A stretch of 64,000 bases of DNA from Bordetella parapertussis (GTDB lineage: Bacteria; Pseudomonadota; Gammaproteobacteria; Burkholderiales; SG8-41): NCBI GenBank assembly GCA_945861275.1, contig CAMATZ010000015.1, forward strand, positions 1-64,000, given 5' to 3'. A program made the position numbers and the translations under genes. The notes below the pieces were generated by a model. It was not told the origin of the DNA. It worked only from the letters and a program-made list of their open reading frames with translations, and searched no databases. Below, in pieces: positions 1 through 64,000 of the stretch (within the stretch, counting starts at the first letter, position 1; each line of letters begins with the position of its first letter).

Positions 1-1
1 C

Positions 2-133
2 AACCGCCGTTTCTATCCATTCAACGCTTTCCGCTCCCTGCTTGGCATTGCTGGCGACGTGACTGCGCCGACCTATGCCGAACTTTATGCAAAAAAATCA
101 CGAGCCACTACAGGTAGTAGGCTTGGGCACTAA
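2..133 (+). pseudogene. C-terminal fragment of an unidentified protein, possibly a transposase
   Basis: An open frame enters from the left window edge and stops at TAA 131-133, giving 43 residues. It contains NAFRSLLGI followed by a PTYAELYA segment, which I loosely associate with the ends of some transposase/integrase proteins. The rest lies outside the window, so it may be an intact gene end rather than a relic. No inverted repeat or target duplication can be judged from this side. Confidence 0.25.
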
Positions 134-330
134 CCGGATAAGCACGGATCATACGTTGTGATCAGGTGCGTGTGCCAGACTGGAACCTATTGGTAAAATC
201 CTGTGCCCACGTCATCTCAGGCCAGTTTGCATGTTACCACGTTCAACCGCAGGCCGGCGCTTTCTGAAGGCTGGATGGTGTCCGCGTTTGACCGGCAATG
301 GCTGGAAATTATGGGTGTGCTTCTCATCTT
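134..330. other. Intergenic, nothing recognised
   Basis: About 200 bases between the left-edge fragment and the first full gene. I see no convincing open frame, tRNA, terminator with a T-run, or clear sigma-70 promoter pair. It ends in the AT-rich recurrent motif listed separately. Confidence 0.4.
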
Positions 331-350
331 AATAAAAACAAATGCTTGCG
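331..350 (+). repeat. Recurrent AT-rich 20-mer, copy A
   Basis: Reads AATAAAAACAAATGCTTGCG and matches the consensus seen at 48231 and 63971, with G for A inside the AAATACTT core. The substitution creates an ATG at 342 in frame with the Bug gene. That ATG may therefore be an accident of the repeat rather than the true start. Confidence 0.6.
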
Positions 351-371
351 ATTAGTTCCCATAGCCTGCGT

Positions 372-1343
372 ATGCTTCGCCATCTGTCGCTATTTTCCTT
401 TGCCGTCACGCACATATTATGCAGTGCAAGTGCCCCGGCCGCTGAAGCCTGGCCATCACGCCCGGTGCGTTTCGTGTTGTCGTTCGGCGCACCCGGCGGT
501 ACGCCGGATATCATTGCGCGGCGGATGGGCCCTAAACTCACCGAACTGTGGGGCAAGCAAGTGGTAGTTGATCCGCGCGCCGGAGCCGGTGGTGTACTCG
601 GCACTGACATTGCCGCGAAAGCGCTGCCCGATGGTTACACCATGGTGATGGTCAGTCCCGCACACGCAATCAATCCGTCGCTGCGCAAACTGCCGTACGA
701 CTCGGTGAAGGATTTCGAAGCCGTGACCAAACTCGCGGAAGTGCCCAACATATTGACGATTTATCCACCAGTCGGCGCGCGCAATGCGCAGGAACTCATG
801 GCGCTGGCGAAAGCGAAGCCCGGCGCCTATTCGTTTGGCTCGGCGGGCGTGGGTTCATCGCAGCATCTGGCGGGGGAACTGTTTCGCAAAATGGCTGGCA
901 TCAACATTCTGCACGTGCCGTACAAGGGAGGCGCCGCGGTCGTCATCGATCTGGTCGCCGGGCGCGTACACTTTACCTTCGGCTCGAATACATCTCTCCC
1001 GCACATACGTGCCGGACGACTGAAGGCACTTGCAGTGACCACGTTAAAGCGCTCACCGGCGATGCCGGATATTCCCACCATGCATGATTCCGGGTTTCCC
1101 GGATTCGAGGCCGCGGCGTGGTACGGCTTGCTGCTGCCCGCCCGCACGCCCGGTGCAATCGTCAACAAAATTCACCAGGATTTTTTCACAGTGCTGCAAC
1201 TGCCGGACATTCGCGAGGCTTTTTTGCCGGATACCATCGACGCGGCGCCTTCCGTCTCGCCCAAGGCATTTGCGGTGTTTCTCGCGGCCGAAACCGTCAA
1301 GTGGGGTGCGCTGGTGCGCGAGACCGGGGCGAAAGCGGATTAG
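372..1343 (+). CDS. Bug/TctC-family periplasmic solute-binding protein
   Basis: Extracytoplasmic binding protein of the tripartite tricarboxylate transporter (TctC, also called Bug) family. These bind small carboxylates or aromatics in the periplasm. From Met 372 the product is 323 residues with a signal peptide (MLRHLSLFSF, then a small-residue region ending PAAEA). Family signatures follow: WPSRPVRFVLSF near the mature N-terminus, VVDPRAGAGGVLGTD, KALPDGYTM, and HVPYKGGAA in the middle. The frame also opens at ATG 342, but that codon lies inside a recurrent repeat and neither start has a good Shine-Dalgarno. No tctA/tctB membrane genes are adjacent, as is usual for orphan Bug proteins. It is followed after 19 bases by an acyl-CoA synthetase, so the two may be co-transcribed. 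The ligand cannot be told from sequence. Confidence 0.9.
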   Translation: MLRHLSLFSFAVTHILCSASAPAAEAWPSRPVRFVLSFGAPGGTPDIIARRMGPKLTELWGKQVVVDPRAGAGGVLGTDIAAKALPDGYTMVMVSPAHAINPSLRKLPYDSVKDFEAVTKLAEVPNILTIYPPVGARNAQELMALAKAKPGAYSFGSAGVGSSQHLAGELFRKMAGINILHVPYKGGAAVVIDLVAGRVHFTFGSNTSLPHIRAGRLKALAVTTLKRSPAMPDIPTMHDSGFPGFEAAAWYGLLLPARTPGAIVNKIHQDFFTVLQLPDIREAFLPDTIDAAPSVSPKAFAVFLAAETVKWGALVRETGAKAD

Positions 1344-1362
1344 CGGGCATTGGGGGCAAGTT

Positions 1363-3450
1363 ATGACGCTCAACGCGCTATTCAATCCGCAATCCGTCGC
1401 CATCATCGGCGCCACGCAGGACGCGCGGCGCGCCGGCGGGCAGCCGCTGCATTCGCTCACGCACCTGGGCTATGCGGGTGAGGTGTTCGCGGTGAATCCG
1501 CGTTACACGGAAATCGACGGCCGGCCATGTTATGCCAGTGTAGAGGCACTGCCGCAGCGCTGCGATCTGGCGGTGATTGCGGTGCCTGCGGCGGAGGTGC
1601 CGAACACCATCGACGCCTGCGGGCGCAAGGGCATATCACACGCGGTTATTCTCAGCGCGGGGTTTCGCGAAATCGGCGAGCGCGGCGCGGCACTGGAGGC
1701 ACGCTTGCAGGCGGCGCTGAAAAATTCCGGCGTACGCGCCGTAGGGCCAAACTGCGTCGGCTTGATGAATCTGCGCAGCCGCGTGTTCGCGGGCTTTGGC
1801 GCGGCGTTTCGCAAAACCGATTGGCGTGGCGGGCCGGTGGCGATGATTTCGCAAAGCGGCGGATTCGCTTACTCGATCATGACCTTTTGCGATGAGGCGG
1901 GCATCGGCTTTGATCATATGGTTTCGACCGGTAACGAGAGCAGCCTCACTACGCTGGATTTCATCGAGTATTTTCTCGACGACGAGCCCACGCAGTTGAT
2001 CGCGGTGTATATGGAGGGTATCGCCGATGGCCGCCGGCTGCGCGCGCTGGGACAGCGTGCATTGGCAATCGGCAAGCCCATTGCGGTGTGGAAAGTCGGC
2101 AACACGCGTATGGGCAGCCGCGCGGCGGTTTCGCACACCGCCAATCTCACCGAGGACTACGACTACTATCGCGACGCTTTTCGCGAGGGCGGCTTTGTTG
2201 AAATACGCGAGATCTACGATTTGATCGACGCGGTGCGGGTGTTTCGCTCGCGCAAACGACCGCGCGGCAATCGCGTGGCGATAGTCACCACCTCCGGCGG
2301 CGCGGGGGTATTGCTCGCCGATGCCTGTGAGCACGCGCATCTCGCGCTGCCGGAATTGACCGCGCCCACACTCGTCGCTTTAAAACCGCTGTTGCCGGAT
2401 TTTGCATCGACCGCGAATCCGATTGATGTGACCGCCGCCATTGCGCAAAAAGAAACGGAATTCAGCGCCGCCACGCAGGCCGTGCTCGATGATGCCAATG
2501 TGGACATGCTGATTTTGCGCTCGTATCCAGGGCGTGATGCGCCGCTGTGGGCGCAACATCTGTCGGTAGCAGCGGCAGCGAGTGACAAACCGGTAATCAT
2601 CAGTCTTACCGGCACGCTGCGTGAATCATCGGCGTGGCTGCCGACCGTGGAAGCGGCGGGCGTGCCCTGCATAGAAGCGCCGAGCCGCGTGGTCTACGCG
2701 GCTTCGGTGTTGAACGACTTTACGCGCAAGTGCGAGCGTGCAAAATCGCCCGCGCTGGAGCCGCGTGTTATCGCCAGACAAGCGCTGCTGTTCAAACCAG
2801 TGGACGCATTGGACGAGGTACAAGCCAAAGCCTGCCTCGAGACGTACGGCATCGCCACGCCGCAACGCCAGTTTGTCGCGGCGGGCGAAGCAGACGCTTT
2901 ACAGACTTGCACGGTGCAATTTCCGGTGGTGCTGAAAGTGGTGAGTCCCGATCTGCCGCACAAAACCGAAGCCGGTGGTGTGCGTACTGGAATAACAAAT
3001 ATGCTTGAATTAAAACAAACCCTTGGCGATATGCGGCAGCGTGTCGGCAAGCTCCGACCGCAGGCACGCATACACGGCTGGCTGATCGAACAAATGGCGA
3101 CAGGTACGGAATTGATCATCGGCGCGCTGCACAATCCGTCATTCGGCCCGTTGCTGCTGGTGGGCATGGGCGGCGTGTATGCGGAACTGTTCAAGGATGT
3201 TGCGCGCCGCTACGCGCCGTTTGGCGTGGCGCAGGCGCGTGAACTCATCCTGACGCTCAAAGGGGCGCGCATGCTGCTCGGGTTTCGCGGCCAGCCGGCG
3301 TGCGATATGGATGCGCTGGCCGATGCGGTGAGCAAATTATCGTGGTTGATTGCCGATCACGCGGATGTGCTGCGCGAGGTTGAAATCAACCCGCTGATCG
3401 CGGGGAAGAGCGCAGCGGTCGCGGTTGATGCCGTGATGCGATGGGCGTGA
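1363..3450 (+). CDS. NDP-forming acyl-CoA synthetase (CoA-binding plus ATP-grasp)
   Basis: A 695-residue single-chain acyl-CoA synthetase (ADP/NDP-forming) of the type that makes a CoA thioester from a carboxylate and ATP. An N-terminal CoA-binding Rossmann domain (NPQSVAIIGAT near residues 8-18) is followed by a succinyl-CoA-ligase-like middle and a C-terminal ATP-grasp part (VVLKVVSPDLPHKTEAGGV). SHTANLTED holds the His expected to be phosphorylated. The frame is open further upstream to 1084, but that part overlaps the Bug gene. The start chosen at 1363 follows a GGGGGCAAG stretch and matches the usual family N-terminus. A paralogue lies at 33207-35333. Being next to a Bug protein suggests uptake then CoA activation of one substrate, which is inference. 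Confidence 0.88.
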   Translation: MTLNALFNPQSVAIIGATQDARRAGGQPLHSLTHLGYAGEVFAVNPRYTEIDGRPCYASVEALPQRCDLAVIAVPAAEVPNTIDACGRKGISHAVILSAGFREIGERGAALEARLQAALKNSGVRAVGPNCVGLMNLRSRVFAGFGAAFRKTDWRGGPVAMISQSGGFAYSIMTFCDEAGIGFDHMVSTGNESSLTTLDFIEYFLDDEPTQLIAVYMEGIADGRRLRALGQRALAIGKPIAVWKVGNTRMGSRAAVSHTANLTEDYDYYRDAFREGGFVEIREIYDLIDAVRVFRSRKRPRGNRVAIVTTSGGAGVLLADACEHAHLALPELTAPTLVALKPLLPDFASTANPIDVTAAIAQKETEFSAATQAVLDDANVDMLILRSYPGRDAPLWAQHLSVAAAASDKPVIISLTGTLRESSAWLPTVEAAGVPCIEAPSRVVYAASVLNDFTRKCERAKSPALEPRVIARQALLFKPVDALDEVQAKACLETYGIATPQRQFVAAGEADALQTCTVQFPVVLKVVSPDLPHKTEAGGVRTGITNMLELKQTLGDMRQRVGKLRPQARIHGWLIEQMATGTELIIGALHNPSFGPLLLVGMGGVYAELFKDVARRYAPFGVAQARELILTLKGARMLLGFRGQPACDMDALADAVSKLSWLIADHADVLREVEINPLIAGKSAAVAVDAVMRWA

Positions 3451-3477
3451 GCCTGGCGCAGCGGCATCACGCGCCGG

Positions 3478-3936
3478 TCACGAATAAAGCGCTTTATCCC
3501 GCAACTGTTCAGTCAGATGAATCACTCTTTGCGCCAGCACGGCTGCAACCCGGGTCATCAGCTCGACGCCCACCGCGGGATGCGCGTGACAATAGGCGAA
3601 TAATTTATCACCGTCGATGCGGATGAACTTGCAGATCTTTTTGCAGTGTACGTTGGCCGTGCGTTTGTTGCCAAGTATCCACGCGACTTCCCCCAGCATT
3701 TCGTTACCAATCGCATGAAGATTAAATTCCATTGCCGCCGGCAGCGGGGAGAACTTTGTTCCCACCGTGATTTCCCCATCCACCAGCAGCAAAAGATCCA
3801 GGTGCCGGCCATCGCCTTCGACGATAACCTGTGCGCCCACGCCAAAAACCATCAATTCCGAGAACGCTGCAATAGCCGTTACCGCCGGTTCCGCAATGCC
3901 GTGAAACAAAGCGGATCTGAGCATCATTTGCAACAT
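3478..3936 (-). CDS. Small cyclic-nucleotide-binding-domain protein
   Basis: A 152-residue protein that looks like a single cNMP-binding (Crp-type) beta-barrel. Features are AFSELMVFGVGAQVIVEGD, a VDGEITVG turn, and GEVAWILGNKRTANV, which corresponds to the phosphate-binding cassette in degenerate form. It has no helix-turn-helix, so it is unlikely to be a DNA-binding regulator, and no membrane segment. The start ATG at 3936 has a good Shine-Dalgarno (AAGGAGA). It converges with the upstream acyl-CoA synthetase. The R of the usual GE..RTA phosphate cassette is only partly kept, so nucleotide binding is uncertain. Confidence 0.75.
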   Translation of the reverse strand: MLQMMLRSALFHGIAEPAVTAIAAFSELMVFGVGAQVIVEGDGRHLDLLLLVDGEITVGTKFSPLPAAMEFNLHAIGNEMLGEVAWILGNKRTANVHCKKICKFIRIDGDKLFAYCHAHPAVGVELMTRVAAVLAQRVIHLTEQLRDKALYS

Positions 3937-4195
3937 AAAGTCTCCTTAATTAGCCACGGACAGGGGCGCACTGTCGATTTATTCCGCCCTAACCTGCAAC
4001 AGCGTATGCGCCGCCGCCTCATCGCTTAAACCAGTGGTTGTTTGCCGTTCACCTCGGCAAAATTTACGCTTCGACGAGGTGCGAGTCAATGCGCACAGCG
4101 CAAACAGCGGCGAGTCCCCGTCCACGGAACCGCTGTGAGGGGCGATTGCCAATATGACCGCGTCAAGTGGTGACACCCGCCCGCAACGGCATATT

Positions 4196-4798
4196 CTAAA
4201 TGACTTCGACGCCTTCGCGTTTGAGCATGCCCACCAGCATCATCAACGGCAAGCCTATCAATGCGGTGGGATCGTCGCTTTCGATTTTATGCAGCAGCGC
4301 CACACCGAGACTTTCGATTTTTGCGCTGCCGGCGCAATCGTAAGGCTGTTCCAGCCGCAGATAACGTTCGATTTGCGCGTCGCTCAGGTCCCGGAAAAGC
4401 GCGACCGTGGGCACCATTTCGAGGTGATGTCTGCCGCTGGCGGCGTCAAGCAAACATACAGCAGTATGAAACACCACGCGTTTTCCACGCACGACTTGCA
4501 GTTGCCGCAGCGCATTTTCGTGATTGCCGGGCTTGCCTAACGCCATGCTGAGTGCACCGGGGGGGCCGTTGAGTTCGGCGACTTGATCGGAGCCGATGAT
4601 CAGCGCCTGTGGATTTGCGGTTGCCACCGCTTGCGCTTTGGCCAGCGCCAGGCGCGATGCGGTGGCGGCGGGCGGCTCGCCGGCATGCGGCGTTTCGTCG
4701 ATGTCCGGCGCGATGCACATGAACGGCAGCCGCAGACGTTCGAGCAGGCTGCGGCGGTACACGGAGGACGAAGCCAGTATCAGTGGGCGTTCAGACAT
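4196..4798 (-). CDS. maf: Maf-like nucleotide pyrophosphatase (YceF type)
   Basis: A 200-residue Maf/YceF protein, a house-cleaning nucleoside triphosphate pyrophosphatase; the YceF subgroup acts on 7-methyl-GTP in E. coli. The N-terminus has the SSSVYRRSLLERL signature, followed by DIDETP, the acidic IIGSDQVA motif near residue 70 and KPGNHENA. It is transcribed away from yceD, as in E. coli, where yceF is also beside yceD-rpmF-plsX. The subfamily call rests on that gene context as well as on sequence. Confidence 0.92.
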   Translation of the reverse strand: MSERPLILASSSVYRRSLLERLRLPFMCIAPDIDETPHAGEPPAATASRLALAKAQAVATANPQALIIGSDQVAELNGPPGALSMALGKPGNHENALRQLQVVRGKRVVFHTAVCLLDAASGRHHLEMVPTVALFRDLSDAQIERYLRLEQPYDCAGSAKIESLGVALLHKIESDDPTALIGLPLMMLVGMLKREGVEVI

Positions 4799-4859
4799 GA
4801 TTTTAAGCTGCCGTATCCAGCTAAGTTATTGCTTTTTATAGGCTTTCTGTAAATTGGCT

Positions 4860-4888
4860 TTGACAACAGGCGGGCTAAATATTATCAT
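4860..4888 (+). promoter_or_regulatory. Strong sigma-70-type promoter for yceD-rpmF-fab genes
   Basis: TTGACA at 4860-4865 is separated by exactly 17 bases from TATCAT at 4883-4888. Predicted transcription would begin near 4895, only a few bases before ATG 4898 of yceD. This promoter probably serves the whole yceD to fabG run. Confidence 0.65.
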
Positions 4889-4897
4889 CGACCGTTT

Positions 4898-5467
4898 ATG
4901 TGCGCTGCGCCGACACAAGTAGCCCTCAACGACCAGGTAATTGATGGTCTGAAGTTTGTTGCGGAGAGGCAAACGCTGGCGGGCGCGGTTCCGGTCGCAG
5001 CGCTGCCACGACTGGCGGAAGGTTTGCACAGCAATAGCGGCAGTCTCGATTACCAGATTCGGGGTGATAGCGACCTTCAGGATCGCCCGTTGCTGCGATT
5101 GCGGGTGAGCGGGACGGTGCAGTTGCAGTGCCAGCGTTGTCTGGAAAGTTTTGAGCACGAAGTCGATATCGATACGGCGTTGCGGTTAGTGGCGGCGGAT
5201 GCGCTCGACGCCGAGCATGATGACAATCCAGACGCAGCGGATTGTATCGCGGCGAACAGCGAACTGGATGTTTCCGCATTGATCGAAGACGAAGTATTGC
5301 TGGACCTGCCGCCTTACCCCCGGCACGAAACAGGACTGTGCGCGGCGCGCTCGGGTAATTCGGGTAGTGCAGATGTGGCAGGTGTAGCGGATGTAGCGCA
5401 GGCAAAAATCATGGCTTTCAGCGCCTTGCAAGCGCTGAAACAAAAAGTGTATCCATCGAAGGAGTAG
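4898..5467 (+). CDS. yceD: YceD family protein (DUF177)
   Basis: A 189-residue YceD/DUF177 protein, implicated in large-subunit ribosomal RNA accumulation in bacteria and plants and nearly always encoded before rpmF. It shows [18 protein letters not shown] around residues 68-86, with the CxxC pair typical of the family, then an acidic central part and the [17 protein letters not shown] element. The C-terminal linker [17 protein letters not shown] is low in complexity. No Shine-Dalgarno precedes ATG 4898, and the promoter places the transcript start almost at the codon, so the message may be leaderless. rpmF follows after 4 bases. Confidence 0.9.
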
Positions 5468-5471
5468 TGAA

Positions 5472-5651
5472 ATGGCTGTTCAGCAAAACAAGAAATCACC
5501 GTCCAAACGCGGCATGCACCGCGCGCACCATGCGTTGAGCGTGGCGCCGCTGGCGCTTGAGCCGACCACGGGCGAGGTGCATTTGCGCCACCACATCAGC
5601 CCCAACGGTTTTTACCGCGGCAAAAAAGTCGTCAAAGGCAAGGGCGACTAG
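5472..5651 (+). CDS. rpmF: 50S ribosomal protein L32
   Basis: A 59-residue protein beginning [20 protein letters not shown], the hallmark of bL32, and ending VVKGKGD. The C-terminal segment [18 protein letters not shown] matches the family. Start ATG 5472 follows GGAGTAGTGAA. It sits between yceD and plsX, the conserved bacterial order. The zinc-binding cysteines seen in some L32 proteins are absent, as is normal in proteobacteria. Confidence 0.96.
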
Positions 5652-5727
5652 TTTTCGCCAGCGATAGCGGTTTGCCGTGCCGGCAGCGCGGGCAGGGCAT
5701 CACCAGTGTCGCGAGCGGTAATTTCGA

Positions 5728-6768
5728 ATGCGGGTCACCGTAGCTGTTGATTGTATGGGGGGCGACCACGGCCCGTCCGTGACCGTTCCCGCCGCGCTGG
5801 CTTTGTTGCGCGAAGACTTTGCTGCGGGCGTCATACTCGTAGGCCTGTCGGCCGACATCGACATTCAACTGCGGCGGGACAAATCAGCTTTCGGCGATCG
5901 GCTGGTGGTGCGTCACGCCGCCGAAGTTGTCGGCATGGACGAACCGCCGGCGGTGGCGATGCGCGGCAAAAAAGATTCATCCATGCGCGTGATGGCTGAT
6001 CTGGTGAAGTCCGGCGAAGCGCAGGCGGCGGTGAGCGCCGGCAACACCGGTGCACTGATGGCAATATCGCGCTACGTGCTCAAAACGCTGCCGGGCATCG
6101 ACCGGCCCGCGATAGCTTCGATCATGCCTACGCATAGCGGGCGTGTGTATGTGCTTGATCTCGGCGCGAATGTCGATTGTACGGCCGAGCATCTGCTGCA
6201 GTTCGGCATTATGGGTTCCGAGCTGGTGGCCTGCGTTGAGCACAAAACCGCGCCTACTGTCGGGCTGTTGAATATCGGCGAAGAAACCATCAAGGGCAAC
6301 GAAGTCGTCAAACGCGCCGCCGAGTTGTTGCGCGCCAGCGGCCTTAATTTCTACGGTAATGTTGAAGGCAATGACATTTTCAAAGGCACCACCGATGTGG
6401 TGGTGTGCGATGGCTTTGTGGGCAATGTCGCGCTGAAATCCGCTGAAGGCCTGGCACACCTGATGCGCACCTTTTTGCGTGAGGAATTCGACCGTAACCT
6501 ATGGACGCGGCTTGCCGCGGTGGTCGCCATGCCGGTATTGAACGCGTTCAAAAAGCGTGTCGATTACCGCAGTTATAATGGTGCAAGTCTGTTGGGGTTG
6601 CGCGGTATTGTGCTGAAAAGCCACGGCTCCGCGGACGTCTACGGTTTTGAATGTGCCTTAAAGCGCGCGGTGGAGGAAGTGCGCACTGGAATGCTCGCGC
6701 ATATTTCAGAGCGCATGGCGCATCTACATGTGCAGGCCACTGCGCAAAATAACGGAACCAGCGCTTGA
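5728..6768 (+). CDS. plsX: Phosphate acyltransferase PlsX
   Basis: A 346-residue PlsX, which converts acyl-ACP to acyl-phosphate for phospholipid synthesis. The N-terminus [12 protein letters not shown] is diagnostic, as are [10 protein letters not shown] near residue 107, VLDLGANVD, and [13 protein letters not shown] in the C-terminal half. Length matches the family. Its TGA overlaps the TTG start of fabH by four bases, indicating translational coupling. Confidence 0.96.
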
Positions 6769-7727
6769 CCATTTATTCCAGCATTGCCGGTACCGGCAGC
6801 TACCTTCCGGCGAAGGTGCTGACCAACAAGGACCTCGAAGCCAGCGTTGAGACGTCGGACGAGTGGATATTCAGCCGCACCGGCATTCGCCAGCGGCACA
6901 TCGCGGCGGATAACGAATGCGCGAGTGATCTCGCACTGCACGCCAGTCTGCGCGCGCTCGAAGCCGCCGCGGTTGCCCCCGAAGATTTGAGTTTGATTAT
7001 CGTCGCCACCACCACGCCGGACATGGTATTTCCGAGCACGGCGTGTATATTGCAGGCGAAGCTGGGCGCAAAAAACTGTCCGGCCTTCGATGTGCAGGCA
7101 GTGTGCAGCGGCTTCGTCTATGCACTGACGATTGCGGATCATTTCATGCGCTGCGGGCAGTATCGCAATATTCTGGTGGTGGGCGCGGAAGTGTACTCGC
7201 GTATCATCGACTGGCAGGATCGTGCCACCTGCGTGTTGTTTGGCGATGGCGCGGGCGCGGTAGTGTTGAGACGCAGTGATGCACCGGGCATCTTGTCGTC
7301 ACATCTGCACGCGGATGGCAGCCACGCGCACATTTTGTCAACGCCGGGTTCACTCAGCGGCGGCAAGGTCAGCGGACGTCCTTTGCTGCAAATGGAAGGT
7401 AATGCTGTATTCAAATTCGCAGTACGTGTGCTGGGCGAAGTGGCCGCGGAGGCGCTGGCCGCAAATCACATGGACCAATCGCAGATCGACTGGCTGATTC
7501 CGCATCAGGCAAATATCCGCATCATTCAGGCTACCGCGAAAAAGCTCGGCTTGCCCATGGAAAAAGTTGTTACCACGGTGGATCTACACGCCAATACGTC
7601 GGCGGCGTCGGTGCCGCTGGCGCTGGATGTGGCGGTGCGCGACGGACGCATACGCCCCGGGCAGCATCTGCTGCTCGAAGGCGTGGGCGGCGGATTCACT
7701 TGGGGCGCTGTTCTTGTTAGAATGTAA
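6765..7727 (+). CDS. fabH: 3-oxoacyl-ACP synthase III (FabH)
   Basis: A 320-residue beta-ketoacyl-ACP synthase III that starts fatty-acid chains from acetyl-CoA and malonyl-ACP. The catalytic triad is visible: Cys114 in AVCSGF, His in IPHQAN near residue 246, and Asn in [22 protein letters not shown] is also characteristic. Translation starts at TTG 6765, overlapping the plsX stop as TTGA, which fits coupled translation. An antisense copy of the recurrent AT-rich motif straddles its stop codon. Confidence 0.96.
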
Positions 7728-7742
7728 GTATTTGATTTTATT
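7721..7742 (-). repeat. Recurrent AT-rich motif, copy B (antisense)
   Basis: On the minus strand it reads AATAAAATCAAATACTTACA plus TT, differing from the copy at 63971 at only a few positions. It includes the fabH stop codon and lies just before fabD. It does not point at any minus-strand gene. Confidence 0.45.
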
Positions 7743-7754
7743 GAATATTTAAAA

Positions 7755-8693
7755 ATGACACTAGCGCTGGTATTTCCCGGTCAAGGCTCGCAATCGGTGG
7801 CGATGATGCAGCCTTTTGCGCACGTGTCGGCCGTAACCGACACTTTCGCCGAGGCCTCGGAAGTTTTAGGTGTGGATTTGTGGAAGCTGGTCGCCGCAGG
7901 ACCTGCGGAGCAGTTGAACACCACCGTCAACACCCAGCCAGTCATGTTGACCGCGGGTTACGCCGTGTATCGGGCGTGGCAGGCGGCGGGCGCGCCTGCG
8001 CCGTCGATGGTGGCAGGACACAGCCTGGGCGAGTACACTGCACTGGTCGCTGCGGGCGTTATAGCGTTTAAGGACGCACTGCCGCTGGTGCGCTTTCGTG
8101 CACAGGCGATGCAACAGGCAGTGCCCATCGGCAGCGGCGCGATGGCCGCAATTCTGGGCCTTGACGACGAAGCGGTGCGCGCCGCATGTGCCGAGGCAGC
8201 GGATATTGCGCCGGGAGAGGTAGTCGAAGCGGTGAATTTCAACGCGCCGGGTCAGGTGGTAATTGCGGGCACTGGCGCCGCAGTTGAACGCGCCATGGCG
8301 GTATGCAAAGCCAGGGGCGCCAGGCGCGCGCTGGCGCTGCCGGTAAGCGCGCCGTTTCATTCGTCACTGTTAAAGCCCGCCGCCGAGCAACTGGCGGACT
8401 ACCTGAACGGTGTCACCTTCTATGCGCCGCAAATTCCCATGGTGAATAACGTGGATGTGGCCGTGGTGAACGATCCCGCCGCCATCAAAGCCGCGCTCGC
8501 ACAGCAGGCCTGCAACCCGGTGCGCTGGGTGGAAGTGATCAAGCACATGGCAGGCGCCGGTGTGACCCATGTGGCGGAGTGCGGTCCCGGCAAGGTGCTG
8601 GCGGGCATGACAGCACGCATCGAAAAAAGTCTGCAGGGTTTTGCGATTACCGATCCGGCGTCGTTGGCGCAAGCGATGGCGGCATTGAAATGA
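7755..8693 (+). CDS. fabD: Malonyl-CoA:ACP transacylase (FabD)
   Basis: A 312-residue acyltransferase that loads malonyl onto ACP. It starts LALVFPGQGSQ, has the nucleophile Ser90 in GHSLGEY, the QxxR-type substrate region around LVRFRAQAMQ, and the second catalytic His in SAPFHSSLL. There is no clear Shine-Dalgarno before ATG 7755; the upstream bases are AT-rich. Its stop overlaps fabG by ATGA. Confidence 0.96.
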   Translation: MTLALVFPGQGSQSVAMMQPFAHVSAVTDTFAEASEVLGVDLWKLVAAGPAEQLNTTVNTQPVMLTAGYAVYRAWQAAGAPAPSMVAGHSLGEYTALVAAGVIAFKDALPLVRFRAQAMQQAVPIGSGAMAAILGLDDEAVRAACAEAADIAPGEVVEAVNFNAPGQVVIAGTGAAVERAMAVCKARGARRALALPVSAPFHSSLLKPAAEQLADYLNGVTFYAPQIPMVNNVDVAVVNDPAAIKAALAQQACNPVRWVEVIKHMAGAGVTHVAECGPGKVLAGMTARIEKSLQGFAITDPASLAQAMAALK

Positions 8694-9442
8694 CAGCGAC
8701 AGTACTCAGTGGCAAAGTCGCGCTGGTCACCGGCGCCACACGCGGCATCGGCCGGGCTATTGCGCTTGAACTGGGCAAGGCCGGTGCAACCGTTATCGGC
8801 ACCGCCACCTCAGCGGCGGGCGCCGAGACGATTTCGCAGGCGCTCACCGAGGCCGGCGTCACGGGCACTGGCGTCACACTGAATGTCACCGACGCGGCGC
8901 AGATCGACGCCGTGCTGGCCGCGATCACCCAGCGCTTCGGCGACATTGCCATTCTGGTGAACAACGCCGGCATCACGCGCGACAACCTGCTCTTGCGGAT
9001 GAAGGAAGAGGAGTGGGATGACATCCTCACCACCGATCTCAAGGCGGTGTTCCGGCTGTCAAAGGCGGTGTTGCGGGGCATGATGAAAGCGCGCACGGGA
9101 CGTATTATCAACATCGGCTCGGTGGTGGGGGCAACCGGTAACGCGGGGCAGGCCAATTACGCGGCGGCCAAGGCCGGCATGATCGGTTTTTCCAAATCGC
9201 TGGCGCGCGAAATCGGCAGCCGCAATATCACCGTGAATTGTGTCGCGCCGGGGTTTATCGACACCGACATGACGCGCGCCTTGAGTGACGAACAACGCAA
9301 GGCGCTGCTGGGGCAAATTCCCCTGGGGCGCCTGGGGGAGGCCTCCGACGTGGCTGCCGCGGTGGTGTTTTTGGCCTCGCCCGGCGCGGCTTACATCACG
9401 GGTGCGACCCTGCACGTGAATGGCGGCATGCATATGGCGTAG
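8690..9442 (+). CDS. fabG: 3-oxoacyl-ACP reductase (FabG)
   Basis: A 250-residue short-chain dehydrogenase, the NADPH-dependent ketoacyl-ACP reductase of fatty-acid elongation. The nucleotide-binding TGATRGIG lies at residues 14-21, followed by NNAGITRDNLL, the catalytic Ser in NIGSVVG, and the YAAAK motif. The frame is open upstream to 8579, but the ATG at 8690 overlaps the fabD stop as ATGA and fits the family N-terminus. Confidence 0.96.
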   Translation: MTATVLSGKVALVTGATRGIGRAIALELGKAGATVIGTATSAAGAETISQALTEAGVTGTGVTLNVTDAAQIDAVLAAITQRFGDIAILVNNAGITRDNLLLRMKEEEWDDILTTDLKAVFRLSKAVLRGMMKARTGRIINIGSVVGATGNAGQANYAAAKAGMIGFSKSLAREIGSRNITVNCVAPGFIDTDMTRALSDEQRKALLGQIPLGRLGEASDVAAAVVFLASPGAAYITGATLHVNGGMHMA

Positions 9443-9485
9443 CTGCAGGGGTACGGAGAGAGTTAGAAACAATATCTTAAGCTAT

Positions 9486-9535
9486 TGTTTTAAAACAGTA
9501 TTTTGTGTGTTTACTGTTTAAAATTGTGGTAAAAT
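9486..9535 (+). promoter_or_regulatory. acpP promoter region with AT-rich palindrome
   Basis: The fabG-acpP gap holds TGTTTTAAAACA at 9486-9497, a perfect 12-base palindrome, and a partial repeat ACTGTTTAAAATTGT further on. An extended -10 (TGG then TAAAAT at 9530-9535) follows. High independent transcription of acpP is known in other bacteria. The palindrome could be an operator, but no regulator is identified. Confidence 0.5.
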
Positions 9536-9602
9536 ACGCCGCCAGTGTTGTTTCAGCCCAGGGCGGAAAATCACAGGCTAAACACTAGAAAAGGGGAACA
9601 CC

Positions 9603-9842
9603 ATGGAAAATGTCGAGCAACGCGTCAAAAAGATTGTTGCCGAACAACTGGGCGTGGCCGAAGCCGACGTCAAGAACGAATCATCGTTCGTCAATGACCT
9701 GGGCGCGGATTCGCTCGATACGGTGGAGCTGGTGATGGCGCTCGAAGAGGAATTCGAGATCGAAATCCCGGATGAAGCCGCTGAAAAAATCACCACTGTC
9801 CAGCAGGCTATCGACTTCGCGACCGCGCACGTCAAGAGCTGA
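9603..9842 (+). CDS. acpP: Acyl carrier protein
   Basis: A 79-residue acidic ACP. Ser37 in [10 protein letters not shown] is the phosphopantetheine attachment site. A strong Shine-Dalgarno (AAAAGGGGAA) precedes ATG 9603. It has its own AT-rich promoter region and sits between fabG and fabF as in most proteobacteria. Confidence 0.97.
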
Positions 9843-9947
9843 CCCCGCGCCCTGCAGCGCGCCCTGGCCATGGGCCGTTGACACTACCCACGCCCCGCAT
9901 TTCTTCCGCGTGTTTTTGCTGTAACCCTCCAAGGTCGTTTTAGCGCC

Positions 9948-11201
9948 ATGCCGCGTTCATCCACACGCAGAGTTGTCGTCACCGGATTGGGCATCGTATC
10001 GCCCGTAGGCACCGGCGTCGCTGTAGCCTGGGGCAACATCCTGGCCGGCAAATCGGGCATAGGCCCGATCACGCGGTTTGATGCGTCCGGGTTCACCTCG
10101 CGCATCGCGGGTGAGATCAAGGACTTCGATGTAGGGCAGTGGCTGAACGCCAAGGAAGCGCGGCGCTTCGATAATTTCATTCATTACGGCCTGGTGGCCG
10201 GTATTGAAGCAATCAAGGACTCCGGTCTTGACCTGACCAGTGACCGCATCGACCTTGACATGGCGGGCGTGTGCATAGGTTCCGGCATCGGCGGCTTGCC
10301 GCTGATCGAACACACCCACGATGCCTTGCTGGCCGGTGGTGCGCGTAAGATCGGCCCGTTTTTCATACCCGGCTCGATCATCAACATGATCTCGGGGCAG
10401 TTGTCGATCATGTACGGTCTGCGCGGTCCCAATCTGGCGGTGGTCACCGCCTGCACCACAGCCAATCACAGCATAGGTGAAGCGGGCCGGCTGATTGAAT
10501 ACGGCGACGCCGACATCATGCTGGCAGGGGGTGCGGAAGACGCGATTTCCAGGCTTGGCGTCGGTGGATTTTGCGCCGCGCGCGCACTGTCCACGCGCAA
10601 TGACGATCCGGCAACCGCCAGCCGCCCGTGGGATAGGGAGCGCGACGGTTTTGTAATTGGCGAAGGCGCGGGCGTGCTGGTGCTTGAGGAATACGAGCAC
10701 GCCAAAGCGCGCAGCGCCCGCATTTATTGCGAACTCGCCGGCTACGGCATGAGCGCGGACGCCCACCATATTACCGCCCCCCGTGAAGACGGCGCTGGGG
10801 CCGTGCGCTGCATGAGCAACACCCTGCGCAACGCGGGGCTGAACCACGATCAGGTAGATTACATCAATGCCCACGGCACTTCCACGCCGCTGGGTGATGT
10901 TGCTGAAACCGTAGCGGTAAAGCGCGCTTTTGGCGATCACGCCAAAAAACTCGCCATCAGTTCGACCAAATCGATGACTGGTCATTTGCTGGGTGCGGCA
11001 GGCGGCGTCGAGGCGGTATTTTCAGTGCTGGCGATACGCGACCAGGTGGCACCGCCGACCATCAATCTGCACAATCCTGATCCACACTGCGATCTGGACT
11101 ACGTGCCGAACACCGCGCGCCCGATGAAAATCGATGTGGCATTGTCGAACTCGTTTGGCTTTGGCGGCACTAACGGCAGCATCGTTTTCCGCAAAGTCTG
11201 A
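9948..11201 (+). CDS. fabF: 3-oxoacyl-ACP synthase II (FabF)
   Basis: A 417-residue condensing enzyme that elongates acyl-ACP with malonyl-ACP. The Cys-His-His triad is clear: Cys169 in TACTTANHS, His309 in [11 protein letters not shown] and His346 in [11 protein letters not shown]. The C-terminal [11 protein letters not shown] loop is intact. It follows acpP by about 105 bases and precedes pabC. Confidence 0.97.
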
Positions 11202-11232
11202 TTTTTCGCCGATCCCGACCCCGATCCCGGCC

Positions 11233-12048
11233 ATGATGCTTGTCAACGGCGCGCCGGCTGACTCCATTCCCGCCACCGACCGTGGCTTGGCCTACGGCGA
11301 CGGCGTCTACCGAACGCTGCGCGCGCAAAACGGCGAGCCACTGCAGTGGCCGCGCCATTTTGCCAGGCTGGTCCACGATTGCAATGCGTTGCAGATTCCA
11401 CCGCCGGTCGAAGCGCTCTTGCTGGCTGAATCGCGCACGGTTGCGCACGCCTATCCGCAGGCCGTGGTCAAGATCACGGTCACACGCGGGGGCGGTCCGC
11501 GCGGTTACGCGCCGCCGATACCGCCGACGCCGCTGCGCATGGTGATGAGCGCAGCACTGCCGCAGTATCCCGCTGCAAACAAGGCGGGTATCAGCGCCCA
11601 TCTGTGTCAATTGCGGCTCTCGCACCAGCCCCGGCTGGCTCGCGTTAAGCATCTAAATCGATTGGAAAATGTGCTGGCGCGCGCGGAATGGAGCGACCCG
11701 GCCATAGCCGAGGGCGTGCTGCTGGATCAGGAGGGTATGGTGATAGGCGGCACCATGAGCAACTTGTGCATCGTCGAAAGCGGCGCTCTGATCGTCCCGA
11801 TATTGTCGCGCTGCGGCGTCGCGGGCATTACCCTGGACCGTGTGCTCGAACTTGCCGGCGGCTTGGGCGTGAACTGCTACCCGGCGCACATCCCCTTGCA
11901 ACGCGCGCTGGACGCCGATGCAGTGTTTTTCGTCAATAGCCTGATTGGCCTGTGGCCGCTGGTGCGCCTCGGTGAGTGCAGCTGGCGCGCCGGCGAGACC
12001 GCTGTCGCCCTGCGTGAAGCGCTGGAAGCCGAAGACGCAGCTTATTGA
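11233..12048 (+). CDS. pabC: 4-amino-4-deoxychorismate lyase (PabC), class IV PLP enzyme
   Basis: A 271-residue fold-type IV PLP enzyme that releases pyruvate from aminodeoxychorismate to give p-aminobenzoate for folate. MLVNGAPADSIPATDRGLAYGDG is the typical opening (residues 2-24), Lys139 in RVKHLNRLENVLAR is the expected Schiff-base lysine, and GTMSNLCIV is the cofactor phosphate region. Two ATGs in a row (11233, 11236) are possible. Position directly after fabF, as in E. coli, supports PabC over a branched-chain or D-amino-acid aminotransferase. Confidence 0.88.
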   Translation: MMLVNGAPADSIPATDRGLAYGDGVYRTLRAQNGEPLQWPRHFARLVHDCNALQIPPPVEALLLAESRTVAHAYPQAVVKITVTRGGGPRGYAPPIPPTPLRMVMSAALPQYPAANKAGISAHLCQLRLSHQPRLARVKHLNRLENVLARAEWSDPAIAEGVLLDQEGMVIGGTMSNLCIVESGALIVPILSRCGVAGITLDRVLELAGGLGVNCYPAHIPLQRALDADAVFFVNSLIGLWPLVRLGECSWRAGETAVALREALEAEDAAY

Positions 12049-12298
12049 TGCTGGCGCTGCATACATGTGCTGCGTGCGAATTAGCCGAAATTGGTGCGCG
12101 TGGCGGGCATACAAACGGAACCGGCTTTGGCTGTTGCCAGCCGTGCTATAAGCTTGACAGGTTCGGCGCAAGGCAGGCACCATCAGCCATGGTGTGCCGC
12201 GGCAGAATCCGGCGCAGCAGGACACCGGCGAATCGAGCCGGACATGGACGGAAGCAGGCAGATTTGAGCGCGAATTTTTACCCCAGGAGAACAAGATA

Positions 12299-13354
12299 AT
12301 GAAAACGGGCATGCTTACCCTTACGGCCTGGATGACCGCGGCCGGACTGCTGGTTGGTTTGAGCGGAATTACGCAGGCGCAACAACTCAAACGCTCGTGG
12401 TATATGACGCCGCAGGTTTCCTTTTTCGATCCTGATAATTCCTACGGCACGTCGGGTACCGGCAGGGGCGCCAGTCTGCTTTTAGGCAGGCAGGTGAGCG
12501 ATAATTTTGACATGCAGATGCTGCTGGGTCATTCACGCCGCTCGGAGCTGGGTAACAAAGTGCAACAAACGCTGCTGGGCGTGGATGCGGTTTTTGTGTT
12601 CAACCGTGGCGAATGGCAGCCGATTTTCTTCATGGGCGTAGGCGCCGAGCGTGACCAGAGCACGCTGGCCGGCGTGGGTACCAGTGGTACTTCGCCGTAC
12701 GCCAGTGCCGGCGCGGGCCTGCGCTGGATGTTCAAAGACAATCTAGGCGTGCAGGTCGACTATCGCCGCGTCGAAGGCTTCATGCGTGATTCCGCAAAGT
12801 GGGGTTTCAATCGCAGCGGCAACAACTATGTCAACCTGGGCTTGGTATGGACCTTTGGCGGTGAATTGCCGCGCCCGCCGGTGGTGGCTGCCGCGCCGCC
12901 GCCCGCGCCTGCTCCGAAGATAGTTGCCGCACCTTCACCGCCTGTGGTTGCGCCCCCGCCGCCGCCCCCACCGCCCCCGCCGCCGCAACGCATTACTTTA
13001 GCGGCCAGCGAATTGTTTGAGCTGAACAGTGCGCGTCTGTCCAAATCCGTGGGTGCGCTTGACGCCTTCGCGGAGGCGATGAACAGCAATCCGCAGATTA
13101 GCAATGTGATGATCTCTGGTCATACCGATCAACTTGGCACGGCGGCTTACAATCGTGGGCTGTCGCAGCGACGCGCCGATGCGGTGAAGGCGTATCTGGT
13201 TAAAAAGGGCATCGCCGCCGCCCGCTTGACAGCTCAGGGCATGGGATCCAGCAAACTGGTGACTGACTGTAAAGAGACTACCCGCGCCGCGATGATTAAA
13301 TGTGGCACTCCCAATCGCCGCGTGGAAATCGAGCCGATTACGGTACCCAGGTAA
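12299..13354 (+). CDS. OmpA-family outer membrane protein
   Basis: A 351-residue outer membrane protein. A 27-residue signal peptide (cleavage after GITQA) leads into an eight-strand OmpA-like barrel, residues about 30-190. A Pro/Ala linker with an unbroken run of about a dozen prolines near residues 218-230 follows, then a C-terminal OmpA peptidoglycan-binding domain. That domain shows VMISGHTDQLGTAAYN and LSQRRADAVKAYLV, and two Cys (DCKET, IKCGTPNRRVE) that can form the usual disulfide. ATG 12299 has a Shine-Dalgarno in CAGGAGAACA. The frame is open upstream, but the signal peptide fixes the start. It probably anchors the envelope. It is a separate transcription unit from the fab genes. 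Confidence 0.9.
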   Translation: MKTGMLTLTAWMTAAGLLVGLSGITQAQQLKRSWYMTPQVSFFDPDNSYGTSGTGRGASLLLGRQVSDNFDMQMLLGHSRRSELGNKVQQTLLGVDAVFVFNRGEWQPIFFMGVGAERDQSTLAGVGTSGTSPYASAGAGLRWMFKDNLGVQVDYRRVEGFMRDSAKWGFNRSGNNYVNLGLVWTFGGELPRPPVVAAAPPPAPAPKIVAAPSPPVVAPPPPPPPPPPPQRITLAASELFELNSARLSKSVGALDAFAEAMNSNPQISNVMISGHTDQLGTAAYNRGLSQRRADAVKAYLVKKGIAAARLTAQGMGSSKLVTDCKETTRAAMIKCGTPNRRVEIEPITVPR

Positions 13355-13408
13355 ACGCAGGATCGGGTGCCAGGTAATTACAGCGCACTCCGAACGCCTG
13401 TTGCGTAG

Positions 13409-14365
13409 ATGTCGCGCCGTCGCTTCCTGCTGAGTGTAACGGCAGGCGGCGCGTGCGCCGGGCTTGTAAACGTCCCTTGCGCATTCGCCCAGGCGAGCAC
13501 TGCCGGCGCGGCAAGCAACCCCATGGCCCACGGCCGTCCCAGCGAAACAGCGCAAGGCGCGGCAGTGCTGCGCGCCGCTCACCAGATACTGGATGCGCCA
13601 CGCATACTCACCGACCCGCTTGCCTTGCGCATTATCGGCACCGCAAGCTGGTCGCGGCTGCTGTCGGTGCCGGAGCTTTTTCAAGGCGGCCGTTCCTTAC
13701 GTGCGTCTGTTGCATTGCGCAGCCGCTTTGCAGAGGACGAACTGGCTCAGGCGGTCCACCGCGGCATTCGTCAATATGTCGTGCTGGGCGCTGGGCTCGA
13801 CACTTTTGCGTATCGCAACATTCACGCGGGATCGCACTTGCGTGTGTTCGAGGTCGATCATCCCGCGACGCAAGTGTGGAAACGTCAGCGGCTGCATGAG
13901 GCTGGCATAGCCGTTCCTGATTCGCTGACATTTGCGCCGGTGGATTTTGAGACGCAAACACTGACCGATGGCTTGAACCGCGCGGGTTTTGACGCCAGCC
14001 AGCCGGCGTTCTTTTCCATGCTGGGTGTGGTGATTTATCTGACCAGGCCGGCGGTGATGGGGACGCTGCAGTACATCAAGTCGTTGGCGTCCGGCAGCGA
14101 AATCGTATTTTCGTATAGCGTGCCGTCATCCGCTTTGAGCGACGGCCAGCGCTTGTCACGTGAATACGCCGCGCGGCGCGTAGCCGCGCGAGGCGAGCCG
14201 TGGATTACGCATTTCGATCCATCGGCTTTGAAACGGGACCTTGAGCAACTGGGCTACACGCGCATTTTTGACCTTGGCCCGGAAGAGGCCAACGATTGGT
14301 ATTTCAGCAATCGCACGGACGATCTGGGCGTGGACACCAGCAGACTGATGCAGGCCCGCGTCTGA
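13409..14365 (+). CDS. Class I SAM-dependent methyltransferase (LCMT/PPM family) with Tat-like leader
   Basis: A 318-residue protein of the leucine-carboxyl-methyltransferase-like (TIGR00027-type) family. YVVLGAGLDTFAYR near residues 127-140 is the SAM-binding motif I, followed by VFEVDHPATQ and FSMLGVVIYL, all typical. The odd part is the N-terminus: MSRRRFLLSVTAGG plus a hydrophobic stretch to AFAQAS, a plausible twin-arginine signal peptide. A periplasmic SAM enzyme is unexpected. It may be a non-exported hydrophobic leader, or the start may be further in, at Met39. The methyl acceptor is unknown. Confidence 0.82.
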   Translation: MSRRRFLLSVTAGGACAGLVNVPCAFAQASTAGAASNPMAHGRPSETAQGAAVLRAAHQILDAPRILTDPLALRIIGTASWSRLLSVPELFQGGRSLRASVALRSRFAEDELAQAVHRGIRQYVVLGAGLDTFAYRNIHAGSHLRVFEVDHPATQVWKRQRLHEAGIAVPDSLTFAPVDFETQTLTDGLNRAGFDASQPAFFSMLGVVIYLTRPAVMGTLQYIKSLASGSEIVFSYSVPSSALSDGQRLSREYAARRVAARGEPWITHFDPSALKRDLEQLGYTRIFDLGPEEANDWYFSNRTDDLGVDTSRLMQARV

Positions 14366-14417
14366 TTTAGCTGCAACCCTGAACGACCGAAAACCATAAT
14401 AACGCGCCGAGGAAATC

Positions 14418-15698
14418 ATGCGTTCCGTTGTCGTGGCTTTGTATCAGCCCCGTCATGCTTTGCGGATGGGTGCCGTCGCACTGGCGGCTGCGACAACTGC
14501 CATGGCGCAGCCGCCTGCCGCGCAACCCGCGGGCGCGCCGCAAACGCAGCCGGTGGAGCAGGCGATCAAGCCGCCGCCGCCACCACCATGGCAGCAGGGT
14601 CGTCCCGATGCCATGAAGGACTCGACGCTCACGCCTCATCCGCCGGGACTTACCGCGAAGCCCGCTGCGCAAATGAAGCTCGATCAAATCAAGCTGCCGC
14701 CAGGATTCAAGATTGAGTTATGGGCCGAGGGTATGCCCAATGCACGCTCCATTGCCGTGGGCGCCAAAGGCACGGTATTTGTTGGAACGCGGCTGGCGGG
14801 CAATGTCTATGCCGTTACCGATAAGGGGGGCATGCGGGACGTAAAAACTCTTCTCAAGGGTATGAGCATCCCCAATGGGCTGGTAGTCAGCAATGGCGAT
14901 CTGTATGTAGCGGAACACACACGCATACTGAAGTTCGCGAACATCGAAGCGAATCTCGACAATCCGGGCAAGCCTGTGGTGGTGTTCGACGGGCTGCCCA
15001 AGGATGCGCCGCACGGCTGGAAATACATGGTGATGGGGCCTGATGGCTGGCTCTATTTCAACATCGGCGCGCCGTGCAATATCTGCGTGCCGCCGGATAC
15101 GCATGCGCAAATCGTGCGTGTGGATCCCCTGAACGGCATATTGGAGACGGTTGCCAGGGGCGTGCGTAACAGCGTTGGCATGGCGTTTCATCCGCAAACC
15201 AGGGAATTGTGGTTTACCAATCACGGCCGCGACTGGATAGGCGAAGACCTGCCGCATGACACGCTGCATCGCCTGTCGAAAAAGGGCGTGCATTTCGGAT
15301 ACCCATACTGTCATCAGGGCGATCTGCCCGATCCGGAACTGGGCAAAGGGCGTTCATGCGCCGAATTCGCGCCGCCCGCGCTGAAGCTCGGCGCGCATAT
15401 CGCGCCGCTGGGGATGAGGTTCTACACCGGAAAAATGTTTCCCGCCGAATATCGCAATCGCATGATCATTGCCAATCACGGCTCGTGGAACAGGAGCAAC
15501 ACGATCGGTTTTAACCTGATGCAAGTCACGCTCGACAGCGCGGGCAAGGTAGTGAAGTACGAGCTGTTTGCCGAGGGCTGGGCGCAGGGCAACACTTACT
15601 GGGGCCGCCCGGTGGATGTGCAGGTGATGAGCGATGGCGCGCTGCTGGTGTCGGACGACGTGGCCGGCGCGCTGTTTCGCATCAGTTACAAGAAGTAG
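14418..15698 (+). CDS. PQQ-dependent sorbosone/glucose dehydrogenase-family protein
   Basis: A 426-residue periplasmic six-bladed propeller of the soluble quinoprotein glucose / L-sorbosone dehydrogenase family. A signal-like N-terminus runs to about residue 31 (ATTAMAQPP), followed by a Pro-rich linker (QAIKPPPPPPW). The propeller shows LPPGFKIELWAEG, APHGWKYMVMGPDGWLY with the candidate catalytic His, ARGVRNSVGMAFHP with the Arg-Asn pair that contacts PQQ in the family, FTNHGRDWIGEDLPHD and IANHGSWNRS. The substrate is probably a sugar or alcohol but cannot be named. A TonB receptor resembling the PQQ transporter follows. In frame just past the TAG is what looks like a cytochrome c tail. 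Confidence 0.87.
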   Translation: MRSVVVALYQPRHALRMGAVALAAATTAMAQPPAAQPAGAPQTQPVEQAIKPPPPPPWQQGRPDAMKDSTLTPHPPGLTAKPAAQMKLDQIKLPPGFKIELWAEGMPNARSIAVGAKGTVFVGTRLAGNVYAVTDKGGMRDVKTLLKGMSIPNGLVVSNGDLYVAEHTRILKFANIEANLDNPGKPVVVFDGLPKDAPHGWKYMVMGPDGWLYFNIGAPCNICVPPDTHAQIVRVDPLNGILETVARGVRNSVGMAFHPQTRELWFTNHGRDWIGEDLPHDTLHRLSKKGVHFGYPYCHQGDLPDPELGKGRSCAEFAPPALKLGAHIAPLGMRFYTGKMFPAEYRNRMIIANHGSWNRSNTIGFNLMQVTLDSAGKVVKYELFAEGWAQGNTYWGRPVDVQVMSDGALLVSDDVAGALFRISYKK

Positions 15699-15752
15699 CG
15701 CGACGAACAGGCTATTGAAAATCTGGCACACTATGTCGCGGGCCTGAAGTAA
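15699..15752 (+). pseudogene. In-frame remnant of a cytochrome c C-terminus
   Basis: Directly after the dehydrogenase TAG, the same frame continues RDEQAIENLAHYVAGLK then TAA at 15750-15752. 'Ile-x-x-Leu-Ala-x-Tyr-(Val/Ile)-x-x-Leu' is how many c-type cytochromes end. No CxxCH haem motif is left. The most economical reading is deletion of most of a downstream or fused cytochrome c, leaving only its last helix. Chance similarity of 17 residues cannot be excluded. Confidence 0.45.
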
Positions 15753-15774
15753 ACGGACAGCCACAACACGGAGC

Positions 15775-17895
15775 ATGACCATGAAGCGCACATCGATGCC
15801 TATTGCCGTTGCCGCCGCGCTGACATGTGGCAGCGTCTATGCGCAGCAAAGGCCGACAACACTGCCCGAAGTGTCGGTGAGCGCCACGCGGGTCGAGCGC
15901 GACAACATGGATATTCCAGCAGCCATCGACACTATCGATCAGCGCACCATCCGTGAAGCCAATCCGCAGGTGAACCTTTCGGAAGCGCTGGGGCGCGTGC
16001 CGGGCATCACGGTGTCGAATCGGCAAAACTACGCGCAGGATTTGCAGATATCGTCGCGTGGTTTTGGTGCGCGTTCGACGTTTGGCGTGCGCGGCTTGCG
16101 CCTGATTGCTGATGGCATTCCCGCCACCATGCCCGACGGGCAGGGGCAGGCGGCAACCTTCAATCTGTCATCGGCGAAAAGCATTGAAGTGATGCGCGGT
16201 CCGTTCGCCAGTCTGTATGGCAATGCTGCGGGTGGTGTGGTGCAAATCTTCACCGCGGACGGACCGCAGGTGCCCACCGTTTCGCTCAACGCGCTCTACG
16301 GCAGCTTCAATACCTACAAGCTCGATGCGCAGTACGGCGGCCAGCATGGACCGCTTAACGTGGTGATAGATACATCGCGATTCGAGACCAGCGGTTATCG
16401 TGATCACAGTTCAGCGCGCCGCGATCATCTCAATGCCAAATTCAAATATGACCTGGGCAGCGCCGGCGTGCTGACGCTGGTGCTCAATGCGCTGGATCAG
16501 CCGGAGACTGAAGACCCATTGGGGTTGACCGCCGCGCAGGTGGCACTCAACCCGAAGCAGGCCGGCGGCAATGCATTCACCAACGCCTACAATTTCAACA
16601 CGCGCAAAAGCATTGCGCAAAATCAGGCGGGGCTGACGTACGAGGTGTCGCTGGCGGCGAGTACCAAACTGAACGCACGGGTTTACGCTGGTGACCGGCA
16701 GGTGACGCAGCATCTGGCGATTCCGGTGGCGACACAGGCGGCAGCGACACATTCCGGCGGTGTGGTCGATCTGGATCGCGGCTACGGCGGGGCGGCGTTG
16801 CGGCTAACGCACGAAACCAAACTCGCCGGCGGGCCATTTACGTTGAGCGCCGGTGTTGATTACGACCGTATGCAGGAACGCCGTAATGGATTTTTGAATA
16901 TCCTCGGTGTCACCGGTGCATTGAAGCGCAATGAGGACAACACCGTAACCAATACCGATGTCTATGCGCAGGCCGAATGGCAGATCATCAGGAATTTGAG
17001 CTTACTGGCAGGTTTGCGCCACAGCCGGGTCGGGTTTTCGTCGACGGACTATTTCATCGCTGCGGGCAACCCCAATGACAGCGGCGCACTGGATTATTCG
17101 CGCACCACGCCGGCCGCGGGTGTTACCTACAAAATTACGCCCACGTTGAACGTTTATGCCAACGTGGGCAAAGGTTTTGAGACGCCGACGTTCGCGGAAC
17201 TGGCATACCGGCCCGGTGGCGCCACCGGATTGAATTTCGGCTTGCGCGCGGCGAACAGCCTGCATCGCGAAATCGGCCTGAAGTCACTGGTGGGCGACAA
17301 CGGGCGTGTGAACATTTCATTGTTTCGCATTGATGTCAGTGATGAAATTGTGGTCAACAGCAACGTGGGTGGCCGATCGGATTTCAAAAATGTTCAGGGC
17401 ACACGCCGCGAAGGCCTTGAATTTGGCTATGCGCAAAAATTTACGCGCGGCTTTGAATCGGCACTTGCTTACACCCTGCTCAACGCGCGCTTTATGCAGC
17501 CCTTTACCACGCTGACCGGGACGCCTGCCGTGGTAGTGCCGGTGGCGGCCGGCAGCAAGTTGCCGGGTATTGCCGCTAACACGTTGTTCGGCGAACTGGT
17601 GTGGCGTTATTCCGCCTATGGCTTTCACGCGGGCGTTGAAGTGCGGCACAGCGGCAAGGTCTGGGTGAATGATCAGAACGCGGAATTCGCCGGCGCGTAC
17701 ACGATTTTCAATCTGCGCGCAGGCCTGCAACAGCGCGGCAAGAACTGGAAGCTCACCGAGTTTGTGCGGATCGATAACGCCGGCAACAAAGGTTACATTG
17801 GTTCAGTGATAGTCGCCGAGGCCAACAACCGTTACTACGAACCGGCGCCGGGGCGCACTGCGATGATCGGCATCAACGCGGAATTATCATTTTAA
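15775..17895 (+). CDS. pqqU: TonB-dependent receptor, YncD/PqqU-like (PQQ uptake)
   Basis: A 706-residue outer membrane TonB receptor. It has a signal peptide to VYAQQ, a TonB-box-like LPEVSVSAT, a plug around residues 40-160 and a 22-strand barrel ending ELSF. Plug and barrel segments match my recollection of E. coli YncD (PqqU), the TonB-dependent PQQ transporter, closely: NRQNYAQDLQ, RGFGARSTFGVRG, IPATMPDGQGQ, RGPFASLYGNA, GKGFETPTFAELAYR and NNRYYEPAPGR. Having it beside a PQQ-family dehydrogenase supports the same role. Start ATG 15775 follows CACGGAGC; ATG 15781 is an alternative. No PQQ biosynthesis gene is in the window, which fits scavenging, but this is inference. Confidence 0.85.
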   Translation: MTMKRTSMPIAVAAALTCGSVYAQQRPTTLPEVSVSATRVERDNMDIPAAIDTIDQRTIREANPQVNLSEALGRVPGITVSNRQNYAQDLQISSRGFGARSTFGVRGLRLIADGIPATMPDGQGQAATFNLSSAKSIEVMRGPFASLYGNAAGGVVQIFTADGPQVPTVSLNALYGSFNTYKLDAQYGGQHGPLNVVIDTSRFETSGYRDHSSARRDHLNAKFKYDLGSAGVLTLVLNALDQPETEDPLGLTAAQVALNPKQAGGNAFTNAYNFNTRKSIAQNQAGLTYEVSLAASTKLNARVYAGDRQVTQHLAIPVATQAAATHSGGVVDLDRGYGGAALRLTHETKLAGGPFTLSAGVDYDRMQERRNGFLNILGVTGALKRNEDNTVTNTDVYAQAEWQIIRNLSLLAGLRHSRVGFSSTDYFIAAGNPNDSGALDYSRTTPAAGVTYKITPTLNVYANVGKGFETPTFAELAYRPGGATGLNFGLRAANSLHREIGLKSLVGDNGRVNISLFRIDVSDEIVVNSNVGGRSDFKNVQGTRREGLEFGYAQKFTRGFESALAYTLLNARFMQPFTTLTGTPAVVVPVAAGSKLPGIAANTLFGELVWRYSAYGFHAGVEVRHSGKVWVNDQNAEFAGAYTIFNLRAGLQQRGKNWKLTEFVRIDNAGNKGYIGSVIVAEANNRYYEPAPGRTAMIGINAELSF

Positions 17896-17966
17896 AACCC
17901 TAGCGTAAATCACCCAGGGAATTCGTTGCGTTGTGCACTGGCGATGGTTTTTGAGAGAGGGATGGC

Positions 17967-19712
17967 ATGAATACTGTATCTGACCACAGCACACCGCTGG
18001 TGCGCCACAAACTGCCTGAGCTGTGCGGTGCGCATGTGCTGGCGCGCGCGCTGAAGCGCCACGGCGTCGAGGTGTTGTTCGGACAAAGCCTGCCGTCTGC
18101 GCTGCTGCTGGTGATACCCGAGTTTGGCATGCGGCAGATTGCGTATCGAACCGAGAATGCGGGTGCGGCGATGGCGGACGGCTATGCACGCGCATCGCAA
18201 AAAGTGGGTGTAGTCACCGCGCAAAACGGGCCGGCAGCGGCCTTGCTTGCGCCGGGATTGGCTGAGGCGCTGAAGGTATCAGTGCCCATCGTCGCCATTG
18301 TGCAGGATGTGCGGCGCAACCAGACCGACAAGAACGCGTTTCAGGAGCTTGATCACTTTGATATTTTTCGCGGCTGCGCAAAATGGGTGAAGCGCGTTAG
18401 TGACATCACCCGCATTGAAGACTACGTGGATATGGCGTTTACCGCCGCTGCCGGCGGAAGGCCGGGGCCGGTGGTGCTGCTGTTTCCGCAGGATTTGCTG
18501 CTGGAACCCGTGACACAGGAGGCAGGTGAAGTGCGGCATGCCTCGCTTGGAACCTATCCGCTCGACCGCTGCGTGGCGGACCCGGCACGCATCGAGGAAG
18601 CCGCACGCTGGCTGGCGCAGGCGCAGCAGCCGTTGATTGTTGCCGGCGGCGGCGTGCATCTTTCCGCCGCGCATGAGGTGCTGGCGCGGCTGCAGGAGTC
18701 GGCGAGCCTGCCGGTTGCAACCACCAGCATGGGCAAGGGTGCGGTGGCCGAGACGCACGCGCTGTCGCTGGGTGTGATCGGCTACTTCATGGGCACCCGC
18801 GGCATGGCGCGACATCTGCGCGCGCTGGTGGAGCAGGCGGACTGTGTGCTGTTCGTAGGTGACCGCACCAACCAGAATGGCACCGATTCATGGACGCTGT
18901 TTCCGAAGAACGCGCGCTACATCCACATCGACATCGATGGGCAGGAGGTCGGACGTAACTACGAGGCCTTGCGGCTGGTGGGCGATGCCAAGCTCACGCT
19001 CAGCGCGCTGAACGACGCCATGCTGCGCCTTGATCTGGGAAAACGCCGCGCTGCGCGCAGCGAAGTCGAGCGAAAAATCGCCGTGGGTAAAAAAGCGTTT
19101 CAGGAGGAAGCGCACAGCATGTTGAATTCGGACGCCGTACCTATACGCCCGGAACGGTTGATGCACGACCTGAATGCATTGATTTCGCCCGACACACTGA
19201 TTGTGACCGACGCCAGTTACTCGTCGATCTGGGCGATGAATTACCTAGCCGCGCAAAGCGCGGGGCAGCGCTTTCTAACCGGGCGCGGGCTGGCAGGTTT
19301 GGGCTGGGGATTCCCCGCTGCACTGGGCGCGAAAATCGCGCACCCTGCGCGTGACGTTGTGTGCATCGCAGGCGATGGCGCCTTCGCGCACATGTGGTCA
19401 GAGCTCGAGACCGCAGTGCGCATGAAGATTAAAGTGACAATAATTGTCCTTAGTAATCAAATACTTGGATATCAATGGCACGCGGAGGAGGTGATGTATG
19501 GCAGTCACACCGATGCCTGCCAATTTTCACCAGTGGATCATGCGGCTATTGCGCGCGCGTGTGGCTGTGAGGGTGTGCGCATTGAAAAGCCCGCGGATTT
19601 CAAGCCCGCGTTGGAGCGTGCACTGCGCTCTTCAACCACCACCTTGATCGATGTCGTGATTGATCCGAAAGCGTATCCGCCGATTACGCTGTATGAAGGC
19701 AGGATGGGGTAG
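17967..19712 (+). CDS. Thiamine-diphosphate-dependent enzyme, acetolactate synthase-like (I)
   Basis: A 581-residue ThDP enzyme with the full three-domain layout. The Pyr domain has Glu63 in YRTENAGAAMADGYAR, the activating glutamate. The middle domain is around residues 200-340 (LIVAGGGVHLSA). The PP domain carries the metal/ThDP motif from GDGAFAH at residue 469 to the Asn of VLSNQ. Family members include acetolactate synthase, glyoxylate carboligase, sulfoacetaldehyde acetyltransferase and 2-oxoacid decarboxylases. The usual IlvB FAD contacts are not evident to me, so the reaction is open. A Shine-Dalgarno (GAGAGAGGGATGG) precedes ATG 17967. A second ThDP enzyme follows. Confidence 0.85.
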   Translation: MNTVSDHSTPLVRHKLPELCGAHVLARALKRHGVEVLFGQSLPSALLLVIPEFGMRQIAYRTENAGAAMADGYARASQKVGVVTAQNGPAAALLAPGLAEALKVSVPIVAIVQDVRRNQTDKNAFQELDHFDIFRGCAKWVKRVSDITRIEDYVDMAFTAAAGGRPGPVVLLFPQDLLLEPVTQEAGEVRHASLGTYPLDRCVADPARIEEAARWLAQAQQPLIVAGGGVHLSAAHEVLARLQESASLPVATTSMGKGAVAETHALSLGVIGYFMGTRGMARHLRALVEQADCVLFVGDRTNQNGTDSWTLFPKNARYIHIDIDGQEVGRNYEALRLVGDAKLTLSALNDAMLRLDLGKRRAARSEVERKIAVGKKAFQEEAHSMLNSDAVPIRPERLMHDLNALISPDTLIVTDASYSSIWAMNYLAAQSAGQRFLTGRGLAGLGWGFPAALGAKIAHPARDVVCIAGDGAFAHMWSELETAVRMKIKVTIIVLSNQILGYQWHAEEVMYGSHTDACQFSPVDHAAIARACGCEGVRIEKPADFKPALERALRSSTTTLIDVVIDPKAYPPITLYEGRMG

Positions 19713-19736
19713 GTCGGAACGCGCAGCGGTTCCGAC
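19713..19736 (+). terminator. Perfect hairpin right after the first ThDP gene
   Basis: GTCGGAAC and GTTCCGAC form a perfect 8-bp stem around GCGCAGCG, beginning on the base after the TAG. No T-run follows, so it is either a weak or Rho-assisted terminator, or a mRNA-stabilising hairpin. Confidence 0.45.
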
Positions 19737-19836
19737 AGTGATGTTGGCACGTAAGATAATGTCAGTACTGAGGTGTGGCCGCGATCGAAGCGGCGGGCGT
19801 GTGAGCTGAAACTATTCAAACAAAGGATGGCTAGCG

Positions 19837-21519
19837 ATGGCAAGCATACAGGCGGGTCAGGCAGTAATCGAAACGTTGGGGGCGGAAGGGGTTGAGTACG
19901 TGTTCGGTGTGACGGGCACCACCACCAACACCATGGTGACGGCGTTACACGGGCGCAGCGACATGCGCTTTCTCGACACGCGCCACGAGGAAGGGGCCGC
20001 GTTCATGGCCTACGGCTATAGCCGCGCGTCGGGCAAGCCTGCGGTGTGCATGACGACTTCGGGGCCGGCAACGATCAACCTGATGACCGGCATTGCGTTG
20101 GCCTACAAGGGCCGTGCGCCGGTGGTGGTGATCGCAGGCGACGTCGAACGCTCGAACCTCGACCGCGACGGGGCGCAATCCTTCGACCTCGTGAACCTGT
20201 TAAAGCCGGTCACTTATCTTGCCCGGCACGCGCACCAGACCGAGCGCATACCGCAACTGCTCCACGACGCGTTCCGCGCCGCCCTAGCGGGCAAGCGCGG
20301 CCCCGCCTTTGTCAACATACCGCGCGACCTGCTGGAGAACCAGACCATAGACGTGGAACTGGCGCGTCCGTCCTCGTACCGGCCGGTCGAGTGGCGCATG
20401 CCGGGGGACCCCGACGCCATCCGGCGGGCGGTGGAGGTGCTCTTAACCGCGGAGCGGCCGCTGCTGCTCGCGGGCGGCGGCGTCATAGACAGCGAGGCGA
20501 GCGAGGAGGCCACAGCACTCGCAGAGCTCGCCGGCATGGCGATGGTTCCCTCGTACGGGCACAACGACGCTGTGCCGAACAGCCACGCGTTATTCGTGGG
20601 GACACCCGGCAATCGGGGCGCGCCGGAAGCACTGGAAGCGATCAATCACGCGGATGTCATACTTGCGCTGGGTTCGCGACTCAATCAACATTCGACGCAC
20701 TGGAATTACAGCATCATCAATCCGAAAACGCGCATCGTGCAGGTGGACATAGACGTGCAGGAAGTCGGGCGCAACTATCCGGTGAAAGTGGGCATCGTCG
20801 GCGACGCGAAAGCCGTGGCGCAGCAGTTGCTGCAGGCGCTGCGCGCCGGGAAACAGAATCAACGAGCGGCATGGCGCACGGAAATCGCCGCGCTCAAGGC
20901 GCGACGCAAGGCCCGCCTCGAGGCGGAGTTGTCATTGACGGGCGATCCCATGATGCCGCAACGCGTGTATCCGGAGTTGCGCAAGGTACTGCCAACCGAT
21001 TGCATGGTCACGCTGGACGCCGGTGTAGCGCCGGGGCTGACTTATGACCGGCTGAATTTTGAGCTGCCCCGTACTTTTTTCAATTATTCGGGACACGGCG
21101 GACTGGGCATGGGCTACGCGGTGGGGCTGGGCACCAAGCTCGGGCGGCCGGAACGGCCCGCGATCAGCATACAGGGCGACGGCGGCTTTCTTTACACATC
21201 GCAGGAGATCAACACCGCCGTGCGCCACCGCATCCCGCTGGTGAGCATTGTGCTGAACAACAGTTGCCATGGCGCGGAAAAAGCGCAGCAGCAGCGCCAC
21301 TTTGGCGCGCGCTACGTCGGGGTCGATTTGGTCAACCCGCGCTTCGACCGGCTGGCAGAGGTTTACGGGGCGCGCGGCTACTACGTCACGCGCCCGCAGG
21401 ACATTGCCGGGACCGTTGCCGCCGCGCTCAAACTCGATGTTCCCAGTGTGATCGAAATCCCTGTCGCGGAGTATTTTCCGCTGGCGGCGAAATTGCCCGG
21501 AGGCACGGGCGGGCACTAA
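19837..21519 (+). CDS. Thiamine-diphosphate-dependent enzyme, acetolactate synthase-like (II)
   Basis: A 560-residue ThDP enzyme. Glu51 in DTRHEEGAAFMAYGY is the expected catalytic glutamate, LLLAGGGVI marks the middle domain, and GDGGFLYTS at residue 447 to VLNNS is the ThDP/metal motif. It is clearly homologous to its neighbour but divergent, so the pair is not a recent duplication. The 5' half (about 20100-20570) looks richer in C/G-ending codons than the rest by eye. A Shine-Dalgarno (AAAGGATGG) precedes ATG 19837. Substrate unknown; a 2-oxoacid decarboxylase or carboligase is most likely. Confidence 0.85.
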   Translation: MASIQAGQAVIETLGAEGVEYVFGVTGTTTNTMVTALHGRSDMRFLDTRHEEGAAFMAYGYSRASGKPAVCMTTSGPATINLMTGIALAYKGRAPVVVIAGDVERSNLDRDGAQSFDLVNLLKPVTYLARHAHQTERIPQLLHDAFRAALAGKRGPAFVNIPRDLLENQTIDVELARPSSYRPVEWRMPGDPDAIRRAVEVLLTAERPLLLAGGGVIDSEASEEATALAELAGMAMVPSYGHNDAVPNSHALFVGTPGNRGAPEALEAINHADVILALGSRLNQHSTHWNYSIINPKTRIVQVDIDVQEVGRNYPVKVGIVGDAKAVAQQLLQALRAGKQNQRAAWRTEIAALKARRKARLEAELSLTGDPMMPQRVYPELRKVLPTDCMVTLDAGVAPGLTYDRLNFELPRTFFNYSGHGGLGMGYAVGLGTKLGRPERPAISIQGDGGFLYTSQEINTAVRHRIPLVSIVLNNSCHGAEKAQQQRHFGARYVGVDLVNPRFDRLAEVYGARGYYVTRPQDIAGTVAAALKLDVPSVIEIPVAEYFPLAAKLPGGTGGH

Positions 21520-21820
21520 GGGCCGGCACCCGTTCTGAACACGGTGGCCGAACCGACCGCATAGGGTCCCCCCGAAATCCTGCGACACCCTATGACGAAC
21601 GTTAAGTTGTGGCGCTGCAGCATTGCGCAGTGCATGAATTCGCACCACCGGCTTAGGAGTTGATTGATTGCGGAGCGGCTATCGAACGGTTAATCTTGTG
21701 GCTGGGGAGCATCTTGTATTGTGAGGTTAGCAACCTAAATACGTCAGGTTGTTTTCTGCCTGATTCAGGAGAGTTATTAAAACGCCATAAATAATTTGTT
21801 GAGTTGAGGAGGGAGGGCTG
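21520..21820 (+). other. Intergenic leader before the DUF1302 gene
   Basis: About 300 bases with no supported gene. The first 140 bases are GC-rich and the last 160 AT-rich. It ends in a strong Shine-Dalgarno (GAGGAGGGAGGG) for the DUF1302 gene. A short hairpin, AGGTT-AGC-AACCT, lies inside the candidate promoter spacer near 21723-21735. Confidence 0.5.
21714..21741 (+). promoter_or_regulatory. Candidate sigma-70 promoter for the DUF1302/DUF1329/RND genes
   Basis: TTGTAT at 21714-21719, a 16-base spacer and TAAATA at 21736-21741. The small inverted repeat AGGTT/AACCT sits between the boxes and could be an operator. Predicted leader is about 75 bases. Confidence 0.4.
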
Positions 21821-23710
21821 ATGAAGATGGATGCGCGCATTTCCGCACAACAATTCCTGGCTGCAGCAATGGTGCTGGCGTTTTTGCCCCTATCGGCGCA
21901 GGCCTTCCAGATCAAGAATCAGGACGGCAAGGTCATTGGCAGTTTTGACACCACGGTAAGTATTGCCGGGTCGTGGCGTGCCCAGGGACGGGATTCGTCG
22001 CTGGTGGGCATTACCAATGGCGGCACCTCGCGCGATATCAACAGCGACGACGGCAATCTCAATTACAACAATAACAAGCTGTTCTCCAGCCCGATCAGGG
22101 TTACTCACGAACTGGGGCTAAAGCAGGGCAACTACGGCCTGTTTGCCCGCGGTACGTATTTTCACGATTTCTCCTATCACCGCCAGGACGAGAGCGTGGC
22201 CAGTGGGTTCGGTTCCACCGGCAAGGACCGTTTGGGCCAGGACGCGGAACTGCTGGACGCTTTTGTTTATGGCGGATTCAACAGCTTCGGGGGACGCAAA
22301 CTCAATGTCAGACTTGGCAATCAAGTCCTCAACTGGGGCGAAAGTACTTTTATCCCCAATGGCATCAATGTCATCAATGGCGTGGATGTGGCCAGGCTGC
22401 GCAATCCGGGCGCGGATCTGAAAGAGGCACTGCGTCCTACACCGATGATCTGGGCCTCGCAGGGGCTGACCGACCAGATCAGCATGGAAGGCTTTTATTC
22501 CTTCCGCTGGCGGGAAACACGCATCGATCCACGGGGTTCGTACTTCAGCACCACGGACGCGCTGTCGCCTGATGGGGACAAGGTGTTTGTCGGCAGCGGC
22601 CGCCGTGTTGACCAACACCTTGCTCCCGGCCTGTTCATTCCTGGGGCGACCCAATCCGCGGCGGTATGGGCGCCGCGGTCGGCGGACCGTAAGCCAGGCA
22701 ACAATGGTGAATACGGCGTTACCTTACGCGCGCTGCTGCCTGCGTTGAATAACAGTGAACTCGGCTTGTCTTTTGTCAATTATCATAGCCGCACGCCTTT
22801 TCTCTCCGGGTTTCGCGGCGGCGCCACAGTGGCCGCGAGTGCTGGTGTCGGCGGTTGCTTGACACCGAACTTTGGTTTTCTGCTTACCGGGGGCGCCATA
22901 GGTGCACTGTGTACAGCACCCGCCACCTATTTCGCTGATTATCCGGAAAACATCCGCTTGTTCGGCTTGAGTTTTAATACCGCCGGGCCCTGGGGCATCG
23001 CGTTGCAGGGTGAGTATTCGTACCGTCCGAATCAACCGCTACAACTCGCCCCCATCGAAGTGATCCTCGCTGCCGGCGGGCTTGCCAACAATATTACCGG
23101 CGGCACCGTAGCGGCTGCCAGCGTTCCTATCGGTCGCGAGATCACCGGCTTTCAGCGGGTAAATATGCACCAAATGCAATTTACCGGCACCAAGATATTT
23201 GGTCCTACGCTGGGAGCTGAATCGTTGACAGTGGTCGGCGAGGTGGGCGCCTCCTATCTGAATCTGCCCTCGAATTTGCTGTTCGCTGGGCCGGGGGTGG
23301 TGCTGCCTGGACTTGGGTCTTCGACGGCAACGACCTCAGGTTCGACTCAGCCCGGCATGGCGGGTTATGCCACCAAACATTCCTGGGGCTACCGGCTGGT
23401 GGGGGCGCTGTCTTATCCCAACGCCATTGCCGGCGCGACGCTGATTCCACGGGTAGCGTTTTCTCATGACGTGCATGGCGTGGGCCCGACTTTCAATCAG
23501 GACGTCAAAGCAGCGACCTATAGTCTGAGTGCGATTATCAAGCAACAATGGCAGGCTGACATTGCCTACACCTCTTACTGGGGTGGGAGAACTTATTCGG
23601 GCACGGATCCTGGGCCCGTTCCCGCAGGACAAAGCCCGACCTATTCCACCAGTGCCAATGCTATCAAAGACCGGGATTTTATCTCGGTCAGTCTGCGCTA
23701 CTCGTTCTGA
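21821..23710 (+). CDS. DUF1302 family outer membrane protein
   Basis: A 629-residue protein. The signal peptide is cleaved after LSAQA. The mature part is rich in aromatic-alternating strands and ends in SVSLRYSF with a C-terminal Phe, all marks of an outer membrane beta-barrel. FQIKNQDGKVIGSFDTTVSIA and the segment with NLNYNNNKLFSSPIRVTHEL are typical of DUF1302 proteins. It is the first gene of a set with DUF1329, a Ycf48-like protein and an RND/MMPL transporter, a combination seen in many proteobacteria. It may be an outer membrane channel for a hydrophobic or aromatic compound; that is inference. Confidence 0.88.
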   Translation: MKMDARISAQQFLAAAMVLAFLPLSAQAFQIKNQDGKVIGSFDTTVSIAGSWRAQGRDSSLVGITNGGTSRDINSDDGNLNYNNNKLFSSPIRVTHELGLKQGNYGLFARGTYFHDFSYHRQDESVASGFGSTGKDRLGQDAELLDAFVYGGFNSFGGRKLNVRLGNQVLNWGESTFIPNGINVINGVDVARLRNPGADLKEALRPTPMIWASQGLTDQISMEGFYSFRWRETRIDPRGSYFSTTDALSPDGDKVFVGSGRRVDQHLAPGLFIPGATQSAAVWAPRSADRKPGNNGEYGVTLRALLPALNNSELGLSFVNYHSRTPFLSGFRGGATVAASAGVGGCLTPNFGFLLTGGAIGALCTAPATYFADYPENIRLFGLSFNTAGPWGIALQGEYSYRPNQPLQLAPIEVILAAGGLANNITGGTVAAASVPIGREITGFQRVNMHQMQFTGTKIFGPTLGAESLTVVGEVGASYLNLPSNLLFAGPGVVLPGLGSSTATTSGSTQPGMAGYATKHSWGYRLVGALSYPNAIAGATLIPRVAFSHDVHGVGPTFNQDVKAATYSLSAIIKQQWQADIAYTSYWGGRTYSGTDPGPVPAGQSPTYSTSANAIKDRDFISVSLRYSF

Positions 23711-23740
23711 CCCGCGAAAAGAATCTGAGGAGAAAATAAC

Positions 23741-25099
23741 ATGCGCTACTTACGATACGCGGTGTTGAGCGCCGCGCTCGCGCTGTCTACTACGCTGGCT
23801 CTGGCTGCAGTACCGGCGCAGGAGGCTGCACAACTGGGCAAAAACCTCACGCCTTTGGGCGCCGAGCGCGTCGCCAATGCTGCCGGCACCATACCCGCCT
23901 GGGATGGCGGCCTGACCAAGCCGGTCGCGGGTTACACGGAAGGGGGCCATTACCCCGACCCCTACGCCGGCGACAAGCCCCTATTCACCATCAATGCCGC
24001 CAGCATGGAGAAGTACAAAGCGCAGCTGACACCGGGGCAGATGGCAATGCTCAAAACCCATCCCACGTGGAAAATGAACGTCTATCCCGCACGGCGCAGC
24101 GCATCGTTTCCTGACGGGCATTACAAGGAGACTGCTGCCAATGCCGCGAAAGTCAATCTGGTAAGCGGCGGCAATGGTTTCTCCGGGACCAAGGGTGGCA
24201 TTCCATTTCCAATCCCCAAGAGCGGGCTGGAAGTGATCTGGAATCATCTGGCGCGCTATCGCGGTGATACCTATGGTCTGAACTGGAGCCAGGCGTCGGT
24301 GCAGCGTGATGGCAGTCATACCCTGGTGCGCTTCGAGTATGAGTACGATTTTATCTACGGCAACCTGTCCAAGCCGGAAAATACACGCGAAGACAACAAG
24401 CTGTTCAACTTTCTGCAGACGGTGACCGCGCCCGCGCGCCTTGCCGGCCAGGTTTTGCTGGTGCATGAGTATGCGGATCAGGTGAAGCAGGCGCGCAGTG
24501 CATGGACTTATAACCCGGGCCAACGCCGGGTGCGTCTTGCGCCGAACGTGGCTTACGATAATCCGGGAACGGCTGCCGATGGCTTGCGCACCAATGATGA
24601 CTTCCTGATGTTCAACGGCGCGACCGATCGCTATGAATGGAAGCTGGTCGGCAAGCGCGAGATCTACATCCCGTACAATTCCTACAAGCTGACCGGTAAC
24701 TCGGTGAAGTATACCGATGTGCTGAAACCTGGGCACCTCAACCCCGACCTTGCGCGCTATGAGTTGCATCGGGTATGGGTGGTGGAAGCGACCCTCAAAG
24801 ACGGCACCAGTCATGTCTACAAGCGGCGCACTTTCTACGTCGATGAAGATTCGTGGATGGCGGCGGTAGTGGACAAATACGATGCCCGCGGCGAACTGTG
24901 GCGCGTGGCGGAGCAGCACAGTATTAATTTCTACAATATTCCGATGACCTATCCGACCCTGGAAGTACATCATGATCTCCAATCCGGCCGTTACATCGCC
25001 ATGGGGTTGCGCAACGAAGAGTCCAAGGTATATGAGGGCATCAAGCGCACTGACGCGGATTTTTCACCGTCAGGCTTGCGCGGTATCGGCAATCGCTAG
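23741..25099 (+). CDS. DUF1329 family (LolB-like) exported protein
   Basis: A 452-residue protein with a signal peptide ending ALAA. DUF1329 signatures include LGKNLTPLGAERVANAAGTIPAW (residues 31-53), a region around WNHLARYRG, and the C-terminal GRYIAMGLRNEE. It has no lipobox Cys, so it is probably soluble periplasmic or loosely attached to the outer membrane. Spacing to the DUF1302 gene is 30 bases with a Shine-Dalgarno (TGAGGAG), so they share an operon. Family function is not established. Confidence 0.88.
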   Translation: MRYLRYAVLSAALALSTTLALAAVPAQEAAQLGKNLTPLGAERVANAAGTIPAWDGGLTKPVAGYTEGGHYPDPYAGDKPLFTINAASMEKYKAQLTPGQMAMLKTHPTWKMNVYPARRSASFPDGHYKETAANAAKVNLVSGGNGFSGTKGGIPFPIPKSGLEVIWNHLARYRGDTYGLNWSQASVQRDGSHTLVRFEYEYDFIYGNLSKPENTREDNKLFNFLQTVTAPARLAGQVLLVHEYADQVKQARSAWTYNPGQRRVRLAPNVAYDNPGTAADGLRTNDDFLMFNGATDRYEWKLVGKREIYIPYNSYKLTGNSVKYTDVLKPGHLNPDLARYELHRVWVVEATLKDGTSHVYKRRTFYVDEDSWMAAVVDKYDARGELWRVAEQHSINFYNIPMTYPTLEVHHDLQSGRYIAMGLRNEESKVYEGIKRTDADFSPSGLRGIGNR

Positions 25100-25188
25100 T
25101 GCCGGGTTAAGCTTTTCACGCGTAAGCGCTGTGTGGCAAACCTAGTGCTGCACCGTGAGCGACATGCCCCGGCTGTGGTGATGGGGCT

Positions 25189-26142
25189 ATGAGCAGGTTC
25201 GTCGGCATTCTGTTCTCGATTGCCGTATTCCTCGGCGCTACATTCGCTTTTTCACCGCGACCCGCGCCGGTCTTCCCTGCTGCCGGCCTGCGTATCGACA
25301 CCGTTCTGCTGCTCGATGCGGCACGTGCCGGTAAACGGCTGGTGACGGCCGGGGAGCGCGGCCGCATCTTTTTATCGGATGACGAAGGCGCGACCTGGCG
25401 TCCTGCCGTATCTCCGACGCAGTCCACGCTGACCACTTTGTATTTTCACGATGCCCAGCAGGGATGGGCTGGCGGACATGACGGCGTGGTGTTGCATACC
25501 GTGGATGGTGGCGCCAACTGGAAGCAGTTGCGCCATGCGCCAGAGGACGAGCGGCCCCTGTTTGTGATCCGCTTTGACGACGCGCTGCGTGGAACGGCAG
25601 TAGGCGCCTATGGCGCTTATGCGGAATCGCGCGATGGCGGGAAGTCGTGGGCGGAACGCAAAATCTCGGAGTCGGACCGCCACTACAACGCCATGACGGT
25701 GACCGAAAGCGGGCAGCGGCTGATCGCTGGTGAATCCGGTACGTTGCTGGCGTCCTCAGATGGCGGCGAATCGTGGAAAACACTGCCCTCGCCGTATAAG
25801 GGCTCTTATTTCGGCGTGGTGGCTACCGGCAATTCGAATCTGAACGTTTTCGGACTGCGCGGGAATGTTTTTCATTCGGCCGATCTGGGTGCGCAGTGGC
25901 AAGCTGCACAGAGCCATACCCAGGCATCACTGATGGGTGGAAGGGCGTTGGACGCCGGGGTCGCCGTGCTGGTGGGTCAAAACGGCACGATATTGCTCAG
26001 CCGCGATGGCGGCCAGACCTTTGCGTTACATCACGATGCGGGTGGCGCGGCGTTCGCTGCCGCGCTGCCTGTCGCCAACGGTGATCTGCTGGCGTTTGGC
26101 GAGCGCGGCGTAACGCGTATCAGCGGGCTGGCCAAGCCATGA
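25189..26142 (+). CDS. Ycf48-like BNR/Asp-box beta-propeller protein
   Basis: A 317-residue protein with an N-terminal signal/anchor (RFVGILFSIAVFLGATFAF) and at least six Asp-box repeats: DDEGATW, VDGGANW, RDGGKSW, SDGGESW, ADLGAQW and RDGGQTF, spaced about 40 residues apart. This gives a seven-bladed Ycf48-type propeller. In cyanobacteria Ycf48 helps assemble photosystem II. Here it is an accessory to the RND transporter whose ATG overlaps its stop (ATGA). Confidence 0.87.
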   Translation: MSRFVGILFSIAVFLGATFAFSPRPAPVFPAAGLRIDTVLLLDAARAGKRLVTAGERGRIFLSDDEGATWRPAVSPTQSTLTTLYFHDAQQGWAGGHDGVVLHTVDGGANWKQLRHAPEDERPLFVIRFDDALRGTAVGAYGAYAESRDGGKSWAERKISESDRHYNAMTVTESGQRLIAGESGTLLASSDGGESWKTLPSPYKGSYFGVVATGNSNLNVFGLRGNVFHSADLGAQWQAAQSHTQASLMGGRALDAGVAVLVGQNGTILLSRDGGQTFALHHDAGGAAFAAALPVANGDLLAFGERGVTRISGLAKP

Positions 26143-28508
26143 CCCTCACGCCGTTTATCGAACGGATTGCGGATTTCGTATTCGTCCGCCGGCGCAGCCT
26201 GCTGGCCGCGTTTGCTGTGCTGACGGCGCTGTTTGTTTATACGGGAACATTGCTTCGTGTGGATGCGGGATTCAACAAAATGATTCCGCTGCAGCATGAA
26301 TACATGAAAGTGTTCACCGAATATCAGAAAACGTTTGGCGGTGCGAATCGCGTGCTGGTTGCCGTCATGCAAAAAGACGGCAAGGAAATATATAACCCTG
26401 AGTTTTTCACCGCCTTGAAGCAGGTGACCGACGCGGTATTTTTTATCCCAGGAGTGGACCGGCCCACAGTCACTTCACTGTTCACACCCAATGTGCGCTT
26501 TATCGAAGTGGTTGAAGAAGGGTTTTCCGGGGGCAACGTAATCCCTGCGAATTTCAAAGGTACGCCGGACGATTTGGAGAAAGTGCGGCGCAATGTGCTG
26601 AAGTCCGGAAACGTGGGGCGGCTGGTTGCCAATGACTTTAGCGCGGCCCTGGTACGCGCAGACTTGCTGGAGATCGATCCGGTCAGCGGGAAGCGCCTGA
26701 ATTACCGGGAGGTGGCGCAGCAACTGGAACAGATTCGGGCCAAGTTCCAGGATGAACGACACAGTGTGCATATCATCGGATTTGCCAAAGCGGTGGGCGA
26801 TATCGCAGAAGGGGCGGTGGGCGTCATCGCATTTTTCGGCGTGGCGTTTGCCATCACCGCGCTGCTGTTGTTTTTTTATTCAGGCTCGTTGCGGCTGACC
26901 CTGCTGGCCCTTGTCTGCGCGCTGATGCCGGTGATCTGGCTGCTGGGGATGCTGCCGCTGATTGGATTCGGTATTGACCCGCTTTCCATTCTGGTGCCGT
27001 TTCTGATTTTTTCCATCGGCGTTTCCCATGCGGTGCAGATGACCAATGTGTGGAAGGCCGAGGTGGTACAGGGCGCCGCAGGACCTGCTGCTGCGCGCAA
27101 TGCCTTTTTGCGCCTGGCGATTCCCGGCACGGTGGCGCTGATTACCAATGCACTGGGCTTTATGGTGATCATGCACATCAAGATCGACATCGTGCGCGAA
27201 TTGGGCGTCACCGCCAGTCTGGGCGTGGCGCTGATGATACTCACCAACAAGGTGCTGTTGCCCATATTGTTGTCTTACGCGAGGCTGGAACCGGCGGCCT
27301 ACCAGCGCGCCAGTGCTATGGGAAACCGGCTTGACGGTCTGTGGCGCGGTTTGGCGCGACTCACGCGGCCGCGCGCGGCATTGATCATGGTTGCGGTGGC
27401 GCTGGTTTTGCTGACCGGCGGCGCCTGGAAGGCGCGCGATATCAAGACCGGGGACCTGGGCAAAGGCATTCCGGAATTGCATGATGACTCCCGCTACAAC
27501 AAAGACAATGCGGTCATCGTAGCCAAGTTTTCAATCGGCGTGGACGTGATTTCGGTCATCGTACAGACGCAAGGGGTGAAGGGCGCCTGCACTACGTACG
27601 AAATCATGGACACCATAGACCGCTTTGAACTGTATATGCGTAATGTCTACGGCGTGCAGTCGGTGGTGGCGCTGCCCGGGCTCGCAAAAATCATCAACGC
27701 CGGGTGGAACGAAGGTAATCTGAAGTGGCGCGCGCTGTCGCGCAACCGCGATGTGCTGGCGCAGTCCGTCACCCCGGTAGACACCGCCACCGGCCTGCTC
27801 AATAGCGACTGCAGTGCCATGCAAGTGCTTGTTTTTACCAAAGATCACCAAGGGACGACGATTGCCCATATCGTGCGCGAAATCAAGAAATTCACGCATG
27901 AGCACAACTCGGACAAGCTCAAGTTCCTGCTCGCCAGCGGCAATGTGGGGGTAATGGCCGCCACCAACGAGGCAGTGGATGCCGCCGAAGTCACCATGCT
28001 GATGTCCATTTTCGGCACCATCATTTTTCTGTGCTGGATGATGTTCCGGCAATGGCAGGCCGTCCTTTGCATCATCCTGCCGCTGGCGCTGGTTTCGATA
28101 CTGTGCAATGCGTTGATGGCAAGCCTGGGCATCGGGCTCAAAGTTTCCACCCTGCCGGTGATCGCACTGGGCGTGGGCGTGGGCGTGGACTACGGCATTT
28201 ATCTCTACGAGCGTTTCAAGCACCATCTGGTTGCATCTGGCGCGAGTATCGAAGCGGCATTTTTCGAGGCCTTGCGCGAGCGTGGCACGGCGGCCGTATT
28301 CACCGCCATCACCATGGGCGTGGGCGTGGGCTCGTGGGCTTTTTCGGCGCTTAAGTTCCAGGCGGACATGGGCATACTGCTCGCCTTCATGTTTCTGGTG
28401 AACATGCTGGGTGCCATTCTGTTGCTGCCGGCGCTGGCGGCATTGCTGTTGAACCTGCCGCAGGCTGAAGCTGCGCGCGCGCCTGTCGAATCCGCATCGC
28501 GGCGGTGA
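26139..28508 (+). CDS. RND/MMPL superfamily transporter
   Basis: A 789-residue inner membrane protein with the duplicated RND layout. TM1 is near residues 18-36, followed by a large periplasmic loop to about 225 and a five-helix bundle (GVIAFFGVAFAITALLLFFY onward). A second TM7 lies near 415-435, then a second loop to about 615, and a final bundle with the LGVGVGVDYGIYLYERFK motif. FLIFSIGVSHAVQM is the matching motif in the first half. MMPL-type members move hydrophobic molecules such as lipids or hopanoids. It probably works with the DUF1302, DUF1329 and Ycf48-like proteins; the substrate is unknown. Confidence 0.9.
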   Translation: MTLTPFIERIADFVFVRRRSLLAAFAVLTALFVYTGTLLRVDAGFNKMIPLQHEYMKVFTEYQKTFGGANRVLVAVMQKDGKEIYNPEFFTALKQVTDAVFFIPGVDRPTVTSLFTPNVRFIEVVEEGFSGGNVIPANFKGTPDDLEKVRRNVLKSGNVGRLVANDFSAALVRADLLEIDPVSGKRLNYREVAQQLEQIRAKFQDERHSVHIIGFAKAVGDIAEGAVGVIAFFGVAFAITALLLFFYSGSLRLTLLALVCALMPVIWLLGMLPLIGFGIDPLSILVPFLIFSIGVSHAVQMTNVWKAEVVQGAAGPAAARNAFLRLAIPGTVALITNALGFMVIMHIKIDIVRELGVTASLGVALMILTNKVLLPILLSYARLEPAAYQRASAMGNRLDGLWRGLARLTRPRAALIMVAVALVLLTGGAWKARDIKTGDLGKGIPELHDDSRYNKDNAVIVAKFSIGVDVISVIVQTQGVKGACTTYEIMDTIDRFELYMRNVYGVQSVVALPGLAKIINAGWNEGNLKWRALSRNRDVLAQSVTPVDTATGLLNSDCSAMQVLVFTKDHQGTTIAHIVREIKKFTHEHNSDKLKFLLASGNVGVMAATNEAVDAAEVTMLMSIFGTIIFLCWMMFRQWQAVLCIILPLALVSILCNALMASLGIGLKVSTLPVIALGVGVGVDYGIYLYERFKHHLVASGASIEAAFFEALRERGTAAVFTAITMGVGVGSWAFSALKFQADMGILLAFMFLVNMLGAILLLPALAALLLNLPQAEAARAPVESASRR

Positions 28509-28645
28509 AGTGGTATGACATCGTAAATCGGGCTGAGATGCGGTCGCTGGCGCTTCCGCGGCATGATGCGTGCTACTGCGGGAGACAAGCGTGGCGCGGC
28601 GGGCGACTGTAAGGGGCGAAATCCCGCCAGTTCGACCCGATCGCG

Positions 28646-29974
28646 CTACTCGCGCCCGACTTCCCGCAAGGTGTCGCTCAGCACGCCCACCAATTCATCA
28701 ATCTGTTGCTTGCTGATAATCAGGGGCGGCGATAACGCGATGATGTCGCCGGTGGTGCGTATGAGCACGCCTTTTTCATAGCACTTCAAAAAAGTTTTGA
28801 ACGCGCGCTCGGTGGGCTTGCCAGGCTTGGGTTCGAGTTCGATGCCGGCGACCAGGCCGATGTTGCGGATGTCGATGACGTTGGGCATTTCCCGCAGCGC
28901 ATGCACGGCTTGTTCGAAGTAGGGCGCGAGTTCGCGGGTGCGTGCGAACAATCCTTCTTCTTCGTAGACGTCGAGCGTGGCTTCAGCGGCGGCGGTGGCG
29001 AGCGGATGGCCGGAGTAGGTGTAACCGTGAAACAGTTCCACCGTGTCGGGCGGCGCTGAATTCACCACCGTATCGTAGATGCCCTTGCGTACAGCGACGG
29101 CGCCCATCGGCACCATCGCGTTGGTGATGCCCTTGGCCATGGTCATGATGTCGGGTGTTACGCCAAAGGTTTGGGCGGCGAAGGCATTGCCGGTACGTCC
29201 GAAGCCGGTGATGACCTCGTCGAAGATCAGCAGCAGCTTGTGCTTGTCGCAGATTTCACGCAGACGCTTGAGATAACCCTTGGGCGGAATCAGCACACCC
29301 GCTGAACCCGCCATCGGTTCAACGATAACGGCGGCGATGTTGGAGGCATCGTGCAGCGCGATGATGCGGGTTTCGAGTTCGTCAGCGAGATGCGCGCCCC
29401 ACTCCGGCTCGCCGCGGGTGAAGGCATTTTCCTTGAGGTTGTGGGTGTGCGGCAGATGATCCACACGCGGCAGCAGGCTGCCGTACATTTTGCGGTTGGC
29501 GGGCATGCCGCCAACGGATATGCCGCCAAATCCCACGCCGTGATAACCGCGCTCGCGGCCCACGAATACATTGCGATGGCCCTCACCGCGCACACGGTGA
29601 TAGGCGAGCGCGATTTTCAGCGCCGTATCCACCGCTTCGGAACCGGAGTTGCAGAAGAACACATGATCCAGATCGCCCGGCAGCATTTTCGCCAGGCGCT
29701 CGGCCACGCGGAATGATCCGGGATGCCCCATCTGGAAACCGGGGGCGTAATCCATGGTTTCGGCTTGTTTTTTTACCGCCTCGACAATTTTCGTGCGGCA
29801 ATGGCCGGCGTTGGTACACCACAGCCCCGACGTGCCATCGAGCACCTTGCGGCCATCGTCGGTTACGTAATGCATATCCTTCGCGCCGACCATCATGCGC
29901 GGCGCCGCTTTAAATGCGCGGTTGGACGTAAATGGCATCCAGTGGGCTTCGAGCGAAAGGTCGTTAGGGGGCAT
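28646..29974 (-). CDS. Class III PLP aminotransferase (omega-amino acid:pyruvate type)
   Basis: A 442-residue fold-type I transaminase. HWMPFTSNRAFKAAPRMM and DGTSGLWCTNAGHCR at the N-terminus are typical of beta-alanine/omega-amino-acid:pyruvate aminotransferases. FCNSGSEAVDTALK is the PLP phosphate loop, IFDEVITGFGRTG carries the PLP-ring Asp, and MAKGITN holds the Schiff-base Lys near residue 285. Typical substrates are beta-alanine, putrescine or taurine-like amines with pyruvate. It starts a minus-strand series with ligJ and the CoA-transferase but has a 50-base gap to ligJ. Confidence 0.9.
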   Translation of the reverse strand: MPPNDLSLEAHWMPFTSNRAFKAAPRMMVGAKDMHYVTDDGRKVLDGTSGLWCTNAGHCRTKIVEAVKKQAETMDYAPGFQMGHPGSFRVAERLAKMLPGDLDHVFFCNSGSEAVDTALKIALAYHRVRGEGHRNVFVGRERGYHGVGFGGISVGGMPANRKMYGSLLPRVDHLPHTHNLKENAFTRGEPEWGAHLADELETRIIALHDASNIAAVIVEPMAGSAGVLIPPKGYLKRLREICDKHKLLLIFDEVITGFGRTGNAFAAQTFGVTPDIMTMAKGITNAMVPMGAVAVRKGIYDTVVNSAPPDTVELFHGYTYSGHPLATAAAEATLDVYEEEGLFARTRELAPYFEQAVHALREMPNVIDIRNIGLVAGIELEPKPGKPTERAFKTFLKCYEKGVLIRTTGDIIALSPPLIISKQQIDELVGVLSDTLREVGRE

Positions 29975-30026
29975 GATGGTTATCGCCTGTAAGGGTGAGC
30001 GAGGATGATTCTACACGGACTGTGCA

Positions 30027-31043
30027 TCAGCGGGACAGCCGCGGCAGCAACCGGGGGTACACCTTGAGCGCATTGCCGCTGAAAATTTGTTTGCGCGCAG
30101 CCGCAGATACGCCAGCGGCAGCCTCGATATACCGCTTGGTGTCATCAAAATAATGCCCTGTTTCCGGATCTATGCCCTTGACCGCGCCGACAATTTCCGA
30201 GGCGAACAGCACGTTGTCGTGCGGAATCACCTTCAGCAACAAATCAATGCCCGGCTGGTGATAGACGCAGGTGTCGAAGTACACGTTTTTGAGAAGCTCG
30301 CTCAGCGGCGGCCGATTCATGTCCTGCGCCAGCCCGCGATAGCGGCCCCAGTGATACGGCACCGCGCCCCCGCCGTGCGGCACAATGAAGCGCAGTTCAG
30401 GGAAATCCTTGAATAGATCCGCCTGTATAAACTGCATGAAGGCGGTGGTGTCGCCGTTAATGTAGTGCGCGCCGGTGGCATGAAAATTCGGGTTGCACGA
30501 CATGCTCACGTGTACCATCCCGGGCACATCGAGTTCGACCATGGCCTCGTACAGCGGATACCAATGGCGGTCGGTGAGCGGCAGGCCGCTCCAGTGGCCA
30601 TCGGAAGGATCGGGATTCACATTGCAGCCGACGAAACCCAGTTGCTCAACACAGCGCTTCAATTCCGGCACGCAATTCGCGGGACTCACGCCGGGCGATT
30701 GCGGTAACTGGCACACGCCGGCGAAATTGTCCGGATAGAGCGTGCATACGCGATGGATCATGTCGTTGCACGCCTGCGTCCAGTGTTTGCTGGTGGTTTC
30801 GTTGCCGATGTGATGCGCCATACCGCCGGCCTGCGGCGAGAATATCGTCAGATCGACGCCGCGTTCACGCTGGATGCGCAACTGATTTTTTTCGATCGAC
30901 TCGCGGATTTCGTCATCGCTGACTTTGAGGTTGGGTGCGATCGCGGGTTTCGACGGCGCATTGAGCGCGGCGATTTGCTGCTCGCGGTAGTCGCGCAGCG
31001 TCTTGGGTGCAGTGGTGTAGTGGCCGTGGCAGTCGATGATCAT
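30027..31043 (-). CDS. ligJ: 4-oxalomesaconate hydratase (LigJ-type amidohydrolase)
   Basis: A 338-residue amidohydrolase-superfamily protein closely resembling sphingomonad LigJ, which hydrates 4-oxalomesaconate in the protocatechuate 4,5-cleavage (lignin aromatic) pathway. Residues expected for zinc and catalysis are in place: His6 and His8 in IIDCHGHYTTAPK, His178, Cys183, His223 in PHGGGAVPYHWGR and Glu283 in LFASE. The C-terminal EIVGAVKGIDPETGHYFDDTKR is also family-specific. No other lig/pmd genes (ring dioxygenase, lactonase, aldolase) are in the window, so it is either an orphan or acts on a related compound. Confidence 0.87.
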   Translation of the reverse strand: MIIDCHGHYTTAPKTLRDYREQQIAALNAPSKPAIAPNLKVSDDEIRESIEKNQLRIQRERGVDLTIFSPQAGGMAHHIGNETTSKHWTQACNDMIHRVCTLYPDNFAGVCQLPQSPGVSPANCVPELKRCVEQLGFVGCNVNPDPSDGHWSGLPLTDRHWYPLYEAMVELDVPGMVHVSMSCNPNFHATGAHYINGDTTAFMQFIQADLFKDFPELRFIVPHGGGAVPYHWGRYRGLAQDMNRPPLSELLKNVYFDTCVYHQPGIDLLLKVIPHDNVLFASEIVGAVKGIDPETGHYFDDTKRYIEAAAGVSAAARKQIFSGNALKVYPRLLPRLSR

Positions 31044-31055
31044 TATAAAAATTAC

Positions 31056-31075
31056 TTAAAAACAATTACTTACAA
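31056..31075 (+). repeat. Recurrent AT-rich motif, degenerate copy C
   Basis: Reads TTAAAAACAATTACTTACAA, differing at a few positions from the consensus. It lies just upstream of ligJ but points away from it. Confidence 0.35.
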
Positions 31076-31085
31076 AAAAACCTTT

Positions 31086-31224
31086 GCCACAAATTTCACA
31101 GATTTACGCAGATTATTCTGGCGTCAATCCGTGTTCATCTGTGAAATCTGTGGCGAAAAGGGGTTTGAAGTTATGCGTTTGCAACTACACCATCTGTGTT
31201 CATCTGCGGCAAAAGGTTTTGAAG
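31086..31224. repeat. Dispersed hairpin repeat of the CATCTGTGAAATCTGTGGC type
   Basis: Two 29-base arms, 31086-31114 and 31126-31154, form an imperfect inverted repeat around an 11-base loop. A third half-copy (31191-31224) repeats the right arm and its downstream AAAAGG..TTTGAAG as a direct repeat. Sequences of this kind are scattered in intergenic DNA of many environmental bacteria. It fills the gap between ligJ and the CoA-transferase end. Confidence 0.6.
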
Positions 31225-31230
31225 CTGACT

Positions 31231-32622
31231 TTACCCCCGCGCCGGCCACACCGCCGCATGCGAGCCGCGTGGTGCAGGCGGCCGTTCCCAGCGTCCCGGC
31301 GTCTCGGACAACTGCGCTGCGGGCGCCAGATGCGTCACGCGGCCCCACGGCGAAGCGCATTCCGTCAGCAGGCGCTTGACCACCTCGGGTGGAAATTCCG
31401 CGGTCAGGTTTTGGTATTCGGCGGGCGCGAACCTGCCGAGCTTGCGGAACCATTCGCCGGCGCCAGCGAGTGAGGTGCGCACCAGCCAGCTTCCGCCGAT
31501 AGTGGCGCGGCGATGCAGCGCGACCATGGTGGCAAAGGCCAGCACATAACCCGCGATGTAGTCGTGCGGCGAGCCGGGCAGGAACTGCGGCTTTGCGTTG
31601 TCCGGGCGCCACGCCATGCCGTTGAACGACTGCACCACGGTATCGTAGCCGCGTTTGTCCTTCCACGGGCCTTCGTGCCCCCATGCAGAGAGCGTCACAT
31701 ACACTATGCCGGGACGTGTTTCAGCGAGCGCCTCTGGTGATAATCCGCGAGCCGCCAGAGCACCGGGGCGATAGCCCTGCAGGAAAACGTCGCAGTCTTT
31801 TACCAGTCCGCGCATGGTTTGCGCCTGTGCCGGGTCACGCATGTCGATGTGCGCCTGTATTTTGCCCAGGCCGGTATCCACATCGGAAGGTGGCCCCAGA
31901 TCGGGCAAATCCTTGCGCGTGATGCGGATCACGTCCGCGCCATGCTCCGCGAATGCCTTGGCGCACGACGGGCCTGCCAGCACACGCGTGAGATCGAGCA
32001 TGCGGATGCCTGACAGCGGGCGGTCTCCTTTGGGTAAAGGCTGTGGCGGCGCATCGCCGATTTTGACGATCTCGAATAGCGGTATTTGCGCCGCGCTCTT
32101 TTGATGCGCGCACTGTTCCCACTCGGCTTCGTTACGTATAAAACCGCCGCAGCCGCCGTTGGCGAACATCGCAGCTTCGAGTTCCAGTCCGTCGCGCTGC
32201 GCGACGGCTTTGACGATGGCGTCCTTGTCCATGGGCACACCGATGGCCTTCAGATTGCCGTCGCGCACATTCGGAAAATTACAGTGCAGATAAATCCAGC
32301 GGCCGTCTTTGAGTTGATAAAAGCCGGTAATTCTTGCCTCGTCTTCTGCGGGCTTTTTGCCGTCGATCCTGAGATAGCGCGGGCTGCGCAGCGCAGCGGC
32401 AGCGGCGTGGGTATCGAGACTGATTTTTTGCGAGCGGCCGGTCTTCAGTTTCCACAACTCGGCTGCGGCCCATGCCGACGCGGCGATGCACGCAGCGCCT
32501 GGGGCGAGGAATTTATACGGCGTTGGCAGCAACAAATCGCTGCCGGTGATTTCAACATTGTCGCCGGCCGCTGCGGGCACGCCGGCGAGGTTCAGCAGAT
32601 GACTCAGGTGGGGATTGGACAT
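31231..32622 (-). CDS. CaiB/BaiF family III CoA-transferase with N-terminal partial repeat
   Basis: A 463-residue class III CoA-transferase, moving CoA between acyl groups. The order of elements is unusual. An N-terminal part (about 40-190) resembles the second half of the family (ASAWAAAELWKLKTGRSQK then ISLDTHAAA). A complete standard unit follows, beginning SGIRMLDLTRVLAGPSCAKA and running through VFLQGYRPGALAARGL to a second 'GYVLAFATMVALHRR' element. Hence it is longer than the typical 380-410 residues. The frame is open to 32982, but MSNPHLSHL at 32622 follows a GGATCATCC stretch and avoids overlap with DUF2889. It sits with DUF2889 and an acyl-CoA synthetase. Confidence 0.85.
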   Translation of the reverse strand: MSNPHLSHLLNLAGVPAAAGDNVEITGSDLLLPTPYKFLAPGAACIAASAWAAAELWKLKTGRSQKISLDTHAAAAALRSPRYLRIDGKKPAEDEARITGFYQLKDGRWIYLHCNFPNVRDGNLKAIGVPMDKDAIVKAVAQRDGLELEAAMFANGGCGGFIRNEAEWEQCAHQKSAAQIPLFEIVKIGDAPPQPLPKGDRPLSGIRMLDLTRVLAGPSCAKAFAEHGADVIRITRKDLPDLGPPSDVDTGLGKIQAHIDMRDPAQAQTMRGLVKDCDVFLQGYRPGALAARGLSPEALAETRPGIVYVTLSAWGHEGPWKDKRGYDTVVQSFNGMAWRPDNAKPQFLPGSPHDYIAGYVLAFATMVALHRRATIGGSWLVRTSLAGAGEWFRKLGRFAPAEYQNLTAEFPPEVVKRLLTECASPWGRVTHLAPAAQLSETPGRWERPPAPRGSHAAVWPARG

Positions 32623-32635
32623 GGATGATCCTTGG

Positions 32636-33202
32636 TTAGACTTTGGCGGACACTTTGGGGCCGGTGTACAACTCTGGCCAGCGGCGCAGGGTTTCTTCGC
32701 TGTGGGGCGTGTACATGTGGCAGGTATTGAATGTGCGCGGCATCTCGCCCGGCTTGTGTTTTTGCGTGGCCTGCCGCGCGCGATTGGTGGATTGGTAAGC
32801 GACCGCGGCAATGCGGCCCAGCAACTCCCACTGATGGGTGCAGCCATGGGCGCCGCCGATAATATTGCCGAGGCCGCGGGTCCAGCCGCGCGTAATGCGA
32901 TGGCCCTTGAGCTTCTCGAACCGAGGAGTGATGTCGCCGCACAGCGCATAGGGGCTGCTGTCGGTGGCGGCCACGCACTCATGGATCATCATATCGAGAT
33001 CGATGGTGAGCCTGATCCACATATCATGCGCGGGCACGCCCGCGGGCAGGTCAGCGCTGCCGCTGCGGTCTAACCAGGTTTCCGTTTTGACATCGGTCAA
33101 ATGGCCTTCGATGTCCCACAGGCCATCGTCGCGTTCATAGCCGCGGCAGTCGATGACGCGGTTGTGACTTAGTTTTCGGGCAACAGGGCGGGGGAGAGGC
33201 AT
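32636..33202 (-). CDS. DUF2889 domain protein
   Basis: A 188-residue protein matching DUF2889: MPLPRPVARKLSHNRVIDCRG at the N-terminus (residues 1-21), TDVKTETW, CVAATDSSPYALCGDI, and IIGGAHGCTHQWELL in the C-terminal half. No signal peptide or membrane segment. The Cys/His in GCTHQ could be functional. It lies 4 bases downstream of the acyl-CoA synthetase and 13 bases before the CoA-transferase, so the three form one operon. Function unknown; the neighbours hint at CoA-thioester or aromatic-acid metabolism. Confidence 0.83.
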   Translation of the reverse strand: MPLPRPVARKLSHNRVIDCRGYERDDGLWDIEGHLTDVKTETWLDRSGSADLPAGVPAHDMWIRLTIDLDMMIHECVAATDSSPYALCGDITPRFEKLKGHRITRGWTRGLGNIIGGAHGCTHQWELLGRIAAVAYQSTNRARQATQKHKPGEMPRTFNTCHMYTPHSEETLRRWPELYTGPKVSAKV

Positions 33203-33206
33203 TGCA

Positions 33207-35333
33207 TTAACCTTTCAGTGCAACCAAAGCATCAACCGCCTTGACGCCCTGGCCTTTGGGCATCACCAATAGCGGATTGATGTCGAGTTCGGCAAGCTGG
33301 CCGTCGAGATTTACCGCCAGATGCGAAACATTGACCAGCACCTGCGCCAGCGCCTCGACGTCGCACGCGGGTTTGCCGCGAAAGCCCTGCAGCAGTTTCG
33401 CGCCTTTCACTTCGGCAATCATTTCGCGCGCTTCAGCCGGCGTGATCGGGCAGTGGCGCATCGCTACATCTTTGTAAACTTCAACCATCACGCCGCCGGT
33501 GCCGAACAACAATGTAGGTCCGAGTTGAGGATCGTAGCTCACCCCAACGATGACTTCGACGCCGCCGCTTACCATTTCCTGCACCAGTACGCCGTTGATA
33601 GTGGCGTTGGGAGCATGGGATTTTGCTTTTGCAAGTATCGCCGCGTGAGCCGCGCGCACATCATCAGCATGGCGCAGATTCAGACGCACCACGCCGGCTT
33701 CGGTTTTGTGTGGAATGTCTGAGGAATCTACCTTTAAAACAACAGGATAGCCTATTTTCTCGGCGGCTTTCACTGCGCCATCAAGGTCGGTGGCGCAAAC
33801 TTCCAGCGATATCGGCACGCCCCAGGCAGCGATCAGTTGCTTGCTTTCGGATTCAGATAACGCGCTGCGCTTAAGGGCCTGCACTTTCGCCAGCGCTTGT
33901 TTTTGCGCTGGGTTTATCGCCGGCGCGCTGGCAAAGCCCTGCGCCATGCGTTTCTCATGCCACGCGTGATAATCGATCAGATGCCGCAAGCCACGCGCCA
34001 GCGAATCCGGCGTGTAGAACAACGGCACACCGGCGGCCTTGAGTTTGGTGAGGGTGGCGCTGGCGTCGCGCGTGCCGGTCCACATGTAGGCCACGTTCTT
34101 GTCCGTCTTTGCACGCAGCGCAATAATTTGATCGGCTTGCTCCTCGCGCCCTGAGCTGGCGATGGCGAGCGTGCCCACGCCGGGTTCCTCGATCATGGCG
34201 TCCATGATCGCCGGGAAGGAATCGCTGTTGGCCTTGCCGGTGACATCGGCGGGATTGGCAGCCCAGCCAAACCCCTTGAGGATGCCATCAATAACGCCGC
34301 GCGCCTTGTCGCTTAACAGCGGCAGATCGAGACCCTGCTGTCCGCACATATCCGCGGTGAGCGAGCATATGCCGCCAGAGTGCGACACCACGGCGACGCC
34401 CGGGTGCTGGGGCTTGCGCGACTGCGCCATCAGGTGCGACACCTCCAACAGATCGTCGTAACTCGGCACGCGAATCACACCGTATTGTTTGCAGATCGCG
34501 TCGTACAGCGCATCGCTGCCGGTGAGCGCAGCGGTGTGTGAACTGGCGGCGCGCCGCCCGAGATCAGAGCGGCCGATTTTGATCAGCACAATCGGCTTGC
34601 CGCGCTCGGCGGCGAGCTTGGCGACTTCGATGAATTTCGCCGCGTTCTTGAAGCCTTCTACAAAGCCGGCGATTACCGTGGTGCCTGCATCGTCGAGCAA
34701 ATAGCGCGCAAAATCGGCGAAATCAAGATCGGCCTCATTGCCCGTTGACACCACATAGCTCAAACCCATGCCCGAATCGGCGGCGCGTGCGAGAAAAGGC
34801 CCGAACAGCGTGGCGCCGCTTTGACACACCAGTCCGACTTTGCCGTTAGCGCCAGCCGTTTGGCGGCTGGAAGAGGTGAGCCAGATGTTATCGCGGATGT
34901 TGGCAAGGCCGAGGCAATTGGGACCACTGATGCGCAGGCCCGATTCACGCGCGTAGGTCGCAATTTCCGCCTGCAGATCGGCGCGATCACTAAGACCACG
35001 TTCCGAGAACCCTGCGGATATCACGATCGCCGCGCGCGTGCCTTTGGCATGCGCTTCCTTTAACGTGCTCAGCACATGGTTGTAGGGCACCACCACGGCC
35101 ACCACGTCCGGCGTTTCCGGCAGGTCGGTGATGCTCTTGTACGACTTCACGCCGAGGATTTCCTCGTATTTCGGATTCACTGCGTACACCCTGACCCGGT
35201 CCTGCATCTTTAATGCGGCGGCAAGCATGCGTCCGCCATATTGCTGGCGTGGCGTGGCGCCGACGATCGCAAACGAGCGCGGGTTGAGCATCGTATGTAT
35301 CGATGCCATCTGGTCTTTGGTCCAAATCTCCAA
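33207..35333 (-). CDS. NDP-forming acyl-CoA synthetase (CoA-binding plus ATP-grasp), second copy
   Basis: A 708-residue paralogue of the enzyme at 1363-3450. It has the CoA-binding domain (MLNPRSFAIVGATPRQQYGG), a succinyl-CoA-ligase-like middle with SHTAALTGSD holding the phosphorylated His, and an ATP-grasp end with VVLKVDSSDIPHKTEAGVV. I choose TTG 35333 as start because TTTTTTGGAG sits 8 bases upstream. ATG 35309 and ATG 35291 are alternatives, and the longer open frame to 35534 lacks homology. First gene of the operon with DUF2889 and the CoA-transferase, so these may activate and then exchange CoA on one acid. Confidence 0.87.
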   Translation of the reverse strand: MEIWTKDQMASIHTMLNPRSFAIVGATPRQQYGGRMLAAALKMQDRVRVYAVNPKYEEILGVKSYKSITDLPETPDVVAVVVPYNHVLSTLKEAHAKGTRAAIVISAGFSERGLSDRADLQAEIATYARESGLRISGPNCLGLANIRDNIWLTSSSRQTAGANGKVGLVCQSGATLFGPFLARAADSGMGLSYVVSTGNEADLDFADFARYLLDDAGTTVIAGFVEGFKNAAKFIEVAKLAAERGKPIVLIKIGRSDLGRRAASSHTAALTGSDALYDAICKQYGVIRVPSYDDLLEVSHLMAQSRKPQHPGVAVVSHSGGICSLTADMCGQQGLDLPLLSDKARGVIDGILKGFGWAANPADVTGKANSDSFPAIMDAMIEEPGVGTLAIASSGREEQADQIIALRAKTDKNVAYMWTGTRDASATLTKLKAAGVPLFYTPDSLARGLRHLIDYHAWHEKRMAQGFASAPAINPAQKQALAKVQALKRSALSESESKQLIAAWGVPISLEVCATDLDGAVKAAEKIGYPVVLKVDSSDIPHKTEAGVVRLNLRHADDVRAAHAAILAKAKSHAPNATINGVLVQEMVSGGVEVIVGVSYDPQLGPTLLFGTGGVMVEVYKDVAMRHCPITPAEAREMIAEVKGAKLLQGFRGKPACDVEALAQVLVNVSHLAVNLDGQLAELDINPLLVMPKGQGVKAVDALVALKG

Positions 35334-35514
35334 TTTACTTACTCCAAAAAAGTCGTTTGCCTGACAGAGGACAGATTGTGGAAACACGCCATCCGCTACC
35401 TTTGAACCGCAATGTAACGGTGCGCATCGGTGCGCGCAAGCTTTTGCGTTCCGCACAGTGGAATGGAGTAAACTTTCCCGCGTAGTCCCCAATTTAATAT
35501 TCGCGAGGTTTCTC

Positions 35515-35913
35515 ATGGAAAAGCAATTCATCAACCCGGCAGGATTGGTAAAACCCGGCGTTTACACCCCGGCCATCAGCGTGCAGGGTGGCAAAACCAT
35601 TTACGTGTCTGGTCAGGTTTCGCAGGATGCCGAAGGCCAACTCGTCGGCAAAGGCGATCTGCTCGCGCAAACCGAACAGGTCTACAAAAACCTGGGACTC
35701 GCGCTAACGGGTGCAGGCGCGACCTTTGCCGATGTGGTGAAACTCAATGTTTACGTGGTGGGATTTCAATCGCAGCAACGCGCGCAGTTGCAATCCGTCA
35801 GGGAAAAATATGTGTCGAAAGAAAATCCACCTGCAAGCACGCTGGTGGGTGTGCAGGCGTTGGCGCGGGCAGATTTTCTGGTGGAGATCGAGGCAGTGGC
35901 GGTGGTGGGGTAG
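35515..35913 (+). CDS. RidA (YjgF/YER057c/UK114) family protein
   Basis: A 132-residue RidA-like protein, family known for hydrolysing reactive enamine/imine intermediates. INPAGLVKPGVYTPAIS, GKTIYVSGQVSQDAEG and the Arg in VREKYVSKENPPASTLVGV are as expected. The canonical final motif (IEIEAVA) appears as VEIEAVAVVG. ATG 35515 follows CGCGAGG; the longer frame from 35458 has no support. Divergent from the acyl-CoA synthetase operon. Confidence 0.92.
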   Translation: MEKQFINPAGLVKPGVYTPAISVQGGKTIYVSGQVSQDAEGQLVGKGDLLAQTEQVYKNLGLALTGAGATFADVVKLNVYVVGFQSQQRAQLQSVREKYVSKENPPASTLVGVQALARADFLVEIEAVAVVG

Positions 35914-35942
35914 CGAGCGTAGCCCGTAAGAAGCGCAGCGTA

Positions 35943-36347
35943 TTACGGGGAACCGTCCGCTGTGAGAGCCACAGCCTGCTTTGGGAACGCCTTCAATAGT
36001 TTTCCATCCATCGTGACAAGTTTTGTTTTGAGTTTCATGGCCAACGCAATAAACTCACAGTCGTATGCTGAGCAATCACTGTCACGCACAAGCTCAAGCA
36101 CGCTAAGGGAATCCACCTCGAATTCGGAGTCTGCAAGCAATCCTTCGGCTTCGCGTTGCAGTGCAGCGGCTTGCGCAAATGTGATTGTCTCGCGTCGCAG
36201 GTATCCCGCCAGAATGTTGCGATACTCGCTGCGCCACAGTAGTGGCACTGCCCATTCCGGCTCGCGCTCCAGCAGGGCTTCGGCGCGTGCGGTGTGCTCA
36301 CCCGGCAAATACAAATAAGCGAGCACGTTGGAATCAACAACAATCAC
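35943..36347 (-). CDS. PIN-domain toxin (VapC/FitB type)
   Basis: A 134-residue PIN-domain ribonuclease. Acidic metal ligands are in place: Asp5 in VVDSNVLAYL, Glu in WRSEYRNIL, Asp in SAYDCEFIALA and TMDGKLL. The start ATG 36347 overlaps the stop of the upstream antitoxin by four bases (ATGA), the classic toxin-antitoxin arrangement. VapC-type toxins cut tRNA or rRNA; the target here is unknown. Confidence 0.88.
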   Translation of the reverse strand: MIVVDSNVLAYLYLPGEHTARAEALLEREPEWAVPLLWRSEYRNILAGYLRRETITFAQAAALQREAEGLLADSEFEVDSLSVLELVRDSDCSAYDCEFIALAMKLKTKLVTMDGKLLKAFPKQAVALTADGSP

Positions 36348-36589
36348 GCACGGCCTTGTTTCTTGAGCGTGTCAATGTCGCGGGCGGAGAATTTTTTTGG
36401 CGCCAATGCCGCCCGTAGCTCGCGCGCCCGCGCAAGTCGTTCGTCCGGCGTGATTTTCGCCGGTAGCAATACGCTTTCCAGACACACAATCGCTTCGCTG
36501 TTAAGGCTGCGGCGATGCACTTCGGCTGAAACCTTCAGCCGTTCGTAAACGATGTCAGGTATGTTTTTTAGCGTTAGCGTCGTGGGCAT
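36344..36589 (-). CDS. Ribbon-helix-helix antitoxin (FitA-like)
   Basis: An 81-residue protein beginning MPTTLTLKNIPDIVYERLKV, a ribbon-helix-helix DNA-binding fold as in FitA/Arc, with SLNSEAIVCLE as the second helix. The C-terminal part (KKFSARDIDTLKKQ) would bind and neutralise the PIN toxin. The frame is open to 36643, but ATG 36589 fits the fold. It likely represses its own promoter in the AT-rich region upstream, where a copy of the recurrent motif lies. Confidence 0.83.
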   Translation of the reverse strand: MPTTLTLKNIPDIVYERLKVSAEVHRRSLNSEAIVCLESVLLPAKITPDERLARARELRAALAPKKFSARDIDTLKKQGRA

Positions 36590-36666
36590 GACAAGCCATC
36601 TTCCAAAAGGAACCATTATGGTTCCGTTTTGGATTATGGTCAAGTCGTTCGCATGACGAAAATATT

Positions 36667-36684
36667 ATAAGTATATGTTTTTAA
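36667..36684 (-). repeat. Recurrent AT-rich motif, copy D
   Basis: On the minus strand it reads TTAAAAACATATACTTAT, one core substitution from the consensus. It lies 78 bases upstream of the antitoxin start and in the same orientation. Confidence 0.4.
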
Positions 36685-36716
36685 ACAGTTATTTAAATAA
36701 TCCTGCGAACCAAAGT

Positions 36717-37421
36717 TTACGCCGCCGCCGCCCCCAGCACGCTTTCCGACACATACTTTGCCAGCCAGCGCTTGTTGATGATCATGTTTTCCTGCCACAC
36801 CGCTTCAATGTTCGGCACGGTGGAGGATTTCACCGCGGGTGAAGCGAGCAGGGCATCGCACCATGCTTTGAGATGCGGGAATTTCTCGATGACACCGAGT
36901 GGACGCAGGTGATCCATGAAGGCATAGCGCTGCAGGAAAGGTGCGTACGCGGCATCCACCAGTGACAGTTTGGGGCCGTTGAAATACGGTCCGCTGTTGC
37001 CGCGTTTGCTCAAAGCATCGTCAAGCTTGCCGAAAACCTCAGCGATCTTGGCGGATTTTTTGGTGAATTCTTCTTCCGAATCCGCATATGCCGCAGTGGA
37101 AATCGCGCTAGCGAAAGTCGACACGTAGTCTGTCCACGCACGATTGCGGGCGCGGGCGAGCGGGTCGGCGGGATGCAGTTGCGGCGCCGCTGTTTCGTCG
37201 AGGTATTCGGCGATGGCGTTCGATTCAAACAGCGCGTCATTGTCGCCGATGCGCAGCACCGGCACTTTGGCGTGTGGTGAAATTTTCAGGAACCATTCGG
37301 GACGGTGGTTGCGGTCGATATAGGTGATATCGTATTCAATGTTCTTCGCGCGCAACACGATGGCGGCGCGTTGCACCCACGGGCAGGTTTTGAAACTGCA
37401 CAGCATGATTTTGGACGGCAT
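36717..37421 (-). CDS. Glutathione S-transferase family protein
   Basis: A 234-residue GST with a thioredoxin-fold N-terminal domain. Cys13 in SFKTCPWVQRA suggests an omega/beta-like Cys-type enzyme doing thiol transfer or dehalogenation rather than Ser/Tyr chemistry. KVPVLRIGDN and the ESNAIAEYLDE loop bind glutathione. The C-terminal helical domain runs from about residue 85, with LSLVDAAYAPFL. Start ATG 37421 follows AAGGAGATGCC. Substrate unknown. Confidence 0.88.
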   Translation of the reverse strand: MPSKIMLCSFKTCPWVQRAAIVLRAKNIEYDITYIDRNHRPEWFLKISPHAKVPVLRIGDNDALFESNAIAEYLDETAAPQLHPADPLARARNRAWTDYVSTFASAISTAAYADSEEEFTKKSAKIAEVFGKLDDALSKRGNSGPYFNGPKLSLVDAAYAPFLQRYAFMDHLRPLGVIEKFPHLKAWCDALLASPAVKSSTVPNIEAVWQENMIINKRWLAKYVSESVLGAAAA

Positions 37422-37572
37422 GGCATCTCCTTGTAAACTGCGGTTAAATGACTTGATCAGGTTTGGCGGGCGTACATTCCGGACTACACCGCCAGCAGCA
37501 TAGCGCATTGTATTTCAAGTTGGATATAGAATGGTGCATTCGTAAGCAGAATCAAATCAACGGGAGAAAACC

Positions 37573-38355
37573 ATGGCTCATGAAGACATCGGCGTCAGCA
37601 TCAACGGGTATGTGGCAACGGTCGAACTGCGGCGGCCGCCCAACAACTTTCTCGATATGGAATTTATCGGCCATCTGGCGAGCGCGCTGGAGGAACTCGA
37701 CAAGAACATCATGTGCCGCAGCATCGTGCTGGCTGCCGCGGGCAAGCATTTCTGCGCCGGCGCCAACCTGATCAAGCGCGTTGACGACGAGGCTGCGGGC
37801 AGAAAGGTCCTTACCCAGCCACGGCATTTGTATCACGAGGCGCAGCGCCTGGTGCAGACCAAAAAGCCCATCGTCGCGGCGGTGCACGGCAGCGCCATCG
37901 GCGCCGGACTGGGATTGGCGCTGGTGGCGGACTTTCGCGTGACCTGCAAGGAGGCGCGGCTCGCCGCGAACTTCTGTGCGCTGGGGTATCACCCGGGATT
38001 TGGCATGACGTTCACGCTGCCGCGCCTGATTGGGCATCAAAAGGCCAAATGGCTGTGCCTGACGGGGAAACGCATTCCCGGTGACGAAGCGGTTGCGATG
38101 GGGCTCGCCGACCGGCTGGTCGAGCAGGACAAAGTGCGAGAAGTTGCAACCGAAATGGCGCTGGAGCTGGCAAAGTCTGCGCCGCTGGCAGTGCAGGCCG
38201 CGCGCGAGACGCTGCATTGCGAGCAATTTGCCGCGTTCCGCGCGGCGACCGAGCGCGAGGCGTTCATGCAGAACATGCTGCGCGAGACCAACGACTTCAA
38301 GGAAGGCGTTAAGGCCGGGTTTGATCGACGGGAGCCGGTGTTTACGGGGACGTAA
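37573..38355 (+). CDS. Enoyl-CoA hydratase/isomerase family protein
   Basis: A 260-residue crotonase-fold protein. Oxyanion-hole segments are KHFCAGANLI (about residues 57-66) and HGSAIGAGLGLALVADFR. The usual catalytic Glu positions are less obvious: the second-loop residues read NFCALGYHPGFGMTFTLPRL. The exact reaction (hydration, isomerisation, hydrolysis) is therefore uncertain. A Shine-Dalgarno (CGGGAGAAAA) precedes ATG 37573. It is divergent from the GST gene. Confidence 0.88.
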   Translation: MAHEDIGVSINGYVATVELRRPPNNFLDMEFIGHLASALEELDKNIMCRSIVLAAAGKHFCAGANLIKRVDDEAAGRKVLTQPRHLYHEAQRLVQTKKPIVAAVHGSAIGAGLGLALVADFRVTCKEARLAANFCALGYHPGFGMTFTLPRLIGHQKAKWLCLTGKRIPGDEAVAMGLADRLVEQDKVREVATEMALELAKSAPLAVQAARETLHCEQFAAFRAATEREAFMQNMLRETNDFKEGVKAGFDRREPVFTGT

Positions 38356-38373
38356 TACCCTTAGTACCCTTAG

Positions 38374-39171
38374 CTAACTGCGAAAGTCCGCCTGGCGTCG
38401 ATCGAGCATGCGCAGCAGCGCCGGCCATTCCCGGCGCTCGCTCACATTGCGCGGCTGGTTGACCTGGGCGCGCGTACGCGCAACCGCGGCTTCGGGTATG
38501 AGCGTGATGCGGTCGCGTCCGGCTGCCAGGGCATCGACCTGAATCCTGCACGACTGCTCGAAGTTGTACATCAGCATAAACGCCTCGCGCACGGTGCGGC
38601 CCAGAGCCAGCAACCCGTGATTCTTCAGCACCATGCTGCGGCTGGTGGGCCCAAGGTCGCGGGCGAGGCGGGCACGCTCGTCCATATCCAGGGCGATGCC
38701 TTCATAGTCATGATAGGTCACATCCCCGACTATGCGCGTGGAATGCTGGCTGAGGGGTAGCACGCCTTCGGACATGGCCGATACGGCAATGCCCGCCCGC
38801 GTATGCGTATGCAGGACGCAATGCGCGTCGGCTCGCGCCGCGTGTATGCAGCCGTGGATGACAAAGCCAGCCCGGTTGATGCCCATGCCGGTGATGTCCT
38901 CGAGAATGTTACCTTCGTGGTCTACTCTCACGAGATTGGAGGCGGTGACCTCATCGAACATCAGGCCATAAGCATTAAGAAGAAATTGGTCGTCAGCGCC
39001 AGGCACGCGTACCGAGAAATGGGTAAGGATGATGTCCGTCCAACCGTAGATGACGGCCAGGTGATAGGCAGCGGCAAGGTCCGTTCGCACCGCCCACTCT
39101 TCCGCGCTGACACGGTCTTTTACCGGCGTTTGTTTCCCAGCGGGCTTGCTCGTAAGTTTGGTCACAGCCAT
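38374..39171 (-). CDS. Class II aldolase/adducin family protein
   Basis: A 265-residue class II aldolase-fold protein, the zinc-dependent fold of fuculose-phosphate aldolase and related decarboxylases. DIILTHFSVRVPG is the phosphate-region motif, HCVLHTHTRAG carries two zinc His, and KNHGLLALGRTVREAF the third. AGGAGG seven bases upstream fixes the start at ATG 39171, although the frame continues to 39276. Members beside acyl-CoA genes often have unknown substrates. Confidence 0.87.
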   Translation of the reverse strand: MAVTKLTSKPAGKQTPVKDRVSAEEWAVRTDLAAAYHLAVIYGWTDIILTHFSVRVPGADDQFLLNAYGLMFDEVTASNLVRVDHEGNILEDITGMGINRAGFVIHGCIHAARADAHCVLHTHTRAGIAVSAMSEGVLPLSQHSTRIVGDVTYHDYEGIALDMDERARLARDLGPTSRSMVLKNHGLLALGRTVREAFMLMYNFEQSCRIQVDALAAGRDRITLIPEAAVARTRAQVNQPRNVSERREWPALLRMLDRRQADFRS

Positions 39172-39253
39172 GATGCCTCCTATGATAAGTTCGGGATCGA
39201 CACGAAGTTTTAGCGCCTGGATTTCTGGCGCATCGAGAGCATAATTTACTCCT

Positions 39254-39496
39254 GTGCCTGGCGAATTACTACTCAAGCTGGACTTTGTATCCGTGCCCGC
39301 AGGTGTTTATCGTGACTTCAAGAATGTGGGCAACGAACTGGGGCGCTTGCTGGTGATGATTCAGCCTGAACCCGGGGACCAGCAGGACGCTGTCTACCAC
39401 GCCGCATCGTGCGGCGAAGAAATCGCCCGGCGCTGGGGGCAATCTACTGTGCAGGCCATGGCCGGGATCGGCATTCGATTTGGTGAGCCTGCCTGA
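39254..39496 (+). pseudogene. Truncated cupin-domain fragment
   Basis: Eighty codons from a GTG, with a TAA in frame 12 bases upstream. DFVSVPAGVYRDFKNVGNE then LLVMIQPEPGDQQDAVYH resembles the second half of small cupin proteins, and EEIARRWGQ..GIRFG their usual tail. The first cupin motif (HxH...E) is missing, and I find no matching frame upstream, where the class II aldolase gene begins on the other strand. Probably a relic left by a deletion; translation from GTG remains possible. Confidence 0.5.
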
Positions 39497-39505
39497 AAAT
39501 CGGCG

Positions 39506-39988
39506 TTAGCTATCTCGAGGCCGCTCAAACTCGATCCGCGTATCGGCATCGCTGCGTCCACGCTCAAATATTTCCCGGGTATTGGGACGTTCCCAGACAA
39601 TTTCCAGCAGGTTGTCATCGGGATCGAAGAAATAAATGCTTTTCTGGCTTTGGTGATCGACGGCGCGATGTATGGTGACGCCTGCGTCCTCCAGGGCGAA
39701 ATAGGCATGCTTTAGATCATCTTCGGTCGCAACGGCGAAGGCCGTATGCTTGACGCCCAGGCCTTCCCTCATGCCGAGTCCGGCTTTTTGCCGAGGGTAC
39801 GCATCGGGATTGGTGCTCGGGAAAAGATCGAGCGTGTTGCCGTATTCGCCCAGCGACAAAAACAGGCCGCCGTGTTGCGGATCCTGTTCGAGCACCTTGA
39901 ATCCCAGAATGTTGGTGTAAAACGCTTTGGAACGCTCAAGATCGCGAACGGTGAACAGAATATGGCCGATGCGCTGAAGTTTGATCAT
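39506..39988 (-). CDS. VOC (glyoxalase/bleomycin resistance) family protein
   Basis: A 160-residue vicinal-oxygen-chelate protein. Metal ligands are visible: His9 in QRIGHILFTV, His in LGVKHTAFAV, and Glu in DDNLLEIVWE. Two beta-alpha-beta-beta-beta modules cover residues 5-60 and 75-135. The C-terminal 25 residues are charged and extra. Ring-cleaving dioxygenases, epimerases and glyoxalases share this fold, so the reaction is open. Confidence 0.87.
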   Translation of the reverse strand: MIKLQRIGHILFTVRDLERSKAFYTNILGFKVLEQDPQHGGLFLSLGEYGNTLDLFPSTNPDAYPRQKAGLGMREGLGVKHTAFAVATEDDLKHAYFALEDAGVTIHRAVDHQSQKSIYFFDPDDNLLEIVWERPNTREIFERGRSDADTRIEFERPRDS

Positions 39989-40106
39989 CTTAGCCCCTTG
40001 GCTGGTAATTTTCGGGCGACGCGATGCGGGCGAATCAAGCTAAGATTATGCTGCGCCGCTGCCTATACTAGGCGTAAAGTATACGCTCCTGTAAAGAAAG
40101 GCTCCA

Positions 40107-40697
40107 ATGCACTGGCTTATCAAATGCCGCTCCAGGCCGGGTACTGACGCCCTGCGCATGGCGACGATCGACGCCCACCGCGATTTCCTCGATGGCTATC
40201 CTGAAGTCACCTGGTATTCCGGGCCGTTGTTCAGCGACGACAACAAGAACGCCATCGGCAGCCTGCGGCTGATCGAGTTCCCCGGACGCGACGCCGCGCT
40301 CGCTTATATCAATACCGATCCCTACACCAAGGCGGGCATCTTCGAGGCGATCACCGTCGAACGCTGGCGGCCGGGCCTCGATGTGCGCCAGCGCGATTAT
40401 GTGCGCAAGGACGGCACCATGCAGTTCGTCGTCCACTGCCACGACAAGCCTGACGGCAGCACGCGCCGGGCGCCGCTGCGCGCTGCGCAACTCGACTATC
40501 TCAAGCACCATCAGAACATCATCGTCGCGCGCGGCCCGTTGCTCGACGATGACGGGGTGAAGACCATCGGCAGCCTGCTGATCCTCGACCTTGCGGACAA
40601 GGCGCAGGCCGAGGCGTTCTGGACCGGCGAGCCGTTCAACCGCGCCGGCGTCTACGAGCGAACGACGATCGAGCGCTGGCGCTTCGGCCACGTGTGA
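40107..40697 (+). CDS. Double YCII-domain protein
   Basis: A 196-residue protein made of two tandem YciI-like (dimeric ferredoxin-like) domains, residues about 1-92 and 103-196. The second begins QFVVHCHDKPDGSTRR and has ARGPLLDDDGVKTIGSLLILD. The first is parallel with WYSGPLFSDDNKNAIGSLRLIEF. Each copy ends in a similar VERWRPG/IERWRFG tail. Single-domain homologues form dimers, so this fusion may fold as a pseudo-dimer. Codons look more C/G-ending than neighbours by eye, possibly transferred. Function unknown. Confidence 0.82.
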   Translation: MHWLIKCRSRPGTDALRMATIDAHRDFLDGYPEVTWYSGPLFSDDNKNAIGSLRLIEFPGRDAALAYINTDPYTKAGIFEAITVERWRPGLDVRQRDYVRKDGTMQFVVHCHDKPDGSTRRAPLRAAQLDYLKHHQNIIVARGPLLDDDGVKTIGSLLILDLADKAQAEAFWTGEPFNRAGVYERTTIERWRFGHV

Positions 40698-40721
40698 GCG
40701 GTGCGTGCAGCGCGGTGCTGC

Positions 40722-41840
40722 TCACGCTGCCACCAACCCCAACACATGCTCCAGCCGCTTGCGATGCAGCTTGGGCGCGCCCAGGCAGTGATACAGCGAG
40801 CGCGACATCTTGGTGTGCAGTGTCAGTCCGTATTCGCGCGAGACGCCGATACCCGCATGAACTTCGTGCGCATAGTCGCAGGCGCGCATGTAACTTTCTG
40901 ACGCCACGGACTTGGCGATATGGCAACTCGCCGCGGCATCCATGCCACTGTCGAGTTTCGATAGCGCTTCGTAGGTGGTCCAGCGCGCTGAATCGAGGTA
41001 ATTGACCAGGTGGATAAGGTGATCCTGCACGCGCGCGAAGCGGCCGATGATCTGGCCGAATTGTGTGCGATCGCGCGCGTAGTTGAGCGACATGTCAAAC
41101 ACGGTTTTGCAGGAACCCACCTTGTAGGCGCACAACACCGGCGTTACCGCCAGCATGGCGCGCTCCGCCGCGGGCCAGGCGTCGAGGATGACATCGCCAG
41201 CGGCCACTTTCACATTGTCGAGTAAAACTTCGCAAATGCCGCTGATGAAGCCATCGAGCGCGCGTATGGCAACACCGGCTGCCTGGGCATCGACGCGCAG
41301 CACGCTGACACCCTTACCGCCCTCGACGCGCGCAGCCACCAGCAAATCCGTAGCAAAGTTCGCGTCGTGCACAAAAACTTTCGTGCCCGTCAGCGTGTAA
41401 TCGCTGCCCGCGCGTTTGGCCGTGGCGCGCACGCCATCAGCCGACCAGGCATACTGCGATTCCGTGAGCGCCAGTGCAAATACGCGCTCGCCGCTGGCGA
41501 TGCGCGGCAGCCAGGCGTTTTTCAGGTCGTCACTGCCGGCTTCCATGAGGATGCGCGCGCACAGCACCGCGGACGAAAACAACGGGCCGGGGACAGGGCC
41601 GCAGCCGAGTTCTTCAAACAGCACGGCCACGTCGGTGAGGCTGTTGCCGGTGCCGCCATATTGTTCCGGTATCGCCATGCCGGCCCAGCCGAGTTCTGCC
41701 ATCTGCGGCCACAGCGTAGTCATCAGCGCGGCGGGGTCGCGGTCGAGTTTGAGCAACACTTCGCGGCTGCACGAGCCGCGCACGAAGTCCCGGGCCGAGT
41801 TCTGGATGAGTTGCTGGGTGTCGTTGAGTGATAGGTCCAT
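40722..41840 (-). CDS. Acyl-CoA dehydrogenase family protein (I)
   Basis: A 372-residue FAD-dependent acyl-CoA dehydrogenase-fold protein. AGMAIPEQYGGTGNSLTDVAVLFEELG and LALTESQYAWSADGV correspond to FAD/substrate-binding areas; RDRTQFGQIIGRFARVQDHL is the C-terminal signature. The usual LTEP motif is altered to LTES, so activity may differ. ATG 41840 follows AGGAAACG. It pairs with the acyl-CoA dehydrogenase at 41989-43218; such pairs often form heteromers in steroid or aromatic-acid breakdown, which is a suggestion only. Confidence 0.88.
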   Translation of the reverse strand: MDLSLNDTQQLIQNSARDFVRGSCSREVLLKLDRDPAALMTTLWPQMAELGWAGMAIPEQYGGTGNSLTDVAVLFEELGCGPVPGPLFSSAVLCARILMEAGSDDLKNAWLPRIASGERVFALALTESQYAWSADGVRATAKRAGSDYTLTGTKVFVHDANFATDLLVAARVEGGKGVSVLRVDAQAAGVAIRALDGFISGICEVLLDNVKVAAGDVILDAWPAAERAMLAVTPVLCAYKVGSCKTVFDMSLNYARDRTQFGQIIGRFARVQDHLIHLVNYLDSARWTTYEALSKLDSGMDAAASCHIAKSVASESYMRACDYAHEVHAGIGVSREYGLTLHTKMSRSLYHCLGAPKLHRKRLEHVLGLVAA

Positions 41841-41880
41841 GATCGTTTCCTGTCGCAAATTTACTCAAGCGTATCAAAGA

Positions 41881-41980
41881 GGCTCCCTCGCCCCGCCTGT
41901 GGGGAGAGGGTTGGGGTGAGCGGGGCTTTGATGCTTCCCACCCTCTCCCTAACCCTCTCCCGCCCTGCGGGAGAGGGGAT
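41881..41980. repeat. REP-like CCCTCTCCC hairpin repeat
   Basis: Two hairpins, 41885-41910 (CCCTCGCCCC / GGGGAGAGGG) and 41953-41977 (CCCTCTCCC-GCCCTGC-GGGAGAGGG). Their flanks are mutually complementary, so the whole 100 bases can fold on itself. It fills the gap between two acyl-CoA dehydrogenase genes. A related element is at 50447-50535. Confidence 0.65.
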
Positions 41981-41988
41981 TTGTTGGG

Positions 41989-43218
41989 TTAGCGCAGGTT
42001 CGCAGCTTTTTCGCGTTCGCGTCCGCCGATGCCGAGGCGCCGCGCCATGATTACGCGCTGAATGTCGGTAGTCGCACCGGGATGCAGCGAGGTGATCGAA
42101 TCGCGCTGAAAATATTCGATGGCGCCATTCAGCGGCGCCCAGCGCTTGTCTTTGGTCAGCACTCGCGGACCTGCGATACGCACCATTTTTTCGCCCATGT
42201 CGAGGCCCGAGAGTTTGCGCCGCAGGCTGTATTGCGAGCCTTCGTACGAACGGGGCTGGTTGGCATGCGACAACCAGTGATTGCGCAGCGCGAACAGCCG
42301 CGTGATCTCGGATTCTATGTAGAGGTTTACGATCTCCTCCCGCGCATCCGGATCGTCGGCAATGGCCCAGCCGTCCTCGCGCTTTTTGCATAGATTGATG
42401 AAATCGTAAACCACGCGGCGGTCGGCAAGCCGCCCCATGCCGCCGTGTTCGACTTCCAGATGCGTGGTCGCCACTTTCCAGCCGTTGTTTTCTCCGCCGA
42501 CGAGGTGATCCGCCGGCACCCGCACGTTGTCAAAGAACACCGCGTTCTTGACCCCGCAACCGCTGCCGCCTTCGCCGCCGGTGGCGAGCAAATCCATCGG
42601 CGTTACAGTGATGCCCGGCAGGTTCATCGGAATCATCAGCCATGACAAATTTTTGTGGCGCTCCCCTTTGGGATCGGTGACAAGGATGGTCCACGAATAA
42701 TCCGCGCCGTGTGAACTGCCGACGAACATTTTCTGGCCGTTCACCACATAGACATCGCCATCGCGTATCGCGGTGGACTTGATGCCTGCAAGGTCGGAGC
42801 CCGCGCCCGGTTCGCTCAGCAATTGCCAGGTGCGCACCTCGCCGCGGCAAATCGCCGGCAGAAAGCGGTTTTTGTGTTCTTCGGTGCCCCACACCAGTAT
42901 GGTGGGCGCGCCCATGCGTCCGCCGGCGTCGTAATAGGGTGGCAGAGAAAGGCCGATGCTCGTCAATTCGTCATGCAGGATGGCTACATTCTCGGCGGAA
43001 AGATCGCCGCCGCCGTACTGCTTGGGCATCGACGGATAGAGCCAGCCCTGCGCGCCCAGCGCGCGCCCGAGATCGCGCCGCAACTGATACTGCTCGAACG
43101 ACATGTCGCACGGGTCCGCCATATGCTCGATATGAGGCGACACATTTTTTTCCAGAAATGCGTGTACTTCTTTGCGAAATGCGTTTTGTTCGGGTGAGTC
43201 TTCAATCGCAAAATTCAT
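41989..43218 (-). CDS. Acyl-CoA dehydrogenase family protein (II)
   Basis: A 409-residue acyl-CoA dehydrogenase. WQLLSEPGAGSDLAGIKSTA is the canonical FAD/substrate signature, GSSHGADYSWTILV binds FAD, and LRRKLSGLDMGEKMVRIAG is in the C-terminal helical domain. Longer than its neighbour, with a large N-terminal helical domain (HIEHMADPCD..). The expected catalytic Glu is not certain by eye. The start is ATG 43218. Downstream gene 41840 is separated by the REP-like repeat. Confidence 0.9.
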   Translation of the reverse strand: MNFAIEDSPEQNAFRKEVHAFLEKNVSPHIEHMADPCDMSFEQYQLRRDLGRALGAQGWLYPSMPKQYGGGDLSAENVAILHDELTSIGLSLPPYYDAGGRMGAPTILVWGTEEHKNRFLPAICRGEVRTWQLLSEPGAGSDLAGIKSTAIRDGDVYVVNGQKMFVGSSHGADYSWTILVTDPKGERHKNLSWLMIPMNLPGITVTPMDLLATGGEGGSGCGVKNAVFFDNVRVPADHLVGGENNGWKVATTHLEVEHGGMGRLADRRVVYDFINLCKKREDGWAIADDPDAREEIVNLYIESEITRLFALRNHWLSHANQPRSYEGSQYSLRRKLSGLDMGEKMVRIAGPRVLTKDKRWAPLNGAIEYFQRDSITSLHPGATTDIQRVIMARRLGIGGREREKAANLR

Positions 43219-43247
43219 GGCTTCAGCTCCTGGTAATAGTAGGTCGC

Positions 43248-44225
43248 TTACTCGGTCGGTATTTTGGCGTCGCGTATCACGTTGGCGAAGCGCTCGTGTT
43301 CGCTTTTCCAGAATTTGGTGAATTCTTCCGGCGATTTGCTGGTGACGATGCTCACCCCGCTTTCGGCCATGCGTTTCATCACCTCCGCATGCCGCATGGT
43401 TTCGTGTGCAACGTCAAACAAACGTTTAATCACCGCTGCAGATGTGCCTTTGGGCAGGTAGATGCCTTGCCATGAGCCGACCACCATGTTCAGGCCCTGT
43501 TCGCGCATGGTCGGCACCTCGGGCAGAGCAGGGATGCGCTCCGGCGAAACCGCCGCCAGCATACGCACGCGCCCGCTTTTGGCATACGTCACCGCTGACG
43601 AAAACGTGACGAACATCGCCTGCACTTCGTTGCCCAACAGACCGATCATCGCCGGTCCCGCGCCGCCTTTGTAGTTGATCTGTTGCGCGTTGGTGCCGGT
43701 GGACATCATGAACATCAGCATTTCCAGATTGTTGGCGCTGCTGGGCGCCGGTGAGCCGTAATTAAGCTTGCCGGGATTGGCTTTCAGGTACGCGATGAAT
43801 TCCTTGACGCTTTTGACCGGCAGGGTGGGGTGAACCACCAGGCAGCCCGAGACATCCACCACCTGCGTAACCGCTATGAGATCCGTCAGCGGTTTGACCG
43901 GAAACTTGGTGAAAATATTGGCGTTGATCGCCATGGTGCCCACGTTGCCGAGCAGAAAGGTGTAGCCATCGGGGTTGGCCCTGGCCGCGACTTCAACGCC
44001 GATGTTGCCGGCGGCACCGGAGCGGTTATCGACAACCACTTGTTGTTTTAGCAATTCTGTCAGGCGCGGCTGCAAAATGCGTCCGACAAAATCGGATGCG
44101 CCGCCGGGTGCGAAAGGAACCACCATGCGCAGGGTGCGGCTGGGGTAGTCCTGCGCGCTTGCCGCGGCGCTGAGCATTACTCCGGCAGTGATCATAAGTA
44201 TTTGTTTTTTAATAAAATTTTTCAT
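43248..44225 (-). CDS. Bug/TctC-family periplasmic solute-binding protein (II)
   Basis: A 325-residue Bug protein. Signal peptide to ASAQDYPSRTLRMVVPFAPGG, VVDNRSGAAGNIG, ARANPDGYT, QINYKGGAGPAMI and EVPTMREQG are diagnostic. ATG 44225 has a GAGGAAG Shine-Dalgarno nine bases upstream. The recurrent AT-rich motif lies inside its signal-peptide codons (FIKKQILM). It is followed by the acyl-CoA dehydrogenase genes and preceded by two Gfo/Idh oxidoreductases on the same strand. The ligand is unknown. Confidence 0.9.
   Translation of the reverse strand: MKNFIKKQILMITAGVMLSAAASAQDYPSRTLRMVVPFAPGGASDFVGRILQPRLTELLKQQVVVDNRSGAAGNIGVEVAARANPDGYTFLLGNVGTMAINANIFTKFPVKPLTDLIAVTQVVDVSGCLVVHPTLPVKSVKEFIAYLKANPGKLNYGSPAPSSANNLEMLMFMMSTGTNAQQINYKGGAGPAMIGLLGNEVQAMFVTFSSAVTYAKSGRVRMLAAVSPERIPALPEVPTMREQGLNMVVGSWQGIYLPKGTSAAVIKRLFDVAHETMRHAEVMKRMAESGVSIVTSKSPEEFTKFWKSEHERFANVIRDAKIPTE
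44194..44213 (-). repeat. Recurrent AT-rich motif, copy E
   Basis: On the minus strand it reads ATTAAAAAACAAATACTTAT, inside the start of the Bug gene, so here the motif is coding. The core AAACAAATACTT is identical to the copies at 48231 and 63971. Confidence 0.5.
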
Positions 44226-44272
44226 GCTTGTCTTCCTCGTAGACTAATTGTATGGCGCTTTTCAAAACACGT

Positions 44273-45388
44273 TCAGGCCTTCATCTTCTCATCTTCCGGC
44301 GTGATCGGCAGCTTCACCGGCCGCTTCAAGCGTGCGGAAAGGTCAATTGCTTTGGTCAGCATCAGGCGATTATGGCCTTCGCGCGCGGTCGCGTGTTGTG
44401 TCGTGACGCCGAGCGAGACGCGATTGAGCCACGAGTTGGTTTCCTCGCGCATCGGGCCGCGCAATTCGCCCAGCGCCATGTCCCCCACCGGGTAACTGGT
44501 CAGGAAATCAACATGACGGCGTTTGTCCGGCGCGTAACCTTCGGCTTGAATCACGTTGGTGGCAAGCACCATGTCGCGGTGTGTATCGTCGATGGTGAGC
44601 ACGCCTTCGGTACCCACCGCGCCGACTTCCAGAGAATACACCGCGCCAGGCCATACTTCCGGCAACGCCCATGAAATCACGCCGTGGTAAATCGCGCCAT
44701 CGTCAAAGCTGATGGTGTAGCCGGTGCCGTCAACACCCTGCCACGTCGGGCCGAGCGCCTTGTTCACCGAACGCGCGTAGACCTCGACCGGTTTCTTGGC
44801 TTCCATCAGCCACATCACAATGTCCAGTGCATGGGTGCCGGAAATTACCATTGGCGTCACTTCGGCGCGATTGTCACTGCGCTTGTAATTGTCGATGGCC
44901 ACCAGCCGGTTCATGAACGCGCGCGATGTCACCATGGTCACTTCGCCGAGCGCGCCGGACTGCACTTTTTCCTTGGCTACCAGCCAGCGGCGGCGAAAGC
45001 GCTGGGTGTAGCCGATCACCGCATCGACGCCGGATTTTTCGATGGCGGCGAGGGTTTGCTGCGATTCGGCAAGGTCAGTGGCCAGTGGTTTTTCGATCAG
45101 CAGCGGCAGCTTGCGCTCGGCGGCGAAAATCACTGGATCGACGTGCAGATGCTCGTCGGTGCAGACGATGACCGCATTTACTTCAGGCCGCGACAGCAGA
45201 TCGCGGTAACTGGTCGTCACGAAATCCGCGTTGCACTTTTCGCGCACGATTTCGCCGCGCTCGGGGTTTTTTTCCGCGATGCCGATCCAGCCGACTGACG
45301 GATGGCGCGCGGCGAGCTCGCCGCGAATCAGACCGACGCGGCCTGCACCGATGATTGCGAGGCCGATTTTTTTGGGGTTTTTAATCAT
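44273..45388 (-). CDS. Gfo/Idh/MocA family oxidoreductase (I)
   Basis: A 371-residue NAD(P)-dependent oxidoreductase. The Rossmann motif GLAIIGAGRVGLIRG is near residues 8-22, LLIEKPLATD is the EKP motif with the catalytic Lys, and the alpha/beta domain has GTHALDIVMWLM. ATG 45388 is chosen over the longer frame to 45454 because it fits the Rossmann start. Likely substrates are polyols, inositols or sugar acids. Adjacent to a similar gene at 45537-46604, which is only distantly alike. Confidence 0.9.
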   Translation of the reverse strand: MIKNPKKIGLAIIGAGRVGLIRGELAARHPSVGWIGIAEKNPERGEIVREKCNADFVTTSYRDLLSRPEVNAVIVCTDEHLHVDPVIFAAERKLPLLIEKPLATDLAESQQTLAAIEKSGVDAVIGYTQRFRRRWLVAKEKVQSGALGEVTMVTSRAFMNRLVAIDNYKRSDNRAEVTPMVISGTHALDIVMWLMEAKKPVEVYARSVNKALGPTWQGVDGTGYTISFDDGAIYHGVISWALPEVWPGAVYSLEVGAVGTEGVLTIDDTHRDMVLATNVIQAEGYAPDKRRHVDFLTSYPVGDMALGELRGPMREETNSWLNRVSLGVTTQHATAREGHNRLMLTKAIDLSARLKRPVKLPITPEDEKMKA

Positions 45389-45418
45389 CCTAAATTCCAG
45401 GTCAAGGTCAAAAACTTC

Positions 45419-45516
45419 ACCGCAAAGACGCAAAGGCGCAAAGAACTGCCGCAAAGGAAACCGCTTTTTGTCTTGAACTTCTTTGCGTTTCCTTTGCGCC
45501 TTTGCGTCTTTGCGGT
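45419..45516. repeat. Perfect 25-bp inverted repeat of the CGCAAAGGCGCAAAG type
   Basis: Arms 45419-45443 and 45492-45516 are exact reverse complements (ACCGCAAAGACGCAAAGGCG start), enclosing 48 bases with further partial CGCAAAG units. It fills the gap between two oxidoreductase genes on the same strand. This sequence type is widespread in intergenic DNA of many bacteria. The long stem could affect read-through between the two genes. Confidence 0.7.
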
Positions 45517-45536
45517 TGCGTTTTGGGGTATCTTAT

Positions 45537-46604
45537 TTAACGCACTGCCGCCACGCCCACCCGCGATTCCGGCAGTGGCAGGCTCACTGGCTCGTGACGC
45601 TCCGCAGACAGATCCGCGGCGATATACACTTCCATCACATCCCGCGCTTCTTCGCCGGTGACCAGCACCGGCCGGTCGCAGGCTACTGCTTCAACGAAAT
45701 GCACGGTTTCAGCCGCCATCGGGCCGGCGTAGGTGTGCTCGACGGACTCACCGGGCATGGTGGACATGGGATGCACGATACCCGATTTCATGGTCGTCAA
45801 TTGCGTGTCGCGATGGGTGTCGTCGATGATCAGCGCGCCTTCGGTGCCGATCATTTCGATCCACGTCATCGAAAAATTGGGATACGCGGGCGGCAGGCTC
45901 CAGCCCGCGCACACCACGCAGGACACGCCATTGTCGAAAGTCACCGTAATGTATTGCGTGTCGGGTATGTCGGCGCCGGTGGATTCGCGCATCGCGCCGT
46001 AGTTCACCGTCGAATACACGCGCACCGGTTTCGCGGGTTGCAAACACCACATCACAAAATCGAGATCGTGTGTCGCCTCCATCGCGGCAGGGGAGAGTTT
46101 GGAGCGCCCGGTGATTTTTTTGCCGAGGCCGCGGCCGATGTGACGGCTGACCAGCGCGCTTACCGGTTTGCCCAGCGTACCGTTGCGCAAGGCTTGTTTG
46201 ACATAGGCGAATTTCGGGTTGAAGCGCTGCGAATAACCAATGCTGAATTTCAGCTTATTCCTTTTGGCGAGATGATTCAGGTCATCCGCTTCGTGCAGTT
46301 CCAGGGCTATCGGTTTTTCCAAAAACACATGCTTGCCGGCAAGCAGCGATTCCCGTGCCATCGGATAGTGCAGCGCTTCGGGCGTGGCGGAGATGAACAC
46401 CGCATCGACGTCGTCGCGTTTGAGGACTTCCTTGTAGTCAGCGGTTGCGGTTTTGGCGTTGACTTTGGCGGCGATCTCGGCCAGGCGTTCAGGCCGTGTT
46501 TCAACCACGTGTAAATCCTTGACCAGCGGATTCATGGCACAGGTTTCCGCGCGTATGCCGCCGCACCAGCCGGTGCCGATGACGGCTACATTGATTTGTT
46601 TCAC
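45537..46604 (-). CDS. Gfo/Idh/MocA family oxidoreductase (II)
   Basis: A 355-residue oxidoreductase with NVAVIGTGWCGGIRAET as the Rossmann motif, HVFLEKPIALE as the EKP motif and ATHDLDFVMWCLQP in the second domain. It shares the C-terminal sequence 'IGTEGALIIDDTHRD' pattern with its neighbour, so both belong to one subgroup. Divergent from glpK with about 90 bases between starts. Substrate not known. Confidence 0.9.
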   Translation of the reverse strand: MKQINVAVIGTGWCGGIRAETCAMNPLVKDLHVVETRPERLAEIAAKVNAKTATADYKEVLKRDDVDAVFISATPEALHYPMARESLLAGKHVFLEKPIALELHEADDLNHLAKRNKLKFSIGYSQRFNPKFAYVKQALRNGTLGKPVSALVSRHIGRGLGKKITGRSKLSPAAMEATHDLDFVMWCLQPAKPVRVYSTVNYGAMRESTGADIPDTQYITVTFDNGVSCVVCAGWSLPPAYPNFSMTWIEMIGTEGALIIDDTHRDTQLTTMKSGIVHPMSTMPGESVEHTYAGPMAAETVHFVEAVACDRPVLVTGEEARDVMEVYIAADLSAERHEPVSLPLPESRVGVAAVR

Positions 46605-46692
46605 TAATTTTCCTTGAGGATGAACAGGCGGGTGCAGCTTTTGCAGGCGCGTATTCTAGCTTAAAATGGTTTTCGTTTTTCTTCCAACACAC

Positions 46693-48171
<1,479 letters not shown>

Positions 48172-48230
48172 CCTTGCTGCCTTACACCGCCGTGGCTTAC
48201 ACTAAGCCGTTGTAAAAATATTAAAAACCA

Positions 48231-48251
48231 TTTAAAAACAAATACTTGCAT
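48231..48251 (+). repeat. Recurrent AT-rich motif, copy F
   Basis: Reads TTTAAAAACAAATACTTGCA, followed by the ATG of the next gene at 48250. This copy occupies the position of a leader and has no Shine-Dalgarno. Confidence 0.55.
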
Positions 48252-49188
48252 GAAAAAACCATTCATGGTAGGACAAGTCGGACTGGGCATCATGGGTGGC
48301 TCGTTCGCCAAACATTTACTCGCTGCAAAGTTCGGTGTGATCGGTTTTGATCCCGATAAAAAAGCGCGTGTGGCGCATCACACGCGCGGTGGCGACTGCG
48401 CTGCGTCGGGTGCGGATGTGGCGCGCCAGTGCCATGTGCTTATCACCTCGCTGCCGAGTATCAAGGCGTGTGAAGCCGCGTTCTTTGGCAAGGAGGGCAT
48501 TGCCGCTGGCGCGCGCAAAGGATGTGTCGTGATCGAAGCCAGCACCATGCCGCTGGAAGTGAAGCACGATCTACGCGCGCGTTGCGCAACAAACGGCATC
48601 ACGCTTCTCGATTGTCCGATCAGCGGCACCGGCGCGCAGGCAGCAGCGAAAGATATTTCGGTTTACGCCAGCGGTGACGCCAATGCGGTCAGGCGTTGCG
48701 ATGCAGTGTTCAAGGGTTTTGCGCGCAGCATGCATTATTGCGGTGAATTCGGTAATGGTTCCAAGCTTAAATTCATTGCCAATCTGTTGGTGACAATACA
48801 CAACGTATCCACGGCCGAGGCGATGGTCATGGGACTTAAATCCGGGCTGGATTTGAATCTGCTGTATAAGGTGATCAAGGATGGTGCGGGCACCTCGCGC
48901 ATGTTTGAGGTGCGCGGCCCGATGATGATTAGAGGCGATTACCGTGCCGCAACCATGAAAGTCGATGTTTATCAAAAGGATATTGATATCATAGGCGCTT
49001 TTGCTGCCCGCCTGAATATTCCGGTGCCGCTGTTCGAGGCGAGCAAGGCGTATTATTCGTCTGCGCTGTCGCAGGGGTTTGCAAAAGAAGATACTGCCGC
49101 GGTGTGTGCGGTACTGGAGCAGATGGCGGGTAACCCGCGTGGAACCGCACGCAGCAATAAATCAACCAACCAACGGAAAGCAAAGTAA
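48250..49188 (+). CDS. NAD(P)-dependent oxidoreductase, 3-hydroxyisobutyrate dehydrogenase family
   Basis: A 312-residue beta-hydroxyacid dehydrogenase. QVGLGIMGGSFAKHLL is the nucleotide-binding motif (residues 9-24), DCPISGTGAQAAAKDIS the substrate-binding segment, and GNGSKLKFIANLL carries the catalytic Lys. It could act on 3-hydroxyisobutyrate, tartronate semialdehyde or a glyoxylate-like compound. The 3' end is rich in Lys/Asn/Arg. It lies 2 bases before the propeller gene and is probably co-transcribed. Confidence 0.88.
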   Translation: MKKPFMVGQVGLGIMGGSFAKHLLAAKFGVIGFDPDKKARVAHHTRGGDCAASGADVARQCHVLITSLPSIKACEAAFFGKEGIAAGARKGCVVIEASTMPLEVKHDLRARCATNGITLLDCPISGTGAQAAAKDISVYASGDANAVRRCDAVFKGFARSMHYCGEFGNGSKLKFIANLLVTIHNVSTAEAMVMGLKSGLDLNLLYKVIKDGAGTSRMFEVRGPMMIRGDYRAATMKVDVYQKDIDIIGAFAARLNIPVPLFEASKAYYSSALSQGFAKEDTAAVCAVLEQMAGNPRGTARSNKSTNQRKAK

Positions 49189-49190
49189 TC

Positions 49191-50441
49191 ATGAGCGAAG
49201 CAACACCGATGTCCCCGCAAAGCCAGGCTTCACAAACGCTGGCATTCAACATGAAGCTTTTGGCCCAGCACGAAATGGAAGGTTTCGGCGGCATGGGCGA
49301 GGGCATCAACATGCAGATCGCCAAGGATGGCCGGCGCATACTGTGGATGGCGCACGAATCCGCGCCCAAGAATTTCACTGCGCTGGATGTGAGCGATCCG
49401 CGCAAACCCAAGTTTGTGATTCAGACCGATTTGCCGCACGGAAACGTGCGTTCGAATTCGCTGGATGTGGTGGGCAACACCATGGTGGTGGCGTATCAAA
49501 CCAAGGGCTTTGACAACAAGCCGGCGGGTTTCGACATCTTCGATATTACGGTGCCGGAAAAACCGAAGCTGATATCGCACTTTGATGCCTCGGGCAAATT
49601 CTCGCGCGGCGTGCATGCGGTGTGGTTTGACGATGGCGAATTTGTGCATATGGCGAGCGGCGCAGCGGATTTCGAGCCGACCAACGACAAGGACGATCAG
49701 TTTTATCGCATCATCGATGTGCGTAATCCGTCAAAGCCGACAGAAGCGGGACGCTGGTGGATGCCGGGCACGCGCAAAGGCGATGCGGTAGCGCCGCCGC
49801 CACGTCTCAAAATCGACGGCGGTTATCGTGCGCACAACACCAATGTATATGTGAAGCAGCGTCCCGATCGCGCGTATGTGGGCTACATAGACGGCGGCGG
49901 TTACATACTCGACATCAAGGACAAGTCCAATATCAAAGTGGTGTCGCGCTGGAAAAACTCGCCGCCATTCAACGGTTTCGTGCATACCGTGATGCCGTTG
50001 TTCAGCAATAACCTGCTGATTGTCACCGAGGAATGCGTGCGCGATAACGGCGCCGACTGGCCGAAGTTGACGTGGGTGCTGAACGGCGCCGACGAAACGA
50101 ATCCAGTGCCGATTTCCACGGTACCGCTGCCCTCGCCTGAGAGTTTCAGCAAGCGCGGCGGGCGCTTTGGTTCGCACAACCTGTGGGAAAACTATTCCGC
50201 TGATTGCGCATGGCGTTCGGACAACATCATTCTCGCGACGTTTTTCAACGGAGGTTTGCGTGCGTATGATTTGTCCAATCCGTATCAGCCGCAGGAGGTT
50301 GCGTATTTCGTGCCGGGCACGCCGAAGCTGTCGCCCAAAGGCGCGGTGCAGATCAACGACGTTTACGTCGATGATCGCGGCGTTGTGTATTGCCAGGACC
50401 GTTTCACGGGTGGTTTGTACATCGTCGAGTGGACGCAGTAG
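49191..50441 (+). CDS. LVIVD-repeat beta-propeller protein
   Basis: A 416-residue protein with LVIVD-like blades: FTALDVSDPRKPKFVIQTDL, FDIFDITVPEKPKLISHF, YRIIDVRNPSKPTEAGRWWM, and LRAYDLSNPYQPQEVAYF (residue spacing about 60-80). No signal peptide is visible, so it is either cytoplasmic or exported another way. His/Asp clusters (HNTNVY, FGSHNLW) are potential metal sites. Starts 2 bases after the dehydrogenase stop. The function is unknown; propellers of this type are usually interaction scaffolds or hydrolases. Confidence 0.78.
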   Translation: MSEATPMSPQSQASQTLAFNMKLLAQHEMEGFGGMGEGINMQIAKDGRRILWMAHESAPKNFTALDVSDPRKPKFVIQTDLPHGNVRSNSLDVVGNTMVVAYQTKGFDNKPAGFDIFDITVPEKPKLISHFDASGKFSRGVHAVWFDDGEFVHMASGAADFEPTNDKDDQFYRIIDVRNPSKPTEAGRWWMPGTRKGDAVAPPPRLKIDGGYRAHNTNVYVKQRPDRAYVGYIDGGGYILDIKDKSNIKVVSRWKNSPPFNGFVHTVMPLFSNNLLIVTEECVRDNGADWPKLTWVLNGADETNPVPISTVPLPSPESFSKRGGRFGSHNLWENYSADCAWRSDNIILATFFNGGLRAYDLSNPYQPQEVAYFVPGTPKLSPKGAVQINDVYVDDRGVVYCQDRFTGGLYIVEWTQ

Positions 50442-50446
50442 TAATC

Positions 50447-50535
50447 TTCCCTCCCCTTCAAGGGGAGGGTTAGGGTGGGGATGGGATGGCGCTATGACCC
50501 CACCCCCATCCCAACCTTCCCCCTGAAAGGGAAGG
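50447..50535. repeat. REP-like hairpin repeat, second copy
   Basis: Two hairpins, 50449-50469 (CCCTCCCCTT / AAGGGGAGGG) and 50515-50535 (CCTTCCC / GGGAAGG), joined by GGGTTAGGGTGGGG and its near-complement. Same plan as the element at 41881-41980, though the arms differ in sequence. It sits in the gap between the propeller and GTPase genes and may reduce read-through. Confidence 0.6.
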
Positions 50536-50574
50536 AGTTTCATTGATGAATTGAAATTCTTTGGGCAGTCAATC

Positions 50575-51642
50575 ATGGACGCACCAGTACTAGGCCGTAG
50601 CGCGCTGTCGGGGCGTATCCCCGTCAGCGTGGTCACGGGTTTTCTTGGCAGCGGCAAAACCACGCTCGTCAACAAGCTGTTAAAGCGCCCGGAGATGAAC
50701 CGTGTCGCGGTGATCGTCAATGAACTCGGCGAGCAGGCGATAGACAACGACCTGGTTGAAGTGTCATCGGAACAGATGATGCTGCTCAACAACGGCTGTC
50801 TGTGCTGCGTGTTGCGCGGTGATTTGCAGGAGACGATGCGCGATTTGTTCGTCAAACGGCGCAATGGCGAAATCATCGATTTCGACCGGCTGGTGATTGA
50901 AACCACCGGGTTGGCCGACCCGGCGCCGGTGATGCAAACGCTGATGACCGATACCATGCTGCAGGCGCAATACCGGCTGGACTGCGTGGTGACACTGGTG
51001 GATGCGGTGAACGGCCTCGAACAACTCAAAACGCTGTCCGAGCCGGTGAAGCAGGCAGCGCTGGCCGACCGGCTGGTGATTACCAAATCGGATCTGATGG
51101 ATGAAGCCAAAACCGCCGCGCTGGAATCCGCGCTGCGCGCATTGAATCCGCGCGCGCCGGTGAAGCGCGCGATCAACGGTGAAATCGAACTGGCGTTTTT
51201 GATCGACGTGGCGCTGCGCAGCATGCAGTCGCGGCTTGAGGACGTCGAACGCTGGATGGGCGCTGACAATGCAGAAGATCACGGTCACTACGGCCACGAT
51301 GAACATGGCCATGCGCATCGGCACGATACCAATGTAATCTCGTTTTGCCTGCGCTACAAAGAGCCGTTCACCTGGGCGTCGTTTTCACAATGCATGGAAG
51401 TGCTGGGCACCTTACGCGGCGCGGATTTGTTTCGCGTGAAAGGACTGGTGAACGTGGCGGGGCACCAGGGGCCGCTAATCGTGCAAGGCGTGCAACACTT
51501 GTTTCACCCGCCGATAGAACTGGAGAAATGGCCAAGCGACGATCACGACACGCGCATAGTATTTATCACACGTGGCATTACCCAGCAGACGGTGGCGAAC
51601 CTGTTTTCGGCAATCAGCTCGGTTGCCGCTGCTACAGTCTGA
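50575..51642 (+). CDS. CobW/G3E-family GTPase metallochaperone
   Basis: A 355-residue COG0523/G3E GTPase. Walker A GFLGSGKTT is at residues 22-30, the CxCC metal motif is NNGCLCCVLRGD near 74-80, ETTGLADP is switch II-like, and TKSD is the guanine-specificity motif. A histidine-rich insert (HGHYGHDEHGHAHRHD) at about residues 240-255 is a likely metal reservoir, followed by the CobW C-terminal domain. Homologues deliver Zn, Co or Ni to client enzymes. The client is unclear; the LVIVD protein just upstream is a candidate by position only. ATG 50575 is preferred over the TTG at 50551. Confidence 0.9.
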   Translation: MDAPVLGRSALSGRIPVSVVTGFLGSGKTTLVNKLLKRPEMNRVAVIVNELGEQAIDNDLVEVSSEQMMLLNNGCLCCVLRGDLQETMRDLFVKRRNGEIIDFDRLVIETTGLADPAPVMQTLMTDTMLQAQYRLDCVVTLVDAVNGLEQLKTLSEPVKQAALADRLVITKSDLMDEAKTAALESALRALNPRAPVKRAINGEIELAFLIDVALRSMQSRLEDVERWMGADNAEDHGHYGHDEHGHAHRHDTNVISFCLRYKEPFTWASFSQCMEVLGTLRGADLFRVKGLVNVAGHQGPLIVQGVQHLFHPPIELEKWPSDDHDTRIVFITRGITQQTVANLFSAISSVAAATV

Positions 51643-51670
51643 AAAGCTTTAAATAAAACAACCCGTTACA

Positions 51671-51916
51671 TTAAGCCGGACTCGCGCCGTCGGGCGTGAT
51701 GATCTCGACATGATCGCGGCTGACGTTCACAAACGGTGAGGTCATGATCTGGCGGCCACCGAGATCCCAAACCTCGACGTTGGTGACCGCCATGAAATTT
51801 TTTGAATCGATCATAAAGTCGGTCACGCGCGCACCCGGATGCAGATGAATGTAACCTTTGATGCGATAGCTGCGCGTCAGAATGATTACTTTGGTTCTGG
51901 ATTCTGCTTCGCTCAT
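51671..51916 (-). CDS. Small conserved protein, function unknown
   Basis: An 81-residue protein, MSEAESRTKVIILTRSYRIK at the start, then GYIHLHPGARVTDFMIDSKN and ITPDGASPA at the end. It looks like a small all-beta domain; I cannot name the family with confidence. ATG 51916 follows GGGAGG ten bases upstream; GTG 51925 is possible but would put the Shine-Dalgarno against the codon. No signal peptide. It converges with the GTPase gene. Confidence 0.72.
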   Translation of the reverse strand: MSEAESRTKVIILTRSYRIKGYIHLHPGARVTDFMIDSKNFMAVTNVEVWDLGGRQIMTSPFVNVSRDHVEIITPDGASPA

Positions 51917-52218
51917 GAATGCCACGCCTCCCAGAGATTAGATAACAGGGCGTCCCCCCCAATGACGTGCATGGTAGCGGGAATAGTGGGTAGGGGCAAT
52001 GTGCCTGCGCGAAACGCAATCCCGTGTGAATTATTGGTAAACATTTCATCGCGCGACACCGGTTTGGCCCAAACTATGGTAACGCCCGCGGTAAAAAGGC
52101 GGGAGCGCCAGGTCGGCCGCGCTGGGCTTCTGGCCCCTCGGTCCTGGCCAACCGGGTGTTGCTATCCGGCTGGTGCCTCCGGGCTGCTACGCTGCAATGC
52201 GAAGAAAATACCTGGCAC
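51917..52218. other. Gene-poor 300 bases with a possible structured RNA
   Basis: No supported gene. Around 52085-52180 the sequence can fold: CCCGC-GGTAAAAAG-GCGGG, then an outer CCAGG...CCTGG stem around GGGC-TTCTG-GCCC. This could be a structured leader of the minus-strand gene at 51671, a terminator of the minus-strand gene at 52219, or an RNA gene. Strand and boundaries are not resolved. Confidence 0.3.
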
Positions 52219-52665
52219 CTAAGCCAGTATTTTCAAAATATGCGCTTCAAAATCCTGCTTTTTTACCGCCAGATTTGTCCAATAGATAACGCGCGGATAC
52301 AAGGTATTCTTGAGCACATTGGCGCCATCCCTGAAGGTTGCCTGGTCAATATCTGATTTTTCAATTTTTAACAGCAATGTTGAAGAACCTTTCTTGCCAT
52401 ACACGGGAATACATGCCGCTATTCTTATGGCCATAAACTCCAGTGATTCATCTGGAGATGCCGGTGTCAATCCGGCATTTATGCCACCGCCCGATTTTTC
52501 CGCCGCGCGTGCGAGTAACTTATTCTTTAACAACGCCTGGTCATACAGTTTCCTGGCGGCGTGTCGCAGAGATATAAATTCCGGCTCTGACGGGATGCCC
52601 TGAGCAAGGAATTGTGGCCTGTCCCCGATAGCATTGGCCGGCCGGATAGGTTTGCTTCTACTCAT
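52219..52665 (-). CDS. Hypothetical protein directly downstream of tRNA-Asn
   Basis: A 148-residue protein I do not recognise. It starts MSRSKPIRPANAIGDRPQFL, with a middle rich in Ala/Lys (LYDQALLKNKLLARAAEKSGGG), then a beta-like C-terminal half (STLLLKIEKSDIDQATFRDG). No membrane segment. ATG 52665 begins only two bases after the tRNA CCA, and the sole Shine-Dalgarno (GGGGAGCCAAA) lies in the tRNA acceptor end. Initiation may therefore depend on uncut transcript. The open frame runs into the tRNA, which is an artefact. Looks like an accessory insertion at a tRNA 3' end. Confidence 0.62.
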   Translation of the reverse strand: MSRSKPIRPANAIGDRPQFLAQGIPSEPEFISLRHAARKLYDQALLKNKLLARAAEKSGGGINAGLTPASPDESLEFMAIRIAACIPVYGKKGSSTLLLKIEKSDIDQATFRDGANVLKNTLYPRVIYWTNLAVKKQDFEAHILKILA

Positions 52666-52667
52666 TT

Positions 52668-52742
<75 letters not shown>

Positions 52743-52772
52743 ATATTCAGAAAACTACTGAAAAGAGCGCGC

Positions 52773-52801
52773 ATTCTAGTCATTTAGAGGGTTGCGGTCA
52801 A
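52773..52801 (-). promoter_or_regulatory. tRNA-Asn promoter
   Basis: On the minus strand TTGACC (52801-52796), a 17-base spacer and TAGAAT (52778-52773), followed by a GC-rich GCGCGCTC discriminator, the arrangement of stringently controlled stable-RNA promoters. Confidence 0.7.
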
Positions 52802-52880
52802 TGTCAATGACTGGGCTTACGCGCATCGAGCAGAAAATTTCCACGCGTCTGCGCCAGCCGGTGGCAATTAAATCAGCACG

Positions 52881-54086
52881 CTACACCAGCACGCGGGCGA
52901 TGGCATCCGCCACGTAATCCACGTTTTTGGAGTTAAGCGCCGCCACGCAAATGCGTCCGCTATCCAGCGCATAGATCGAGTATTCCTCGCGCAAGCGGCG
53001 CACCTGTTCCTTGGTCAGACCCGAATACGAAAACATGCCGCGCTGTTCGATCACATAACTGAAATCAAAGTCGCTGCGCTGTGCGCGAATTTTATCGACC
53101 AGTTCGCGGCGCATAATTTTAATGCGGTCACGCATGTGGCCGAGTTCCTGTTCCCATTGCTGGCGTAGCGCTGGCGTGGTGAGTACCATTGCAACGGCTT
53201 GACCGCCGTGGGCGGACGGGCTGGAATAGTTGGCGCGTATCACGCGCTTGATCTGGCTCAACACATTGGCTGCCTGGTCGGCATTTTCGGTGACGACACT
53301 GCACGCGCCCACGCGCTCGCCGTACAGCGACAGCGATTTCGAGAATGAGCTCGACACAAACACCGCCGGACAGGTCTTGACAAACGCGCGCACTGCGGCC
53401 GCATCGGCATCCAGGCCATCGGCAAAGCCTTGATAGGCAATATCCAGAAACGGCATCAGGTTACGCGCTTTGACCACTGCAATGACTTTTTCCCATTGCG
53501 CCGGCGTGAGGTCCACACCGGTCGGGTTGTGGCAGCACGCATGCAGCACGACTACCGCGCCTGCGGGCAGTTGGTCGAGGCAGGCCAGCATGTCGTTGAA
53601 ACGCAGACCATGCGTGGCGGCATCGTAGTACGGATAGGTGTTTACCTTGAAGCCGGCGAACTCCAGCAGCGCGCGATGATTTTCCCAACTGGGATCGCTG
53701 ATCCACGCTTCGGCGCCGGGATTCAGGCGCCGCAGATAATCCGCGCCGACCTTGAGTCCGCCGGTGCCGCCGAGTGTTTGCACGGTCACTATACGCCCGC
53801 TTTTCACCGCTTCGCTGTCCGCGCCGAATACCACCTCTTGTACGGCTTTGTTGTAGACCTGCAGGCCGTCGATCGGCAGATAGTTGCGCGGCATCGCGGT
53901 TGCGGCGAGCTTTTGCTCGGCGCTGCGCACGGATTGCAGTACCGGCACTTTGCTGTCGTCGTCGGTGTACACGCCCACCCCGAGATTGACCTTTTTCGGA
54001 TTGGTATCAGCGACATAGATTTCGGTGACACCCAAAATCGGGTCTTTGGAGGCCATTTCGACGTTAGCAAGCAGTGAAGCATTCAT
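52881..54086 (-). CDS. Aspartate/aromatic-amino-acid aminotransferase
   Basis: A 401-residue class I PLP transaminase. GVGVYTDDDSKVPVLQSV is characteristic of AspC/TyrB, HACCHNPTGVDLTPAQW is the PLP-ring region, and SSFSKSLSLYGERVG holds the Schiff-base Lys. It transfers amino groups between aspartate or aromatic amino acids and 2-oxoglutarate. ATG 54086 is chosen; the open frame to 54146 overlaps the uvrB leader. No Shine-Dalgarno is obvious. It is divergent from uvrB and convergent with nothing nearby. Confidence 0.93.
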   Translation of the reverse strand: MNASLLANVEMASKDPILGVTEIYVADTNPKKVNLGVGVYTDDDSKVPVLQSVRSAEQKLAATAMPRNYLPIDGLQVYNKAVQEVVFGADSEAVKSGRIVTVQTLGGTGGLKVGADYLRRLNPGAEAWISDPSWENHRALLEFAGFKVNTYPYYDAATHGLRFNDMLACLDQLPAGAVVVLHACCHNPTGVDLTPAQWEKVIAVVKARNLMPFLDIAYQGFADGLDADAAAVRAFVKTCPAVFVSSSFSKSLSLYGERVGACSVVTENADQAANVLSQIKRVIRANYSSPSAHGGQAVAMVLTTPALRQQWEQELGHMRDRIKIMRRELVDKIRAQRSDFDFSYVIEQRGMFSYSGLTKEQVRRLREEYSIYALDSGRICVAALNSKNVDYVADAIARVLV

Positions 54087-54220
54087 GTCAGTATTTATGT
54101 GTTTAGGGTGGATGTGTGCAGTGCAATATTTTACCTGCGGAAGCACCTGCGATGCTAGGCCAAATTCGCATGTCGCTGGAAGATCGTGAGAAAATACGCG
54201 GTTACCCGGCGAAGATACCC

Positions 54221-56308
54221 ATGGCGCGCGCGAAAACCCCAGTTCAGGCCTCCAATGTCGTTCCCTTGCCCGGCCACCAGCCGGTCAGCGTGCTGACGTT
54301 CCCCGACAGCCCGTACCGGCTGCATCAGACGTTCGAGCCGGCGGGTGATCAACCGCAGGCCATCGCCAAGCTTACCGAGGGTCTGCGCGACGGCCTCGCG
54401 TATCAAACCTTGCTGGGTGTTACCGGCTCGGGCAAAACCTACACCATGGCGCATGTGATTGCGCGTCTCGGCACAGCGGCAATCATAATGGCGCCCAACA
54501 AAACGCTGGCGGCGCAGTTGTATTCCGAGATGCGCGAGTTTTTTCCGGAAAACGCGATCGAGTATTTTGTGTCGTACTACGACTATTACCAGCCGGAAGC
54601 CTATGTGCCGTCGAAAGACCTGTTCATAGAAAAAGATTCCAGCATCAACGAGCACATCGAGCAAATGCGTTTGTCGGCGACCAAATCGCTGATGGAGCGG
54701 CGCGACACCATCATAGTCGCCACGGTTTCGGCGATCTATGGTATTGGCGATCCGGTGGATTATCACGGCATGATTCTGCATCTGCGCGAGAATGAAAAAC
54801 TGGCGCAGCGCGAAGCCATCAAACGCCTCACCGAAATGCAGTACCAGCGCAACGACGTGGAATTCAAGCGCGGCGTGTTTCGCGTGCGTGGCGATGTGCT
54901 GGATATTTTCCCGGCGGAAAACGCCGAAAACGCCGTGCGGCTGACGCTGTTCGACGATGAAGTGGAAAGCATCCACGTGTTCGATCCGCTGACCGGCCAC
55001 ATATTGCAAAGAGTAGGGCGCTTCACGGTTTACCCGTCGAGTCATTACGTTACGCCGCGTGCCACCACCCTGCGCGCGGTGGAGGCGATCAAGCAGGAAC
55101 TGCGCGAGCGCATCGAGTTTTATCAGAAGGAACAAAAACTGGTCGAATGCCAGCGCATCGAGCAGCGCACGCGCTTTGATCTGGAAATGCTCAACGAAAT
55201 GGGGTTTTGCAAAGGCATCGAGAACTATTCACGGCATCTGTCGGGCCGCAAACCGGGAGAGCCGCCGCCGACACTGATCGACTATCTGCCGCACGATGCG
55301 ATCATGTTCATCGATGAAAGCCACGTCACCATTCCGCAAGTCGGCGGTATGTACAAGGGCGACCGCGCGCGCAAGGAAAATCTGGTGAATTACGGCTTTC
55401 GCCTGCCCTCGGCGCTGGATAACCGGCCGCTCAGGTTCGATGAGTTTGAAAAACTCATGCGCCGCACGATTTTTGCCTCGGCCACGCCATCGGTGTATGA
55501 AAGCGCACATCAGGCGCAGGTGGTGGAGCAGGTGGTGCGTCCCACCGGGCTCGTCGATCCGCGCATCGACGTACGCCCGGCCGTCACGCAGGTGGACGAT
55601 TTGATGTCGGAAATTTACGAGCGCGTGAAAATCGGCGAGCGCGTGCTGGTGACCACGCTGACCAAACGCATGGCGGAAGACCTCACCGAGTATTTTGCCG
55701 AGCATCGCATCAAGGTGCGCTATCTGCACTCGGATATCGACACCGTCGAACGCGTGGAAATCATCCGCGACCTGCGGCTGGGTGAGTTTGATGTGCTGGT
55801 GGGCATCAATCTGCTGCGCGAAGGTCTGGACATTCCGGAAGTGTCGCTGGTGGCGATACTCGATGCCGACAAGGAAGGTTTTCTGCGCTCGGAGCGTTCG
55901 CTGATCCAGACCATTGGCCGTGCGGCGCGGCACATCAACGGCATGGCGATACTGTATGCCGATCGCGTCACCGATTCAATGAAACGCGCCATCGGCGAAA
56001 CCGATCGCAGGCGCACGAAGCAGGTTGAGTTCAACAAGGCAAACGGCATCACGCCCATCGGCGTGCAAAAGCGCATCAAGGACATCATCGACGGCGTCTA
56101 CGAGCACGACGAAGCGCGGCTGGAGTTAAAGGCCGCGCAGAATCAGGCGCGTTACGATGCGATGGGGCCCAAGGATATGACGCGCGAAATTAAACAAGTC
56201 GAAAAAGCCATGTTCGACGCCGCGAAAAATCTGGAGTTTGAAAGAGCGGCGACGTTGCGTGACGAATTGCGGGTATTGCGGGAGCGCTTGTTTATTCGCG
56301 CGGCGTAG
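54221..56308 (+). CDS. uvrB: Excinuclease ABC subunit B (UvrB)
   Basis: A 695-residue DNA damage-verifying helicase of nucleotide excision repair. Walker A GVTGSGKT is at residues 66-73, the [12 protein letters not shown] beta-hairpin motif, the helicase DESH box in MFIDESHVT, and the C-terminal UVR domain for UvrC are all present. Upstream in-frame Met codons (54116, 54152, 54170) exist; 54221 gives a typical length. I see no clear LexA box. Confidence 0.96.
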
Positions 56309-56323
56309 GGCGCAACAGCGCCC
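56308..56323 (+). terminator. Hairpin at the uvrB 3' end
   Basis: GGGCGC-AACA-GCGCCC, a perfect 6-bp stem starting at the last base of the stop codon, between convergent uvrB and rne. The following CGGCTGCTGTTAT has only a weak T content. It could act for both directions. Confidence 0.45.
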
Positions 56324-56413
56324 GGCTGCTGTTATCCGCAACGCACTGGTGATCGTGCAAGGCTCTGTCCGCACAGCGTTTCCCGCTGCAACGGACAGTG
56401 GAATACCTGCGGG

Positions 56414-59353
56414 CTAAACCTGGCTCGGTTGGTGTTGGGTTTCCACCTGCATCAGGGGTTCCTCAGCGAGGGTTGCCGGCGCCGGGCGCGTGCGTCGCAC
56501 ACGGGGCGCTTGCGCTGCGTCGGGCGCCAGTGCTGGTGCGTTTTGCACCTTTCCTTGCGCCGTCTCGATTTGCGTCAGGCCGCTCGACCAGTCGAATTGG
56601 AGCGGTGCAGGCGGCACCGACACCGCTGCTGCAGCCGCTGTCACGATAGGCGGCGCGCTGGCTGGCGGCGCTGCTGCGGCGAGTGTCACTGCCTCCACCA
56701 CCGGCGGCGCCTCTGCTGCCACTGCTTCGACAACCGGCGCGGTGATCACCGGTGCCACCACAGGCACGGGTACTGCGACGGGCTCCACCGTGTTTTCCAC
56801 TGGCGCACTCAAAACAGGTGCGGCCGGCGGCAGCGCTTCGGCCATGGGCGGCACCGGGACTGATGGCGGCACGGGTAATTCGGCATGCGCAAGCGCCGTG
56901 TGCGTGCCGGCGACGGTGTCAGCAGGTTCAGCGAAGCCGATGGCGGTGTCAGCAGGTTCAGCGTAGCCGGTGCGCGGACGTGGCACAAACGGCGTGCGCG
57001 GATAGCGGTAACGGCGCTCGCCGCGTGGTTCATGCTCGGAGGCCGCGTCGCGCGCGTCATTACCCGCTGCATTTGAAGCTGCTGCTTCGGTTGCGCCTGT
57101 TGTGCTGCTGTCCGGCGTTTGCGCTTCACTGCGCTCGCTGCGCCCACGTCCGCGGCGACGGCCGCGGCCACGATTTTCGCCGTTGCCACCCGTGCCGCTA
57201 TTGCCAGCGGCGGTGTTGGTTGTCACTGCTTGCTCCGGCATCGCCGCCAGTGCTGATGCGGCGGCGACCGGCGCTGCCAGTGCTTCCTCGCCCTCACGCT
57301 TGGGCGCGGGGCGCTGCTGCTGGCCGCGTTGGCGGCTATCATCACGCTCGTTCTTGGGCGGACGTTCGCTGCGCTCACCTTCAGCGCCACGAGCGCCACG
57401 CTCCGAACGATGACGATTGCGCCCGCTGTCGCGGTTGCCGTCGCGATCCCGGCGCGGCCCCCCCGAACGCGGACGGTCGCGATGGCCCTCTTCGCGTTTT
57501 TCGCGGCTGCTGGAAGTGGTTGCGGTTGCCGCGGCAGCTACTGCCGTAGTTGTCGCGACGGTTTCCAGCGGCTTGTGGCGGAACCAGCCAAAAATCTTGC
57601 CGATGATCGACGGTTGTTCCGATACGGGGTGCGAGGCCGGCGCGGGTGCGGCGGCGGGTGCTGAGGTCTGCGGCTCCGGCGCAGCGGGCGCAGGCGGACG
57701 CTCTGGTGGCAGGATGCCCTTGACCGCGGCTTCCTGACGCGGCGCGGCAGCTTCGGCGGCCGTGACGGGTTTTTCGACTGCTTCCGGCGCTTTGACCATC
57801 GCGTAGCTGGGCGGCAGCGGTTCGCTTTGATTCAAATCGTCGTGGCGCAGACGGCTGATCGAATAATTCGGCGTTTCCAGATTGACGTTCGGAATCAGCG
57901 TGACGGTGACGCGATGACGCGTTTCAAACTGCTGAATATCGAGGCGCTTTTCGTTGAGCAGGAACGTCGCCACATCCACCGGCACTTGCGCATGCACGGC
58001 GGCAGTGTTTTCCTTCATCGATTCTTCCTGCAGGATGCGCAGGATGTGCAGCGCGGTGGATTCGGTGCCGCGGATGTGGCCGGTGCCGTGGCAGCGGGGG
58101 CACGGCTGATGGCTGGATTCGCCGAGCGACGGACGCAGCCGCTGGCGCGACAACTCCATCAGCCCGAAACGTGAAATCTTGCCCAGTTGCACGCGTGCGC
58201 GGTCGTAGCGCAGCGAATCGCGCAATTTATTTTCGACTTCGCGTTGATTGCGCTGATTTTCCATATCGATGAAATCGATCACCACCAGACCGCCCAGATC
58301 GCGCAAACGCAACTGGCGCGCTACTTCTTCGGCAGCTTCAAGATTGGTGCGGAACGCGGTTTCTTCGATGTCGTGGCCCCGTGTGGCGCGCGCGGAGTTC
58401 ACGTCCACCGACACCAGCGCTTCAGTGTGATCGATGACGATGGCGCCGCCGGAGGGCAGATTCACCGAGCGCGAATGCGCGGTCTCGATCTGGTGCTCGA
58501 TCTGGAAGCGCGAAAACAGCGGCACATCGTCACGATAGTGTTTGACCAGGCCCACCTTGGTCGGCATCACCAGCGACATGAAGTGCTGTGCCTGCTCGTG
58601 TATGTCTGCGGTGTCGATGAGAATTTCACCGATTTCATCGTGAAAATAATCGCGAATGGCGCGCACCACCAGATTGCTTTCGAGGTAAATCAGGAACGGC
58701 GCCGGGTTCAGCCGCTTGGGCTTGCCGTTGCCGCCTTCTTTGGCTTCTTCGTGCTGCGGCTTTGAGGCGCTGTCGATGGCCTCCCACAGCTTCATCAGGT
58801 AGTTCAAATCCCACTTCAGTTCTTCGGCTTCGCGGCCGATGGCGGCGGTGCGTGCGATGACGCTCATGCCGTTGGGGATTTCGAGATCGTCGATCACATC
58901 ACGCAACTCGTTGCGGTCTTCGCCCTCGATGCGGCGCGACACGCCGCCGCCACGCGGATTGTTGGGCATCAGCACCAGATAGCGGCCCGCCAGGCTGATA
59001 AACGTGGTGAGCGCGGCGCCTTTGTTGCCGCGCTCGTCTTTATCCACCTGAACAATGATTTCCTGGCCTTCGCGCAGGGCTTCTTTGATGGTCGCTTTGG
59101 CGACATCTACACCGGGCTTGAAGTAGGCGCGGGCGACTTCCTTGAACGGCAAAAAGCCGTGGCGTTCGGAACCGTAATCGATAAAAGCGGCTTCGAGGCT
59201 GGGCTCGACGCGCGTAATAATGCCCTTATAGATATTGCTCTTTTTTTGCTCTTTGGACGAGGATTCGATGTCGAGATCGACCAACTTTTGACCATCGACT
59301 ATCGCAACGCGCAGCTCCTCGGCTTGCGTTGCGTTAAACAACATTCTTTTCAT
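56414..59353 (-). CDS. rne: Ribonuclease E
   Basis: A 979-residue RNase E/G family endoribonuclease, the core of the RNA degradosome. The S1-like domain is near residues 35-125. The catalytic acidic residues lie in [11 protein letters not shown] and [12 protein letters not shown], and the Zn-link is [12 protein letters not shown]. From about residue 540 the C-terminus is low-complexity. It has Arg/Asp-rich arms (a long [20 protein letters not shown] stretch around 660-700) and Ala/Pro/Val repeats (a tandem [20 protein letters not shown] near 840-860), as usual for the scaffold half. A long leader separates it from rluC. Confidence 0.95.
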
Positions 59354-59820
59354 CTTCTTCTCCCGCGCTCAATGCGCCACGGGATGGGCAAAGCCGTGGC
59401 CACCGCGCTTTCGCGCAGGTGGCATTACTCAACTTCAGTCTGTAGCGGTATAAAACATACTGTGCAAGGCTGATTCGAAGTTTTTGGTTTTGCCTGTTGC
59501 GGACCCGCCTTTGTAATCAGGCGTATCCGTAATATTCAAACGGTGTCTTGAGCGCGTATTTCGACTACTATCGCTACTTCGCGGTGAGCGACATTAACCG
59601 CTGTTCCCGGGCCTGCGGTTGCGTATTTAACGCGGCTTGGCAGGGACGGCTCTGGTTCTGATTCTGGCGTACTGGTGCGATCCTTGTTCATCCGTGAGTT
59701 ACGGGCCACACAACCGCTTCGCATTGTGGAAGCTGGACCCTGCAACCCTGCGGCTTACGTCCTGAACACGCGAAAAATATCGCGCGCTTTCCGTTAAGTC
59801 CGCATCAGACACGGGGGAAC
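59354..59820 (-). other. rne-rluC intergenic region and rne leader
   Basis: About 470 bases without genes. On the minus strand TTGAAT and, after 17 bases, TTACAA near 59520-59540 is a weak promoter pair. From there the rne mRNA would have a leader of about 170 bases. In E. coli the long rne leader carries hairpins for autoregulation by RNase E. I see a possible stem in GCCACGGGATGGGCAAAGCCGTGGC near 59370-59402 just upstream of rne. Confidence 0.4.
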
Positions 59821-59849
59821 CTGAATGCTGCACTGCGAAATAGTATAAT
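59821..59849 (+). promoter_or_regulatory. rluC promoter abutting the start codon
   Basis: CTGAAT at 59821-59826, 17 bases, then perfect TATAAT at 59844-59849. ATG 59853 is only three bases past the -10, so transcription would start at or after the codon. Confidence 0.55.
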
Positions 59850-59852
59850 CAA

Positions 59853-60824
59853 ATGAAGCAGTTAAGTAAAGAAAACGTAATATGGCGCGATGTGGGCGCC
59901 GAAGAATCCGGCCAGCGCATCGACAACTACTTGATACGATGGCTTAAAGGGGTGCCCAAGAGCCATGTCTACCGCATCCTGCGCAGCGGTGAAGTACGGG
60001 TCAATAGCGGGCGCATCGGCCCGGATTACCGCTTACAGGACGGGGATAAGGTGCGTATTCCACCCGTCCGCACGGCACAACCTGCAGTGCAGGCGGCGCC
60101 CAAACCGGGCGCGCGCATCACCTTCGACATTGTGTATGAAGACGCCGCGCTGCTGGTGATTAACAAAGCTTCCGGTGTGGCGGTGCATGGCGGTAGCGGG
60201 GTGAGTCTGGGCGCGATTGAACAACTGCGCGCGGCGCGACCCGAGGCCAAATTTCTGGAACTGGTGCACCGCCTGGACCGCGATACCTCAGGCGTGCTGA
60301 TGCTGGCGAAAAAGCGCTCTGCGCTGGTGAACCTGCACGCGCAATTGCGCGAGGGCCGCGTGCAAAAAATTTATCTGGCGCTGGTGCGCGGCCACTGGCG
60401 TGACGCCAAACGCGCCGTAAAAGCACCGCTGCAAAAACACCTGCTGGCCAACGGCGAGCGGCGGGTTGCGGTGAACGACGAGGGGCAGGCGGCGCACACT
60501 ATATTTCGCTTGCGCGAATCGTGGCCGCAGGCGACACCACCCTTCAGCTTGCTTGAAGCGGAGCTTAAAACCGGGCGCACGCACCAGATTAGAGTACATC
60601 TGGCACATCTCGGGTTTCCGATTGCCGGCGACGATAAATACGGCGATTTTCCTCTAAATAAAATTCTTAAAAAACAGCTGCTCAAGCGCATGTTTTTGCA
60701 TGCCTGCCAAACCACCATCCTGCATCCGGACAGCGCGGCGCCGCTGCGTTTTGAGGCGCCGCTGCCGCGCGAGTTGCAGGCATTTCTCGAACATCTGAAA
60801 CAAGGCCATGCCCAGACAATTTGA
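59853..60824 (+). CDS. rluC: 23S rRNA pseudouridine synthase RluC
   Basis: A 323-residue pseudouridine synthase that in E. coli modifies three positions of 23S rRNA. An N-terminal S4 RNA-binding domain (SGQRIDNYLIRWLKGV, residues 19-34) precedes the catalytic RluA-type domain with HRLDRDTSGVLM, where Asp142/Asp144 lie. Divergent from rne exactly as in E. coli. The -10 box is so close to the ATG that the message may be leaderless. Its 3' end overlaps the HAD gene by 17 bases. Confidence 0.94.
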   Translation: MKQLSKENVIWRDVGAEESGQRIDNYLIRWLKGVPKSHVYRILRSGEVRVNSGRIGPDYRLQDGDKVRIPPVRTAQPAVQAAPKPGARITFDIVYEDAALLVINKASGVAVHGGSGVSLGAIEQLRAARPEAKFLELVHRLDRDTSGVLMLAKKRSALVNLHAQLREGRVQKIYLALVRGHWRDAKRAVKAPLQKHLLANGERRVAVNDEGQAAHTIFRLRESWPQATPPFSLLEAELKTGRTHQIRVHLAHLGFPIAGDDKYGDFPLNKILKKQLLKRMFLHACQTTILHPDSAAPLRFEAPLPRELQAFLEHLKQGHAQTI

Positions 60825-61464
60825 TCTGTTGGTATTCGATTGGGACGGCACGCTGATGGATTCGGCAGCCGCGATTACCGCGTCGCTGCTTGAAGCTTGC
60901 GCTGATCTGGAGTTGCCAGTGCCAAGTGAGGAAAACGCGCGCTATGTGATTGGCCTTGGCCTTTCCGACGCGCTGAAATATCTGCTGCCGGATTTCCCAA
61001 GCACAGGCTATCCCGCGTTACTGGAGCGTTACCGGCACCATTTCAACCGGCAGGACCGCGACACCACCTTGTTCAGCGGGGCGCCGGAGATGTTGCGTGC
61101 GCTGCATGCCTCCGGGTTCATGCTGGCGGTGGCCACGGGCAAGAGCCGCCGCGGGCTGGACCGCGCATTGCAGGCTACCGGCTTGAATAGTATGTTTCAC
61201 GCCACGCGCTGTGGCGACGAAGGCTTCAGCAAACCGCATCCGGGCATGTTGTTGTGGCTGCTGGAAGAACTCGATATTCCAAGCGAACGCGCACTGATGA
61301 TAGGCGACACCTCGCACGATATGGAAATGGCCGTCGCAGCACAGGTGGCGCGCGTGGGCGTGGCGTATGGTGCGCATCCGCGCGGCAACTTACTGGCGCA
61401 TGATCCCGTTGCGTGTCTCAATTCATTTAGCGAACTGGCAACATGGCTGACCAACCACGCGTAA
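60808..61464 (+). CDS. HAD-superfamily phosphatase (phosphoglycolate phosphatase-like)
   Basis: A 218-residue HAD hydrolase. Asp11 and Asp13 in FDWDGTLMDS are the nucleophile and acid, a helical cap spans residues about 16-85, AVATGKSRRGLD is motif II, and MIGDTSHDMEMA is motif IV. Resembles Gph; substrate could be phosphoglycolate or another small phosphate. It overlaps rluC by 17 bases and the Rieske gene by 22, so it is part of a tightly coupled operon. Confidence 0.9.
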   Translation: MPRQFDLLVFDWDGTLMDSAAAITASLLEACADLELPVPSEENARYVIGLGLSDALKYLLPDFPSTGYPALLERYRHHFNRQDRDTTLFSGAPEMLRALHASGFMLAVATGKSRRGLDRALQATGLNSMFHATRCGDEGFSKPHPGMLLWLLEELDIPSERALMIGDTSHDMEMAVAAQVARVGVAYGAHPRGNLLAHDPVACLNSFSELATWLTNHA

Positions 61465-61802
61465 TTTGCGCCAGCGGCGCGCTCGCAGACGGTGGCGCTG
61501 GCGTGCGCTTCACGGTGAGCACCGCGGAGGGTGAGCAGCCGGCTTTCGCGGTGCGCTACGGTGGCACGGTCTACGCGTACATCAATCGCTGTGCGCATGT
61601 GCCGATGGAAATGGACTGGGCCAGCGGTGCGTTTTTCGACTATTCCAAGCTATACTTGATCTGCGCCACGCACGGCGCGATGTATTTGCCGCACACGGGC
61701 GTATGCGTGATGGGGCCGTGTCCGGGCAAACGTCTCCAGCCCGTCGCCATCGTAGAGCGCGACGGGCAGGTTTTACTGATGAAGGAAATTCAAAATGGCT
61801 GA
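61443..61802 (+). CDS. Rieske [2Fe-2S] domain protein
   Basis: A 119-residue single-domain Rieske ferredoxin. The cluster ligands are Cys50 and His52 in INRCAHVP, and Cys74 and His77 in ICATHG. It has no signal peptide. Genes for such a protein between a HAD phosphatase and sppA near rluC are, from memory, common in Burkholderiales. The electron partner is not known. It overlaps both neighbours (22 and 8 bases). Confidence 0.91.
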   Translation: MADQPRVICASGALADGGAGVRFTVSTAEGEQPAFAVRYGGTVYAYINRCAHVPMEMDWASGAFFDYSKLYLICATHGAMYLPHTGVCVMGPCPGKRLQPVAIVERDGQVLLMKEIQNG

Positions 61803-62745
61803 AAATAATCCCGGCTGGGAACGCGAAGTGCTTGAGAAAGTAGCGCTGGCAGCAGTGACTGAGCAACGCCGCGCGCGGCGCTGGGGCATATTGTTCAAGG
61901 TTCTGATTTTTGCCTACCTCTTCATCGTGCTGTTTATCGCGATGGGCTGGTTAGGCAAAAAAGACAGCGCGGGGGGCAAGCACACCGCGCTGGTCGAACT
62001 CAACGGCGTCATCGCATCGGGATCGCCGGCGAGCGCCGATGCTGTGATGCAGGGCCTCGCCGATGCGTTCAAGGACAAACGCACGCAAGGCGTAATTCTG
62101 CGCATCAACAGTCCCGGCGGCAGCCCGGTGCAATCGGGCTACATCAGCGATGAAATCAAACGGCTGCGCGTCAAGTATCCCGACATACCGCTGTATGCCG
62201 TGGTTGAAGATGTGTGTGCGTCGGGCGGATATTACGTGGCGGTGGCGGCAGACAAAATTTACGTCAACAAAGCCAGTCTGATCGGCTCCATCGGCGTGTT
62301 GATGAACGGTTTTGGCTTCACCGGCACCATGGAAAAACTCGGGGTCGAACGGCGGCTGCTCGCGGCGGGCGAAAACAAGGGTTTTCTGGATCCGTTTTCC
62401 CCATTGAATGATGAGCAAAAAACTCATGCAAAACAAATGCTTAGCGAGATACATGAGCAGTTCGTCGAGGTCGTGCGTAAAGGCCGCGGCAAACGCCTGA
62501 AAGAAACCCCGGAAATGTTTTCGGGACTGGTATGGGTGGGTCAGAAGAGTATCGAACTCGGTCTTGCCGATGCGCTGGGCAGCGCCGAGCAGGTCGCGCG
62601 CGATGTGATCAAGGCTGAAGAGATTGTGGATTTCACGCCGCGCGAAAACGTCGCCGAGCGTTTTGCCAAACGTTTTGGTGCGGCGGCAGCGGAGTCGCTG
62701 GTGAAGCTGGGCGGCGCTGGCGCGATAAATTTTCAGTTTCGTTGA
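61795..62745 (+). CDS. sppA: Signal peptide peptidase SppA, short type (S49)
   Basis: A 316-residue membrane serine protease. One N-terminal membrane segment (residues 36-53, VLIFAYLFIVLFIAMGWL) anchors a periplasmic domain. Ser143 in CASGGYYVA and Lys195 in GENKGFLDPFSP are 52 residues apart, as expected for the Ser/Lys dyad of the 36K type. It degrades signal peptides left in the membrane. Overlaps the Rieske gene by 8 bases. Confidence 0.93.
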   Translation: MAENNPGWEREVLEKVALAAVTEQRRARRWGILFKVLIFAYLFIVLFIAMGWLGKKDSAGGKHTALVELNGVIASGSPASADAVMQGLADAFKDKRTQGVILRINSPGGSPVQSGYISDEIKRLRVKYPDIPLYAVVEDVCASGGYYVAVAADKIYVNKASLIGSIGVLMNGFGFTGTMEKLGVERRLLAAGENKGFLDPFSPLNDEQKTHAKQMLSEIHEQFVEVVRKGRGKRLKETPEMFSGLVWVGQKSIELGLADALGSAEQVARDVIKAEEIVDFTPRENVAERFAKRFGAAAAESLVKLGGAGAINFQFR

Positions 62746-62805
62746 CGTGTTGCCGCAGCTACACACTGCGGCTGCATTTTTCAGGTTTTCAAAGGAACAC
62801 GTGAA

Positions 62806-63945
62806 ATGAGTGATTTGTCGGCGCTATTGAAAGCACCTGAAGCAAGCTTCGAGACCCCCGATGATTTTTTCGCCATCAACGAACTGTATCTGGAAAAGGG
62901 CTGGGGCGACGGCCTGCCGCTGATTCCACCGACCGAAGCGCGTGTGGCCGCCATGCTCGAGTATTGCGAGCGGCCGTGGGATGTGGCGGTCGCGAAGGTT
63001 GCGCCGCGTTTTGGCGAAGCTACGCCGTTGCGGCTGGCGGCCAACGCGGTGATGGCGGGATGCAGACCCGAGTATTTTCCGCTGATTGTGCTGGCCGTCG
63101 AAGCGATGTGCGACGAGGCGTTTAATCTCTACGGCATACAGGCGACCACGCATATGTGTTCGCCGCTGGTGATTGTGAACGGCCCCGGCGCGAAAGAGCT
63201 GGGGATGAACAGCGGGCACAATGCCTTCGGCCCCGGCACCCACAGCAATGCCACCATAGGCCGCGCTATTCGCTTGATTCTGGTGAATATTGGCGGAGCG
63301 ATACCCGCGCTGGGCGATATGTCCACGTTCGGCGGGCCGCACAAGTACTCCTATTGCGTGGCGGAAAATGAAGCGGGCAATCCGTGGGAACCGCTGCACG
63401 TTGAGCGCGGATTTCCCAAAGAAGCGACCTGCGTCACGGTAGTGGGTGGCGAGTGCCCGCACAACGTCAACGATCACGAAAGTATTTCCGGCGCCGGCAT
63501 CCTCAAGACTATCGCCGGCACCCTGATCAGCACCGGCGCCAACGATGTTTTTTACACCGACGCAACACCGCTGATCATCATGGGCCCGGAGCACGCCGCG
63601 ACGGTAGCGAACGACGGCATCAGCAAGCGAGATGCCAAAAGATTCATCGCGGCGCACGCGAAAATTCCACTGGGCACGTTCTCCAGCGAAAATATCGAGC
63701 GGCGCATTCGTGTGGCATTTCCTTCCCTTTACAAAAACGCTGGCATGGATGCAGCGGTGCCGATGATCCATAACGCCGACAACCTGCTGCTCGCGGTGAT
63801 TGGCGGCGCCGGAAAACATTCAGCGGTGATCCCCACCTTCGGCGCAACCCGGGCCGTGACCAGGGCGCTAAAGCGCAAGGATGGGCAATTTGCCCGAACC
63901 CTGCAGGAGATGCGCCGGGGAGGGGGCGCTGACGGCGCAGCTTGA
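62806..63945 (+). CDS. Conserved protein of unknown function
   Basis: A 379-residue protein with no recognised enzyme domain. The sequence has conserved-looking blocks: GWGDGLPLIPPTEARVAAML at residues 33-52, a middle with NAVMAGCRPEYFPLIVLAVE, ATTHMCSPLVIVNGPGAKEL, SGHNAFGPGTHSNATIGRA, and the C-terminal LLAVIGGAGKHSAVIPTFG. Similar proteins, as I remember them, accompany Bug proteins and UGSC-type proteins in environmental betaproteobacteria and other phyla, but I cannot assign a function. No signal peptide. Cys and His in these blocks (AGCRPEY, THMCSP, GHNAF) may bind metal or a substrate. Confidence 0.8.
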   Translation: MSDLSALLKAPEASFETPDDFFAINELYLEKGWGDGLPLIPPTEARVAAMLEYCERPWDVAVAKVAPRFGEATPLRLAANAVMAGCRPEYFPLIVLAVEAMCDEAFNLYGIQATTHMCSPLVIVNGPGAKELGMNSGHNAFGPGTHSNATIGRAIRLILVNIGGAIPALGDMSTFGGPHKYSYCVAENEAGNPWEPLHVERGFPKEATCVTVVGGECPHNVNDHESISGAGILKTIAGTLISTGANDVFYTDATPLIIMGPEHAATVANDGISKRDAKRFIAAHAKIPLGTFSSENIERRIRVAFPSLYKNAGMDAAVPMIHNADNLLLAVIGGAGKHSAVIPTFGATRAVTRALKRKDGQFARTLQEMRRGGGADGAA

Positions 63946-63970
63946 CATTCCGCGTGGCAGGTGTATTTTA

Positions 63971-63992
63971 TAATAAAAACAAATACTTGCAT
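63971..63992 (+). repeat. Recurrent AT-rich motif, copy G
   Basis: Reads TAATAAAAACAAATACTTGC then AT, nearly identical to the copy at 48231 and, allowing a G, to the one at 331. It is 26 bases past the stop of the preceding gene and probably leads a gene beyond the window edge. Confidence 0.55.
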
Positions 63993-64000
63993 CCCCTGAC

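What the first reader, a model, noticed from the sequence alone, without database searches (positions are those of the whole stretch)
13409..17895. Possible PQQ-scavenging oxidation module: quinoprotein dehydrogenase plus YncD/PqqU-like receptor
A PQQ-type sorbosone/glucose dehydrogenase gene is followed at once by a TonB receptor with many blocks shared with E. coli YncD/PqqU (NRQNYAQDLQ, RGFGARSTFGVRG, MPDGQGQ, GKGFETPTFAELAYR, NNRYYEPAPGR). If the genome lacks pqqABCDE, the cell would rely on imported PQQ to activate a periplasmic dehydrogenase, with uptake and use encoded side by side. The adjacent methyltransferase may belong too. Seen: the gene order and motifs. Known: PqqU imports PQQ in E. 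coli. Inferred: the linkage.
Basis: partly seen in the sequence, partly recalled or inferred. Interest (0 to 1): 0.72.

Follow-up and report, generated by a model that had tools for sequence, protein, structure and literature searches.

The report
PQQ importer beside its PQQ enzyme
This bacterium seems unable to make the redox cofactor PQQ but carries a PQQ importer next to a PQQ-type sugar or aldehyde oxidase; relatives keep a cytochrome gene between the two, of which only a scar remains here.

Summary
Observation confirmed; interpretation largely supported and extended. The receptor (15775-17895) is a PqqU-type PQQ transporter: 42% identical to E. coli PqqU, with the published PQQ-binding signature, which 0 of 13 other TonB receptors meet. 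The dehydrogenase (14418-15698) resembles fungal AA12 PQQ pyranose dehydrogenases more than bacterial sGDH or Asd and keeps their PQQ/Ca site. The genome (96.65% complete) gives no match to pqqB, pqqC or PqqD, and only a sub-cut-off hit to pqqE. Of 29 family PqqU loci with adequate flanks, 19 have this dehydrogenase within 3 kb, 3 a PQQ alcohol dehydrogenase, 7 neither; the pair outlives its flanking genes. New: the full unit is a three-gene cassette (dehydrogenase, c-type cytochrome, PqqU), also found in six other families of the order. In the window the cytochrome gene is deleted, leaving about 15 terminal codons in the 76-base gap. The methyltransferase is not part. PqqU and AA12-like enzymes are known; I found no description of this cassette in the open-licence papers searched. 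PQQ use and substrate are untested, and the genome has at least 13 candidate PQQ enzymes, so the importer probably serves more than its neighbour.

The parts
14418..15698 (+). AA12-like six-bladed PQQ dehydrogenase (GSDH family, 'sorbosone dehydrogenase'), 426 aa, exported by its N-terminus (by eye)
15699..15752 (+). Relic of the diheme cytochrome c gene: last codons (EQAIENLAHYVAGLK at 15705-15749) and its stop
   Evidence: 13 of 15 residues identical to the C-terminus of the intact cytochrome of L077; 0 of 500 and 0 of 200 shuffles as good
15775..17895 (+). PqqU-type TonB-dependent PQQ transporter, 706 aa (a second ATG at 15781 has the better-spaced GGAG, by eye)
   Evidence: NCBIfam PqqU model 674 bits, the best model but below its 1200 cut-off; 42% identity to E. 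coli PqqU, signature residues kept
13409..14365 (+). LCM/TIGR00027 methyltransferase; neighbour, judged not part of the module
   Evidence: No tblastn match at 1e-15 in 53 fetched loci; one 81-aa ORF in G068 matches part of it

Best explanation
A PQQ acquisition-and-use cassette of a PQQ auxotroph. Inferred from homology: the PqqU-type receptor draws scarce external PQQ through the outer membrane with TonB energy; in the periplasm PQQ and Ca2+ bind the six-bladed AA12-like dehydrogenase encoded next door, which oxidises a sugar or aldehyde outside the cytoplasm; electrons go to a c-type cytochrome and on to the respiratory chain. Shown by sequence: the importer signature, the PQQ/Ca site of the dehydrogenase, no match or no match over cut-off to the four PQQ synthesis families searched, conserved linkage, and a cytochrome gene beside the dehydrogenase in many relatives. 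In the window lineage that cytochrome gene was deleted, leaving its last codons, so another cytochrome must take the electrons (inferred; two paralogous dehydrogenases elsewhere in the genome each still have a cytochrome gene beside them).
Against: No experiment. NCBIfam's equivalog cut-off is not met; two PQQ-contact positions differ from E. coli (Q310 to L314, N477 to A474). 7 of 29 well-flanked family loci have neither quinoprotein type within 3 kb, 37 of 49 named loci outside the nearest group have none within 4 kb, and 30 of the 40 order genomes with both genes do not show them adjacent. The window lacks the cytochrome. The genome has at least 12 other PQQ-enzyme candidates. The co-occurrence test ignores kinship.
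Confidence: 0.78

Rival explanations
1. The receptor imports PQQ for all quinoproteins of the cell (nine PQQ alcohol dehydrogenases, one Asd, three AA12-like enzymes); sitting beside one of them is an inherited arrangement without special coupling.
For: At least 13 candidate PQQ enzymes; many PqqU genes elsewhere have no quinoprotein neighbour; relatives put PqqU beside a PQQ-ADH instead (5 of 48 loci).
Against: The pair is kept while flanking genes change, in two orientations, and recurs in six other families with a cytochrome. The linkage label needs 11 changes on the GSDH tree. Shared service and linkage do not exclude each other.
Confidence: 0.15
2. The dehydrogenase-like protein is a propeller that no longer uses PQQ (lactonase-like or structural).
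For: Pfam match weak and partial; no PDB chain found by single-sequence search; TIGR02604 only below cut-off.
Against: Cofactor and calcium contacts of CcPDH kept nearly throughout 60 homologues; PQQ enzymes stand clearly above other propellers by structure; cytochrome partner in relatives.
Confidence: 0.07
3. The receptor takes up another ligand such as a siderophore, cobalamin or a lanthanide chelate.
For: Below NCBIfam's PqqU cut-off; two contact residues differ.
Against: All three signature residues plus K278 and R534 kept; other receptor models score 135 bits or less; other TonB receptors lack the signature.
Confidence: 0.05
4. The cell makes PQQ after all; the pqq genes were missed in assembly gaps.
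For: The genome is a 95-contig assembly, 96.65% complete; PqqA was not searched.
Against: pqqB, pqqC and PqqD without match and pqqE only far below cut-off, though these genes usually cluster, so one gap could hide all; but pqqC passes its cut-off in only 1 of 74 family genomes, and that one has no PqqU match.
Confidence: 0.05

Closest known systems
E. coli PqqU (formerly YncD), PDB 6v81 and 9c4o; Munder et al. 2025, PMC12124388 (parts 1-5 of 8 of the text read, plus passages)
   Same: Full-length TonB-dependent transporter, 42% identity, PQQ signature residues kept.
   Different: Tyr99 is Phe, Q310 is Leu, N477 is Ala. In E. coli K-12 the gene lies next to yncE, not a dehydrogenase.
CcPDH and TrAA12, fungal AA12 PQQ pyranose dehydrogenases (PMC6881789, PMC6881810: passages, and one section of the latter)
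   Same: Best structural matches; PQQ and Ca contacts conserved; sGDH Arg408 absent in both.
   Different: Bacterial, no fused cytochrome b or cellulose-binding domain (426 aa, one propeller); in relatives a separate c-type cytochrome gene takes that place.
XoxF3 gene clusters of Acidobacteria and Gemmatimonadetes (PMC10875860, passages)
   Same: Quinoprotein, c-type cytochrome and TonB receptor in one cluster.
   Different: Eight-bladed lanthanide methanol dehydrogenase, not an AA12-like enzyme; in the passages I saw the cluster's TonB receptor is not identified as PqqU.
PqqU syntenic with the pqq biosynthesis operon in four Burkholderiales genomes (PMC12124388)
   Same: PqqU linked to another PQQ gene set in related bacteria.
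   Different: There the neighbour makes PQQ; here the neighbour would use it and the genome shows no synthesis genes over cut-off.

Membership tests
PqqU (signature of Munder et al. 2025, PMC12124388) | Aromatic residue at E. coli position 99, Arg304 and Arg365 | tested here: met
   F103, R308, R370; 0 of 13 other TonB receptors have them
PqqU (signature of Munder et al. 2025, PMC12124388) | Less conserved contacts Lys274 and Arg536 | tested here: met
   K278 and R534
PqqU (NCBIfam NF041535 equivalog) | Score over the curated cut-off of 1200 bits | tested here: not met
   674 bits, though the best of 22 models listed
PqqU | Binds and imports PQQ | not testable with these tools
   No experiment
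GSDH family (Pfam PF07995) | Score over the gathering cut-off | tested here: met
   53.7 bits against 25, over residues 245-419 only
AA12-type PQQ dehydrogenase | Six-bladed propeller closest to CcPDH and TrAA12 | tested here: met
AA12-type PQQ dehydrogenase | PQQ and Ca contacts of CcPDH (R273, H363, R430, N431, D451, H539, H560, W563, N564, R621) | tested here: met
   R110, H199, R250, N251, D272, H327, H354, W357, N358, R397
AA12-type PQQ dehydrogenase | Assignment by CAZy | not tested
   No CAZy model was at hand
Bacterial sGDH/Asd | Arg at the position of sGDH Arg408 | tested here: not met
   V399 in the window; V, T or A in 60 of 60 homologues; the feature is from PMC6881789
PQQ auxotroph | No pqq biosynthesis genes | tested here: met
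   pqqB, pqqC, PqqD no match; pqqE 50 bits against 381; PqqA not searched; genome 96.65% complete

The most novel reading that the evidence does not exclude
Across one bacterial order, PQQ auxotrophs carry a three-gene cassette (PqqU, AA12-like quinoprotein, c-type cytochrome) that was assembled or retained repeatedly with different dehydrogenase subclades. These AA12-like enzymes are then PQQ users that searches for eight-bladed quinoproteins miss, and explain part of the PqqU carriers reported without any quinoprotein.
Probability: 0.5. Interest if true: 0.65.

Novelty: new variant of a known kind. Interest (0 to 1): 0.58.

Why it matters
PqqU was recently shown to be widespread, but only 67% of carriers had a recognised PQQ dehydrogenase, and an enzyme missed by the search was offered as one reason for some groups (PMC12124388). 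The cassette points to a six-bladed AA12-like family as a candidate: genome G001 has the whole cassette but no PF13360 (eight-bladed type) match at all. It gives a genetic handle (importer, enzyme, cytochrome) for finding the natural substrate, and suggests that bacterial 'sorbosone dehydrogenases' of this type run on PQQ made by neighbours.

Tried and rejected
Methyltransferase as part of the module: no tblastn match at 1e-15 in 53 fetched loci (47 PqqU loci of other genomes, five other stretches of the own genome, one of G057). One 81-aa ORF in G068 matches part of it. Rejected.

Downstream ThDP enzymes and DUF1302/DUF1329 as parts: of the same 53 loci only those of the two nearest genomes, G068 and G071, share ThDP1 and ThDP2; DUF1302 was found in G071 only, the G068 stretch ends before it. 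Rejected.

Promoter or terminator between the genes: one promoter-like and five terminator-like sites in 13300-18050, no more than in shuffles (means 2.1 and 5.4). Uninformative.

Relic tests on nine gaps that lack the cytochrome. With a C-terminal consensus window, G068 and G071 beat 500 of 500 shuffles; G069, G065, G063, G066, G062 and G060 did not stand out. With 13 whole cytochromes window, G068, G063 and G060 had 0 of 200 shuffles as good, G071 had 2 of 200, and G069, G065, G066 and G062 showed nothing. For G060 the stretch was wider than. The shuffles keep base composition only; the G071, G063 and G060 relics are tentative.

Single origin of the linkage: the tree of 60 GSDH rows needs 11 label changes (bootstrap 10-12, at least 8 forced by well-supported branches, shuffled mean 20.3). 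One gain without losses is excluded; one gain with many losses is not. Pieces under 800 bases were dropped (for instance in L049, L179 and L201), and of the named loci only six were used. The tool warned that the long branches of L117/L145 and L122/L127 meet.

Two family genomes could not be judged: in G073 and G072 PqqU and the nearest GSDH lie on different contigs and PqqU stands at or near a contig end.

Literature: searches listed no paper describing PqqU beside an AA12/GSDH enzyme and a cytochrome; I opened only some of those listed. Only open-licence papers are held; Hantke and Friz 2022 is not.

Full report
What is there. Three co-directional genes fill 13409-17895: a TIGR00027/LCM methyltransferase, a GSDH-family dehydrogenase (14418-15698, 426 aa) and a TonB receptor (15775-17895, 706 aa). 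The window is the first 64 kb of contig 15 of a 5.52 Mb, 95-contig genome, 96.65% complete. Its nearest named relatives are metagenome-assembled betaproteobacteria; the order is probably Burkholderiales in the GTDB sense (inference from those names).

The receptor. Its best solved relatives are E. coli YncD/PqqU (555 bits); the next chain scores 38. It is 42% identical to E. coli PqqU over 667 aligned positions (E. coli sequence). Munder et al. (PMC12124388; parts 1-5 of 8 read, and passages) use an aromatic residue at 99 with Arg304 and Arg365 as the signature of PqqU. The window has F103, R308 and R370, and keeps K274, R536, Q84, Q121, Q308 and Y481 as K278, R534, Q88, Q125, Q312 and Y478; Q310 is L314 and N477 is A474. 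The signature holds in 42 of 42 family receptors (window included) and 78 of 78 named-locus receptors. Six of the 48 family loci and two of the 80 named loci were left out by my length and score filter, and some named loci are the same contigs as family genomes. It fails in 13 of 13 other TonB receptors found near PqqU genes. The receptor does not reach NCBIfam's PqqU equivalog cut-off (674 of 1200 bits), so I call it PqqU-type.

Auxotrophy. In the own genome pqqC, pqqB and PqqD give no match, and pqqE one hit of 50 bits against a cut-off of 381, a level that the 14 control genomes reach too. PqqA was not searched. In the family pqqC passes its cut-off in 1 of 74 genomes (G057, 318 bits), which shows that the search works; that genome has no PqqU match. 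G035 gave a 45-bit hit below cut-off. Candidate PQQ users in the own genome are nine PQQ alcohol dehydrogenases over cut-off, one Asd-type protein and three AA12-like ones. The importer need not serve its neighbour alone.

Linkage in the family. PqqU matches occur in 47 of 74 genomes at 1e-60 and GSDH relatives in 39 of 74 at 1e-30. I read 48 PqqU loci: the window and 47 fetched ones, G034 counting twice. By profile scan the GSDH lies within 3 kb in 25 of 48 and a PQQ-ADH in 5 of 48. Of the 29 with at least 2.5 kb on both sides, 19 have the GSDH, 3 a PQQ-ADH and 7 neither; those seven genomes still encode an Asd-type PF07995 protein. In 20 of the 25 PqqU follows the dehydrogenase on the same strand; in five (G018, G019, G020, G025, G027) the two converge. 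FabF, close by in the window, is found at only two of the 47 other PqqU loci, G068 and G071, so the pair outlives its surroundings.

The third gene. In 16 of the 25 linked family loci a protein of about 200 aa with two CxxCH motifs lies between dehydrogenase and PqqU. Its best NCBIfam match, below cut-off, is the periplasmic diheme shuttle PdsA (67 bits). The window lacks it, but its 76-base gap reads EQAIENLAHYVAGLK-stop, identical at 13 of 15 positions to the end of the cytochrome of L077 (G004), and no shuffle scored as well (0 of 500; 0 of 200; sequence). G068 and G071 show the same scar more decayed; G063 and G060 may carry other fragments; G069, G065, G066 and G062 show none. I conclude that the three-gene order is ancestral here and that the window lineage lost the cytochrome. 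The two AA12-like paralogues of the own genome (contigs 6 and 1) each have a cytochrome gene beside them (L086 and L087), and so do 20 of the 30 GSDH loci fetched away from PqqU in relatives.

Beyond the family. Among 150 genomes drawn evenly from the order, 54 have the GSDH (1e-60) and 51 PqqU (1e-150). By my count from the two tables 40 have both; Fisher odds ratio 22, p 7.6e-15, without correction for kinship. In ten of the 40 the two genes are within 3 kb: the window's and nine more, in six other families. All nine, fetched, have a c-type cytochrome beside the dehydrogenase, diheme in five and monoheme in four, lying between it and PqqU in eight. In the other 30 the genes are apart or on different contigs. 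Of 49 well-flanked PqqU loci among the 66 more distant named loci, 12 have a quinoprotein within 4 kb (4 AA12-like, 7 PQQ-ADH, 1 Asd) and 37 do not. Linkage is thus common in some lineages and absent in many. On a tree of 60 GSDH proteins the label 'beside PqqU' needs 11 changes.

Mechanism. Most likely PQQ released by other cells is captured by PqqU, loads the periplasmic AA12-like enzyme together with calcium, and the enzyme hands electrons to a c-type cytochrome. Import and cofactor binding rest on conserved residues; electron transfer and substrate (a sugar or aldehyde, from the family's known activities) are inference. In the window lineage another cytochrome must serve.

Known and new. 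PqqU, its spread and PQQ scavenging are known (PMC12124388); that paper reports PqqU beside the pqq operon in four Burkholderiales genomes. Bacterial relatives of CcPDH were noted by BLAST, and as lacking a cytochrome domain (PMC4133262, passages). An XoxF3 cluster with cytochrome and TonB receptor is known (PMC10875860, passages). I found no description of a PqqU, AA12-like dehydrogenase and cytochrome cassette (searches; open-licence papers only). I file it as a new variant of a known kind.

Noticed in passing
G000:C85 (L088); L069-L071, L080, L081: The PQQ-ADHs of this family that I aligned carry Asp-x-Asp at the catalytic site in 13 of 14 rows (the 14th is truncated there); that second Asp is, from memory, the mark of lanthanide-dependent enzymes. 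Three lie in tandem on the window genome's contig 85.
   Followed up: partly
G000:C15:71046-72590, about 7 kb beyond the window: A PQQ alcohol dehydrogenase over cut-off lies on the same contig as the window.
   Followed up: no
L149, L151, L160 (Massilia, Pseudoduganella, Duganella); L069, L070: PqqU lies near both a PQQ-ADH with the Asp-x-Asp motif and a second TonB receptor that lacks the PqqU signature; possibly joint uptake of PQQ and a lanthanide carrier (guess).
   Followed up: partly
window 13409-14365: The methyltransferase begins MSRRRFLLSVTAGGACAG, which by eye looks like a Tat export signal, odd for an enzyme that needs cytoplasmic SAM.
   Followed up: no
window 17967-25099: Two ThDP enzymes, one over the cut-off of an acetolactate-synthase subfamily model, then DUF1302 and DUF1329 genes; shared in part with G068 and G071 only among the loci compared.
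   Followed up: partly
L171 (E. coli K-12): E. coli pqqU lies next to, and divergent from, yncE, annotated as a PQQ-like domain protein; the XoxF3 clusters of PMC10875860 also hold a YncE.
   Followed up: no
Probably a misnamed record; not checked further.
   Followed up: partly
L077 (G004), L078 (G006), L059 (G014): PqqU is split over two frames in G004 and G006; G014 has a cytochrome fragment beside PqqU without the dehydrogenase.
   Followed up: no
L172 (G061:C115), L178 (G071:C12): A paralogous AA12-like gene and cytochrome lie next to a PQQ-ADH-like gene, without PqqU.
   Followed up: no
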